Source: Adineta ricciae (taxonomy: Eukaryota; Rotifera; Eurotatoria; Adinetida; Adinetidae). From it: a stretch of 64,000 nucleotides of DNA. Location of the stretch: the NCBI GenBank assembly GCA_905250025.1, contig CAJNOJ010000078.1, positions 186,001-250,000 of the forward strand. Reading direction: 5' to 3'. The notes beneath the pieces were generated by a model, which had not been told where the DNA came from, made no database searches, and saw only the letters and a list, made by a program, of their open reading frames with translations. The position numbers and the translations under genes were made by a program. Shown here piece by piece: positions 1 to 64,000 of the stretch. Within the stretch, counting starts at the first letter, position 1, and each line of letters begins with the position of its first letter.

Positions 1-465
1 ATAGGAGTAGGAGTACTCGTCATAGAATGTATGAGAAGAAAAAAAGAAGAAGAAGGACGACGACTACTACTACTACTAGTAACATCAACATCATTGAGTC
101 TCGTGCGTCGTCGTCGGCGACAACGCGCACAACAATCCATGCGTTCGCACAAGCAACAGAGAGAAAGGGCGAGAAGAGGAGAGAAGAGAGAAGGGACAGA
201 GAGAAAATAGAGAAGAGTATTATTTAATAAATAATCGTCGATGCTGATTTCATTTTTTCTTCTTCGCCACACAAACGTCTTCGAACATACGTGAATGTCA
301 AAGATGATGTTCACTTGACTGGACAGACAAATAGTTAACATTTGACTTTTGCATTCCCATCAATTTCTCCATTCACATCTAGATCTTTCATTTTGTCGTC
401 GACAGAATTCTCATCTTTCTTATCGTATCACCGAGACTTGAGTCACTTGATAGAATTTCTATCTG
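1..465. other. low-complexity 5' flank of TRIO
   Basis: No gene is supported here. The first 230 bases are purine-rich and contain short GAA, ACT and GTC trinucleotide runs. The rest is AT-rich and leads to the TRIO start. An in-frame TAG at 451-453 precedes the ATG at 466, so the TRIO frame does not run back into this stretch without another intron. Confidence 0.5.
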
Positions 466-3400
466 ATGGAATTCTGGCGCAAATTAAAATTACGATGGGT
501 AATTATCATTCTTTACTAATCAATCCTAATCTGATAACCGTAGAATAAACATACACACAAACACACATAAAAACTAACTCGATTGAAGATTTCGTTTTTG
601 AAAACTAATCAGTTAACTGTCTCATTTCTTCGTCTCCTTTTTCTAATTTAGGATTCCAATGTGACAATCGTCTTAGACGATTATACTGCACGTAGTCCAC
701 AAGAATTAACTGTAAGCAAAGGGCAGCACGTACGAATAGTTCAAAGACAACTGTCACATGCACCGGATTGGTGTCTTATACGCGTCTTAAACGATCAACA
801 TCATCATCACCACCACAATCAATCGAGTCCGTCTTCACTCGCTGCGTCATCGACAACGATCACAAATGTGGTGCCGGACTTATCGTTACCTTCGAAATAT
901 AGCGAAGGACTCGTTCCTGCTGCGATTCTGAAACTGACCAAGGCCTCCTCGTCGAATCTTCAACTACCGCCACCATTAACTCTTCCAATAATTACCAATA
1001 AAAGTGAACAAGGTAATTTTATTTGTGTTTTCTCAGGCGGAATCTACAATTAGTTGGATCATTAGTTTTGCCTTTAATCAAATCTTCAATAGGATTATTC
1101 TACAACCAAACTACGAAGCTCTTTTGGGAATAAATAATTAACTGAAGTGAGAAGCGATCCGATGAGGGAGATCGAGTCTATCGTATTAAAACTTTCTTTC
1201 ACGTAAACTAACATATGAGAACACAATATGTCTGCGACATCGATACCGTGATGAAAAATTCCTTTTCTGTCTAGCTGCAAATTCTCGTTGCAGCAAGTTG
1301 AACGAATTGGCCTGCTTTGAAATCCATTGCTCCAAACTTTCCATGTTCACATTTTTATTTCAGAACTGAAATGATAGCGTTATTAGATGGTGAAATTAAC
1401 TGTATTTATTTCCTATTATTGCAATGATTAGATGTTGACGAGCGTAGTTAACTTTTCAGAAATGATCCTAGACGACAGTTTTTCTCGTCGAATAGCATGT
1501 TCGGCAAATGTTCTGGGATAGAGCGCAAGAAAAAAAACCGACTTCGCTTGCATCAACTCTATAATCAATATACTGTTTATATTCCGGTAGATTTCATCAG
1601 AGGTTAAATGTAACATAATGATTATCATTGTGTAGAAAATCCAATTGATGGAAGACTGTCTCCAGCGATTAAATCTTCGCTGGTAGACTAGCTTTATTAG
1701 ACAATTTCCATGCTTCTCTCCATGCAGAAGATGAATTGATTCGCGATGACTGTCTATCTATATCGTCCAATAATCATTGAATTATTTCAATAGAATTACA
1801 CTTTATCGTATGATTAATGATACTTGGACGTTGTTCTAGTTTAACTGAAGAATCGGAGAAAAATTTTGTCTGAAAACTAGTTGAAGACAACAAGGAGGGA
1901 CACATTTCTTTCGATAATCGAAGACATCGACGGATATCGAGTCGATGATGACGATAAGTGCGAGTAGTTTGTGTTGTTCCGTTTCCTGTCAATAAAAATT
2001 TCCACTTTTATCGGTGACGAAGTTGTTTTTTTTTCTTCTTCTGTTTGAAAAGTGAAAGCGAGATTTAGCGATTAAATATGCTCCGAAATTGATTCATTTA
2101 TAATTCATGAGTTGCTTTCGCCGGTTTAATACTAATAAGACAAAGTCTGTCCCTTTTTTTTTTCTGTGCATAAATATCCAGGCCTTCGAGAGGGAATTCG
2201 ATATTTCATTGTGCATTCAGAGCGAATCTATACGAGGCGAAGGTTATGTCGACTTGTGCCTTTTACAAATGGATCAAATCTCGAGATTCGTCCGATATTA
2301 GTAAAACAGAATACACGAGTAATTCTTATCTACATTCTTTATTTAGATGAACTTTCCAGTAAAATCGATGAATCCCAATGTCGTTCACCTCCGTCAACGT
2401 TTCAACTCAACAAACGAAAATCTAGTTTCCGGTTAGTCGATTTCATCATTTTCTAGTCATGATCTCTTCGCTATTGTAGAAGAATTCTCAAAAATCCCGT
2501 TCGACGTCTGAGCTTGAAAGATAATAGTATCATCAAAGATGCGAAAGTCACCAGTCCTACAGACTTAATCGCTAGCGCAAACACAATTTCGCCGGAAGAT
2601 AATCATCACACAGATCCTGTGCATAAACGACCACCGTTGGCTTTCAATTCAGCAAATTCCAGAAAATTGAAAGTATATATACAAAATGCGAGCTAAATAC
2701 ACACATAACTGCTTGTCTTTGTTTGTTGTTCAAGGCATTTACGTTCGCAGATACAGCAGATTTGACGTCATATCCTGATGGAACGGTATGTTATCTTTTC
2801 TATTTTCAATGAGACTATTTCCGAATGTGAAGACGAAGTTTGCAATTAGTTTTTGTCGACAAAAGAAAACGAGAAATGTTTCTCCATGCATTGACTTTCA
2901 TTAGCATAGAAATAACACTTCGCTTTTTTCATTTCTTCTATCTATTATATAATCTTCTGCGCTAGATATACACATATAACTATATATATAATACATGAAC
3001 ATAGAACGAGAACAAAAATAGGATAACAGTAATGTAATGCGTATGTATAGATCTGTTACGTCGTCATCATTCTCATCATATTCTTTCGTATGACTCCTAA
3101 CTACTGTCCTCATCTTATCGATAAATATATACGCATTCTTTGTGCAGTACTTTCATCCCAATGATCATTTCTGTACATTGAATATAACTTTTCAAACATG
3201 CCTGGCCTTCCATGGACAAAAAAGAACCGTTTCGTGTCGTCGAAAAAACAGAGTAGTCAAGATAATGTAAGTTTTTGCCTCTCTCTCTCTCTCTGCTCTT
3301 TTTCTTGTTACAAATGAAAACTCGACGGGTGGTTTTCTCTATATAAATACAACATCGATATACATATACAATGTTGCATTGGCATCTTTTTTTTACTCGA

Positions 3401-6400
3401 TTTTCTCTTAGAATCCTTTGAGTAAATCAATTGATAACGATGGCCTCACTGGTTTCTACAAAATGACAGATTCATCATCATCATCCAACGCTGCACCAAT
3501 CATTTCGCCAGTAGATAACGTAGAAACTGCTTGCATTGAAATCCCACTATCTCTTGATATACAATCACAACTTAAATTAACAAATGGTGGAGATTCACTT
3601 TCTCCACCAGCTGTAAGTAATCAGATTTACTCTAGTACGCTGTCACATTGTCTATTCGTCTGAAGATCAGGTGACGTCAAAGAAAAATAGCAACATCAAA
3701 CCTCAGACCTCGACTATGATTAGTAGTGCGAGTAACAACAAGAGAGGAAGTTGCCCTTTACTGTTTCTTCTTCGGTTTTATTTCTATGTATAATATAGTG
3801 CTAAACAATGCTTGCCGTTATCTCGACACATCCATTACATACTTATGTAAAGAAGGCAACAGCAGGATAGTGTCGTTAATCAGAAGCAAAAATAGAACTC
3901 TCTTAGTATATGTTTGTATGTCATCAATGTTCAAATATAAACATACACATTTTTTTTTCGGGGTTCATTAATCATAGTCTTGGAAAGAACATAAAAATGA
4001 AGAGAGTCAAGATAATGACACAATTGCTTAGATCGGGCTGAAGAAATAACAACATATTGTCGTTCAGTGTGCGAACGAGCATTTCTTTCGTCATCTAATT
4101 GCTTTGCTTGTTGCTGATACTTCATTAGCTGGCAACGAGCGAATGCATACACACGCGCAAGCAACTCTGTATATATATATGTGTGTATATATATATACAC
4201 TAGAATATATATGTGTAAGCGGAAAGCAGTATAGAAACGAGAACGAGCGCGTTCGTTTCGGAATAATCGCTGTAATACTATTAGACGAGCGAACGAGGCT
4301 AAACAACACAGAACAAGACGATGGTGCTTGTATTTTCCTTCTCTTTCCTTTCTTGAGTTTTTTTGCATTTCTCGTTTCCTTACTGTCTAATGTCTACTGT
4401 CGACGTCTTTTGTGACATTTTTGTTTAATGGAAAGACAACGACGAGAATTGTGCTAACACTAACAACATCTTTTAGTAATCCGACGTGCACTTTATTCCT
4501 GAGCATCTGTCTTTCAGCTCATCAGAAACCTATTAGATAGAAAAAGTCAGTACGGAGATCAACACCGTTGTTAGGAAATTGGTCAATACACTTGCTCTGG
4601 ACTCTTCGTCCAGAAGCACTAGTGGAGACCTTTCAGCACGTTTACGAAAAGTACGCACAGCACCATTAGCATCAATTAGTCCAATTGACGATAATTCAGT
4701 CATCGCACGACTTGTTCAACACGTTGTAAGCAGATCATTTTTCTTTTTCTTTTTCAAAAGAGCAAATCTTATTAGCGTGAACGAAATGACATCTTTGCGT
4801 GCTATAATGTTTCTTTTTTTGTATCTTTAGGCACCAATCAATGTTGTTTCTGCCCTTTCAGCAAGTGATTTTCATATCCCAGCTGCCTTGTCAATAGAAA
4901 CACCACCTGCCGAGGAAATTTCCTCTATGAAGATGCCCTCAACGTCGACGATAACTGTGATTTCGAATGATAGTCAAAGTGAACCAACAGATGAAATATC
5001 CTACAATGACGCCGATCAAACGACTCTATCATCGTTTGCAACCATTGACGAGCCCATCGATGATAGAACCAAATACGGCGAAAAAAGAAGGTAAGAGCAT
5101 CGAGTGAAACTCTGTTTCGGAATATTTTTTCTGACAAACAACTTTCTCTCAGGCATAATATCGTCGAATTGATTGAAACGGAAAAGGAATATGTGAAAGA
5201 TCTAGCCTTAATTGTGGAAGTAAGATTGACATCGTTTCACGTCCATCAGAGAGATTCATTATTATTCATAGGGATATATGAACATTCTCGAAAATGATAA
5301 AGAAATCAAAAAGCCAACGGGATTGTGTGGCCGGGAGCGCGTTGTTTTCGGTAATGTGCAAAGAATCTATGAGTTTCATCGCGAGTAAGTTAATTGATTT
5401 TCTCGATATCTGAATTATGACCTCTTTTCTTTCAGTACATTTCTTCCTCAGCTTGAACAATGCATTGAAAGCCCGAATATTCTCGGTCGATTATTCACCG
5501 TGAGTATCCTTCTATAAAACTCGTATCGATTGTCAATCTGCTTTCTTCTAGACAAATCGATTCAGTCCATATGTTCGCTACTGTGAAAATAAACCACGTT
5601 CGGAATACATCGTTTCCGAATATCACGATTATTTCGAAGTAAGTCGTTTTTGTAATGAGTAACGTTTATATTTGGATAGAAAACATCGTCAGAGAACGAT
5701 TCCCTCGAGACAATTGAAACGCATCTGGTCGAAGTAAATGAAAGAGAAAACGACGAGAAATGTTCTAATGATGAATAGTTATTTGCGTTAAGAAAACGGA
5801 TAAGAATAGCAGAAAAGTCAAAGTCATGATCGTTCGTCGCTGTCTTCCTTTCTTTTATTTTTGTTCAACTAGAAAAAAAAATTTCCGCCCGAGACAGCAA
5901 AAACAATTTTCAGAAGATTAATTATTCTCTTCAAAAACACAAGCTCTTTCCTTTTTCCGGAAGAAAATTTATGACTTATATTGAATAGAAATAAGCACGA
6001 ACAGACTCAATCTAGGCCCCGAATGATTAAAATTATTCTTAGGACGGCAATAAATGAATCCGAATGTGTTGATCAAATTTTACTTGAGGGGAAATCAGTG
6101 CCTAGCAGGTCTTATTGACTCGAGATCACTGTTCGAAAGATATTTCTCAGCGAGTATATGTGACCCAGCATGAATGTCTTGATAATCAACAACACATGTG
6201 ATGTTTAGAAACTTGTTTATGATTAGAAGAAGATACTCTCAATCTAACACGATTTGCCTTCACAATAAATAGATAATGATGATGATAATTGCCTGTGAGG
6301 CTAATTCGATCAATTGAATTATCGTTTTCTAGGAAATTCGTAAGAAACTCGGTCAAAAACTACTTGTCTCAGATTTATTGATTAAACCTGTTCAACGTAT

Positions 6401-8363
6401 CATGCGCTATCAATTATTATTAAAAGAAATTCTCAAGTCCACTGAGCGTATGGGTGACGAGCCACGTGCGATACGTAGCGCGTTACAAGTCATGATCGAA
6501 GTTCCACAGCAGGCAAACGATATGATGAATGTCGGTCGAATAAAAGACTTGTCAACGAATGTGCATCAATTAGGTGAACTTAAATTACAAGATATGTTGT
6601 TGGTGAGTGAACCGGTAACACCGAAAGATACGAAAGATGCGGAGAAGAAACTGAAAGAACGACGAGTATTTCTCTTTCAACAATCAATGATATTTTGTGA
6701 TGAAATACCTGCGAAAGATAAATATTCGAGTCCAAATTATATTTACAAATACGAACTCAAAGTAAAACTCAAACAAATCAATTGATAATAATCACTAACC
6801 AAGTTTTTTTTTTCGCTTTAGATCAACAAATTGCAGCACAAAGAGTTCAAACGTAATAAGGAACTATGTCAATTTACATTAGTAGAAGTCGATGCGGGAA
6901 ATATTCGTCGAGTTATTTGTCAATGTAAAGATGATGAACAATACGAACTATGGGTTACTAATGTAAATAAGGTGCTTCAACGTCAGATGGATCTTATCAT
7001 AGGTATGTTCCAACAAGTACTTCTCTTTTATTAAGTTGATCCAAAACGGTCGATCCAATGAGAAAGCGTATGCACGCCTGAAAACTAATCTATCATACAT
7101 TTGTGCTTATTATTTTCTCATCTGACTAAGTTCTATTAGACAGAAATTAATGTTTGTTTTCTTCTTTCTAGCTCTAACTAATCCAACAGCTGCTCTACAA
7201 AAAGAGTAAGTATCCGGATAATGTATATATCGAATCCGTATGTTGTTCTCTTCTCTTCCACTAGTCCTCGTTCTAAATAAACTATATATTTATAAGCCAA
7301 AAACTATGTAAATAGACAAAAAAAGACACATCGAGCAGGAAAATTTGTAAGGATCTTCACCGAAAGCTGACTTTCGTTTGCTCTTTTTTTTGTATTTATG
7401 ATATCATATATGAATTTATTGCATCATTATTTTACTCTCCCAAGCTTATTGATCTGTTTTTCGCATGCAGTGACGTTCAAGCAACCTACCTGTTTGAATT
7501 AGTTCTTTTATTCTCTATGTTTGTATGCTATATGTTCTCACATATCAATCTTAGGTTATTAACATGGGAAATACCTGAATGGAGACAATCAGGTCGTCGA
7601 CATTTTTCATCGAATAACGCTGCTGTTATTCTATCATCACATTCGAACATGTGAAATGCAGATAGTTTTCCATTTAAAAAAAAAGCAAGGATAAGAGACA
7701 GCTTGTGTGTGTATGTGAAGCTTTGATATGCGCTGCTCAATTATTTTAATCACTTAATAAGAAACGAACTAACTTGGAGTTTTTCCGGAACGGACTATTG
7801 ATGTTGATGATTTCTTTTCTAGGCAAGATTCGTCCACGTTATCGTTTACATCATCGTCCAGAAATCAAATCAAGAAGGCCATGTCTGATCGGTCCAGTAC
7901 ATTTTCGGAAATGTCGATTACATCTACTGCAAATAAACCAGCTGAAATTCCTCAGAAGAAAACATCTCTATCGTTTAATTTATTCGATTCAATTCTATCA
8001 CGTACAACAACAAAACCGCAATCAATTCGTGCCACTAAGAAGAAGTCGCCGACGTATTTATCGTCATCATCCTGTCCTCAGACATCTATGGAGATACCCG
8101 AACAAGTTCGATGTCTATGTAATTACAATGCTATTAAAGATGATGAAATCTGTGTACATAAAGGAGATTATGTTCAAATTTTAACTACTAGTCAAGATAA
8201 TCGTTGGTTCGTTCGTCATCGTATACATCGAACGACTTCGAGTATCCAAGGTTGGGTACCGGGCTTTGTTCTTGGACGTCAGAATTCGAATACAAGTACA
8301 AATCTATCTGCATCAACATTGCCAAGTTCATCTCGTTCGGCGAATAGTCTTAATCAAGTCTGA
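466..8363 (+). CDS. TRIO: TRIO/Kalirin/UNC-73-type RhoGEF, short form (SH3-DH-PH-SH3)
   Basis: Guanine nucleotide exchange factor for Rho-family GTPases, acting at the membrane and cytoskeleton. A first exon at 466-498 (MEFWRKLKLRW) splices in phase 0 to 652, which opens an SH3 domain (VLDDYTARSPQELTVSKGQ). A long Ser/Thr/Pro-rich linker follows, with KNPVRRLS as in the TRIO linker. The DH domain spans exons from 5154 to about 6560 (ELIETEKEYVKDL, VVFGNVQRIYEFHRD, LLIKPVQRIMRYQLLLKE). The PH domain runs to about 7000. A last SH3 (NYNAIKDDEICVHKGDYVQI, GWVPGFVLG) starts in the exon at 7823. DH, PH and final SH3 match the second GEF unit of TRIO closely. Spectrin repeats, the first GEF unit and the kinase are absent, as in GEF2-only or UNC-73 short forms. 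Exon borders in the linker (1012-4730) are uncertain: I could not reconcile the phase near 3147-3267. Confidence 0.88.
1095..1992 (-). other. antisense coding-like segments inside a TRIO intron
   Basis: Several minus-strand open stretches with protein-like composition lie one after another (about 1992-1690, 1628-1428 and 1370-1095). They sit inside the large intron between the first SH3 exon and the linker exon at 2182. I could not chain them into one continuous reading frame with clear splice sites. The piece around 1280-1095 (GIFHHGIDVADILCSHMLVY) faintly recalls the middle of a DH domain, but that is only an impression. This could be a nested gene, a decayed copy or chance. Confidence 0.2.
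4168..4213. repeat. TA/TG dinucleotide tract
   Basis: Alternating TATA and TGTG tract, partly self-complementary, in a TRIO intron. It gives rise to short meaningless reading frames on both strands. Confidence 0.7.
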
Positions 8364-8925
8364 GTTGAACAGGAAGGTCTCTATCGATGTGTTCACGTAA
8401 TGAGGATACGAATCTTTGTGTTTGAGCAGCAATCAAGTCTCGTTTTTCAATTGATTTTTTCCTGTGTATATCATCTTTTTTGTCAATTTGCAAACAAAAA
8501 AAAACAACGATGTATATGGATGTCATTGTGTGGTTTTCTTTTCTTCTACTTCTTCTTCTTTTCTTCATTGCTCCGTACTCTCTATCACAGCTCATACAAA
8601 TCTGTTGTTTGATTTCTCTGTTATTTTTGTTCCGACTAAATAATTTCAATGATGATCGATTAAAATATAAGATTGAATGAAAAGATAATCCGACGGCCTT
8701 GACATCTAGGCAGAGATGACTGATATCGATGTAATCGTTCTTCATTCAAATATTCGTTTTTCTTCTTCTCGGCTTTCGATATCCACGTATGTGTATATTT
8801 TCATCCACGTCATCATGCCGTTACCTCGATCGAATCACCAAATAAAAATCGTTCGTACCGATGATGTATTTATTCAGAAAAAAAAAGAAACAACACTAGA
8901 CATCAAAGTGTATTTGTGATTGTTC
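8364..8925. other. TRIO 3' UTR and SOD upstream region
   Basis: T- and A-rich sequence after the TRIO stop at 8361-8363. A run of short reading frames on both strands is explained by poly-T and TTC tracts. I see no gene. The superoxide dismutase promoter should lie at the right end. Confidence 0.4.
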
Positions 8926-9771
8926 ATGATGATTTCTGCTGCCATTGTTTTTCTCATTACCTTCGCCGGTGTTTATTCACAAACGACTCTTACTCTTCCA
9001 CCATTACCATACGCATACAATGCACTCGAACCTGTTCTTTCCGAGAAATTGATGCATTTGCATCATGACAAACATTTTTTTGCTTATACCAACAAAACCA
9101 ACATGGTGCTTAGACTTATGTGCAATGAAACCAAAAACGGTGATAAATTAAAGGAAATCGGAAATCTTCCAATCGAAATTATTCTTACACGATTAGGTGA
9201 ATTACCTGAAACTTATGGTCTTTCCTTACGACACAATGGTGGTGGTTATATCAATCACAAGTTATTTTTTTCGCTATTGAAAGCACCAACTGCCACAGCT
9301 GCAGAAAACAAACCAACAGGAGTGTTTCTTGAAGCTTTAGAAAAAAGTTTCGGTTCCTTCGATAAATTCCGTGAATTATTCTCGGCTGCATCAGTTAACC
9401 TCTTCGGTTCCGGTTGGGTCTGGCTCTACATCGATGCACGTACAAAGACACTCGTCTTGAACTTTACCGCCAACCAAGATAATCCGTAAGTTACATTCTC
9501 TTCTAACCAATAAGCTCAATTATTTCTTTCTAGAATCATGTTCGACAAGAACCATTTCGTCATCATGGGAATTGATCTCTGGGAACATGGTTCGTACTTT
9601 TATTGTTAATTGATAATGATTGATCTCTTGTCTGTTATCTTTGTTGTAGCTTATTATCCAGTTTACGAAAACCGTCGGGCTGAATACGTCGAAAACTTCT
9701 GGCGTCTTGTCAACTGGCCTGTAGTTAGCCAACGTTACATCGAAAGTCAATCGAAACGAAGTGATTTATAG
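8926..9771 (+). CDS. secreted Mn/Fe superoxide dismutase
   Basis: Converts superoxide to oxygen and hydrogen peroxide, apparently outside the cell or in the secretory path. Three exons (8926-9485, 9534-9589, 9650-9771) sum to 245 residues. ATG 8926 opens a hydrophobic signal peptide (MMISAAIVFLITFAGVYS) instead of a mitochondrial presequence. The mature part has the metal ligands: His in HLHHDKHF, His in INHKLFF, Asp and His in GIDLWEHAYY. The second-sphere Tyr (KHFFAY) and the Gln of TANQDNP are also present. The usual GGHxNHxxFW reads GGGYINHKLFF, so the second-shell Trp is Phe. FGSGWVWL and TANQDNP look more like bacterial MnSOD than mitochondrial SOD2. Two AATAAA signals lie at 9850-9861. 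The GH32 gene ends 111 bp away on the other strand. Confidence 0.93.
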
Positions 9772-9849
9772 ATGAAGAAACGTCGCTATTGATCACATTT
9801 TTTAGCTTTAGTTTTTGAGAGATAGTCATCTCAGTTGAGGTTTTCTTTA

Positions 9850-9861
9850 AATAAAAATAAA
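9850..9861 (+). terminator. poly(A) signals of the SOD gene
   Basis: Two overlapping-style AATAAA hexamers (9850-9855, 9856-9861) about 80 bases past the SOD stop codon and 22 bases short of the end of the convergent GH32 gene. Confidence 0.6.
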
Positions 9862-9882
9862 CTTTAAAAAAGACAAAGTTTT

Positions 9883-11571
9883 TCAAAGAGAGAAAAGCAT
9901 CAGTTCAAGATAGTTAATGAATATTTCATGACCATCAACGGTTATTTCAATTTGATAACCAGAATCTTTCGGGAAGATTAACGAGGTCATGGTATATTTT
10001 CCTTCGTTGACAAATAGTTCTATTGAGCAGCGATCGATGATCAGTTGTAATTGAAGTCTCCCGGTGATTAATGTCTCTCGGTCTAGATTCATGTTGAACT
10101 GAACAGGATAAGATGAGTGGAAATCAGTAAGCCCGGAACGTGTTCGATCGAGTTCAATTTGATTTTTTTCGCCAATATAACTGACTTGTGTATATTCGCT
10201 TTTATTGGAGTTCTCGCGAAATTTCAGATGAATAGTTGTTGCTTTTGTAATTTTATGCAATTCGATGTTGAACATGTAAACGTCGCGAGACATATTGAGA
10301 ACCATATTCGAGAGTTTTTCATGATGATAGGTAATTAATCGTTTCGAATAACGAGTGAGTTCTTGAACGGGTGTCTGTCGCAGATGATATTTGTTGGTGT
10401 ATGAATTAAGATCAAGTTGTAACTGACGTGGGATTGTCATTTGCCCTCGCCATAACGGCGCTGTTGGTAAATTGTTCGCATATTGCCAATTGCTCATCCA
10501 AGAGATCAGTATTTGTCGTCTATCGTATCCTGGAATATTGTGAAAGGTAATCCCGGCGTAAAAATCAGGCCCGTAATCAAGCCAGTTAATAGTTTCAGGT
10601 GGCTGGATGTTGTGAAATTCATTTCCATCAAATGTGCCAATGAAATATTGCATACCTGAACCACCGGCTGGTGCATTGCGTTGTACTGATACTAGCAACA
10701 CCCATAGACTAGTGCGATTTTTCAAAGTTCTTTGAGGAAATTCGATCAAATCAGGACATTCCCACGTACCACCATGTGAACCATCAGTAAGCCCAAACTG
10801 AGACACGAGTGACCAATGAATAAGATCCGACGATCTGTAGAACTGAACATGATCACCACCTGTCAGCACAAGAATCCAAGAAGAAGTTCGAATGTGATAG
10901 AAAACTTTAGGATCACGAAATGGACGGCGAACTATTTGATCACTGAGTCTGTCCGCAGTGGAAACATTGTTATACATGGGAATGATTGGATTCGATGAAT
11001 ACTTTGTCCACGTACGTCCTAAACAATAGAATGTTTGAGATTCAATCACGATAAGTGCTCTTACCTCGATCAAGACTGTATGCCATATGTTGTTCTTGCC
11101 ATCGTTGCTTTTGCCATGTATATATCGCGATCATTGGATGTGTGCTCATATTTTTTTGAAAACCCGTAGTATTTTTCCAATCAATTACAACTGAACCTGA
11201 CCAAATACCAACGATATCATCCTCCGGTTCGATAGCGATCGGCAATTCTGTCCATGCAATTAAATCTTCACTAACTGAATGGCCCCAGTGCATATTCACT
11301 GACGTAGGTGTATGCGGATTATGTTGGTAGAACAAATGCCATTCGCCGTCGTAGAAAACAAGTCCGTTTGGATCATTGATCCAGTTTTTACTCGGAGAAA
11401 AATGAACTAATGGACGATGTTGATGTGAAGGTACTCGATTAGTTAACTACAATGCATACAAAATGAAAGAATTTCCTACAAAACTCATCTTACAGTTTTA
11501 AGATCATTCGAAGATGATGGTTTGATTGTACTAAATGATGATAGACGTACATGTATGATCGATACTTTCAT
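9883..11571 (-). CDS. glycoside hydrolase family 32 (invertase/inulinase/levanase type)
   Basis: Hydrolyses beta-fructosyl bonds, as in sucrose, inulin or levan. Three exons (11571-11494, 11446-11065, 11018-9883; introns 47 and 46 bp) give 531 residues. All three catalytic boxes of the family are present. The nucleophile Asp is in NWINDPNG, the transition-state Asp in PFRDP (family RDP), and the acid/base Glu in GTWECPDL. A beta-sandwich tail follows the five-bladed propeller, as usual for GH32. No signal peptide is seen from ATG 11571. A hydrophobic frame upstream (about 11686-11600, IVKIVLLCMTVFIL) may be a missed signal-anchor exon, but I could not join it in phase. GH32 is rare in animals, and transfer from bacteria or fungi is the usual explanation. 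The gene has standard host-like short introns. Confidence 0.92.
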
Positions 11572-13170
11572 AAACAAATGTTTACTCTCGTGTTTTGTAA
11601 TGAACTGTAGCAACTCTCAAAATGAAAACTGTCATACAAAGAAGCACTATTTTCACAATAGTCGCTTGCGATAAATTATTAACCATGTAATTGCTATTCC
11701 CAACCATGTACCACAATCCCTTAAAGAGAATAATTTATCAATAGCGATCCGAATACGAGAAACAGTTCATTACAACAATAATTTTATGCATTATCTTCAA
11801 AATGCACTGAGCCAATTGCTTCGCGATCATAGCTAAACGTGACTATATCGTATCTAATATTCTTTATCACTCATTCAGGTCAATATATCTCATCGCGAAG
11901 TACGACACGGATGACCAGGTTGATGGCTTGACAACGAACGCATACGAATGAAATTACACATACCTTAGTTATACCAGAAGACGATGTTTCTCTCAAGGAA
12001 ACGACACACAACTGAGCATGGTGAACAGATCTTTTTCTATTTGTGTAACTATGGGAAAGGAAAAAGAAGAATTTGAGTTAACATTTTCAAGTGTCGATAT
12101 ACTTCCAATTGCTTATCATTTTTCTTTTCACTACACAGTTGCAAACACAAGTTTTTCCCGAACGAAAACCGCAAGTTTTTATTCACTATGACTAGGATTT
12201 TCCCGTCAGTGAAAATCTTCTCTCTATCAAGATGTCGCTAGTTGTAAGAAAATTGAATTAAAATAATTGAATTTGTTTTGAATAGAAAACAAAAAAGAAT
12301 AATCAAATTACGACAGCAATGATGGAAATATGATTGTTTGATTTATCTTATACTCAAATGCAAACAGGACTATTTGATAGGTTCATTTCTTCTCGTATTT
12401 TCTTTGTGTTTTTGTTCTAAAAACTGGCGATATACTGGCACTGCTAATCGAAGTCAATAAGTCAAGTTCTATATTTACAATAACGATTTTCGTCTCTTCC
12501 GAATAAGATTCGATCTGTTCAAACGTCAACAATTAGAAATTCTTTTAATTAGACAAATAAACTTTCTTCGAGTTCAATTTCACTAATAGTTTTCCCTTTC
12601 TCACCTTTTCCTGATGCATAAAATATGATTGTTGACTATCTGTCATGTCATAGTTGTTCTCTTTCTGCAGGTAAGTGAAAGCAGCAATGCTTCAGTCGCA
12701 TTGACGTGGACTAGTTGATTTCGAGCGATTAACTTCGCGTAAATCGAGTACGTCTGATTAGTCATTAATTTTCGCCAAAGACCAATGTCAACATGTGATT
12801 AATAAGTTAATTTTATGTCAATAGTTATATCGACTTCTGATTGCACTGAACTATGAAAGGAATGAATTGAGTGAAGAGAAAATGTCCTTTTCATTAGAAG
12901 ATGCATGTTCTATAAATAGAACTCTCGTACTTCCGTTTTCCTAACTCTTAACAGATGTAAATATTGCCGAAGAACTAGCCTATAGAGATTAGTTTCGATG
13001 GAACTTATGCATTCATATCGAAGAAATCAATTCTGAGGAAGAGAACAGGAAGAATCCATGTTCTTGTCAGATATTATTCCATGGTACATGTAAGGTCTCT
13101 TTCGTATATTGGAAGTTAATCATTGGATCGCTTTGTTCTAGATTTGTTTTATTGATAATTAGTTTAGAGA
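11572..13170. other. intergenic region between GH32 and RAP1
   Basis: About 1.6 kb between two gene 5' ends (divergent). Apart from the hydrophobic frame near 11686-11600 noted under GH32, I see no coding signal. Just before RAP1 the sequence TTAGTTTAG ends three bases upstream of the ATG and may be a splice acceptor. Confidence 0.4.
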
Positions 13171-14114
13171 ATGCGTGAGTACAAAATTGTCGTGCTTGGT
13201 AGCGGAGGTGTTGGTAAATCGGCATTGACAGTGCAATTTGTTCAAGGATTATTCGTTGAAAAGTACGATCCCACGGTAAGAAAAAACGTCTGACTTGTAT
13301 ATCAATCGCTCGTGTCGTCCTCTTATTGATCAGATTGAAGATAGTTATCGAAAACAAGTCGAAGTTGATGGACAACAATGCATGCTGTAAGTTTTGATAA
13401 GAAAAAAAAACACAAGATACATTATGATCTATTTCGAATATTTATTCTAGTGAAATTCTGGATACTGCTGGAACGGTAAATTGCCTTTCATCGTTCGATA
13501 TGCTGAAGATTCGCTGTTATCGTTTTTAGGAACAATTCACTGCCATGCGAGATTTGTACATGAAAAACGGTCAAGGTTTCGTTCTTGTCTATTCAATAAC
13601 TGCTCAATCAACATACAATGATCTTGTTGATTTACGTGATACGATTCTCAAAGTAAAAGATACAGCTGATGTAAGTCAAAGGACTTGTTTCTTTCGTCGG
13701 TATATCATGTGATATTCTTTCTTTTTTTTTCATAGGTACCAATGGTATTAGTCGGTAACAAATGCGATCTTGAAGATGAACGTGTCGTGGGAAAAGAAGT
13801 CGGGCAAACCTTAGCGAGAAATTGGGGTTCAACATTTCTTGAAACATCAGCTAAACAAAAGATAAACGTGAATGAAGTAAGTCGTCACTTGCTTCAATAG
13901 AAAATTTCAAAACAACTTTTTCTCCAATTAGATCTTTTTCGATCTTGTCCGTCAAATCAATAAACGCACGCCAGTTAACAAAGATAAAAAAATGAAAAGT
14001 AAAAATCCCAATCCATCTGTATCAAGTGGCAAATCTGGTATAGATGGTGTACATGCTGATCCCTTACATGCAACATCGAATGGCAATAACCAAGGCTGTT
14101 GTGTGCTTTTATAA
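13171..14114 (+). CDS. RAP1: Ras-family GTPase RAP1
   Basis: Small GTPase controlling integrin and cadherin adhesion. Six exons (13171-13275, 13334-13386, 13451-13475, 13530-13670, 13736-13876, 13932-14114) sum to 215 residues. Visible motifs are the P-loop GSGGVGKS, effector loop YDPTIEDSYRK, switch II DTAGTEQF (Thr at the position of Ras Gln61, diagnostic of Rap), NKCD and ETSAK. The C-terminus CVLL predicts geranylgeranylation, with a neighbouring Cys. The protein is about 30 residues longer than vertebrate RAP1. The extra is a Ser/Asn/Gly/Lys-rich insert in the hypervariable tail between KRTPV and the CAAX box. It lies between GH32 and PPEF without an evident functional link. Confidence 0.96.
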
Positions 14115-14804
14115 AAACAAAATCTCCAAATATACACATAGATCTACTACTGGCAATCATATGCTTTCTTTCTTCATGGGCTTATTATTATTATTTTCTT
14201 TTCTCCTTTTTTTTTCTTGGTGTCTGTTCGTTTTTCTTATCTGTCTAGTCAAAACATGAAAATTTTTGTTTACATCTGATCGATCGTATAAACTAAGATA
14301 ACAAAATCAAATGATTTTAGACAAAGAATATCCCTTTCTCTCTCTCGATATTGCTCAATATGAGACTAAATTTATCAATGAAACCAGTATTGAATTCTCT
14401 TTGTTTGTTTTCTTTTTGCTCTCCTCTCTCTCTCTTGTTTTTCTTCTCTCGTTTTCTCAATCAAATTTAGCTACCGTTATACAATGCATCCAAATCTCTC
14501 TTTCTCTCTCAATTTATTATTTTTCTCCTCATCAGCTCTCAATTTGTATGTAGATGAAATCCAACAACGCGATATCATAATAAAAACGAAAAAGAGCTTT
14601 ACCAGATTTGATATACGAATCCGTTTGTCAGTCCTGTCTTAGAATGATTAATCATGAAGAAGACAAATACTTTCTGACAAGTTCCAGATATACGTGCAAA
14701 ATACAAACGATCATTGACCTTTCGCATTTCTGCTATTTATCATTGATTTGACTGACACATGATGATTCAATTCAGTTTTATTGACGAATTTGGTTATATA
14801 CAAA
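14115..14804. other. RAP1 3' region
   Basis: T-rich and CT-rich sequence (CTCTCT runs near 14330-14470 and 14495-14515) after the RAP1 stop, up to the end of the convergent PPEF gene. Short open frames here are low-complexity. No gene is seen. Confidence 0.4.
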
Positions 14805-17671
14805 TCAACTAGCTCGTTTTCGATTGATATCATCCGCGCCGACAATGCGGAATGCTTCAAGAAACTCGTTGAAATCAATAACACCATTCTTATCGAGATC
14901 AATACTTGATGCTAAATCCATGATTTGTTTTTCGTCAAATATTGATCCATTGTGATTGCCGAGAAATACACATACATCGGTGAATTCTTTCATGGAAATG
15001 ACGCCTAGAAAATCGGATTCCGACCGCGAAAATCTGTGAACTATGTTCCTTACCTGAATTATCTTGATCGATAGCTCGAAAGACTGTTTCAAGTAGATCT
15101 TTGTTACGGTATATCGCTTGACACAAACTTTCTCTTCTCTAAATTTAAGGAAAAGAGTTCAATGGCAAAGAAGTCAAGTCAACTTACAGTTGTCAATTTC
15201 GAATTGAGTGCGCATTGTAATTCCTGCGAGCGAAATGTCGTTTCATACAGAACCGAGCCATCAGGATCGATATCAACCAGACGTGATTTCAACGTTCGCC
15301 ATGGTAATTGCAATTCCAGCACGTGGGTGACAATATCACACCAGTCATTCAATAGGATACGCCCTAAATTAGAGATTTTCCGTTAGAATAAATGATTGTA
15401 CCCGAGAATATCAAGGTTTTTCTTTGAGACAAAATTTGATATTATTGTTATCATTTGATACTATATAACCTTGGATATCTCATTATTCTAATTTAAAAAT
15501 TAGACATTCATTTCCGTTTCTAAATGTGATATATTGAGAATTGTCATGCAATTCGTTAAAAATTCTTACACTCGAGCAATTAGATAGAAGATGGCGAGAA
15601 TTTCTTACCAGTTCGGTTCGGATCTTTGAGGAGAAATTCTTTCATCAACCGACTTTTATTTGCACTGAATTTTTCCAAAAGATTTCGGAGCGCTTGCTCT
15701 TCGACATACGATACTCTATTACGAAAGAAACAGTCGATTTTCTCCTGTTAGACTTTTCTGGTTTCACACACCTTTCCCAAAGTGTCAACGGTTTGATTGT
15801 TGTTTTCGTTGCCATGAACTGTACAATTGCTGGTGATTGGTTCTTGGAAATCTTCACATAGGCACCGCGATTACTGCCCGCTGCATAGTAGTTTGATGCG
15901 GAAAATATTGTTAGCACCTAGAAATTAGAAGCACTCACATCGAATAATGCTAAATTAGAGGAGAATGAGAAAGGAAACCTTTTTATCATGACAATAATCA
16001 AAACCATCTTCTTTACATTCATGTGACCGAATTAGCAAACTCCATTTATGTTTTTCTAGAATCTTTTCTGTTATATCTGGTCCCCAATAACATCCACCAC
16101 CACGATAAGTGTTCGCTTCACAACCGTTCGTTTGCTTCGGATCACTCCAGAGCAAGTCGAGCATTTGTCTCCATTCGAGTAGTTGCTCGTTGGAAAGACC
16201 GTCTATTTGATATTGTTCATCATTTTCAGGTATGATGAAACTTGGACTCAGAATTGAAACGTACTAAACATCAACAAGAAAATCGATTTGACACGACTAA
16301 GTGCACTCGAACAGACTTTATTTCGCTTGACTTGATTGATTTTGCTCAAATCGGTTATATCACTGATACCACCATGAGTAACAAAGATGTGGTCGTCAAT
16401 TAAACTTGCCACAGGCATCCAACTATAAATGTTTTCAAATAAATGCAAAAGTTTCGTCGATTGTGATTTGTATTTGCGAATGATTTCTTTCATAAAGCCA
16501 TATCTAAGCAGACAGTGAGTAATAATCTTGTTTTACAAGACATGCATACCTTAGATTCAGTACGTGATCTTCATGATTTCCTCGATTTATGTAAACATTA
16601 TTCGGATAGACAATAAAAGCAACACTGATCAATAGAAATAGTTCCATGCTGTGAGGTCCACGATCGACAATATCACCATTGAATATATAAGGATTTTCAT
16701 TCGATGGCAAACCGTTCTGGATAAAATATGATAAATATCGAATTCCGCGTACAAACATTGATATTTACCTTATGGAAGATTAACATTAGGTCTGATAAGT
16801 TACCATGGAGATCGCCGACAACCGTTACAAATGTTGAGTGATGCGTAGAAACAATATTTACATTTGGCAAACGTTTGAGTATCTTTCGAACTTCATGCAA
16901 AATTAATAGAACATAATGCGCATGAAGAGACTTGAATGAGAAAGAGATCAAGAAAGTTCTTTCGAGTGAAAATTGTTCTGTTTACTTCTCCTCGTTGGAA
17001 AGCTAGAATTAATGACTCGAATTGTTCTTTATTAATCGGAAGTTGAATATGCGGTCCCTTATACGATGGCTCAACAAAGACTGTATCTGGTCCAGTGATA
17101 TTGACCAATTCGATATCTTCAGCTAGAAAGATAAGTGATAAATGTACAAACTATCAGCACTGAACTGTGGAGTGTGTTTTTTACCTGCACCGCTTAGACT
17201 AGAAGTTCGCCGTAGAACTTTAGCCACAACGAGTGCATCGCGCGGATTTTTCGTCACTGCTTGCATGAGATCCAAGAAGAAATTGTACAACTATCAGAAG
17301 CAGAGTCGTTCGTTCGAAGAAGAAAGATGATTATCTGATTGTTTACCTTAAGTTGATCTTGTTCGCCAGCATATTCAATATTTTGATAGATCGTCCATGC
17401 TGCCTTCCGGCGTATTTCGAAACGAGCTTGTCTTCGTCGAAACCATGATTGAATAATAACAACAGCCGCTAACGCTATGAATATAATAATTAAACTAGTT
17501 CGTTGCCGTAAGAAAACAAAACATACTTAGATCGGATTTTTTATTCTTTACTTTAATTTTTGCTGGAGCCGGCACCGGTGGCGGTATTTCAGGTGCTTGA
17601 ATTGGTACAACGCTTCGATTGGGTTTATTTGTCGGCGGGCAACAAAAACAGATCAAACGTTCACAAAACAT
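14805..17671 (-). CDS. PPEF: serine/threonine phosphatase with EF-hands (PPEF/RdgC)
   Basis: Calcium-regulated PPP-family phosphatase, known in sensory neurons (fly RdgC dephosphorylates rhodopsin). ATG 17671 begins [11 protein letters not shown], a Cys-rich N-terminus fit for palmitoylation. An IQ-type calmodulin-binding segment follows ([20 protein letters not shown]). The catalytic core shows [20 protein letters not shown] and THGGISD. Later come LLWSDP and [11 protein letters not shown], and FSASNYY near the end of the core. The C-terminal part has EF-hand loops AIDQDNSG (split by an intron) and [15 protein letters not shown]. The domain order IQ-phosphatase-EF is the family's normal one. 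About ten short introns; length about 620 residues, exon borders not all checked. Confidence 0.92.
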
Positions 17672-18885
17672 CTTGATTTTTTTTGCTTAATTCAACATAT
17701 TTTGTGAAATTACCTTGAATTTGTATATAGCAGAAATATATACAAAAATGTTGCGTGTCTTTTCTTCTTCTTCTTCTTCTTCTTCTTCTCCTCTCTGTCT
17801 ATCTAAATCTATTATCCGTAATCTTCTTTCAGTTGCTTCCTTTCTTTCTTTTAATGTCTATCGCATTTCTTTGAAAACGCGTCATTCTCACCTTTTCCTC
17901 TTTATTCGCGCTTTACCTCTATTCTATTTCTTTCAGGCCTTTACTGAGTTCTGAAACTGATTATGTTAGCATGAATAAACATCATATACAAACTCACCTC
18001 CGCTGACACTTTTCAACAAAAGACACGAGTCGCCTGCTGTATTTCTCATCTTGCATTTATTACTACTGATGCGACTGGTTGCCTCTATTGAATTAATCCT
18101 CACGGAAGATGGTCTTAGGAAAGAAAAAAGGACAACTGATTACACCGAGAAACGGAAAAGAAACGTCGAGTGAGGTCAAGTAATCCCATCGAGAACTCCT
18201 ATAATCTTTACCTATAATTATCGAAAATGTATAGAACATGTATTTCCGCTCTTTGCTTGTTTCATACCGCGAGTGACGTCAATAGATCGACATTTGTCGT
18301 TATGCTCTCATATTTGCTGAAAATTTTCAATAGATGCTTCTGAACATTAACTATCATCGTCATTTCTTTCTTAAATTATTATAAAAATATGAATCTGGTA
18401 GATGCGCAATTAAAGCGCCAGACCCGTCTGTTATGGCCTTTCTGATTCGAAGATGAAGAAGATATTGAAATTTATTAATCATATCTCTAGTAATCTACTT
18501 CATGAATTAATTTACTCGAGAGTAATACGTTTCACATTGATTAAGAATCGTGCACTCACGACTGATTTGGAAATTTTCCTCTCGCAACACAACTTAATCT
18601 TCTTCAGATTTTCAGCGTTGCGCAAAAAAACTTATGTGCCTACTTTCTCACGTTGCATATCTACGTGATCGTAATGTTTTTAATTATAACACATTCGCTT
18701 TCCGTAAAAGATCACGTTATTTAATTTTCTTTTATATACGTGACAGAAATAGGGCAGATTTTCCAAGACTACAGTGATTTCATGTTCGGCACTTGGAGAG
18801 TCTCATGATAGTAACGATCATTAATCTTTCATTTATTAGAATTAAAATATCACAAGAGAAAATGAGATCTAGTAAAAATAATTAA
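17672..18885. other. gap between PPEF and TDP2, with TTC microsatellite
   Basis: About 1.2 kb upstream of PPEF and downstream of TDP2. It holds a (TTC)n run at 17761-17789 and otherwise AT-rich sequence. No gene is supported. Confidence 0.4.
17761..17789. repeat. (TTC)n microsatellite
   Basis: About nine TTC units in the upstream flank of the PPEF gene. Confidence 0.85.
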
Positions 18886-20268
18886 TCAAATATCGAAATA
18901 TGCTTGGATAGCCCAATGATCTGAACAGAAGCGTTTGATTGATGGCAATTTCTCTAAACCTTCCAGTTCAAAGTATACCGGTTTAAATTGAATAGTACTT
19001 TCTTGTGATGGTCGATAATAAAGACGGTCAAACCGAGCTCGTGGTCGATAAGTATCTGATGGATAATAGACATTTGTATTTCGATTCATATCCCATGTAT
19101 AGGCACATTCCGGTCGTTTGCCAGTTTCAATCCAAAGATCATGAATGCCCGAAGGCACACTGCCTGCCTTTTGTAACTGCAGTACGAATACAATTTCTGA
19201 CTAGTTTTGATCTGGTATGTAGAATCTTACTTCCTTTTCTCGGACGTTCAAATCACCACCAAACAGAACTATCCGATGTGCAGGTGCGTCCAACATGTGT
19301 TTGAAACATAATTTCAATTGTTCAATCCGTTCTCTGCTTGCTAATTCTTCAGTACCACTTTCATGATGAGATGTCATTAGGTCCATTTCAATTGAATTCT
19401 TGTAGGTTGCCTATAGTAGAAAAACAAAATTGACCCAGATATTTGAATTCACTACACGTACATGAACAACGAGCAAGTTTCTTTCCATGTTTGTTCCTGG
19501 ATATGCAATAATTTCAGATTTTTGGACTTGAAACAGTTTACGACGAAGTAGTATTACCACAAAATATCCTTCGTTGCTTCCTAGAAGATCGGTGGTCTAA
19601 TAGAAATATAGCCTTTCTATCTTATCGAACCTGTGTAAGAATCGTATTCTGGTAGCAAGTTGCGAATTAAATCGAAAGCGACTGGAATGACTTCTTGGAG
19701 AAACACAACATCAGGCTCTTCCCTACGAGTAGAGAAAATGCTGATAATAAAGAAACTTTCTTCCATAAATACCGTTTAATCACATCGACCACACCCTGTG
19801 TTCGTATTTCGATGGTATTTTCCTGTTCATCAAGTCCATCGATATTCCATGAAAGTAACTTGAACCGTGTTTTTGCTTTTAACGTTGGATCCTCTGCTGG
19901 AACTGTTACAGTTGTTACGTCTTTCGTTTTCGCTCGCTTAGCATCTGCTTCACTACGATCAACAAAAACCAAATCGATTATCTTTCTTCGAAATAACTAA
20001 CTCACGCTGGCGCGTTGAGTTTCACTTGTTTCGCTGATGTTGTTGACTTCGATCTTGATCGTATGGAATTATTATATGCAGTGATCGCTTTTTCCAGGTT
20101 CCATTCATTCTTTTGTAACATCATCATTGCCAATCCAGTATCAGTACTGGTTGCTGCAGCGAATTCTTTACATACTGCTAACGCTTCAGCACCACTCAAT
20201 GGACATTCGATGCCTTCATCGTCTTCACTCGTCGAATTCGATGGTTGACGCTTTAGTATACCAGTCAT
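18886..20268 (-). CDS. TDP2: tyrosyl-DNA phosphodiesterase 2
   Basis: Removes the topoisomerase II tyrosine from 5' DNA ends, letting abortive TOP2 breaks be rejoined. The N-terminal 70 residues form a UBA-like helical region (AVCKEFAAATSTDTGLAMMM, then NEWNLEKAITAY), as in vertebrate TDP2. The catalytic domain is of the exonuclease/endonuclease/phosphatase fold with the TDP2 signatures SWNIDGLD, LQEV, GGDLNVRE and CSDHWA. All the metal-binding and catalytic positions I know for the family (Asn, Glu, Asp, His) are present. ATG 20268 opens the UBA exon. There are about six exons with short introns. It lies 220 bp from PPEF-side flank and 295 bp from the multicopper oxidase, same strand. Confidence 0.94.
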
Positions 20269-20563
20269 TGTCAGTGGTCAATGAAAGACAGATACTTTCA
20301 TATGAATCGAGAAAAGATTTTGTCTATCTATCCATCCATTGTGTATTAGAATGAATTTTTCAAACCAATAATATTCGACACATGGATGACTATAGCGACC
20401 TCGTTATTAAAGACACGACTTATCAACATAAAAAGGAACAGACAAAAGCCGGTAATTCAAATCTAATTCTGTTTCATTTCAAGATAATTCAAAATACAAC
20501 TGTGCCTGACGATGTCTTAAACAGAAATATCAATCTATGACAGTAAAAGAAAGCTTCAAAAGA

Positions 20564-22240
20564 TTAGTTTTGTGATAATGAGTTCATAGTGAGATGTTCC
20601 AAATCTTCTCTTATCAATACAGTCATTCCCATGAACATGTGTGCACCGATATGACAATGTAATAGCCACAGACCAGGATTATCAGCAATAAAACGTAGTT
20701 TAACCCAGCCACATGGTTTTAAATAATTGTTCACTGACCGATTTGGTGTCAAATGATCATATGCACTTGCATACAATGTCAATGAATCACGATAGACTGG
20801 ATTGTCAATATCCGGAGTTTTTTTTGATGCTGATGTATACTCTCCTGTACCTTGAGAATGTATCCAGAATTTATGACCGTGTAAATGAAATGGATGTGAT
20901 TCGCAAACTCCATTTGTTGCCACCGTGTTCTGAATAACTAAATCGATCAATTCGTTTTGATTTATTGTATAAGTAGCATCGATTGGATAATTTCCGTCAA
21001 TACCATTGTATGCATCTTGGATCAATGCTCGAGTTAAGATTGTTACGCGTTCCTCAGTCAAGGACGCATTATTCATAATCCATCGCATGCCGCGACCATC
21101 AGGTGTGTGGACTTGTTTGCTTTGAAGTAAAATTTCCCTATCAGCTTGCCGTTTTGGCATTTGATACATGCTCAGCAACGTTTCAAACGGTGTATTATAT
21201 GAAAATGATAGTAGATCATGATTCTCTGCTAATGTGGGTGGTGTAAGAGTCGATAGATCTGCAGGAAGTGTACTGGTATACGAACTGTAACGTAATATAC
21301 CTGTACAACTAAAATAAACCATTGATATGAGTTGCGTAGAAGACGAACTCGATAAGGAAAATTACCTCGAGCCATTCACCAATGTTCTCCACCGAATAGC
21401 TAATTTCATAAGATAAATTCCATTTGTTGTTTCACTTTTCGTTTTAATAATAACAGCGTATCTTTGCCCGGAAGAAAGCTCGAGTGACTGTACATTTTCC
21501 CTCGGTTTAATTAACGATCCATCGGCTTCAACGATTGTCATTGGATGACCATCAATACCGAAAACAACTGTAGATAACGACGTTGCACCAATCAATCGTA
21601 TTAAATATTGCTTTCCTGGATCAACGTCAATGACTAAATCACGTTTATGATTGATATACAAATACCTCGGTTCACCCATCCAACTAAATGGTGATGCTAG
21701 CAGGTTTTGTTCTTGTTTAAGATGATCAGTTTCTGTCCAGCTTTCTGAGAACAGCAGCGGTCCTGATCCTAATTCAGGTATATTCCAAGGTCTTCGTCTG
21801 TCATGCACGATTAGCCCACCAAATGCAGTTATCGACTGTAAACCGACATGTGAATGATAAAAATATGTTCCAGCTGGATAAGCACGAAACACATACGTAA
21901 AAGAATTTTGACTTTCGATTGGCATTTGAGTTATATAAGGAACACCATCCATATGTGGAGTTTGTCGAACAAGCATACCATGAAAATGTATGGATAAGCG
22001 TTCATTTCCTGGTAGGAAATTTTTGACATGTATGACTAAGATATCATTAAGTTCAACTTCAAGTAATGGCCCTGGAATTTGGTTATTGATAAGCACAACT
22101 GATGGAGGACCATCGGCATAGGATACATTCAGATTATACACAACCCGACGATTAACAATAGACACAGAATCTGTTCGAGATACCAAGAAAGAGCCAATAA
22201 GTAATCGAACAAAATATTCAATAACTATCATACTATACAT
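20564..22240 (-). CDS. laccase-like multicopper oxidase, secreted
   Basis: Oxidises phenols or similar substrates with reduction of oxygen to water. Two exons (22240-21366, 21308-20564) give 539 residues, preceded by a signal peptide (IVIEYFVRLLIGSFLVS). The four copper motifs are intact: HFHG, TYFYHSHVG, HPFHLHGHKF and LLHCHIGAHMFMGM. The last carries the type 1 Cys, its flanking His and an axial Met. The three cupredoxin domains come in normal order, and length is typical. It lacks the Cys-rich N-terminal region of insect laccases. Whether it is a native animal lineage or a transferred gene cannot be told by eye. A single 57-bp intron is host-like. Confidence 0.93.
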
Positions 22241-22595
22241 TCTATGTTTATATATGATATGTACATATATCGATAATTATTTCACCCATGAAATTGAATA
22301 ACCAGTTGTTTTTATACCTTGATATTTCATTCCTTCGTACGTCTATGCAAAAAAAAATATTCTTTTTGTCACTTATTATATCTTGCCGAAAAATTTTTCA
22401 ATCATCAATTGAAAAAGCGCATGTCATCTCACTTCTGTTTCGGTTCATTGCATCCACATTACGCTCAGTGCATCAAATATTAATGTGAGAGTATAATGAA
22501 TATTCAGCAATCTAATCAATATTTATTACAGTAAGTGATATTACTTCGTTTTCCATTGACAGTGCGTCACAATATCGTGTCTTTCAGTGGGTAAA
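22241..22595. other. divergent promoter region, oxidase / membrane protein
   Basis: Only 355 bp separate the start of the multicopper oxidase (-) and the membrane-anchored protein (+). AT-rich, with no coding signal of its own. It should carry both promoters. CTTTCAG at 22581-22587 just before the ATG at 22596 looks like an acceptor. Confidence 0.45.
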
Positions 22596-24145
22596 ATGAG
22601 GAAATTTCCTTTTCAACATGTCATTTCTTACAGATCACGATGGGCAATTCAACTGGCACTATGCGGTATTGTAATCATATTTTTACTAGTCTCCGGAACC
22701 ATTGTACTTGGATTGATACCAGTATACTTGACAACAAACGATGTTCATTCTAGCACACAGTTCAGTAGGTTCTTTTAGGTAAATATGTGTTGCAGTTAGA
22801 AAGCATCGCTTTGTCTGTTCAGATGAGCTTTCATTTTACACAATCTATTCATCGGATGTGATTTATGGCCGATTTCAAACATTATCTGATCCAAATGATC
22901 TGTCTTCGCAGGTACGTGGTATATAAAATGATTGTGTAATCTTTCTTAACAAAAGTTTTATTTAATTCAGCTGACGAAGAATATGCCCGACTTATCTCGA
23001 ATGAAAACTATACCAGGTGAATTTTTAACGGCAACACCATCAAATAAGCAAAGGAGACAAACATCTGACAGGTTGAAATAGTGTATTTAAGTATATTTCC
23101 TATGAGTTTCATTTATATTAGTGCAAGTATAGCATGTGAAGGCTCGACTGAGCTAACAGGTGATTTATTTAGTACAAAGAATATGATTGAATTGCCATCA
23201 ACGTGTCACTCATCTACATGTCGAGAGAAATATCTTATGAAATATCAAAACAATATTCGGAAGTATAATCATCGACTCAATGTCGATATGGTATTAGATG
23301 ACAGTGTGCAATCAAATATTCAAATGGCGTTTTGCGCATTTTCTTCCATAGGTTCTATATGAATGAGTTGTCTGCTCTAATTACTCTGATCTATTTCAGA
23401 TCCTAATGAGCGATTTCCTTCGAGTGCGTGCAAATCAGGAACGTCAAGATACATTTACATTATAGATCAAGATGCGAATTTTTTTCAATTCAATCCTCGA
23501 ACATCTGCGACAACACTGATCACAAGTTTGACTTGTTCGACAACTGCATATCCGTATTCGATGGCTGTACAAAGTACTGGTACAGTCTGGATCTTATTCA
23601 CCGATGGAAATTTATACACATTTGATGTCAATACTCGGCAATGTCAAGCAACATCGTATGTCTCTGGACAGGAAGGTTTTATTCTTTTTGGAATGAATTT
23701 TATCAATGATTATTCGACAAATACTGAACTATTGTACATAACCAGTGACACATCGAATCCGCCCTTCCGTTTAGCAACTCTAGACATCACTATTTTGGAA
23801 ATTTCAATTGTTAGTTATTATAATTCGAAAATTAGTGCTCGCGGAGAACTAACAAAGACACTCGATGGAAGATTATTCGTTTTATTTGAAGGTCAACCGT
23901 TCATCATAGCTGAAATTAATCAAACAACTGGAAAAATCCTGTCTCAAACACCACAAAATGATCTTCGGTACGCGTCGGATGCATCAAACTTCGCTTTTAC
24001 ATCTTATCTATCGCAATTCTTCATTTTCGTCGGCGATCAGACCTACACCGATATATTTCTTCATGATACGAGAAGTAAAACTACAACGAACAGAACACGG
24101 ATTTCCAATGGAATCGTTGGCTCCGGAGTTTCCCCATGCCTATAG
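22596..24145 (+). CDS. membrane-anchored protein with bacterial-like repeat ectodomain
   Basis: I do not know a named animal family for this. Five exons (22596-22764, 22823-22911, 22971-23071, 23122-23351, 23400-24145) give 444 residues. A short basic N-terminus is followed by one hydrophobic segment (GIVIIFLLVSGTIVLGLIPV), so the protein is type II or signal-anchored. The stretch after it (about residues 60-120) is poorly conserved-looking and ends in a basic QRRQTS. From about residue 195 there is a beta-rich domain (YIYIIDQDANFFQFNPR, YSMAVQSTGTVWILFTDG, GFILFGMNFIND). From memory it resembles secreted proteins of myxobacteria with the pattern SMAVDRxGxAWV...FGMGF. Transfer from bacteria is possible. 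The stop lies 64 bp from the end of the convergent VWA7-like gene. Confidence 0.8.
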
Positions 24146-24195
24146 CAATGCCCGTCAAAGAAGGACAGATTTTATGCGAACAGTTTTGAGTCTTG

Positions 24196-24201
24196 TTTAT
24201 T
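24196..24201 (-). terminator. poly(A) signal of the VWA7-like gene
   Basis: AATAAA on the minus strand nine bases after the VWA7-like stop. Cleavage 10-30 bases on would fall almost at the 3' end of the convergent gene (stop 24145). Confidence 0.5.
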
Positions 24202-24209
24202 TCAATACG

Positions 24210-26802
24210 CTAAATGCTACACAATGGAGTAAGCAAAATTAAACCACTGTTTGTTGGTGATGCTTCCTCATAAGTTTTATCTTCCGTATATAATGTCACA
24301 GTCTTGTAATTAGTCACTTTTGGAGCGCTCACACTATCGTTTGCAGGTGCACTTATAGTAAATGTGAAAACAGATGTGGTTATATTCGGATTGTATGTGT
24401 TGGATACTGGTAGTTGGTCTGTGATGCTGTTTTGACTTGGAATTACATATGGTGAAACGCATTTTTCAGTTGTATTCAACAGTTTCATAGAATCTGTTAT
24501 GCATAATGTAATGTTGAGAGTTGTTTGTGCTCGATTGTAGATCGTATATGTCATATTCAGAGTAGTGTTACCAGTAATAATATAAGGTTGATTGGTAAGA
24601 TCAATTTTGATGGTGGTGGGTGATATAAGTTGTGGAGCTTGACGTTGAATATTGTTGCCATCGGCAAGAGTAACAGTTGTTAACATGCGAAAGTCAACAT
24701 CAGGTATTTGAATCGACGTAATAAAACCATTTTTACCAAATGTCGATGGATACAGTTCAGTTATGATTGTACCTTGGTTATTAATCAATTTAACAGATCC
24801 CTTTGTAATATTAGAAGGTAAATTTTCACATACAGTCAGTAGAGCAAGATCTGTTTGATTAACTAGTGGAGCATCTCTCAAAGGCATATACTCAATCGCA
24901 TGTCCTTTGTGTACTTCGCAGAGTGTTGTTGTGCAAGAAATCGAAGTATCGCTACTTAATTCAATGCTATGTTTACCACCATAATATGAATGTAGTTTCC
25001 ATGTACCAGCTATTGCATTTTGTATCTTATACAATTTAAAGAAATTAGAAGCAGCTATCGGTGTTGGTTTCAACAAATTCCCTTTAGAATCAATAAGTTC
25101 TACAGAACCAGATAATATCTGTGTTGAACTAACATCGATATTTATGACAGTTATTGAGTCGTCAACTTCGAATGTTAAGTTGGTCGATCCAGGCAGATTG
25201 ATTGTTAGTATAGATTCAGGCCGTGCTAAACGGCCCATGACATATTCTGCGGTAGCATTTGCATCGCCTGCTTGGATTCCCATGGTAAATCCTCCAGTAG
25301 CTGAAGCAATATCATGTCCATCGGATCCATCTAATGCTTCGATACTGTCAGTTGTACCAGTGGATTGACGTTTTCGTCGGCCAATATATACCACACCCGC
25401 ATAAAATGAATAGACACGAATATTCATTTCTGAAGCTTTAGCAAGTACTTGACTTCTCAAATAGGCATCTTTGGCCGGCGCATCGGTAAATGTAAATACA
25501 CTTGAATCACGTTCACAAACACTCAATGCTTCATTCAATCCGTGATAGTATAGTTCAGGTAAGTCATCTCCACCGAATGCCGTCAAGGCAGAGATGGCGT
25601 CAATCAATACCTAAAGTAGGCAGTTTGTCATTTGAAATCAATGAATAAGACAAGCAAACCTGTGCATTTGTTGTCACTAGTAGTGGCCCATAGTCAGGAT
25701 CATTGAATGGAGACAGAATATATTTACGTGGACGAAGTACTGCTGAATCACCAGTTGTGCTTTGCACGATGCGAATAGCCATTTGTTTGACTAGTTCGAT
25801 GTACGGAGCCATACTACCTGTTGTATCAATTGCAATCGCAAGACTTGTGGTTTCGAGGCCAAGAAAACGACCGAATGTAGTATCACCAAATTGTGTCCAT
25901 AACTGAGAAAGTTTTTGTTTTGTAGCTTCATACGCAACTCGAGCTGCATCATAATGGTAAAACATGCCGTGATCAGAAGTAGCATAATCTTTATTAATAC
26001 CATAGCCAGTTGCCTCCTCATCTGTTGTCGCATCAGCTGAACCACCATGACTGCATTTACCCAACGGCTTTTTTGCTAAAGGTGTTAAACCAAAATAGCC
26101 ACTGGTCAACCAACCATTTTTAATTATTTCAGGCAAAATATTATCTTTCGCGCAATCTGTGCTATTGCAATTCTTGCAAGTTGGCATACTCTTCGATGCA
26201 TATTTACCAAGAATAATACCACTACCAATATTCGTGTTGGGCTCAGTTTGTCCAAGTTCAATCCAATTTGAATGAGCATAGAAGTCTTGCAACGTATGCA
26301 TAGCTTGACCAAAATAAGCCCGGGCGTGATACAAATTATCAGCTTCTAAATTACTCTTAGCAGAATTTAATCGCATGGCTACTAATCCGGATGCTTTTGT
26401 AAAAGTTTCGCCATCAAAGTGTGACCTTTCATTATACCACTCCAAACCATCGACAAAGACGTTTTCCGTCGAAATAGCATAAACAGCTGAACGAAATGTA
26501 CTGCTTACTCGAAGGCGTTTAACTTCTTTTTCGATCGAATTAAAATCGTCTTTTACTTTGGAGCAAACACCTGTCGAACTGCCGATGCCATCTAAATCTG
26601 TTGAACCATGTACTTTCGTTAAGTAATCTGCTGCAATTCGGAGCAATGCACATTCAGTTATGGCATAATGTGTTGTACCAGATGATGACACTTCTGTACT
26701 CGTTAATGGAATAAGCCCACCCCATCCGGCTGTAAAACATTCACTATTACGAATTACTGCTAGTACAAGGATAGCAGCAACGCTAAAATGGACTTTGTGC
26801 AT
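24210..26802 (-). CDS. VWA7: VWA7-like secreted protein (HetC-like + von Willebrand A)
   Basis: Extracellular protein of the VWA7 family, whose function is poorly known. Two exons (26802-25660, 25610-24210) sum to 847 residues. ATG 26802 opens a signal peptide (VHFSVAAILVLAVI). Residues about 30-270 resemble the HetC/zinc phospholipase-like helical domain (THYAITECALL, QAMHTLQDFYAHSNW), with His/Asp residues that could bind metal. The VWA domain starts near residue 325 with a MIDAS of the DxTGS type (AIAIDTTGSMAPYIELVKQM). The C-terminal 350 residues are beta-rich with many N-glycosylation motifs, and I see no terminal membrane anchor. RRKRQS near residue 465 looks like a furin-type site. An alternative reading is a fungal HetC-related gene, but the VWA linkage favours VWA7. 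Confidence 0.85.
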
Positions 26803-27289
26803 CTTAGGCAAGTTTTTACCTTGAGAAAACAAAATAAGTGACTAAATACATGGCTTATCATTTACATATATATACACATATTCAATTGATTCTATAACAA
26901 ACGCAAAATATTGATAAGATTGGCAAGTATAAGAATGAGGACGACGCCGGGCAAATGACGTAAGCTTCAGTAAAATCATAAACTTGGTATAAATCAAGCA
27001 AATATACTTTTTGTAACTTGTTTTCGTCATGTCTGTCTAATTACCTTCAAAATCTGATATTATTAAGAAAAACCTAACTTCCGATGCTTTAATTAAACGA
27101 AGGAAGTGATTCATTTTAAACGATAATCACTCGACTGACAAAGACGACACTTGTTTACATGATAAAACTAGCACATACATATATTCAAAGTCATTGATTC
27201 GTGATATTTACTCATTCTAAAAAATGTACTGAAAAGACGATATTATAAATATCTTTTTGTTCGGAGTATCTTTTCTAGCTTCACCAGAA
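26803..27289. other. divergent promoter region, VWA7-like / small membrane protein
   Basis: 487 bp between two divergent starts. AT-rich, with no coding signal apart from an insignificant minus-strand frame. Confidence 0.4.
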
Positions 27290-27962
27290 ATGTACTTTTA
27301 TACAAGGTAAGTTACGCATATATTTGTGTTTTAATACTTATTTAAACTTGTTCAATAGCTTAGCATCAATCTGTTTTATCGTTACTGGCTTAGGAGCTAT
27401 TGTAATAACTCTCATTCCTTCTCTGATTCCAGTGTTTTTATCCGAAGACCATTCACCGTACTACGGTAAAGATTAACTTGCGCCTTAATTCGCTCGTTTA
27501 CGACATATCCACTTGAAATTGTTATCTAGGAAGCATTCCGTTCAGCGTATCTTATCAATTGAGTAATGGAACAGTTGCAGCTGGATCGATTTCTGACAGT
27601 CAACGTGATCATCTCCATAATCAGGTTGATGAAGATATCAATTTATACTCGAAATAATGGATTATCTGTCTTTCTAGCTATTGAATCTGGCAATAAAAAC
27701 AGTGAGCATCAGTATAAGTTCAGCATCGGTTGTTGATCAAACAAAATCGACTCAGTACGATTCCCTACTTTTCATCCAGGGAGCCTAACTTCTTTTTATT
27801 ATTAATAGTGCATTGGTTCGTCGTCAAGCAAGTTCACAGCAAATACTTCAACTCAATGGAGTCGTTCAGGCTCACGAAGGATGTTTGAGAAAATGTTTAG
27901 TAGATTTTGTCAAACAATTCAAATCTACACTTTGCACAACGCCCTTGACATTGTCACAATAA
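27290..27962 (+). CDS. small signal-anchored membrane protein, orphan
   Basis: Not recognised. Five tiny exons (27290-27306, 27359-27465, 27530-27624, 27678-27754, 27809-27962), each with clean GT/AG and consistent phase, give 149 residues. One hydrophobic segment lies near the N-terminus (FIVTGLGAIVITLIPSLIPV), followed by a Ser/Val-rich ectodomain and a short Cys-containing tail (HEGCLRKCLVDF, STLCTT). The layout of membrane segment ending LIPV, then a beta-like FY/FSVSY stretch, and later RRQ(A/T)S matches the first 130 residues of the larger protein at 22596-24145. The two may share an ancestor. No catalytic motif is visible. The spliced, in-phase structure argues that it is real. Confidence 0.65.
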
Positions 27963-27981
27963 TAATAATAATAATAATAAC
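27958..27981. repeat. (ATA)n microsatellite
   Basis: About eight ATA units starting at the stop codon of the small membrane protein. Confidence 0.85.
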
Positions 27982-28056
27982 TATCATTTTCTTGTCGTGA
28001 TCTTAGTTTTGAAATAAATTCAAGCGCGAGTCTTTTTCTTCTTTTTCCGCACACCC

Positions 28057-28979
28057 ATGTTTCCTATCAAATTCGAATCTGACACATCATCTGAATCATT
28101 GAACAATATACAAATAGACTACGATGCAGATGATATTCGAAAATATCAGCCAGTGGACATCGCCACTCAACTCACATTGTTCAATCGACATTTTCTATTA
28201 CTTATCCAACCAGAAGAACTCATAAACTTTGCCTTTCTATCCACTGAAAAGGTCGAACTCTAGAAAAAACAACTCATTTCACTTATCTGATGTTTTTCTT
28301 CCACAGAAAACTCTTGCACCCAATCTCACAATAATATTTGCATTTTATGATCGAACTGTTCGACTATTTGCCACACAAATACTCAAACATCAATTATTGG
28401 AACAACGAGCATCTATCATCAAGCATTTAGTTTTAGTAAGTTGTTGCTTCTGTCGGCCAATACCCTACAAGGAGTATGAGCATGCATGTGTAACAATCAT
28501 CATTCTAGGTTATTCAACAATTGTTTACAGTAAATCATGATCTCCAGAGTATTCGTCTGATCTTAGCAACTTTTGATCATCCATCGATCTTTCGATTACG
28601 TCAAACATGGCGAATATTTCGACGAGAGAATCCTAACTTGTACATGTAGATGATCTGTTCTTGTTTCTGACGAACAGCTCGACAGTATTTGCCGTTTAGA
28701 ACATTAAAATACTTTTGGAATGTTCTCAGCCAAGGAAACAACTGGTCAGACTATCGTTTGTGGATTGAAGAGAAGTTTATCAAAGATTGTCTAAGCAAAA
28801 AACAGCCGATGGTGTTATTTGTCGGATATTTACTGTCAAAAATGATTAGTGATCACTATCGATACTATCGAATATATTCCAATGATTCATCAAACGAAAA
28901 GTCATCACGTGTTCATCAAAATCTGATTGAATATGTGAAACTATCATCTCCGACAGAGAAGTTTTTGTCCGAAAAATAA
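28057..28979 (+). CDS. RasGEF (CDC25-homology) domain protein
   Basis: Exchange factor for a Ras-family GTPase, consisting of little more than the catalytic domain and lacking a visible REM/N domain. Exons 28057-28251, 28307-28435 and from 28509 read in phase. They show VDIATQLTLFNRHFLLLIQP, APNLTIIFAFYDRTVRLFAT, RASIIKHLVL and SIFRLRQTWRIFRREN, matching the RasGEF core. The next part (LKYFWNVLSQGNNWSDYRLW, then VLFVGYLLSKM) also fits the family, up to the stop at 28979. The intron between about 28648 and 28685 does not keep phase with any GT/AG pair I can find. Using the obvious sites would stop the protein early. So the gene may use a non-standard site, have a microexon, or be damaged. The stop is 31 bp from the convergent NTPDase stop. 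Confidence 0.75.
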
Positions 28980-28982
28980 GAT

Positions 28983-28988
28983 TTTATT
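28983..28988 (-). terminator. poly(A) signal of the NTPDase gene
   Basis: AATAAA on the minus strand 22 bases after the NTPDase stop. Normal cleavage distance would end the transcript inside the last codons of the RasGEF gene on the other strand. Confidence 0.5.
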
Positions 28989-29010
28989 CTATATTAATGA
29001 CATAAAACCA

Positions 29011-30771
29011 CTACGTTTGTCGATAATTGCGGTGTCGATTACAAAAATAGATTGACGCTATACCCATGATTATACTGACAAGTAGGAAAAATAAACATAA
29101 AACTAATAAACCACCGAATTCTCCTTTCGTTAATAATCGTGCCGGTCGATATTCCGGTTCCAGATAATTTGTTTGATTGATCATATAACCTAATGTCCAA
29201 CCAATCTCGCTTCCGCCAATTGTTTTGATAATATGAAAATTTTTCATATTATCATCATTCATTCCATATCCGTACTCCATCAATGTCCAATGATACATCG
29301 AATTGAAACATAATACTAAAGAGTTGTAAATAAACAAAGAAAGTTATTCACGAAGAAATATCTTACATGACCGATATTTATCGGGATTTGGAACAAAATC
29401 CCATGGTTGTTTGCATATACCTTCAATAGCACGTTTGATATCGGAAAGTTTCGTCGTATTGAAGTCGTAATTTCCATCTTTATTTGGTGACACAGTCACA
29501 TTTTGAGCTAAGCTGTTAAATGTTGAATACCAAGCTGAAATAGCGATAAATTTGAGTGACGGTTCGATTGGTTTTGGTTGATAGACATTGTCGAAACTGC
29601 AGCTTGTGAAACTGCATTTTGATGTATTCAAACATTGTTGTACATTCGCGAGACATTGAGAATAATTTCCCGTACCACTAGAACGAACGAAACAAAAAAC
29701 AAGAGCTCAAAAATTTTGTCCAAAACTTTATCTACATGATTGAAAAAGTCGATGATGCATTAAGTTCTGGTGATGGAGGTGACCGAGCTTGAACGCAAGG
29801 TAACGTAAAGATATCACTATAAGAAAAATTCTGAAAAAATCCATCTTGAAAACATGGATCGTAAATTGTTTCGGAACCACCGGCTTTATTGATTATCCGA
29901 CCGAGATAAACATAACGAAACTGTTCAGCTCCATAACACAAATATGAATGAGAATAAATATCATATTCGGTATTGAATAAACTCATATCATAACGTTCGT
30001 TGGTCGCGTTCGGTGAGTAGAAACTTATTTGTGTACTTGCACCTATTAGAAACACAATTAAGGCGTGTTTTGCTCATAGATCATATGACTAAATATATTT
30101 ATACCTCCCATATCTGTCACTCCGTATGTTTGTGATGGGATATTATTTTTATATAATTCTTCCAGAAGCATATTTGTTGATATCCAACCAGATAAGCCCT
30201 CCTCACTGCCACCGATGATTCGAACTTGATTTTCAGGTGCTTTGAAGAGAAGACCGAGAGTATCGAAATAAACACGTGTACTGTTCAATAGTGTATTTGT
30301 ATAACTAGCATTTTTCATTTCGAATAAACGAAGACCGGCCGTACCGCCGAGAAAAACTAATGCTCGACCTTTCCGATTCGATGGAATCGAATCCATACAA
30401 TCGATCATTGCCGTATTAAAATATTTCTTGACATTGTCTTCAGTTGGATCAGTGATCGACGTGATCGCACCACCTCCTGGACTACAGGATTTGATTTGTG
30501 TGACACGAGATGTAACTCCGAGTCCATTGGATTTATCTGCTGGCCAGCTAAAAGAAGAAGTTGTCTGTGTGAGGATGAAAAAAGACGTTTTATTTTACGT
30601 ATAGAGAAAGATTTTCGAATGGGTTGAACCAGCATCGACGACTAGAGCATAATCTTGAAATGGAGATAGTTTTTGTTGCCACACGACAATTAATGCTATC
30701 AAACCAGCTGTTGAAAGGATGCAGAGAATAACTGCTGCAGAAAGAAGAACTTTGACACTTGGTCGTTTCAT
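29011..30771 (-). CDS. ecto-nucleoside triphosphate diphosphohydrolase (CD39/ENTPD1-3 type)
   Basis: Cell-surface apyrase hydrolysing extracellular ATP and ADP, a regulator of purinergic signalling. Five exons (30771-30599, 30547-30105, 30042-29736, 29677-29367, 29315-29011) sum to 512 residues. Both membrane anchors are present: SAAVILCILSTAGLIALIVV near the N-terminus and LLVLCLFFLLVSIIMGIASI near the C-terminus. Apyrase conserved regions seen are ACR1 VVDAGSTHSKIFLYT, ACR2 region FLGGTAGLRLF, ACR3 GGSEEGLSGW, ACR4 TDMGGASTQI and ACR5 GGSEIGWTLGYM. Paired Cys residues in the ectodomain fit the family. ACR3 differs from the usual EEExVYGW (here EEGLSGW). Likely plasma membrane or endolysosome. 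Confidence 0.93.
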
Positions 30772-31657
30772 CTTATCACCAGTAGATTACTTCTAAAAGA
30801 AATTTTTTGTGTTTGGTGACTGAATCATCTGTCGGTTAACATATTAATCCCGAAAGATTATAAGTGGAATGAAATCGAATACATTATTTATCCGTCATTA
30901 GATATCTGTCGTTTGACACGTTTGGTATCAAAAAGGAAAGAAGGAGGTCTGCATATAAGAAAGTCGATTAGGAGTAATGTTTATGCAATGCATGTCGAAA
31001 ATGAATGACTAATAAATGAGAAATAATTTCTTTTAATATGTATTGAAGTCTTAAGAGCATTATTTCTCACTCAAAAAGGCAGCAGGAAGCATTGAAATAT
31101 CACGATCATTATGTGATGCACTATTCGACTCGATAGACTTGAAAATGTTGAGAACTATCTTGTTGATTACTAGCAGGCAAGAAACAAAGTAACACACGAC
31201 GAGCAGACCCTTCTGGTGTCATGGGGTATTTTAAAAAAAGATAAGATGTAGATATGAGACAAACATGAAAAAGTCCGTTTAAAGTAAAAGATATCCATAA
31301 AAAGTTCATCCGGATACTTGTGTGAAATTATGGGAATTGTTAGGAAATGATTTGCGCGCGTAAATTAGGATATCAACTGGGAGTATAATTAACTGTGATA
31401 GATGGCGCCAGTCGAAAGGAAGGTTTTCAGTATGTATTTCAAATTCGTTTTGATCAATCTATAGATTCACAAACAGACAAATGTTCCAAGAAAATCTGTA
31501 AAAATTGTAAAGAATCGTTGGTGTCTAAAAGTTAATTGATTATCATCATTAACCAACCAGATTTCTTCATTTCTTTGTTCATAATATCCTATCTAAAAAA
31601 AAGTGTTTCAATTACGTTTTTTGATGAAAACTACTAGTCATTCATTCGAGTATCATC
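30772..31657. other. divergent region between NTPDase and the PWWP cluster, with possible gene remnant
   Basis: About 890 bp between divergent starts. A minus-strand stretch at 31220-31060 ends in a stop. It reads as a hydrophobic segment and a short polar tail (LLVVCYFVSCLLVINKIVL), which recalls the C-terminal anchor of the neighbouring NTPDase (LLVLCLFFLLVSIIM). It may be the last exon of a lost tandem copy. Nothing else coding is seen. Confidence 0.3.
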
Positions 31658-33221
31658 ATGGTTGATAGTCCAACAGTTGATGAACAACCTGCAAGTGAGA
31701 TTTAGCATGATTTGTGCACACAGATTTCTATATTCGTCTATTCTAGCTCGTCGATCGATTCGATCATGTCGTTTATCAACAGTTAAATCTAAACCACCAG
31801 TTGAAAAGCCAGTCGAAGAGCCTATTGCCGATGACAATGAATTCGAAGAAGAAGAAGAAGAAGATCCATCTGATTTATTTCAAGTAGGAGACATTTTATG
31901 GGCCCGAGTAGTCGGTAATCCGTGGTGGCCAGCGTTGGTTTATGGTAAAACACCGCTAAATTCGATCTAATGGCAAACTATCATTGTTTCGTCTAGGCTC
32001 GTACTACGAAGATAAAATTCATACAAAAATTATGAAAACCGCTCGACGTGGAAAGAGACGTACGAACATTCTCTCCAAGATTTATCTTCGACATAAGATT
32101 GATTGTTTCAGGTGCATATTTTGTTTACTTTTTCGGACCTGATTTTGAGTACGCATGGTTGCAAACTAATGCTCTTATGCCTTATGCTGGTCTGGAAGAT
32201 TTCATAAGGCACGCGGAAACATCTATACAAAATGTTGGTGATCTTTTCTTCGAACATACAAAATTGACCTTGCTGTTTGTTTTGTGCTTCAGGCATCACG
32301 CAGAGGAGAGCAGGGTGCATTGGCAAATCGTTTTGAATTGAAAGTCACTGGTAGTAAACGAGCCGACTGGTAAGAATGTTTGAAACAATTTCGATCCGAT
32401 TTTTCGATTTCTTCCTTAGGGATAAAGCTATTGAAGAAGCCAATGAAGCATTGAAACTATCTCGAGAAGAGCGTGTGAAAAATTTCGAAGAATTACTGAA
32501 AAAAATCTTAAAGAATGCTGAAGGTTTAACTTAAGCTCTTTGTGTAATCAGACATTTCATTCTCATTGATTTAGAAAACAAATCAACCAAGCGAAGACAT
32601 AGTTCCGGAACGGCACGACCATCCGTAACTATTGACTGTCCAATCATCGGACATATCATCTCTATCTTTTTTTCTTTCTCATCTAGAGAAGAACTCTATC
32701 ACCATCCTCATCGGGAAATAAATCAACAACTCGTTCATCAGTGAAACGACAAAAGACAAGCATTACGGTAGTCTATTCAAACTAGCATTCAACACATAGA
32801 AAACCTATCGTTGTTTTCAGCCATTAATAGCCTCGACAACTTTGTTACATGTTGGTCTACCTACGTTAACTAAACGTGAAGAAAAACGACTTATCAACGA
32901 TCTTCTCACTCATCCCAAAGGCGAAAATTTCAAATTGAATGAAGCACAAGCATTCGCATGTCAGTTAGCTAGGAATATAATCAAAGAGAACTCTCACTAT
33001 GATATGTCCTGTGTACAAATCGAATGGTTCTATGGTAAATGTCTTGTTCTCGATACTCACTTGTTTGTCATTTGTGTCGAATAGATTTTCTTCTCAATCA
33101 TTCAGAAATAGTTTCCAAATATTCTCATTGGTTTCATGATGAAATCAAACCTATCATGGACGATTCAATCTATTTGAAACAATGCCAATTGCGAGATATG
33201 ATCATCAATGCCAAAAAATAG
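31658..33221 (+). CDS. PWWP-domain protein, tandem copy A
   Basis: Probable chromatin reader. The start ATG 31658 (MVDSPTVDEQP) splices to 31747. A poly-Glu run (31846-31863) precedes the PWWP domain: VGDILWARVVGNPWWPALVY, then after introns AYFVYFFGPDFEYAWLQTN and YAGLEDFIRHAE. The usual post-PWWP helix follows (DWDKAIEEANEALKLSREER), then a Ser/Arg-rich linker. From about 32820 there is a C-terminal block of about 115 residues that I cannot name (LPTLTKREEKRLINDLLTHP, IEWFYDFLLNHSEIVSKYSH). It recurs in copies B and C. Stop at 33219-33221, with AATAAA at 33261. PWWP folds bind methylated histone lysine and DNA. The function of this family is unknown. Confidence 0.82.
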
Positions 33222-33260
33222 TTTATCTCTTTCTTATTTTTGTGTACATTGTGTAATCAC

Positions 33261-33266
33261 AATAAA
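33261..33266 (+). terminator. poly(A) signal of PWWP copy A
   Basis: AATAAA 40 bases after the copy A stop and 64 bases before the copy B start, so cleavage and the next trans-splice acceptor (TTCTTGTAG at 33321-33329) would be very close, as in operons. Confidence 0.55.
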
Positions 33267-33329
33267 AAGTCATTTATTATTCTTACGATGAGTGCAATAC
33301 GGAAATAAACGATCAATCTATTCTTGTAG

Positions 33330-35031
33330 ATGACGAATTCAACAGAGAAATGTAACATGGCAGAACTCCTTCGAGAGAAATGACGGACTAGCTCGTTTAT
33401 TTAGGTAAAACTCAATTGAAACGAAAACAAGTGGATGATGATATACCGGATTCTTCGATATTCGATATTTTGGAAAATGGCTTTCAGATCGGAGATATGG
33501 TTTGGGCAAAACTTAATGGATTGACATGGTAAGATATCGGATTACGAGTAGTTTTTATGATAAGATGTACTTTTAGGTGGCCAGCTTTTGTCTACGGTAA
33601 ACAGACGATCTCCACAGATGATAAATGACCATTTTACAATCTAGGCTGCTTTTCGGACGATGGTAATTACGTTAAAGTAATATGTAAGTCATTCATTGAA
33701 TAAATTATCTACAATTCATTGCCTAATTTGTAGCAAAACCTGGATTACCGACGAAAAAGCAATATTTCATCTACTCTTTTGGCTCTCATTTCAAAGTATG
33801 TGATCAAAATCTATTGCTTATTGATCTATCGATTAGTTCTAGTATTTATGGGTTCACGAAGCATGTCTTCATCGATACGAAGGTCTAGACGAATTTCTAG
33901 TATATTCAGAACAAAAGGCTAAACAAGTACTGGTGTACATTTGATAAAACACGTTCGATCAATGTAATATTTCCTTAGGCATCAACGAAACAAGTTGAAG
34001 AGAAAATACGTAAAAAGTTCAAAATTAATATATCTGAAGAATTACATCCATTCTGGTAGAATTTTTTTGTAAAATTTCGTATACAGCTTTGATTGATGAT
34101 AGGAAACAAGCGATAAACGAAGCCAATGAATTGTTAACTCTGCCAACAAACATGCGCATGAGCGCATTTCAGAAAATAGTTCATCGATTTATCGATGAAA
34201 CTAAAAATTCAGTTACGTATCAAATTAAAGAACAAGTGCCATTATGCGATAACTCAAACGATGAAGTTCAACAAGAACTACGAGTAATTATTTCAGTCAA
34301 ATGATTATAAAAAACAATCGATTCAAACGTTTTCGTCGTCACGCAGTTTATCGAAACGGACATTCGTGAGATCAGATGCATTTGAAAAAGTCAAACGAAC
34401 ATTACCATACCCTTCGATTCTGAGTAGTATAAGAGAGACTGAACAAGTAACAAAAGCAACAGTAAGATCCGCTTTTCATCAAACCTGTTTTCACTTTCAT
34501 TTGTATTTAGTCACGATTATTGCAAGTGGCAACAACGAATGAACTAGATAATGATGTTGTTGTTCTACGACTAAATTCATCCACGCGACCTTCTTCTGTG
34601 TCACTAACAGCAGCTATTCGTCATTTTCTTGATAAAGGTATGTACTTTCTTCTACAAACTTCATTGTAAATTCAACGATTATCTCAGGCCTTCCATCATT
34701 AACTCTCTACGAAGAGATTTGCCTCGTTAATCAATTGATTCATCATCGATCAGGTGCATCATTAACGTTCACGGACGCTCAGTTGTATGTTGAACAATAT
34801 GTCATTCGTATTGCCTTACGAAATTTTCGTCATAAAATGTTATACGTCCAAAGTGATTATTTCTATGACTTTTTACTAAAATATCCTCAAATTATTCTTA
34901 AACATCGCCAATGGTTTCAAGATTTTCAGCCGACTTTAATGCCAACAAATACAGATAGAATTCATTTGAAAAAATGGCAATTAGCAACAATATTACACGC
35001 TCATTGGAATCTAGAGCGACGTTTATATTAA
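33330..35031 (+). CDS. PWWP-domain protein, tandem copy B
   Basis: Second member of the triplet, starting 109 bp after copy A. ATG 33330 lies directly behind TTCTTGTAG. Exon 1 (33330-33351) joins 33405 in phase (MTNSTEKCKTQLKRKQ). PWWP: IGDMVWAKLNGLTWWPAFVY, then YFIYSFGSHFKYLWVHEA and YEGLDEFLVYSEQ. The helix AINEANELLTLPTNMR and a linker follow. The shared C-terminal block reads LPSLTLYEEICLVNQLIHH, FYDFLLKYPQIILKHRQWFQ and HLKKWQLATILHAH. The third residue of the usual helix start (W-x-x-A) is kept. It is diverged from A and C at most positions outside the core, so the duplication is not recent. Confidence 0.8.
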
Positions 35032-35168
35032 ATTTTTATATTCCATAGGTTTAGATTATATGAAATACTGTAGAAAGTTGTTTATGAAAATTTTCAGTAT
35101 TTTTCTCGTCATGATAAAGAGATAGATGTCATTTGAACAAATATGTTTTCCTTTCAGATTGTACATTT

Positions 35169-36792
35169 ATGACGACAGATCTTACGTCTCCAGGTACATT
35201 GTAAAATTCTTCAAAAATTGCTTGAATTTCTGAATTCTTTGTAGAATCGACGTCACAAAAACGTCTGCGACGTATAAAACAAGACCCGCAATTTATTTTT
35301 GAACATATTAGTAAGACGGTCGATTCAACACCTGTTGTAAACAAACAAAAGCCAAAAATCGTTATTTCCACTAATGATACTGTTCCCGGTGCTGATCTTT
35401 ATGAGCCTGGCGATGTTGTTTGGTCGAAACTTGGTAGCTTCCCTTGGTGGCCAGCGCTTATTGTCTGTAAAATTTTCACTTCGAGAAGGAAAACTCTCTA
35501 CTAAATGCATGTGTCTTTTAGTATCGATCGAATGGTGAAGGAGGTTCACATACAAGAACGCTAAGTAATATAGTCGGATAAATACTAAGATAAAGCTAAT
35601 TTGGATATCTTTAGATTCGAATAATAAACCCAAACGACAATTCTTCGTTTATTTTTATGGAAAATATCTTGAATACGCATGGTTGTCAACGCGTTCGTTG
35701 TTAAAGTATTCCGGTTTGAACGATTTTATCGAAAATGCTGAAGCCGCTGTACAGAAGGTAAGAGCCCTCTCTCTCTCCCCTAGTTTCTTTCTAATCTCAC
35801 TGCCTAGTCAGGCGGTGACAAAATCCGAAAAGGTCGAATTGGCAAATCGCTATCAATTGAAAGTTTCTGTGAAAAAACGCGTGCAATGGTAAACAAATTT
35901 CGATAGATGAAACCTAATATGAATTGAATTAATCTCAGGGATGGAGCCATTGAGTTAGCTGATCGTGCGTTAACCATGACGAGAGATGAACGTATTGAAG
36001 AATTCAAAGATCTGTTAAATGCTGCAAAAACCAACAAGAAATCGTCGAAAAATAGTATGAAATAGAGTTTCGAGCCATAAATACTATTTCAATATGTTCT
36101 TCTAGGTAACCGTCGTCGAAATATTTCTATTGAAAGTACACTCGATGAACCAGTACTAAAGAAACGACAGAATGGAAAGAACGCGAATTCAACAGTAAGA
36201 ACTCTTGCTGTAAGAAATATCTCCATAACTATCTATTTAGGTGACGAATTCGGATATAAGCCGTCGGAAATCCTCGACATGTGTAAAACAAAGTGAAATA
36301 GAATACGAGTATCCTGTCCTGCCGATGAATCCAACAGTTTTGCCTGCACTCCGTCATTTTATTCAAGCGAACATACCTCCACTATCGAATTATGAACAAA
36401 AACAAATCGTTGAAGGTCTTCTTCATCACCCGAATCACGAAAATCTAACATTTAACGAAGCAGACAGATTTGCTCGTGACAAAGCAATCGAAATTGGTAA
36501 GATCAGTCTGCACGAAAGAAAATCCTATCAAAATCTTTACCATTACACTTTAGTCGAAGAAAACTACCACCATCGAATGGATGTTATTTCACCTGAGTGG
36601 TTCTATGATTCCATTCTTTTAAAATATCCTTCTCTCATCTTCAAATATCGTTCATGGTTTACAAACATTGAACCGCATGTCATTCCCGATGAAACTGACG
36701 CTCTGAAACTAAAACAGTGGCAAATCGCGCTGATGATTCAAGCACAAATAAAACATGAACAGCAACAGTCACAAATAATAGATAGTACATAA
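35169..36792 (+). CDS. PWWP-domain protein, tandem copy C
   Basis: Third member, 137 bp after copy B, with CCTTTCAG ending 11 bases before ATG 35169. First exon MTTDLTSP joins SQKRLRRIKQ. PWWP: PGDVVWSKLGSFPWWPALIV, then FFVYFYGKYLEYAWLSTR and YSGLNDFIENAE. Post-PWWP helix WDGAIELADRALTMTRDER. The C-terminal block is the longest of the three (IPPLSNYEQKQIVEGLLHHP, NEADRFARDKAIEI, SPEWFYDSILLKYPSLIFKY, LKLKQWQIALMIQAQ). Pattern shared by all three: WFYD, a run ending KYPxI, KYRxWF, then a Trp/Gln helix. It is followed after 225 bp by NOL10 on the same strand. Confidence 0.82.
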
Positions 36793-37017
36793 TATCCTAT
36801 GTATTTCGTTTCATGTATACAAAAAAAAAATATTTCGAAACAAAACAGATGAATTTATTTTCATTTTTGTTGTTGTTGTTGTTGTTCAAATCGATTTATC
36901 TGTTTCTATTTTTAATGTGCGAAAAAAAAACCAATAAGTTCCGTGTGAATTTGGTTTATTTTGGCAATCAAACTAGAAAATATTCTTCTGTTTCTCGATT
37001 CAGTTTCAGATTAAACC

Positions 37018-39886
37018 ATGCAGGTAACTAATGTCAACGATGTTCGAGTGTATAATCTAACATGTGGCCAACAAGCAGCGCCGGAAGTATGTCGAATATA
37101 TTCGATGACGTTTAATATTTTTGCTCTTTGAACTTTAGTGGATGGATGATACAAAAAAGAAGAAATCTAAGAAAGAAACAGGTAGATTTGGTATTGAATT
37201 ACACTTGCGTTTGAGTTCTTATGGGAAAATCTTTAGATGACAAACAACGAATCGAACTTATCCAAGGCTTTGAAATGCCTATGTTAAGCAATTCAATATC
37301 GATGACACGCGATGGGCAGTATATTTTCGTCACAGGTAATTCTATTCACTGCATGAAACGATTACAATTCGCGAGTTTATGTAGGTTCTTATAAACCACG
37401 TGTTCGTTGTTATGATGTCAATGAATTATCGTTAAAATTTGAACGATGTTTTGATCACGAATGTATACAAATGAAAATTCTTTCTGAAGATTATTCCAAA
37501 GTAAGACAAAGGTGAATTGGGCGGTGAAAGATTATTTCTTCATAATTAGATTGTTTTTATGCATGCTAATCGATATATTGAATTTCATTCACAAGTCGGT
37601 AATTATCATACGATTCGAACTCCGAAACAGGGACGACAGTTTGATTACCGATATTCATCCTGTGATTTGTATTGTGTCGGCGCAACGTGAGAATACGATT
37701 TCACTTATGCTTTCAAGTATTTTAATACCATTTGTATATTGAATTGAAGGAATGAAATCTACCGGTTTAATCTGGAACAAGGACAATTTCTTGAACCCAT
37801 ATCAAGCAAATCACCGTATGATTGATTATCGAAAGTCGCGACTGCATTCATTTGACAGTGTGATACTTTTTTCAGAGGTTTTAACACCTGTCAATTCAAT
37901 CCCGAACATGAATTATTTGCTTGTGGTTCTGTAGAAGTAAGTAAATTTTCTAGATGATATTCAATAGTCCAGGTAATACTCTCCACTTTCTTAACGCAAT
38001 AGGGAGTACTGGAATGTTATGATCCCCGAGCACGAAGTCTTGTAGGACAAATCGACTGTGCTGTTTTTGCAAATAGCAATAGTGGTAACAGGTAGATGAT
38101 CGTATTCAACTTACGGATTGATCGTTCGAAGATTTTTCTTTTAGTTTACCAGCGATTTCTTGTCTTAAGTTTAAAGATGCACTTAACTTATCTGTTGGTA
38201 CGAGCACTGGGCAAGTAAGTTCGAAGTCTCTCTTCGCAGTATCTATTCGAGCGATTCTTTATCATTAGATATTACTATTCGATATACGATCGAATAAACC
38301 ATATTTTATTAAAGATCATAACTACAATCTACCAATCAAACGTATTGATTTTCACACTCAGAACGACGATTATATTCTTTCAATTGATAAGAAAATATGC
38401 AAAATATGGAACCGACATACTGTATGTATTGTTTTCTATTGTGTGTGTAAATTGCATTTTAAACATGTAGGGTAAAAATTTGACGTCTTTGGAACCTGGT
38501 ACACCTTTGAATGACATGCTCAATATACCTGGAAGCGGTCTTATATGTCTAACGAATGATTCTCCCAAAATCTTTGTTTATTATATTCCAGTATGTATTC
38601 ACAAATAGATGCTGGAATGTCTGGTTATACGTGCAATTCATTTGTAGACATTAGGAAATGCGCCGAAATGGTGCACATTCTTGGACAATATTACCGAAGA
38701 ACTCGAAGAAAAACCAGCAGATACAGGTGGAATGATTGTTTTGAACAGCACGAACCATTACATTTTCATTTTTTATTTTAGTTTATGATGATTATAAATT
38801 CTTAACGTTGAAAGATTTGGATACACTTGGTTTGTCTCATTTGATCGGTTCGGATCTTCTTCGCGCTTATATGCATGGTTATTTCATGGATATTCGACTA
38901 TATAATCAAGTGAATACCATTTAGCTCGCACTGCTCTTTTGTGAACAAGTTGATCGTTTTTGTAGGCGAAGACAGTAGCAGAACCATTTGCGTTTGCTGA
39001 ATATCGTAAGAAGAAATTGCGTCAAAAGATCGATGAAAAACGTGAAAGAAGTCGTGTACCTCTTCCGGTAAATAATTATTTCTTCGCATATCCTTTCAAA
39101 ATTTCTTCTCGTTTTGCAATAGATTGTACCAACGGTTAACAAAGATCTTGCTGAAAAACTTCGACATGATGAAGATGAAACGACAACAAAGAACAAGAAG
39201 AAGAAAGCGAAAAATGCGGAAGATAAAGTTCGTAGTGCAACCGTTCGTATCGAAAAGATTGTTCGTTTCTTTTTTCTCATTTAGATCTCGGCATCATCTG
39301 TACTTAAAGATTCTCGATTTCAATCGCTATTCACCAATCCTGATATGCAAATCGATGTGAATCATGACGCATTCAAAAACATCGCACCATTGGTTTCTCG
39401 TTTGAATAAACAAACAGCTGTTGAAGAAGATGTAGAATCGGTAAGAAAAAACAAATGAAAATAAGTGCTAATGATTTGATCATTTTCTTTAAGATGGAAA
39501 ATGGTGATGAAAACGAAGATTATGACGATGGAGAAGGAAACGACGAAGAAGACGACTTAATGGATGATATTCTCACATCTGATGAAGATGAAGTTGACGA
39601 AAAGAAAGCAGCGGTAACTCCTCGTCGAACAAAATTGGTTCCAGTCGGTGCCGAAGATGAAGGCGATCAGGAAACTCTTCGTTCATTGTCGTTTTCCGAA
39701 CGAGCAAGAAGAACAGCAGACTCCGACAAGTCTACGACATTCACTCACCCATCGGCCACTAATAAGAGTCCGACGAGTACCAAGGAAAAACGAAGAAAAA
39801 GAAACACAGATGACGATGATGATCATCGAAGAAATGTTCGTCGAGCTCCACGTGGTCGAATGAATAGTCGTCGTGGTGAACCATAA
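37018..39886 (+). CDS. NOL10: nucleolar protein 10 (yeast Enp2)
   Basis: WD40-propeller protein of the small-subunit processome, needed for 18S rRNA maturation in the nucleolus. ATG 37018 begins [17 protein letters not shown], the family N-terminus. Propeller segments follow: [70 protein letters not shown] and [11 protein letters not shown]. The conserved NUC153-like part comes next ([45 protein letters not shown]). An acidic and Lys/Arg-rich tail ends at 39886. About 14 exons with short introns. AGTTTCAG lies eight bases before the ATG. Last gene of the operon-like run A-B-C-NOL10. Confidence 0.93.
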
Positions 39887-40101
39887 AGAAAGTTCATCTT
39901 GTTTTCTTCAAATTTTTTTGTTTTGTTGCTGTTTTTCAATAAATTGTTGTTTTTTAAATCTCTCATGTTCAATTCAGATGATTCTTTAACAAAGAATTGT
40001 GCATTTACTTTTGATTGACTCTCTATGTGAAAGAACATGTGACGATACAACATCGATGACAAACATTGAATAGTTAGTCTAGAAAGAGATGAGCATTTCT
40101 C

Positions 40102-41177
40102 TTAGTGTAAAGGGTTTACAGGCACTCTCTGTTGCACCGGTTTTAGCTCGACACGTTTATTAGTGGTTGCGTCACCGCAAGAAAACCAACCTCGTAGAAT
40201 GGTCCATAATTCTTTTCGAAACATATTGGACGTTAATGTGTTTATATAAAATGAAAGGGCAGGAAAGAGATATGATAATCCTTCTGCCATGATTTTTATG
40301 AAATTTTCGATAGTAATTTGATTCGCACTCTTGTTTGTTATGTAAGGTGAAATAATATTATTCACACTATAAATCACAGATGGAAACGTTATTACAAAAA
40401 AAGCGACGACTTGGCCGAATAACACTCTAAAAACTTGTTGATCACGTTTTAATTGGATTTGAGCAATTCTGTTGTTTGAGGGTCGTTGAGCATCGAGATC
40501 CTGTCGGCGTTTTCGCTTTTGTGTCAGGTTCTTTCGGGTAAGTAAAGTACAAACAATCATGATTGCCGTTGGCAGAAATGAATTATTAAATAAAGTAAAG
40601 AGATTAACAAATAACAGCGAGATTAAATTCAATGTATTAGCACAAGCGCCTGCTTTAATATTAGTTACAATCAATATATAAACATGTGCAAGCAAAACCA
40701 AAACAGTAATCGTAGCTATCGCACGGTATGCGAATCGTACATTTGCTAAACGTCTTAAACGTGCATTCGACGCTGATGACGCATAAAGATCGAAAGATGC
40801 TGCACTTAGTAATAAACGATATATCACTGAAGTAGTGCTATCAAAATATACATGAAATTTGCAAAAACAGATACTGTAGCTTAATGAATCCACTTTATAA
40901 TAGCTATAGATAATTGGAATTGAGTAGATTAATAGGCTGAACATCATACCTACAACGGCTCCTAAGACGTCTATCCAGAGACAAAAAGAATTTAATCAAA
41001 GTAATCTACAAACAAGGATAACTTACATATATAGCACGACATTTTACGAAACTGCTTTCGAGTGAACAGGATTATATTCAGAACACATCCAGTTACACCC
41101 CAAACAACATATATCCAAGCCAAACTAAAAAGTGTGTGTTTCTCAATAGATGATAAGACATTGTCCAACGAACCCAT
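40102..41177 (-). CDS. rhodopsin-like 7TM receptor, lineage-specific
   Basis: Two exons (41177-41027, 40970-40102) give 339 residues with seven hydrophobic helices. ATG 41177 (MGSLDNVLSS) is preferred over an in-frame ATG 42 bases upstream because it gives a short glycosylatable-type N-terminus; the choice is not firm. Helix 1 carries GCVLNIILF (the GN position). The third loop is basic (RKNLTQKRKRRQDL). Helix 7 reads PALSFYINTLTSNMFRKEL, a variant of NPxxY followed by helix 8. The DRY motif is replaced (SFDLYASS). Ligand unknown. This type of rapidly evolving FMRFamide-like receptor is abundant in rotifers. Confidence 0.82.
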
Positions 41178-42545
41178 TTCTATCGACCGTGTGAAATGAA
41201 TTAATCTAGAATGGTACAACTAATTTGTGAATCATATCATTAGCTGTTTGTATTATGTGTAAACTTTACTATTAAAATATTCCATGGAAAAATGAACAAA
41301 GTTACGAGAAGTTTCTATGATATAACTTAGTTTAAATTAGCTTGTATAAAATAATGAAGTGGAAAATCGTTTCATTTTATTAAAAGTAAACAATTGCTTT
41401 CATGCAGGTAAGGCTTTGCCTGTTGGTAATTCGACACACTATATGGTTAGTTGCTCAAGGATATAAATGAGAAACAAACTAACATCATAATCAAATTCTT
41501 TTATAACACTAACGCAGCTCGAGTAAGCTGTCACACGATGTGTTTGAATTAAGATGAAGTAAAAATAAAACTAAGTACTTAACTAACGAGAAATTACGAG
41601 CTTTAAAATGGATAAATCGCTATAAGGACAAACCAGAAGATGTTTAGTGTCACACTGACCGTTTAGATGCATAGTGCACACAGCAAATTAAAATTCCTAG
41701 ACCCTGGTAAGTGGCATTTTTGTCGACGTGTTTCAAGTAATAATCAAGATTGACAGTTGGTTTAAGGCACATTACTTTCCCGTTAATATCCTCTCTTGCA
41801 GCAACCATTATCGAATACTTTTTGCTCGGAATAAGCTGTTCAAAAAGTAGAAGCAACCCGCGTCCCTTGTCCAACGCTTCTTTAACAAGTAAATTAACAA
41901 CTAGAACTATTTTATTCAACTGTACGGTAAAAAAACGAAAAGAACATCCATCCATTCTTTCTTTTGTCGTTAATGATACGATTATGCCATAATACTTGGC
42001 TGAGCAATATAAGCTGGCCTTGTGCAACATTTTGATTAACATCAACGGAAACATTATTTTATGTTAGATGTCTAAATAAAGGATATGTTTTTTTAAGCGT
42101 AGAGGCAATCCTCTCTGGATAATTATTTGCATCAGAAATTCCTAAGGCCCCACAAGGAATTTTAATAATCTCAGCTAGTTTTCGATCATCGTTTCAGCAA
42201 AACATCTTCGTACATCGGATCATGTTGACTGTTGGCGACACCTATCAAAGAACACAAATTCGGTTATTTATAGTAAAAATTTCGGACTATTTGTACATTC
42301 TGAAAGAACAATAATTCAATCTACTTTGATCGAAACATTTATGTCAGTTTTAAGAAATATCTAGAGGTCATTTCCATCATAAAATGGCAATTCAAAAAGA
42401 AAGAAGAAAAGAAAAACATAACAAACAAACGACAATCACATTTTGATTTGATTGATTTTTCAACACATTTTCCTGTTTTGTCTCTTCTATTGAACCTATT
42501 TTCTTTCTGCAGATAATTACTTCTACTACTTATCAATAAAGATCT
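41178..42545. other. divergent region with an unidentified decayed coding-like stretch
   Basis: About 1.4 kb between the 7TM receptor (-) and CPSF6 (+). On the minus strand, 42265-41650 contains protein-like stretches (for example IIKIPCGALGISDANNYPER and YSIMVAAREDINGKVMCLKP) that belong together by position but do not form one open gene. I do not recognise the family. It looks like the relic of a gene or element. The right end (42270-42545) should carry the CPSF6 promoter, with a CTGCAG acceptor-like site about 30 bases before its ATG. Confidence 0.35.
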
Positions 42546-44542
42546 ATGACTGATACAGAAGTAGCTATTTCTGGCAATGGTGGGGCAGGTGGTGATACTG
42601 AAATTGATTTATATGCTGATGTTGTTGAAAATGAACTTGACACAGTACGAGAGTCGTGTTCTTTTCTTGGTTAAATATATTTTTCTGTTTGACATAGGGG
42701 GTGGGAGATGACTATATGACAAATGATGCCCATTTAGTACAAGATACAGATTTATACGATGATGTGATTACAACACAATCGTCGTCAACAGATTTTGCTG
42801 ATATTACAAATATAGTCAATCAAAATCATGTTAAACTTGATCAATCAAATGGTTCGACTGGCCGAAGTACACCATCAAATAGTTACAATGGGAAACGAGT
42901 ATCACTTTACGTTGGTCAATTGACTTGGGTATGTCATTTTTGTGAAAATAATGACGAGTTTGTGTATGCATCGCTGTTTCACTTTTTTACGCTTCTAGTG
43001 GACAACAGATGCTGATTTAGCTAATACAATTCATGATTTAGGCATCACCGATTTGCTTGAAGTTAAATTTCATGAAAATCGTGTTAACGGGCAATCAAAA
43101 GGGTAAAACTAAATATTTGTCTTTCACAAATGAATATGACTGAATGTGTATGTATTCTTTTGATAGATTTGCCGTTGTTACCGTCGCTTCGGAAGCATCA
43201 TCTCGAATGATCTTGGAGAAGATACCTAAACGAGAAATCCATGGACAAAATCCAACTGTTTTGCCTTGTAATAAACAATCGCTCAGTTTTTTTGAAGGTG
43301 TTACTCGTAAAGATGCACCAGTCGAACCTATGCCACCCATGGCTGCACCACCTCGTAAGTTTACATTTGAACACAACAGTATTTTGTCTTATTGAAATGT
43401 CTTTTGTTTGCAGTTCGTCAAATGATGCGTCCACCAGTTGGACTTCCGTTACCGATGCCTCGTGGCGGTCATATGGATGGACCATATCGTTTTCCACATC
43501 AAGGATCGATCATTTTGCCAGGAGCACCACCCGGCATCGCTCGTCCACCAATGCAAGTTGCGCTCGGTCCACGAGGTCATGTACCTGGCAATCAATTAGT
43601 TCTCGGCCGAATGCCCGGTCCACCTTTATCCGGTGTTCATCCACAACAATCCGTTCTCGTTATGCAACGACCTGGTGTCCCACCAGGAGTTAATGGACCT
43701 CCTCTAGTACGCCAACCCATGGCACCTGGTGCACCAGGTATATCCATTCGATAATAATATTATTCCTTTTGATGATTGGAATGTTGTTTCTCTTTGTCTT
43801 CAGGTGTACCTGTCTCTTCTAGTTCTATGACAGTTATGCCTGGTCAACATCCGCCTGGATACTATCCAGGTCAACCAGGTCAAGGCGTAAGTACATCATT
43901 CTTTTTGTATTTACATTCTTTTTTTATATCGATATAATTCTAGCCTCATCCACACGGTGTTCCAATGCCTGGTCAACCACATACTGATCCCTACTATCGT
44001 GGTGTTGATGCTCGTTCTGACCCAGCAAATATGATGCCCATTAGCGAAGCGGAATTTCAAGAAATCATGGAACGAAACAAAACTGTTTCCAGTAGTGCAA
44101 TTGCTCGAGCTGTTCAGGATGCGTCTGCTGGTTAGTTGATTCACTTGTACATATCAGCATCCAGAGATTTCACTGATTTCTTTCAGGCGACTTTGCTACA
44201 GCTATTGAAACCTTAGTGACAGCAGTTTCATTGATCAAACAATCGAAAATCGCCAATGATGATCGATGTAAAATTTTAATCAGTTCTCTCCAAGACACAC
44301 TCAAAGGCATTGAAGATAAATCCTATGGGCAACGGTAAGTATCTATGCATAGGACTACTATGTCGATGAAACGAAGTGATTTATCAATTTTTAGAACACG
44401 CCATCGAAGTCGATCTGGATCACCACGTGAATCTTCGCGTAAGAAGCATCGTCATCGTTCACGTAGTCCGCGTGATCGAAATGAATATCGTCGTAATGAA
44501 GATTATGATGGCAAATATAGCCGTGAACATCGGCGACGTTGA
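42546..44542 (+). CDS. CPSF6: cleavage and polyadenylation specificity factor 6 (CFIm68 type)
   Basis: Large subunit of cleavage factor Im, which binds UGUA through its partner NUDT21 and sets poly(A) site choice in the nucleus. ATG 42546 begins [10 protein letters not shown]. An acidic N-terminus precedes one RRM ([54 protein letters not shown]), which matches CPSF6/7 closely. A long Pro/Gly/Met-rich middle follows. Then comes a conserved helix block ([40 protein letters not shown]). It ends in an RS-like tail ([19 protein letters not shown]) for nuclear import and SR-protein contacts. Domain order and length are typical. Confidence 0.95.
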
Positions 44543-45232
44543 AAAATTGAAAGCATCATTTTTTCATTCTTCTCAACTAAAAACAAACAAACATGCGATC
44601 TGGTAAGCTGTTCAATTAGTCATTTGTTTTTCATTCTCTGTGTTCAATTCTTTTTGAAATTTGTTTATTTTTTATGCTCTTCACTATGTGTACGCGTATT
44701 TTTTCCTCTCACTGCCCTCTCTCATGTCAGCTATGAAATTCAGTGCAATCATTTTGATTCGACTTATGCTCACATGTCGATATGCACATATATACACACA
44801 CTAACAATCAACTATGTGTTTTTTCTATAACTTTTTTTTTCTGTTGCTGACGCAATGAGTCAAATATAGTCTCTGTTATTTTTTTTGCCCTTTGGAATAC
44901 ATCACTGTTTATACATATACATATATACATATACATATTGCATATATATATTTTTTTTTATAACTATACGTGAATCTCGTCATGATTGGAGCTCTGCTCA
45001 ATCCGCGCTGCAAGTGCATGATTTTGAACTTGTTGTTCTGTTTCTTTTTTTGTCCCGAATATTTGATGATAAAAAAATAATAGTATTTGATTCGCTTGAT
45101 CAATGTATACAGATAGTAACTTTTCTAAATAATGAATAAATAGTGTCATTTATTTATGTGTTCATCTATATAACCATTTATCGAAACAAATGAAAAGTTG
45201 GCAATAGGAAAACTCATTCCTTTGAGGTGCAG
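44543..45232. other. CPSF6 3' region
   Basis: T-rich 3' UTR-like sequence with TATACA/CATATA runs near 44910-44960. Candidate AATAAA at about 45135. Short frames on both strands are low-complexity. Nothing coding is supported. Confidence 0.4.
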
Positions 45233-45400
45233 ATGAGCGACACGCAAACGATAAATTCTCTTGATACGTTAAACACAGTAAGTGTGATCTTTTTGAGAAA
45301 GTTTGATTTGAGATCAACCATACACTACACATTCGATTTGCTCTTATTCATATTGGTTTGTTTTTCTTTTTTTATGTTTCAGGTCAACGATACCAAGTGA
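45233..45400 (+). CDS. possible 20-residue spliced micro-ORF
   Basis: ATG 45233 directly follows GGTGCAG. Fifteen codons run to a clean donor at 45278 (GTAAGT). After an acceptor at 45381-45382, five more codons and TGA follow (MSDTQTINSLDTLNTVNDTK). The intron keeps phase. The peptide is polar with no known motif. It may be a real short protein, the spliced leader end of a non-coding transcript, or an alternative tail of the CPSF6 unit. Confidence 0.3.
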   Translation: MSDTQTINSLDTLNTVSVIFLRKFDLRSTIHYTFDLLLFILVCFSFFMFQVNDTK

Positions 45401-45662
45401 ATCCTGACCACCCGTTTTTGTCTTTTTCTTTGTTGTACAAACTTCTTCATTTTGTTGGCTTGTCGATTTCTTTTCGTCTCTATTGCACTACTCATATTGT
45501 TGTTTCATGTTTTCTACGTTTGTGTTCGTGTACGAATATGAAAAGAAATATAAAAAGTGATTTACTCTTATAGGAAATATTCATTTATTTCAAAGACATC
45601 TAAGTATATGTACATGAACGAGACAATAACAACATCGAATATTGAATGCTGTTCGCTTTTTT

Positions 45663-46707
45663 TTACTTTGTGGGAACGACACGTCGAGAGACAGAAAATA
45701 TACTATAGTATGATGGACGTTGTACACCAGTTCGGAACCATAGATATTGAAAAATAGCTCGAAGTTCGTCGCGAAAAACGCGCGCCGTGATTGTATAAAC
45801 GAGACATGTTGATCCAATGTTCACAAACGTCAACAGACGAAAACAAACCGAGAGAAGATTCTCTAAATCTTTCCTTGTAGTCGTTTTCTCGTTCGAGGCA
45901 GTTATTCCAATATAGACATTCCATGCTGCCAATGGCATCGTTAGTATAACGAATGAAATAACCTGAAAGATAAATTTGAATTCGGATGAATGTTACTCGA
46001 ATCATTTGAAATACCTGAACAAGGAGCATCCGAAGTAATTGTGCATTCAATGTTAACTGTTGTCGTTGTGGTTGAAACATCGTGCCATTTCTTTGAACAA
46101 CTATTGCGACTATCTTCTTGGTTTTTCGTACATTATAGATCGTTAAAACGGCAAAAGCAATATAGAGAATCGGTGTCATAAATGCATAGACAACAACATA
46201 GTAAACATAGAAGAAAAGAAGGAAGTTATATGTGGTATAACTGCATTGATTTGTTTGAATCCAATCCATATAGAAAAGGATATGTATATGCATAAGAAAG
46301 CATAATAAAGGTACAAGTACGACCAGCCATTTCGCCGTGTTTATATGGCTGAAGCGGCGAATGATCGCTCGTTTATGCGTTGAACAATACCGATCGATGC
46401 ATGCGAGAAGGATAAACCAAGAAGCTAGAAATAGTGCTGAATAATAAGTGAACGGTAAGACCTTACATAGTATACGCGACTTTGCTGTTAAGGAATAGCT
46501 AAAACCTGAACTCAGAACGAAGTAGAATATGCCGGCAAAAATGCAGATTGTATTGCTGATACTCGATCCAATTAAGTAAAGCGAACAAGTGTTCTTTCGT
46601 AGTTTTGGTCGAGTGAGTACTATGACACTCAAAACGTTACTAACTTGACCGAAGACAAAAACGGTTAACATCGGCCATTTTCGAAGTTGAGTCGTCCAAG
46701 CGTTCAT
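45663..46707 (-). CDS. rhodopsin-like 7TM receptor, lineage-specific
   Basis: Two exons (46707-46015, 45962-45663; 52-bp intron) give 330 residues. Seven hydrophobic segments are clear. Helix 1 has GQVSNVLSVIVL. Helix 3 ends LLACIDRYCSTHKRA, so a DRY-type motif is intact. The third loop holds QRNGTMFQPQRQQ and helix 6 reads ISFVILTMPLAAWNVYI. Helix 7 ends STCLVYTITARVFRDEL, so the NPxxY motif is not conserved. Ligand unknown. It is not closely similar by eye to the receptor at 40102-41177, although both belong to the same broad rotifer type. Confidence 0.85.
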
Positions 46708-47247
46708 CTGCTAACTTAGAAAAGAAGAAAATGAGTGCGAATCTTCAGAGATAATCTGCTCGTTCGTAACGACGTCGTTTGGAGAAAAAAACTTTTTGAC
46801 GTTAATGAAGTTCTCAACAGATTATAGCGCATGAACGTGTGTAAAAGTACAAATCAAATCCTTTCTCGATAGAATATTCGAATAGTGCATGTGAAACGAT
46901 AGTCATGATGAAACTTTTTTAAAATTATTTGAATGGAAAACTTTTCGTTACGGAAAAGATTTGGAGTTTCGTTTCGATTTGAACTAACTCCGATAAAATG
47001 CTATTTTAAGAAAACGCTATTCGTAAAAGAAGCTTATCTTAATGTATGATTTTGCGTAGCACGAACAAACGATTAACGATTATTTTCGTATACCTGGAAA
47101 ATGTAGAACAAAAGTCAAAATATCTACAAACAAACATCATCTTGAAACCAGAACGCTTAAGAAAAGTGGAAAAATTTTATGATGCATTCTTATGAGCGCG
47201 CCTAATATTCATAAAGTTAACTCTAAGTTAAACTTCAATTCTATTGA
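46708..47247. other. divergent region, 7TM receptor / C-type lectin
   Basis: 540 bp between divergent starts, AT-rich. No gene or clear motif seen. Confidence 0.4.
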
Positions 47248-48860
47248 ATGTTATCATCTTCGTATATGTTCTGTATCGCTCTGTACTCGGTTCTATTTTA
47301 TCCAATAGCACTCGGTAAAACTGGAATGTTTCCAATGAAAATCTTCATTGATATCTTTAGCCTTAACTTACAATGATCCGTGTACAACATCATGTGATTT
47401 GCCTGACTTGACCTGTATAAATAACCGGTGTGTATGCGAGCCGAAACAGCATTTGTTCTGGACTGGTGCGCGGTGTGATTCATGTCCAACCCATTGGACA
47501 ATGACTGGTTTGTATTAAATTAAGATTGAAACGAATTTGAATGAATTTGTATGATAGAAACAGCGTGTATCGCTCTATACGACACTTCGACGAGTTGGAA
47601 TGCGGCACAAGCAACGTGTAAAAGCGTCAAAGCGGATTTAGTTAGCTTTCGCCATAAAGATATACTACCAATCATATTTGCATTAACTCATCGTGGCCCA
47701 CTAGCTGCAAAGGATGATCTACGTGTATGGACAAGTGCTCATACTGGCGATGTTGATAGTAAGTAAAAAGTTAGTGTTGTTTTACAAACTGAATCATTTT
47801 GTATATGTTCACCGGCGTGACCTATTTTAAACTTAAGATGATTAATTGATTCTCAGTTGCAAAATATCGCTCGGTCGTTTTAGAGGGACAGTATCAATGG
47901 TTAGATACTACCCAAAGCAATTTCGATTCGAAGAGTTCCTGGTGGTGTAAACAAGCTAACACCACATCGGGTTATTCGTATCTTTACAATGAACCGACAA
48001 AGTTCAATACTTTCAACGAGCCGGAAGCATGTGTAGCTGCTTGGCGTGGTGTCACTCAATCTGGAAATATAACATGTTTAGATGATCGGATTTGTTCACT
48101 AGCATTTCCATTTCTCTGCGAAAAGTGTACGCGTTCTTATTCATTCGAGATTCAATTGATTTTCCTTTGATTTAGCTGAATCAACAGCACAAGAACACCT
48201 CGGTCCTCCACGTATGTCGGTTTTTCTATCTTTCAAAATTGTTTACCATTGCTATTCTTAGCGGTCATCAACAACAGTGGTTCCACTACCGACAACAATG
48301 GTAATAGCAATGGGATATACGTAGCTGATTCGAATACGACCAAGGCAATAATGCTAAGTAACTTTGATGTTTCGAATTCTGCAGCTGAAGGAGTTTGGGA
48401 AACATATGATGATTGGTTGTTTTGATAACATCCCCTTTAAAAATGCAGATATTTTTCATCTGGTTATCTCTTCTATAAAAAAATCTGACTGTTGTCTCGA
48501 CACGATAATGTCATGAACTTCTCTATTTTTCTTCGAAGAAAAATCTTCTAATATTGTACCAATCATAATCATCATCGTCGTCGTTATATTGATCCTATTG
48601 AGTCTTCTCCTCTGTTGTATAATCTACTGGCTCAAGCGTCGCAAAACAACTGTAAATCACATTCTATCACACAAGATCAAATCATGTGTTTCATTATTTT
48701 CTAGGAGACTGTTCTGGCTCCAAAACAATCAATTCGATCCGAGAATACGAGAAGTGAAACGAATGTTGATGAAGTTCCCATTGTGAAAACTGTGAACATC
48801 CAACCAGAGAAAAATAAACGTGCAGGTTATTCAAAACAACAATTCGATGAATTTGATTAG
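47248..48860 (+). CDS. type I membrane protein with C-type lectin domain
   Basis: Likely cell-surface recognition protein. ATG 47248 opens a signal peptide (SSSYMFCIALYSVLFYPIA). A small Cys-rich EGF-like segment follows (CDLPDLTCINNRCVCEP). The C-type lectin fold starts at ETACIALYDTSTSWNAAQAT and ends with FPFLCEK. The Ca-binding EPN/QPD and WND triplets are not evident, so sugar binding by the classic site is doubtful. A Ser/Asn/Thr-rich stalk precedes the membrane helix (IIIIVVVILILLSLLLCCII). The cytoplasmic tail of about 50 residues is charged and ends YSKQQFDEFD. About eight short exons, some borders approximate. It lies between a 7TM receptor and a sulfotransferase. Confidence 0.8.
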
Positions 48861-49312
48861 AACAACTATTGTTAATTTCCTTTTCGCGAGAACAAATATA
48901 TATGTATATGTTATTCAATCGCTACGAATCTCGTTCTATAAAAACGTTCAAGTAACCTATTTCTTGACAGAATCAAATGCATTGATCACGGTCGAGTATA
49001 GCTCGAATTGTTTTGAAAGTGATGGCGCATTGTTTCTTCAGAGAAATGAAAACATACCATTTTATTAATGCTTTATTTCTGAGCAATTAGACATAGTATA
49101 ATGGCACATATAAGTGTGGTCTCTCGAAACATACGAGTGAAATATTATGTCCCTTTGCATTGTATAAGAATGTCGTTTGTACATACGCACGTTGATGAAT
49201 AGAAAGAGAAGAGAGAATGAAAAAAACATTTTTCTCCTTCTCTTCTTTCGATGCTTCAATGAAAGACGTTCATTCATTCCACATGTTGCAAACATTTGAA
49301 TAGTAGAATAGA
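48861..49312. other. gap between lectin-like and sulfotransferase genes
   Basis: 452 bp, AT-rich, holding the 3' end of the lectin-like gene and the sulfotransferase promoter. No coding signal seen. Confidence 0.4.
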
Positions 49313-50330
49313 ATGCTCTTCCTCCTGACGATCATTGGTTTTCTTACGATATCATCATGCTGGTCGGAGATCTTTTCCTATAATCCTCCGAAAAATCTTT
49401 CACAAGCGATTATCATCGGTGTTAAAAAGTGTGGTACACGAGCTTTATTAAAATTTCTCTCAATCCATCCAGCCATTGCTGTTGCTTCGACTGAATTACA
49501 TTTTTTCGATTCTTACACTAATTTTCAACACGGTTTACAATGGTATCGGTATGTAAAGAGTCTCATATTATCAAATGAACATCGTCAACAATGCAGAAGA
49601 GATTACCCTATCGTGTTCTCGGCAGGAGGTTAATAAGGAAATTGATCAAAGAAGAAGAATTCTACGCGTCATTTCATTCGTGTTTACGATTTTATCATCA
49701 TCACAGTATGATGTCTAATATATCTTGTTTTTCAGAGCACAAATTCCGATCAATCGATCTTCTCAACATATAATTATTGAAAAAACTCCGTCGTATTTCA
49801 TTAATAAATCTACGCCATTACGTATCGCGCGATTGTTACCTGATGCGCAATTAATTATCATAATTCGAGATCCGATTACCCGTGCAATTAGTGATTATGT
49901 TCAATTAAGAAATCGCCATCGGTTTTATCCCAGCTTTGACGATTGGATATCCTCGTCGAACTTCACTCAACGAACACCGGTGAAAATCGGTTGCTATACG
50001 CAGTATCTTCGTCGATGGTTGAAATATTTCCCACGTCATCAAATGCACTTTGTCGACGGAGAAAATCTCATTCATCATCCATGGGAAGAACTTGAACATG
50101 TACAAACGTTTTTGAATTTACCTGTTCGCATTCATCGAGAAGACTTCTATTTCAATCCGAACAAATACGGATTTCCATGTCTTCGACAAACAAATGGTTG
50201 TCTGGGTTTAAACAAGGGTCGCCGACATCCTGTCATCGCAAATCAAACTCGAAACAAATTGAACGACTTCTATTTGACTTGTAACGCCAAATTGAAACGA
50301 CTTGCACAGATAAACTTTTCTTGGATTTAG
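49313..50330 (+). CDS. HS3ST: heparan sulfate glucosamine 3-O-sulfotransferase
   Basis: Golgi enzyme moving sulfate from PAPS to the 3-OH of glucosamine in heparan sulfate. Exons 49313-49548 and 49736-50330 join in phase (…QWYR/AQIP) to give 276 residues. The short hydrophobic N-terminus (LFLLTIIGFLTISSCW) is a signal anchor. The 5'-phosphosulfate loop is GVKKCGTRALL, with the family's conserved Lys and Arg. EKTPSYF and the 3'-phosphate site IIIRDPITRAISDYVQ are present. The Cys pair CLRQTNGCLGLNKGRRHP matches the HS3ST disulfide loop. The length fits the short HS3ST1-like group, which has no long stem. Acceptor substrate specificity cannot be told by eye. Confidence 0.93.
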
Positions 50331-50903
50331 TCAGCAAAGGTGTGAAAATAAAAGGGACAGCCTACTCGTACCATCTGCGACCATCTATTTGTCATTAACA
50401 GCGGGTTGTCTCTTTCTCTTAGTAGCTCGCTTTAATTGAGAGTGTACACATGTCGATAGTCAAAGGAAATGTCTGCACGCGTGATGAGCTTAAGACATCG
50501 CATTTGTTCAACACCCTCGAGCTACTTTTTCTAAAGCATTTGTTTGTTCAATCTGTATTGAAGTTGGCATGGCAAACGTAAGTTAACGAGCGAAGATCTA
50601 ACGTTTAATCGTCGTTCCTTTTTTCTAGATAATTAAAAAAAAGGCGAAACACATTATAATCAACGCTAGTTTTGATATACAGAGAAAAAAACGAAGAAAA
50701 CCAAATAATCAGAATAGGATAAAACTACAGTAATATATATGTAGACCACCGGGATCAAACAACAAAAACAATGAGAAGAATTGTATGCTGCTGAGAAATG
50801 TATAAATATATGTCTATCAACACACTTGATATGAACGAATAAGAATAACACGAAAGCTAGTAAACTAGATATGTACACAATAAAAGGATGAGGCAATGCT
50901 ACG
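50331..50903. other. convergent 3' region, HS3ST / KDM4
   Basis: 573 bp between two 3' ends; no gene seen. Minus-strand frames here are low-complexity. Confidence 0.4.
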
Positions 50904-53900
50904 CTAACACTCATCATCTGATGACGAAGAAGAGGATAAAATGAGTCGTCGTCGTTTACGTTTGACTTCTTGTTTCGTCTGTTGGTTCAATCGTTTTGCT
51001 GCCATGGTCGTGTATGAAGATTGACGGTTCGAATCAAGTTCACATTCAGTTTCACATGGTGTCGGGGGTGGCGAAGGAGGTTGAATGTCAACCGAAAACT
51101 CATTTCGTTTCATTTGACGGATTTCGTTTTGAATTTTGACATGATATAAAAGGACGCGTTTACGACCCAGATATTTACATGTATAAATTGTACCATCAGT
51201 CCATTTTATACGAACATCGCAACCAATTAGAAGTTTCGAAGGATCCGAGTCGAGAATATCTTCGGCGAGCCTAGTATTAAGAAAAAAAAGGAGATTTCGA
51301 AAGGAAAGAATCAATCTAGACACTCACATGTCATGACTAAATGTATCATCTCCAAAATCTACGGAATAATGATAACTGATTTCATTTTTAATAAGTTGTC
51401 CAATCTTTTGCTCTTTCGAATCATGAATTAGCACACGGGTACCATTCGGTACACGTTTACTTTCTTCAACGATCATATCATCGTTTTCATCATCGTTGGC
51501 TAGTTGTTCTTCGTCTGTTAGACTATCACAATACGCTTGAGTTTTATTATCAATCTCGTCGATGGTAGACGATCGACTATTGGCTTTCGATAATGATGGA
51601 CTTAACATAACTGTCATAGTGATTGAATGCAAATGACACCGTGCTTCTATTGTTGAATGTTCTTGATTCATTTGAAATGTACATCCAGCTATCAATCCGC
51701 AAGTTATATGAAACGAATTTGGACATTTATCATAGCTGCAAGAGGTGAAATTATGAGTTGAAATACGTCGATAATTTAGGGGACAGAATGACCAACAGTA
51801 ATGACAAGAGTTCGATGGGCATGGCGAGGATGGTTGATACGATTCATAAATGGAACAAACAGCGTGAATAAACGTTGATGATCCATGAGATTGAAGAAGC
51901 AGACCACCACGGAGTAGACAAGCTGAACATCGATCATCGATTGTGTCGGCAGGAAGCTAAGATCATCAATTGAATTTTCCAAGTATTACTAATGAGGTGA
52001 ATGTCTTACCTGAAATTTCACTGAACATCGTTGACATAACCATGGTTCATACTGATTATTGATATCTGCATTGAGCGCGAGACACAGATTTTCATAACAA
52101 TCTCGATGTACGCTTATATGACACATTGAACATTGTAGTAATTCATTCGAGGTATCTTGATGATTACTATCGCAGATTTCTGACAATAATAAAGAGCGAA
52201 CTGCTGATGGAGTTGAAGAATTATTTGCAAGGGTTTTATTAGGAGTGAAAAAAGAACAAATTGAACAAGAAGATGATTGATTGGTTAACCATTGATTATA
52301 CTTTTCTTCCATGATCGAGTTGACAATTTGATAATTCCAAAGACCATCAAGAATGTTCTCTCGATATTTACCTGATTGATTGAGACCATTAAAAAATATT
52401 GGAGAATACGACGAATAATGTCGTTTGAAGATAAGATTTGCTGTTAAACATAATAACTTCATCGAATTTTTCTCTCGATTCTTATCCATTTTAAATTGTG
52501 CTCGACAAAGTGCTGCTCGAACGAGCGAATTCGGACACTCTGATTTGACTATCTGCTTCTGTTTATCAAACTTCGCTAAATTGCGAAATATACATGCATA
52601 TCGTTCGTCAGATATATGCTCATGATGTTGATGCTGTTGTCGTACTCGTTCAAATGTCGACGATGATTCCAAACAACCTACAAAAATAACTTCGACGACT
52701 GATTGAAAGACAAGCATTTCAATTACTTTTATTGGAATTCGAATTGATCGATAATCGTTTTTTCCTCAATAGATTGTTCGACTTCGCTAGATATCTATCT
52801 TCTGGATGTGAAGTTAAGTTAATCCCTCGACACCAATCTTCGTAGAACTCCGGTTGATATTTGTACACAAATCGATCCATACTAATCTGTACCATATCAG
52901 CACGACATGTACATCTTATTGAATGCTTGCCGTATTCAATCCAACGTTCGAGAGCAAAATTGGTTGATTCTGCACAATTGAAACCGTAATTAAACCCTGC
53001 ATGATAACTGTAAGGAAATGTGATCATGAATTCATTTTCGAATTGTGTTATTTTAGCGTATGGAATCGATTGTTTTGTAAGCATAGTAGGCGAAACAATA
53101 GTCATTTTATGTCGAAGAAATGCAGGACATCGTCGCGCCAACGAAGGAAAACGAGAAGCAGCAAATTGTTCGAATTTTCTTCCATATGATGGTGGAATAA
53201 CATACCTAAACAAACATGTTTAATTGTACTTGTGTACATTCTCGAAAAACAGAAACAAAACTGTTATGCAAAAGAATACACTGTCTTACTGATTGATTCT
53301 ATGCATTTCTTTCTAAATATCATATCGAATTATATAAATATATATACATGAATAAGAGAGAAGATTCATTCATGTGTTTACCATTGTTTCGGTGCCCCAA
53401 AATGGAGATAGTTTATGGAATAAAGGTCCATATCTTCTGTATGCCAAGCAAAACTTGCTTTCCACATGCCGAAATATAAATAGGCTGTGTTTACTCCTTG
53501 GATTTTAGTTCCATATTCTGTTGCGAGATCATCGAGAATCGTGCCAAGGTTATTCACATTCCAAACTGTTTGATCTTCATCATATAGTGAGCCACTAACA
53601 TCTAAATAAGAAACAAAAAAACAATAACTTCTCCAGTCATATTTCACAGTTATAGATATACCAGCGCCATATATCGGTGCATTCGAAGTTAAACTTTGCC
53701 AGTATTTCTTCTCTAATTTTTCCAAATCATCTGCGATTGCTTTGGGTGCAGCATATCGACTCGATGCTGCTAGTCGTTGAAATGAACTTAATTTGATTGA
53801 ACGTTGTTGAATATTGAATACCGAATAGACACCATCTTTTCCGTGAACTTCTTGTTTGATTGGATTTTCCACCATTCGATCATCGATTTGCTTTTGCTTG

Positions 53901-54064
53901 TAACCCGTTCGACGTGCGACCCATTCTTTCGGTGGAACAATTTTAGCTAGACCAATTCTATGTGCATCACGGGCTTCAATCGAAGAGATAAACGTAGAAA
54001 AATCTTGAAATTCATCAAGAGTCGGATAAAAGACTGGCACTTCTATAGGCGAAGATACCATCAT
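50904..54064 (-). CDS. KDM4: lysine demethylase 4 (JMJD2) with JmjN, JmjC, PHD and double Tudor
   Basis: Nuclear Fe(II)/2-oxoglutarate demethylase of H3K9me3/2 and H3K36me3/2. ATG 54064 (MMVSSPIEV) opens JmjN ([20 protein letters not shown]). In JmjC the iron ligands are visible: His and Glu in [12 protein letters not shown], the second His in [16 protein letters not shown]. The KDM4 zinc-site motif is RCTC. A PHD and extended PHD follow ([32 protein letters not shown], then [15 protein letters not shown]-like). The double Tudor reads [18 protein letters not shown] and [21 protein letters not shown] basic and Ser-rich tail ends [10 protein letters not shown]. The domain order equals KDM4A-C. 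CTTTTACAG precedes the ATG. Exon borders in the PHD part are approximate. Confidence 0.94.
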
Positions 54065-54191
54065 TATCTGTAAAAGATAATCAAAATTCAAATACATATA
54101 TATATCAGCACTTTTACTGTTAATAAATATTCGAGAAAAAAAAGATGTTTATAAAACACGAAAAAAAACACACGCGGAGGAACACCGAGAT

Positions 54192-56639
54192 TTAAAATTT
54201 CGTTTGATCACAGGCATGATTAAATTTTTGGGCGTGTTGTAGTTTGGTATGTTGAGTACGACACTCTCGACCATAATAACAGTTACCACGATTGCGCATT
54301 AATGCAGGAGTGATATCATCTTGTTTCATATGCACACGAAATTGATAGGCCAAGTCTTTGAACATTCTCAAACCACATTTATAGCAGGTTATCTTTGAGG
54401 ACGGAACTAAAACATAGAAATGCTTATTGTAAATAAGAATACCAAGGATGAAGTGTCTTACTAGCAGCATTACGATCGATACCGGGACAAGTGAATTCAC
54501 CTCGATCGAGACGATCACAACATTCAACAAGTAGATCACGCATTGTTTTTCGATTGGTTGTTAGATAATCCTAGCAAAGGATGAATATGCAATCTGTTCT
54601 ATTCCAATAAATCAATTTACTTGAACAATTTGTGATTCGACCGGATTCTCAATGACAAGATTGGTAAGGTGACGAGGAGAGAAATTGAAATCTACTCAAA
54701 AAGTCTTCATCTTCGAAATGCAGAAAGAGAACAAGACTACCTCTCAATCGATTTAAACAACCAAGACATCCATTTCGTTGACATTGTTGAAAGTAAATGT
54801 TACAAAAGAATTGATGACACACTTCACCTATTTCAAATAAAATGAAAACATATTTAAAGAAAATTCTCAGAGAAACTACGAACAATGTTGATGTATATCA
54901 GCTTCATCTCGTCGATCTGGCATTGGTAGAAGACAACACTGGCATAGAATATGATTTTGGTTTGGTGGACATTGAAAACCAGGCGTTGCTGCGTTCGCTA
55001 AGCATAGAACTATAAAAATGGATATAATTGCGTAACGGACGCACCTATGACACCTTGAGGACATTGTCGGCAAGCAAACCTTACATTAGCAACAGGGGGA
55101 GGCAGTGGTGGTGGAACAAACACAGGAGCACTATACATAGATATTTATGAGATATATTTTTTATATGAACGCATAGCTTACAAGAGAGGATAATTATTTC
55201 CATTACCATCATCATCATCATCATCGTCAACGTCGTCCTCGTCTTCAACCTATAGCATTTCATCAAAATGTCTTATTTTCTTCAATGCAGAAAAATTACT
55301 TCATCTTCATCATTATCTTCTTCCTCCTCATCGTCGCCACCGTCATCATATTGAGTGTTATAGAGATACATACCATCAGGACCGACCTATATTGACAAAC
55401 GAAGGTATGTGGATCTATTCGAAATATGTTCTCAAAAACAAACCTCATGTTTGTCATTTTTTAACCTTTTCGCTTTCTCCGTATCTTCATCTGGTTCTTT
55501 TGGTGCTGGTCGTTTGTTAGGATGTGCTTTCAGATAAGCGTCTAAGATTCCATTGATAACAAAGTTTTTCTTCTTGCCAGTCACTTTAACACGACACTTC
55601 GGACTAAATGAAACGTCTTGAATGTCTTACAAAGACTCTACATCAAACTCTATACCATGTACGTTGCACTGCTTCCCATGATTCATAGCAATCACTACAG
55701 AATGCATGAAGACATGGTTCGAGACTAATTGGATTTGTCATAATATCTTGGCAGCACACACAGGTAAGAACGTCTTCCATGTCGTCACCAGCGTCCATAG
55801 CGAATTCTTGTTTTGGTTCGTTTTTTGTTGTCATCGGCTTCATTTCAACATCGGAACTCGTATCTAATAGACTCGATAGATCAGTATTTTCTTGTGTAAC
55901 TACATTTCAAAATAAGTTCTTATAAAATAAATATTCATAATCACTTACGATTAGGAGATATTGGTGGGATTGATGGGTACGACGTCATTTGCGTGTCTAA
56001 GAAAGTGAAAGATACTCTAATGGAATTCAAGATAAACTATCTTCGTACCTTCATCATACAGACATAAGTCTTTATCTGTCTGTTCCTCTATTGAATTTAT
56101 TACTGGTAAATCGACTTGAAAGACAACATCTACGAAATGCAGATCATTTGATTGAGAACAGTAATTGATTTCAAATGTGTCAACTAACTCGATTCTATAT
56201 CATCTTTTCGGAAAACTAGGTGAACGGTGTCATTCGTGTTAAGTTCTACACGCTAAATATCAACAAATCTTCAATTATTTTCTTTCTACAACATCTTCAC
56301 TTACAGGATCATTTTTTGTTACTTTAGTCGATCGATTAATTAATGTTCCATTCGAACTCGTATCACGTAGGTACAGATGACCATGATCATATTCAAAAAC
56401 ACAGTGCGAAGACGAAACATATCGATTATTTGCAATAGATAAATCATTCGCTAGAAGAAAAAGAAAATACTCGAATTACTTTCATCTTTATCAGTCATTG
56501 ATCAATTCTATCTTTCATATTGAGCTTTTATTTACTTTCAGCACGACCAATCTTAAATTGATCTTTGTATACTGATATGATATTGTGATTGTTCAGATTT
56601 TTCAAACGATACAGTACAGACATATCTATTGACGGCATC
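54192..56639 (-). CDS. CHFR: CHFR E3 ubiquitin ligase (FHA, RING, PBZ finger)
   Basis: Mitotic stress checkpoint ubiquitin ligase. ATG 56639 (MPSIDMSVLYRL) lies directly behind TTGTTTTAG. The FHA domain shows FKIGRAES, SSSHCVFEYDHGHLYLRDTS, NGTLINRS and DTVHLVFRKDD. The RING finger is CVCCQDIMTNPISLEPCLHA with the following FCSDCY. An acidic run (encoded by a CAT repeat, 55205-55228) lies between the RING and the Cys-rich region. The C-terminus ends in the poly(ADP-ribose)-binding zinc finger CYYGRECRTQ…HAQKFNHAC, C-x5-C and H-x5-H as in human CHFR, and finally DQTKF. About 14 short exons, borders approximate. An upstream exon-like frame at 56928-56842 does not join in phase and is not included. 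Confidence 0.92.
55205..55228. repeat. (CAT)n run in coding sequence
   Basis: Eight CAT-type units that encode a poly-Asp stretch in the minus-strand CHFR gene. Confidence 0.7.
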
Positions 56640-57220
56640 TAAAACAAGATATCATTGGTAGTGAGTCGACCTTCAAGTGTAATGAAGCATTTGCGGTCAA
56701 GATAATCTACATGACGTTTTCTATTCTCGCTCTTGTGTATGACTAGATGTCATCAGATCGCTTCTTACCTCGCTGTAGACTGAGTAAGAAAGGAAAAGAA
56801 GAAAAGGATCATATAACGAAACCAAAAGAAATAACAACATACCGGTGCAATAACAAAATAAACAATGCCATTCGATTGACGTAATCGATGGACCAATCAC
56901 ATACATCTTGAGAAATTTCACTACACATGACTTATTAGATTAACATCTATAAAAAGTTTTCAAACATAAAGTGGGAATATTTTATTGAATTCGACGAGAG
57001 ACATCTATATTCGTTCGAATAGGTTTGTCTAACTAACCAATAGAAAACACAAATCGATACATACATACATGCGCGTACTGATTAAAAGAATCTGGAATAA
57101 ACTATGGCGTAGATCTCGATAGATTTCGTACCTTTAAGGACAGGAAAATGTTTTAGACCAATAAGTCTGATATGATCATATTTTGAAAAGTTTCTTCTTC
57201 TGGTAGATATTCTTAAAACC
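56640..57220. other. divergent promoter region, CHFR / NDUFAF4
   Basis: 581 bp between divergent starts. A minus-strand frame (56928-56842, MCSEISQDVCDW) with a donor-like end is out of phase with CHFR. It could be a 5' UTR exon. Otherwise nothing coding. Confidence 0.4.
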
Positions 57221-57935
57221 ATGGGTGGCGCGATTCATCGCGGCACACGCTTTTTGCGTATGTATAACATCGATAATCGAGTGGATCGAGTGCTTACAAA
57301 AGAAAAGCCAGCACCTGCCCCACGACACCCAACTGAACAACAAATTTCACAATCATCCAATGCGGAAAGTGAGTGAATCTCTCTCCTTTATTTTTTCTTT
57401 TCATCTGTAGTCAAATCTCCGTCTTTCAGATAATATTGTATCTGAGGTTGTCCATCAAAAGAATGAACAATTATTAGAGCATTTACATGATGTTAAAGTC
57501 TACTCTTCCGGAGATAATCCAGTTATACGTCGCGTGAACGACACAAGTAGCCATTCATCGATACCGCCATTACTGAACCGTGTTGAAGAACCAGTCGATG
57601 AAAATAGTGCTGATAGCGCATTTGGTTATGTCGAGCCTCAACGTATTCATCCCGGTCGAGTATCGTTACGTCAGTTTCTTGCATACCTTCAAAATCATCG
57701 TGATTCACCGCAAGAATATTCTATCGAACGTTTCACTGAAATGTATACAATTAAACCTGAAGTAGCACAACAACTGTTCAAATATCATAGTCTATTGGCT
57801 TTACAGGAAGTTGCTCGCCAACAGAGTAGATCTCCCGCTCGACCGCCTCATATTGCTGCAGCCGAAGTTTTCAGTATTGAAGCTGAAGCACGTAGGAAGC
57901 CTGGTCCTGAAACAGGCATTTCTTCGAAATTTTGA
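57221..57935 (+). CDS. NDUFAF4: NADH dehydrogenase complex I assembly factor 4
   Basis: Mitochondrial factor for early assembly of respiratory complex I. Exons 57221-57368 and 57430-57935 give 217 residues. The N-terminus MGGAIHRGTRFLRMYNIDNR matches the family start (M-G-x2-I/V-x-R-x2-R…FNxENR). Then comes VDRVLTKEKPAPAPRHP. Gly2 suggests N-myristoylation. The C-terminal conserved block is PGRVSLRQFLAYLQNHRDSP, then YSIERFTEMYTIKPEVAQQL and LFKYHSLLALQE. The family usually ends near here. An extra 40-residue tail is present. The stop lies 110 bp from the end of the convergent orphan gene. Confidence 0.9.
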
Positions 57936-58045
57936 TAGTCCTTTTGTTTTCCGTTGTGTATTGTTTTTTTCTTTATAGAAATATAAAACAGATTAGTATT
58001 TTTTAAATCGAACATATAAAAAGAAAAGGAAATAGACAACACATG

Positions 58046-58610
58046 TTAACCGAATTCTGATGGTGGATAACGTCCTTGCACTTGTTTGATTGCATTTTTC
58101 CATTTTTTGTAGGTCACATTACTCATTTGCCATGCAGCCTGATGTTCTTTCCGCCCATGTTCATCCCGTATGACATAGGTTATAACCATATGAGGATACT
58201 CTGCCCGATAGCGTTTGTTAAAATCTATAAAATGCACAAATCCTGTTAAAACATTGATTAACATAGCGTGATGGATCTTTTTACATGATTTCTGTTGTAT
58301 ATCGATAATTGCTAAAACTGGTACACGCAATACACCTTGATCACAACAGCAGGTACATCCACTTTTTCTTACTTGAGAATACAGACAATCTTCAGTTAGA
58401 GCCATTTCTGCATGACCTAGAGCCTACAGAGTGACAAAGCACATACAAGTTAAACAGTAAGTCAACGATTTGAGAAAGAAAAACTAAACAAACTTGAAAA
58501 CGGCCCCGTTCGGTACTTCCACTGAATTCAATGTAGGCATTCTGTGACTGCAAAATAGTCGGTTGAATGAGACTAAAATCTATGAGTTCTCGCGAAGAAA
58601 AACAACCCAT
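58046..58610 (-). CDS. orphan protein with N-terminal lipidation motif
   Basis: Not recognised. Exons 58610-58494 and 58423-58046 (70-bp intron, phase 0) give 164 residues. The N-terminus MGCFSSRE is a strong myristoylation plus palmitoylation signal, so the protein should sit on the inner face of a membrane. The body holds a Cys cluster (SGCTCCCDQGVLRVPVLAII). A beta-strand-like part follows (HAMLINVLTGFVHFIDFNKR, YPHMVITYVIRD) and then a helix (SNVTYKKWKNAIKQVQ). The order of strands with a C-terminal amphipathic helix could fit a PTB/PH-like fold, as in FRS2 and DOK adaptors, but this is a guess. No hydrophobic membrane span. Confidence 0.7.
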
Positions 58611-59876
58611 TTTGAAGCACGAATAAATCGTAGATCAATTGACTAAAGAAGTCACTAGCGTGACGCGTATGAATCATTTGTCGAGGGATCACAAACGAGA
58701 TTAAGCAGATGGCGATAGTGAATGATCCGAATTATATAACATACAGCGATGCGCAATTGTTACTAGGGTCGATTTGAAAGCATGACTTCGCGTGTAAAGT
58801 CGTATGCGTTTGTTTGCTACATAATTTAACGACAACTTAGAACGATGCTATACTTATGTCTGAATATTCTTAGAAAGGAAACACGTAAAAGCTGCTGTCA
58901 ATAAAATAAAATTTCAAAGTGAAATTGGGAACATTTATTCTTTAAATGAAATTACAGAATTTCGTTCGAACAAAACGTGCCATGAGAAAGCGCAATTGTA
59001 TATATGTAACTGTGCTAAATTGGCAGCTGTCAGATTATGAGAAAAAACGAACTCGTAACGCTCCATTCATGCCTTAGGCATAAGGGAAAGCATTAACTAT
59101 TAAATGGAAGGAATAGCAGACTTATTGACGCGTAAAGTACACATTTAAACAAAGAATCTGCGAGTTTTTTGTCCTCTTTAGATTTATCTTCGTAAACATA
59201 TGAAAGTACTCATTTAATAGTATAATGCATTTGAAATTAGAGTGATATAATAACTGTGTGACTCAAATGAATATCAGAAACTCGAGATCTGAAGAAGAGA
59301 GACTTTTCTTGTGCGATGTTCATTTCGACATGTTTTAGATTCTCAATAATTAATCAACGAATGAGAATGTCGAGAGGAGAGCGGCGAGTACATCCGAAAT
59401 AGTTCACAAGATTACGTCAGAGATTGTTTCTTCTTTTATCTATTTGAAAGCGGAGTTTCGCACATCATGTTTTTACACACGTATGAAGGATACTTTGCTC
59501 CGATTTCCTAATAGAATGCCAAGTTTCACCATATAACTTCACGTCCATAAATAATTCCATAGTTCAAGAAGAAGGGATTGACTTTTCCTTTGATTTCTTC
59601 ACGCTTTTCGACTAAAACAAACAGACATCTATTGATATTCCTAACTTCATTCGAGAAGAACTCTACGTCAGATCGTTGCATTCCTTTCCTTTCGCGGATA
59701 CGATCAAACATGTTTATATCGAAGCATATTACACGCAATGTGTTCGCTTGACTTTCTTCATGAATAATTAATTAAAAAGAAAAGAACACTGTTTTATAGG
59801 ATAGTGAACTACAATACCACAATAACCATAACTATATTTTTATCAAGAACTTTAACAAGAAAATCCTACTAAGACA
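58611..59876. other. intergenic region before the 7TM receptor
   Basis: About 1.27 kb between divergent starts. A minus-strand frame at 59738-59526 (RSDVEFFSNEVRNINRCLFV) has a protein-like look but no splice partners or family. No firm feature. Confidence 0.35.
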
Positions 59877-60830
59877 ATGAATATGTGGATGTTGACAAAT
59901 ATTCTGTTAAATATTGTAACATTAATCAATTGTATCTTAACAATTTTCATTTGTTTCTTTATTCTTTTCTTAATTTTATTCTTTCATCGAAAATCTCGCT
60001 CTGTTCCACTATTACTTGCTGCTCATACATGTTCGACATTACTCATATCCGGGTTGATGTTAGCAAGTATGGCAAACGCAAGTTTACTCGGATTTCTGGG
60101 TATTTCATTAGAAGAACATCGACCAACGATTTGGTGCCGCTGGCGTGGCTTTTTTATCCATGGTTTTCTCTGTGCTCTTTATGATTCGTACATTTTACAA
60201 GCTGCATATCGTCTTTGTCGAGTTGTGTTTTACCGTCGGAAGCGTTTACATAGTTTTCCCTTATACCTACTTCTTGTACCTATTGAATCAACCTTTGGTG
60301 TTGTATGCATATCACCTGTTCTTCTACGTAATGATGTTATTTATCTTTCAAGTGAATTCTACTGTCAAACGCCGTTTACGAATATCCCAGCGATTTGCTA
60401 TGTTGCCATTCGATTGTTTTTTCTTCCACTTCTATTTATCGCTTCAGTTTATATATTCCTACTCAGACATATTCGAAATATGACATCATCGCCAGCAATG
60501 ACCGGATATTATCGACGACGTACGAAGCAAAATACTCGAGATTTAGTTGTTATTCGACGATTGTTGTTAATGTTAGGCGTGTTAATTCTTCTTGGTTTAC
60601 CATCGATGGTTTTCTTAGGTATTTTTCTATTTACAGGATACCTCACTCCTGTTACATATCGAATCGGATGGCTATCGGTTTCTATATCGCTTGTTTTTCT
60701 TGCTTATATGATCATTCAATTGACGAGTCCACTACGGAAAACCGTCCGACGAATCTTTCAACGAAGTCCTTCCAGTCAAAATCGCAGTAAATCTTCACGA
60801 GAACATCAACAGCAAGTGACTAGCGTGTAA
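59877..60830 (+). CDS. rhodopsin-like 7TM receptor, single exon
   Basis: 317 residues, intronless. Seven hydrophobic segments. Helix 1 reads ILTIFICFFILFLILFFHRK without the GN motif. Helix 3 region: ALYDSYILQAAYRLCRVVFY, so DRY is replaced by YRL. Loop 3 is basic (YYRRRTKQNTRDLVVIRR). Helix 7 ends VFLAYMIIQLTSPLRKTVRR. The short extracellular loops and the W-C-R motif at helix 3 (TIWCRWRGFF) give a disulfide Cys; its partner in loop 2 is SEFYCQTPF. This pattern fits a bdelloid-expanded class A receptor. Ligand unknown. Confidence 0.82.
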   Translation: MNMWMLTNILLNIVTLINCILTIFICFFILFLILFFHRKSRSVPLLLAAHTCSTLLISGLMLASMANASLLGFLGISLEEHRPTIWCRWRGFFIHGFLCALYDSYILQAAYRLCRVVFYRRKRLHSFPLYLLLVPIESTFGVVCISPVLLRNDVIYLSSEFYCQTPFTNIPAICYVAIRLFFLPLLFIASVYIFLLRHIRNMTSSPAMTGYYRRRTKQNTRDLVVIRRLLLMLGVLILLGLPSMVFLGIFLFTGYLTPVTYRIGWLSVSISLVFLAYMIIQLTSPLRKTVRRIFQRSPSSQNRSKSSREHQQQVTSV

Positions 60831-62209
60831 TATTCCTGGTTTCTATCAAACGTTATTTCGACAGTCGTAGCTCGATGTGAATTCACTCAGTGAAAGAGTC
60901 AACGACTTGTAGTTGTTATGCGAACGATGACTCTGAGCAGATTAAGTTTGAAAAGTACGCCGAGTTTCAGCATGTGTTGTATAATGTTTGGTTCATGACA
61001 AGATGTTCATCTGCTTTGTTTTATTTTCTATAAACATATGTTCATGACATGAAACATAAAAAAATCCATTGTTCTTTTCTCTCCTATGTTTTACTGCACT
61101 CTAAGCGCAATTTTTCCTCGCGTTTGTCGAACGCTTTGTCAGAGAATTGCATAAATCTTGATTTTGAAATTAGAAAAAAATTGACTAAAAACCTACGAGC
61201 AACATTTTATTATTAAACGATTATGAATCATAATCTTTGCGTATATAAACGATACTGATGGCAATATCTGTAGGTATTATCTCCTTAATTGATACTGTTT
61301 CCGGCAGGAGAACAACAAAGTGCAGTCACTTTAATATGGCATTACTATATTTTGGTACAAAACATCGTTTATTGAAAAGAACTTGATTTAAGAGAATAGA
61401 CTTCTTCTTTTATCTTTGCTTCAGGAGGAATTTCCCAAAATTGTCGATTTGTGGTGTGTGTGAATGCCGAGAATTGATCTTCGTCACCCGACAGAAAACT
61501 GATTCATTAATGTACAAGGAAAAGCCTCTTAATGGAACAGAAATTTGAGAAGCGGAAAGACATGTTTCTAGAGAGTATAGACGGACAGGAAAACAAAATT
61601 GAAAGCATTTTGCTGAATGTTACATACATATTTTTGTATTTTCTGTACGCTTAGAAAGAACCATCGATATGCACAATAAAAACATTGCGTGCGTGCATCC
61701 TCCCTCTCAATTTCTTTTTTTTGATAATTAATGACAACATGATTCAATCGAATGACATCGTTAGGCCATCAACATGGTTATCATTCGATGCGCTCTTTAC
61801 TCATTGCAATAATAGTTTGTAAATGCATGTGAAAAGAGAAGAAAAAGACGAAAGAATAATTACATATTGACTCACTCCATCAATATTGTTCGAAATAGCA
61901 AAATATCCTCTCATAGATATGAAGAAAGACGTCATCATTCCACGTATAATTGAAGGAAAAAAAAACAAAAAAGAAAGTTTTTTTTTTCGTCAATCTTTTC
62001 CCTCGTATTGCATATGATTTGCTGTCAGCAGTCGGAGTAAATTATCAACTTTGCTTGACGTACTGGTGTCGAATAAAACGAAAAAAAGGAAAGAAAAATG
62101 TCTAAGGACATAGAGAACAGAATAGAAAAACACTTATTTTAACTTTCATTTGCAACCTTCAGTAATAAAAAAGACCGATTTAAACTTTCTTTTGCTTTCT
62201 GGTGCAGAA
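60831..62209. other. intergenic region before the zinc-finger gene
   Basis: About 1.38 kb of AT-rich sequence. No coding signal, no RNA gene and no clear repeat seen. Confidence 0.4.
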
Positions 62210-63945
62210 ATGAAGTACAAACAATGTAAGTAATGCCGATATGATTGTTCGATCGAGTCATTTTCTTTCTTAGTATGTCCCAAATCCTTGCGACCAAATC
62301 CATTGCTGCACAAAAGACACCAACGTTGTTCCTTATGCGATACACTATTGAAAACTCAACGTTACATGACAGTCGGTAAATCAGTCAATGAATCGTTCGC
62401 TATCAAGGATGAGAAAGCGATTACCTACGCCGAATGTTGTCGACAGTATTTAAAAGAATCTTCTCTTGTGGATAAGCTACATATGATTTGTTTGAAATGC
62501 TGCAATAATTTACAACGAGTACATGCATTGCATACGGATGCGGATGATTTAACTGAGAAACTACGGCGGACTTGTTCGAAAACGAAACGTTTACATCGTA
62601 TTCGACATTCATCGTCGAAAAGCGAAACAGATATAAAAATTAAGATCGAATCATCGCCAGTGGATCATGTCAAAGATTTGGCAATTCCAACATCAGCGAT
62701 TATTCCAAGTATTAATTCAGCTTTCATTCCTCCGCAAATCTTTTCACATGAACATGAATCTAATCAACCATATCTCTATCAACACAAGATAACGAATCCA
62801 TCACCAGTATGAATCACTGCATTTTCGCATAACTATCACGAATATTCACTGATAATCTCTTAGATTCCATTCGCGCAATTCCTTATTGATTCTCCAATAG
62901 CAACCAATCTCTCTCAGCGTGACAAACAACGAAATCTTTCCAACTGTGAACAAATATCGCCAGGTTTGTATTCAAATATGCATAGTCCACTAAGGACAGT
63001 CTTCCTTCTCACGAGATTAATCACGAAAGGACCTTCCTCGATAAATTTTTTTGCGACATATGTTTCGCATCACAATTCCTCGTCTTTTCAGAAGCATAGT
63101 TTTAATATTCATCATAGTCACATACTGCTTTACAGTCGTCATGTCTTTACCAAGAAAACATGAATGTTCTAATTCGACTATGAAAAAACATACTCCACAA
63201 ACCGTTTGTTCAGATCCGACTACGAACGATTATATTCGTGCATAGTTTTACACTATTTCCATAATAAATACAGCGAAGAAGAACTTTGCTACAAGCGATA
63301 AGTAATCGATAGTATTAATTGGATTATTTTCATCTAGATGATGATCATTCTATTTCGTCATATCCCAACGAGGATGAAAGCAATAGTAAAAATGCTCGTC
63401 TGTCTCGTCGGCAATATGATTTTCTTATTGAATTACCTGATCAACAGTCGTTAAATGCATTTATCGAAACATCAGCATCCGAATCCGGCTCACGATGGAC
63501 TTGGCGCCGAACATCATCGAACTCTCGCGGTTACAAAGTTTACTATGTATGCAATTTTTCTATGCGTCGTCATTATCATCCATGTCCAGCGGCCATGTAC
63601 GCCTTATTCAATCCCGCTGGTTCAATATCCGTATATTCATATGGTCAACATCGACACATTCCGAAAAATCATCTGCCATTGATAATCTCAGATCAAACCA
63701 AAGACGAAATATTCAAATGTTTACAAACAGATATGTCCGCGACGAGTATTCGTGAACATTTAATTCGCTTGAAGTTGCCATTCGGTGATACAAAGAAATT
63801 GAATAATTTCATAAAGTATCATCGAGAGTTATTACGGTTCGGGGCAGTAACAAATGTTCGAGTCAATGGAACTGCTTATCGACAGCCTCAATATTGGGCT
63901 ATTCGACGATCGTCACCAGTCAATACGAGCACGACAATATTGTAG
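62210..63945 (+). CDS. putative DNA-binding protein: ZAD-like N-terminus and FLYWCH/GCM-type zinc finger
   Basis: Four exons (62210-62225, 62274-62806, 62864-62963, 63338-63945) sum to 418 residues in phase. The 374-bp intron is long for this window. The N-terminal region has paired CxxC motifs (CSLCDTLLKTQRYMTVGK… MICLKCCNNL), like a ZAD or related treble-clef domain. A Ser/Lys-rich linker includes an IKIKIESS sumoylation-like site. The C-terminal module reads WTWRRTSSNSRGYKVYYVC, then HYHPCPAAMYALF and YGQHRHIP. This is a Cys-x(n)-Cys-x(n)-His-x-His arrangement of the FLYWCH/WRKY-GCM superfamily. A helical part follows (KDEIFKCLQTDMSATSIREH), as seen next to such fingers in CaRF-like proteins and MULE-type transposases. 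It may be a transcription factor or a domesticated transposase DNA-binding part. No catalytic transposase domain is seen. Confidence 0.7.
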
Positions 63946-64000
63946 ACAGTTTTATTTAAATTCAAATCAATTTGAGCATGGTGTTTTCGATTTTTTTTCT

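Follow-up and report, generated by a model that had tools for sequence, protein, structure and literature searches.

What kind of protein is encoded by three head-to-tail genes of the rotifer Adineta ricciae in which a PWWP domain is followed by a C-terminal block of unfamiliar sequence? The genes lie within the window, the 64,000-nucleotide stretch of DNA that was analysed, and occupy the interval given by the original prediction, with the ATG of the first gene (g1) at 31658 and the stop codon of the third (g3) ending at 36792 (Table 1). Their splicing was predicted from GT-AG sites and paralogue alignment; the linker intron 34236-34296 of g2 and the second junction of g3 (35462/35522) are uncertain, and the intron 36497-36553, inside the g3 block, is by chance open in frame. 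In the second haplotype copy, on contig C51, all three genes are open and their splice sites are kept. Whole-protein identity to g3 is 38% for g1 and 28% for g2.

Table 1. Genes, PWWP1-type regions and C-terminal blocks, in window positions; NSD2 E-values refer to the whole chain.
Feature	Positions	Strand	Basis and remarks
Gene 1 (g1)	31658..33221	+	10 exons, 9 introns, 360 aa; spliced model open
g1 allele on C51			open reading, identical junctions
g1 NSD PWWP1-type region and post-PWWP helices (spliced)	31881..32588	+	Pfam E 5e-13; phmmer PDB NSD2 E 2.9e-18
g1 C-terminal block (spliced, intron 33035-33084)	32821..33218	+	leave-one-out HMM E 4e-26; dN/dS 0.086
Gene 2 (g2)	33330..35031	+	11 exons, 10 introns, 398 aa; spliced model and allele open
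g2 NSD PWWP1-type region, predicted cage degenerate	33482..34208	+	Pfam E 5e-10; phmmer PDB NSD2 E 1.3e-15
g2 C-terminal block	34598..35028	+	leave-one-out HMM, AlphaFold2 model from 34690-35028; dN/dS 0.133
Gene 3 (g3)	35169..36792	+	9 exons, 8 introns, 401 aa; spliced model and allele open
g3 NSD PWWP1-type region, predicted cage intact	35400..36035	+	phmmer PDB NSD2 E 9.2e-22, NSD3 PWWP1 E 3.4e-20
g3 C-terminal block	36328..36789	+	leave-one-out HMM, spliced model; dN/dS 0.086

The PWWP domain, which passes the Pfam cut-off in each gene (E 5e-13, 5e-10 and 4e-13 for g1, g2 and g3), is, as judged from sequence, of the NSD2/NSD3 PWWP1 type. Together with the helices that trail it, the domain of all three proteins gives a near-full-length match to NSD2 PWWP1 (NSD2 ~220-345) in a phmmer search of PDB. 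The NSD2 values of Table 1 come from a chain with two PWWPs, and chains holding PWWP1 only are matched at E 2.6e-17 (g1), 1.4e-13 (g2) and 3.4e-20 (g3); MSH6 comes behind NSD, at 4e-8 for g1 and g3 and 2e-5 for g2. The post-PWWP helix that had been described is present, but it belongs to this known NSD module, which had been missed. NSD1/2/3 share PWWP1 and the trailing helices with g1-g3 (MTRDERIEEF in g3, MTREERIEQY in NSD3), whereas they also carry PHD, AWS and SET domains, all absent from the full g1, g2 and g3 proteins, where no Pfam domain except PWWP rises above cut-off. In NSD2 PWWP1 the cage residues are Y233, W236 and F266 (PMC10955146), to which F-W-F in g3, N-W-F in g1 and L-W-S in g2 correspond in the alignments, and the methyl-lysine cage is predicted to be intact in g3, partial in g1 and lost in g2. 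From this gradation it follows that the three copies have probably diverged in function and, as the g2 cage seems to be lost, that at least one of them may not read methyl-lysine.

The C-terminal block is common to the copies beyond chance, since leave-one-out HMMs recover 12 of 12 members, with E-values from 2e-6 to 5e-40 at a database size set to 100,000. The motif pattern proposed for it is shared overall but inexact in every gene, g1 having NHSEI for KYPxI and KYSHWF for K(Y/H)RxWF, g2 LIHHR for LLxHP and YFYD for WFYD, and g3 KYPSL for KYPxI. That the domain is an unrecognised one agrees with the Pfam search, in which no family reaches cut-off over the block in any of the 12 members; stray sub-threshold matches are to 7TMR-HDED (E 0.023, g1 167-306) and DUF4874 (E 0.018, the block on C20). 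A block profile run against PDB sequences up to E 10 gives a single match, unrelated, at E 0.14. The AlphaFold2 model of the g2 block, built on five rows of window sequence, is all-alpha (pLDDT ~80 in two of five models, 59-64 in the others), and structure comparison of this model of moderate quality (Foldseek, VIA) reveals no convincing fold match among the matches listed.

An all-alpha block at this position recalls LEDGF and HDGFL2 of the HRP family, in which a PWWP domain, a basic linker and a C-terminal helical partner-binding domain follow one another. Both the overall plan and the model would suit a reading that takes the block for an already known type of partner-binding helical fold (e.g. 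TFIIS-N/LEDGF IBD-like), diverged past sequence recognition, and the proteins for LEDGF-like ones. This is unlikely, as their PWWP is of the NSD and not of the HDGF type: for g1, HDGF-type chains are matched at E 0.033-0.085 against 1e-16 to 1e-18 for NSD chains (phmmer, PDB; NSD2 whole chain 2.9e-18). Similarity of the block to the IBD was not detected, and no IBD, LEDGF or TFIIS-N chain is among the Foldseek and VIA matches listed, which is weak evidence at moderate model quality.

The block has also been compared with the CENP-B/Tc5 helix-turn-helix (PF03221), of which it could be a strongly diverged form, derived from a pogo-like transposase; the proteins would then combine a chromatin reader with a sequence-specific DNA binder. 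The two share a W-x3-F helix and the helix preceding it, in register, with T..EA..A..I.....S.EWFYDFLLKYP of the block profile matching the W..F..RH helix of the transposase. The profile that stood for the transposase is itself genuinely related to CENP-B (1hlv, E 1.7e-16), and transposases of this kind abound in the genome, with matches at 52 places for E up to 1. The hhalign P value is 0.0068 with eight blocks and 0.013 with ten (1 of 150 column shuffles equally good), but the likeness is weak under a strict shuffle with the full alignment: with 12 blocks, in a test that changed membership and shuffle strictness together, P is 0.023 and 9 of 200 class-preserving shuffles are equally good. Moreover, the hhalign probability is 2-6%, with the first helix outside the alignment; PF03221 has no Pfam match in 12 of 12 blocks; and CENP-B is absent among the Foldseek and VIA matches listed for the moderate-quality model. 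The blocks are near-neutral or acidic, unlike a DNA-binding domain, and their net charge, -6 to +5 across the 12, is taken to suit contact with protein better than contact with DNA. A CENP-B/Tc5 origin is accordingly judged quite improbable.

Contrary to the original prediction, the block is no fixed companion of PWWP, because 5 of its 15 accepted occurrences in the genome have no PWWP found, the other ten lying behind one. Some occurrences follow a Cys/His motif and others stand by themselves, which would fit a partner-binding or self-association module. Some of these architectures rest on proximity and not on full gene models: at C52:75-76k, PWWP and block are joined by the same strand and a distance of ~0.8 kb, and at C13:420k, C1 and C13:494k, Cys/His motif and block are joined by same-strand proximity. 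Two blocks, those on C20 and C61, scored poorly when the genome was first searched (E 0.055 and 0.64), and their acceptance rests on the leave-one-out profile (E 8.7e-13 and 2.3e-6). The tree of 12 blocks, in which two of nine inner branches are well supported, leaves undecided whether the PWWP-block form is ancestral.

The view that the copies have long been kept is borne out by selection. Their dN/dS values are 0.155, 0.234 and 0.122 (blocks: 0.086, 0.133 and 0.086), and purifying selection acts on the PWWP domain as well as on the C-terminal block of each gene. Values are also low outside the domains, at 0.10 in the g1 linker and, with few changes behind both figures, 0.07 and 0.12 in the N-terminal tails of g2 and g3. 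Decaying or neutral duplicates without distinct function might be suspected in a locus for which the 8 kb examined of the homeologous contig C87 show no equivalent of g1 or g2 flanked by the same neighbours. This is highly improbable and already contradicted by these ratios, by the open frames and kept splice sites in both haplotypes, and by a haplotype identity over g1-g3 that is higher in exons (94.5%) than in introns (89.8%).

Unlike NSD1/2/3, the genome's own NSD gene, on C50 and with a near-identical counterpart on C33, shows no PWWP1. It carries PHD, PWWP2, AWS and SET, with PHD_NSD, PHDvar_NSD, AWS and SET above the Pfam cut-off, and NSD3 is the nearest match of a SET exon (E 1.3e-18). 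Searches for PWWP1 near it (12.5 kb of C50, 7 kb of C33) gave best E-values of 0.34 and 0.62, both for the PWWP2 exon, and none of the 24 matches of g3 PWWP1 in the genome falls on these two contigs. The same search found a PWWP1-like gene on C91 (E 5.5e-5), perhaps truncated, without a block in the 9 kb examined (best E 3.5), a region that contains an assembly gap.

A reader half without its enzyme has a precedent in NSD3-short, which keeps only PWWP1, for which a chemical probe exists, and links BRD4 to CHD8 (PMC8398374). Its BRD4 ET-binding motif is K-phi-K-phi (PMC11939847). Neither g1 nor g3 has that motif, and in g2 it occurs only inside the PWWP helices, although two paralogues, on C16 and at C52:102k, have KIKL in their linkers. 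Like g1-g3, NSD3-short (the WHSC1L1 short isoform) has an NSD PWWP1 without SET, but it is an isoform and not a set of separate genes, and it is not known to carry a C-terminal helical block. The three proteins are thus NSD3-short-like in plan, without being members.

The combination of the histone-reading half of NSD, without the enzyme, and an unmatched helical domain suggests that these are chromatin adaptors of a familiar type, whose working end is unclassified. The reading preferred here, with a probability of about 0.55, is that g1-g3 are adaptors on the plan of NSD3-short, which would read H3K36 methylation and use their C-terminal helical domain to recruit partners or join them. The PWWP1 module would dock on nucleosomes methylated at H3K36, and a linker, basic and disordered, would connect it to the block. 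The all-helical block would bind either a partner or a further copy of itself, thereby bringing the partner to H3K36-methylated chromatin. The catalytic half of NSD is encoded by a separate gene. Homology argues for histone binding, most strongly in g3; charge, the helical model and re-use in other architectures point to partner binding by the block. Counted against the adaptor reading are the missing BRD4-ET motif in g1 and g3, the apparently lost g2 cage, the low dN/dS not peculiar to the domains and the C91 gene without a block found.

More tentatively, the H3K36 methyltransferase NSD may have been split in this genome, with the writer encoded by a gene that lacks PWWP1 and the PWWP1 readers forming an expanded gene family of their own. 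Apart from the one on C91, these readers would all carry a helical domain not described before, which also occurs by itself or following a Cys/His motif; this shared domain could then let readers, candidate DNA binders and free-standing blocks assemble. The main text of PMC8885841, on bdelloid chromatin and its inventory of SET enzymes, contains no occurrence of NSD or PWWP. That a reader half can function on its own is shown by NSD3-short (PMC8398374). If the split is true, a reader half present as its own gene family would be a natural test of PWWP1 uncoupled from the enzyme, with the block, at the opposite end from PWWP1, as a new and still unclassified domain to name.

In the three head-to-tail genes g1, g2 and g3, PWWP is the only Pfam family that reaches the cut-off, and comparison with the sequences of solved structures shows it to be of the type found as the first PWWP of NSD proteins (PWWP1). 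An NSD2 chain with both PWWPs matches g1, g2 and g3 at E 2.9e-18, 1.3e-15 and 9.2e-22, PWWP1-only NSD2 chains at 7.9e-17 to 8.6e-17, 1.4e-13 and 1.1e-19, and the NSD3 PWWP1 at 2.6e-17, 7.6e-11 and 3.4e-20, respectively; the MSH6 match is weaker (about 4e-8 for g1 and g3, 2e-5 for g2). In all three genes the NSD2 PWWP1 alignment spans the PWWP and its trailing helices, and the post-PWWP helix, which the original prediction listed as an element of its own, therefore belongs to the NSD PWWP1 module as already known. The cage of NSD2 consists of Y233, W236 and F266 (excerpt of PMC10955146); at the positions aligned to these, g3 has F-W-F, g1 N-W-F and g2 L-W-S.

The distribution of the C-terminal domain (the block) was established by genome searches (G000, 130 Mb, 1,033 contigs; the window is C78:186001-250000) with four block queries (g3, C13, C20 and g1) and a PWWP1 query, after which the loci were read. 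This led to 15 accepted places, 10 of them behind a PWWP. Around the other five, 7-8 kb each contained no PWWP1 match at E <=0.5, and a genome search with Pfam PWWP listed nine places, none on their contigs. With alleles left out, a profile of the 11 others recovers each of the 12 members at E 2e-6 or better. Features that recur among them are L[ST]xxE[EQ], a helix with EAxxxA and, in most members, [EDH][WY][FI]Yx[FI]L. On C20 and C61 the block seems to make up a short protein by itself, and three other blocks lie downstream of a Cys/His motif (DGxxWR..C..C..LCxKH) on the same strand. This motif weakly resembles the plant WRC domain in the two members tested, C13:420k and C1 (Pfam E 1.6 and 2.4; THAP 0.16 in one), and no Pfam family at C13:494k. 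Genome-wide it matches 21 places at E up to 0.11 (loci L017, L021 and L022 included), with a block seen downstream in the three whose loci were read.

Positions of features (contigs of G000; C78 in window positions, L035 and L036 within the locus)
Feature	Contig	Position	Context
g1	C78	31658-33221	block behind PWWP
g2	C78	33330-35031	block behind PWWP
g3	C78	35169-36792	block behind PWWP
Acceptor-like, g2	C78	33320-33330	5' of start codon
Acceptor-like, g3	C78	35150-35169	5' of start codon
Acceptor-like, NOL10-like gene	C78	37005-37018	5' of start codon
CPSF6-like gene	C78	42565-44593
Three alleles of g1-g3	C51		block behind PWWP
g3-like gene	C87		block behind PWWP
Block	C16	708-709k	behind PWWP
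Block	C52	103-104k	behind PWWP
Block	C52	76k	behind PWWP
Block	C13	420k	Cys/His motif
Block	C1	600k	Cys/His motif
Block	C13	494k	Cys/His motif
Block	C20	374k	adjoins SLC7-like transporter gene (by eye)
Block	C61	438k	adjoins SLC7-like transporter gene (by eye)
Two PWWP genes, L035	C7:777000-786000	~2631-4206; 4885-6287	head to tail
PWWP1-like gene, L036	C91:339000-348000	~3501-4112	downstream of kinesin-like gene

Between alleles, dN/dS in g1, g2 and g3 is 0.086, 0.133 and 0.086 for the block (4, 6 and 5 amino-acid changes; 11, 12 and 14 silent), 0.123, 0.183 and 0.019 for the PWWP1 region, 0.10, 0.75 and 0.34 for the linker, and 0.77, 0.07 and 0.12 for the N-terminal tail, where changes are few. 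By these values the block is constrained about as tightly as the PWWP, and the g2 and g3 linkers are looser. An AlphaFold2 model of the block from the window sequence alone is all-alpha (mean pLDDT 80.7 in the best of five); neither fold comparison against structure libraries nor sequence searches gave a trustworthy match, and net charge across the 12 blocks ranges from -6 to +5. The block may follow a histone reader, follow a Cys/His motif or stand by itself, a pattern for which the best explanation would be a module that binds partners or associates with itself.

The spliced models of g1-g3 are open (3/3). All three genes lie on the plus strand, with a NOL10-like gene on one side and an NTPDase-like gene, itself on the minus strand, on the other (both named by eye). 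A collinear second copy on C51 (93% identity over 9.5 kb; exons 94.5%, introns 89.8%) keeps all their frames and GT-AG sites. The homeologous contig C87 carries one g3-like gene flanked by the same NTPDase-like and CPSF6-like neighbours, and the 8 kb examined there contain no g1, g2 or NOL10-like gene. The tandem copies appear to predate the C78/C87 duplication, given block identities of about 37% for g1-g3 and g2-g3 versus 65% for g3-C87; C87 has probably lost g1 and g2. Two paired haplotypes together with a diverged homeologous region would fit a bdelloid rotifer. Gaps in the row from g1 to the NOL10-like gene measure 108-225 bp, and acceptor-like sequences lie immediately 5' of three start codons. 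A spliced-leader operon is possible; the published rotifer spliced leader has no exact match anywhere in the assembly.

The nearest known kind is NSD3-short, an isoform that has PWWP1 but lacks SET and that bridges BRD4 and CHD8 (excerpt of PMC8398374). The BRD4-ET binding motif, K-phi-K-phi (excerpt of PMC11939847), is absent from the g1 and g3 proteins and falls only within the PWWP helices of g2, so the likeness would be one of plan, not necessarily of partner. The paralogues on C16 (L068, 707k) and C52 (L069, 102k) share KIKL, within a PSVKIKL conserved in an otherwise diverged linker, which fits the BRD3/BRD4 ET-binding consensus. Among the matches listed by literature searches on rotifer PWWP, bdelloid H3K36 methyltransferases, NSD PWWP1 fission and Mes-4, titles and abstract openings describe no such family.

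PWWP genes were also noticed at L035 and L036. The L035 pair, missed by the PWWP1 query, shares a near-identical stretch of about 140 aa after the PWWP (by eye), and at E 0.1 Pfam matches nothing in the C-terminal part of the second gene. The L036 gene has no detectable block; repeats and an assembly gap come after it, and it is perhaps truncated.

Near-identical NSD-type genes lie on C50 and C33. The exons of the C50 gene encode PHD_NSD, PHDvar_NSD, AWS and SET, all above the Pfam cut-off, with the SET exon nearest NSD3 (E 1.3e-18; SETD2 2e-13, ASH1L 1.8e-11); long opposite-strand frames directly upstream look like another gene. The PWWP1 model reached at best E 0.34 in 12.5 kb around the C50 gene and 0.62 in 7 kb around its C33 counterpart, both on the PWWP2 exon, and none of the 24 genome matches to the g3 PWWP1 lies on either contig, which argues that this writer gene lacks PWWP1. 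NSD proteins without PWWP1 exist in other animals too, C. elegans MES-4 being an example, so that PWWP1 loss alone is not new; the unusual part is the separate family of PWWP1 readers.
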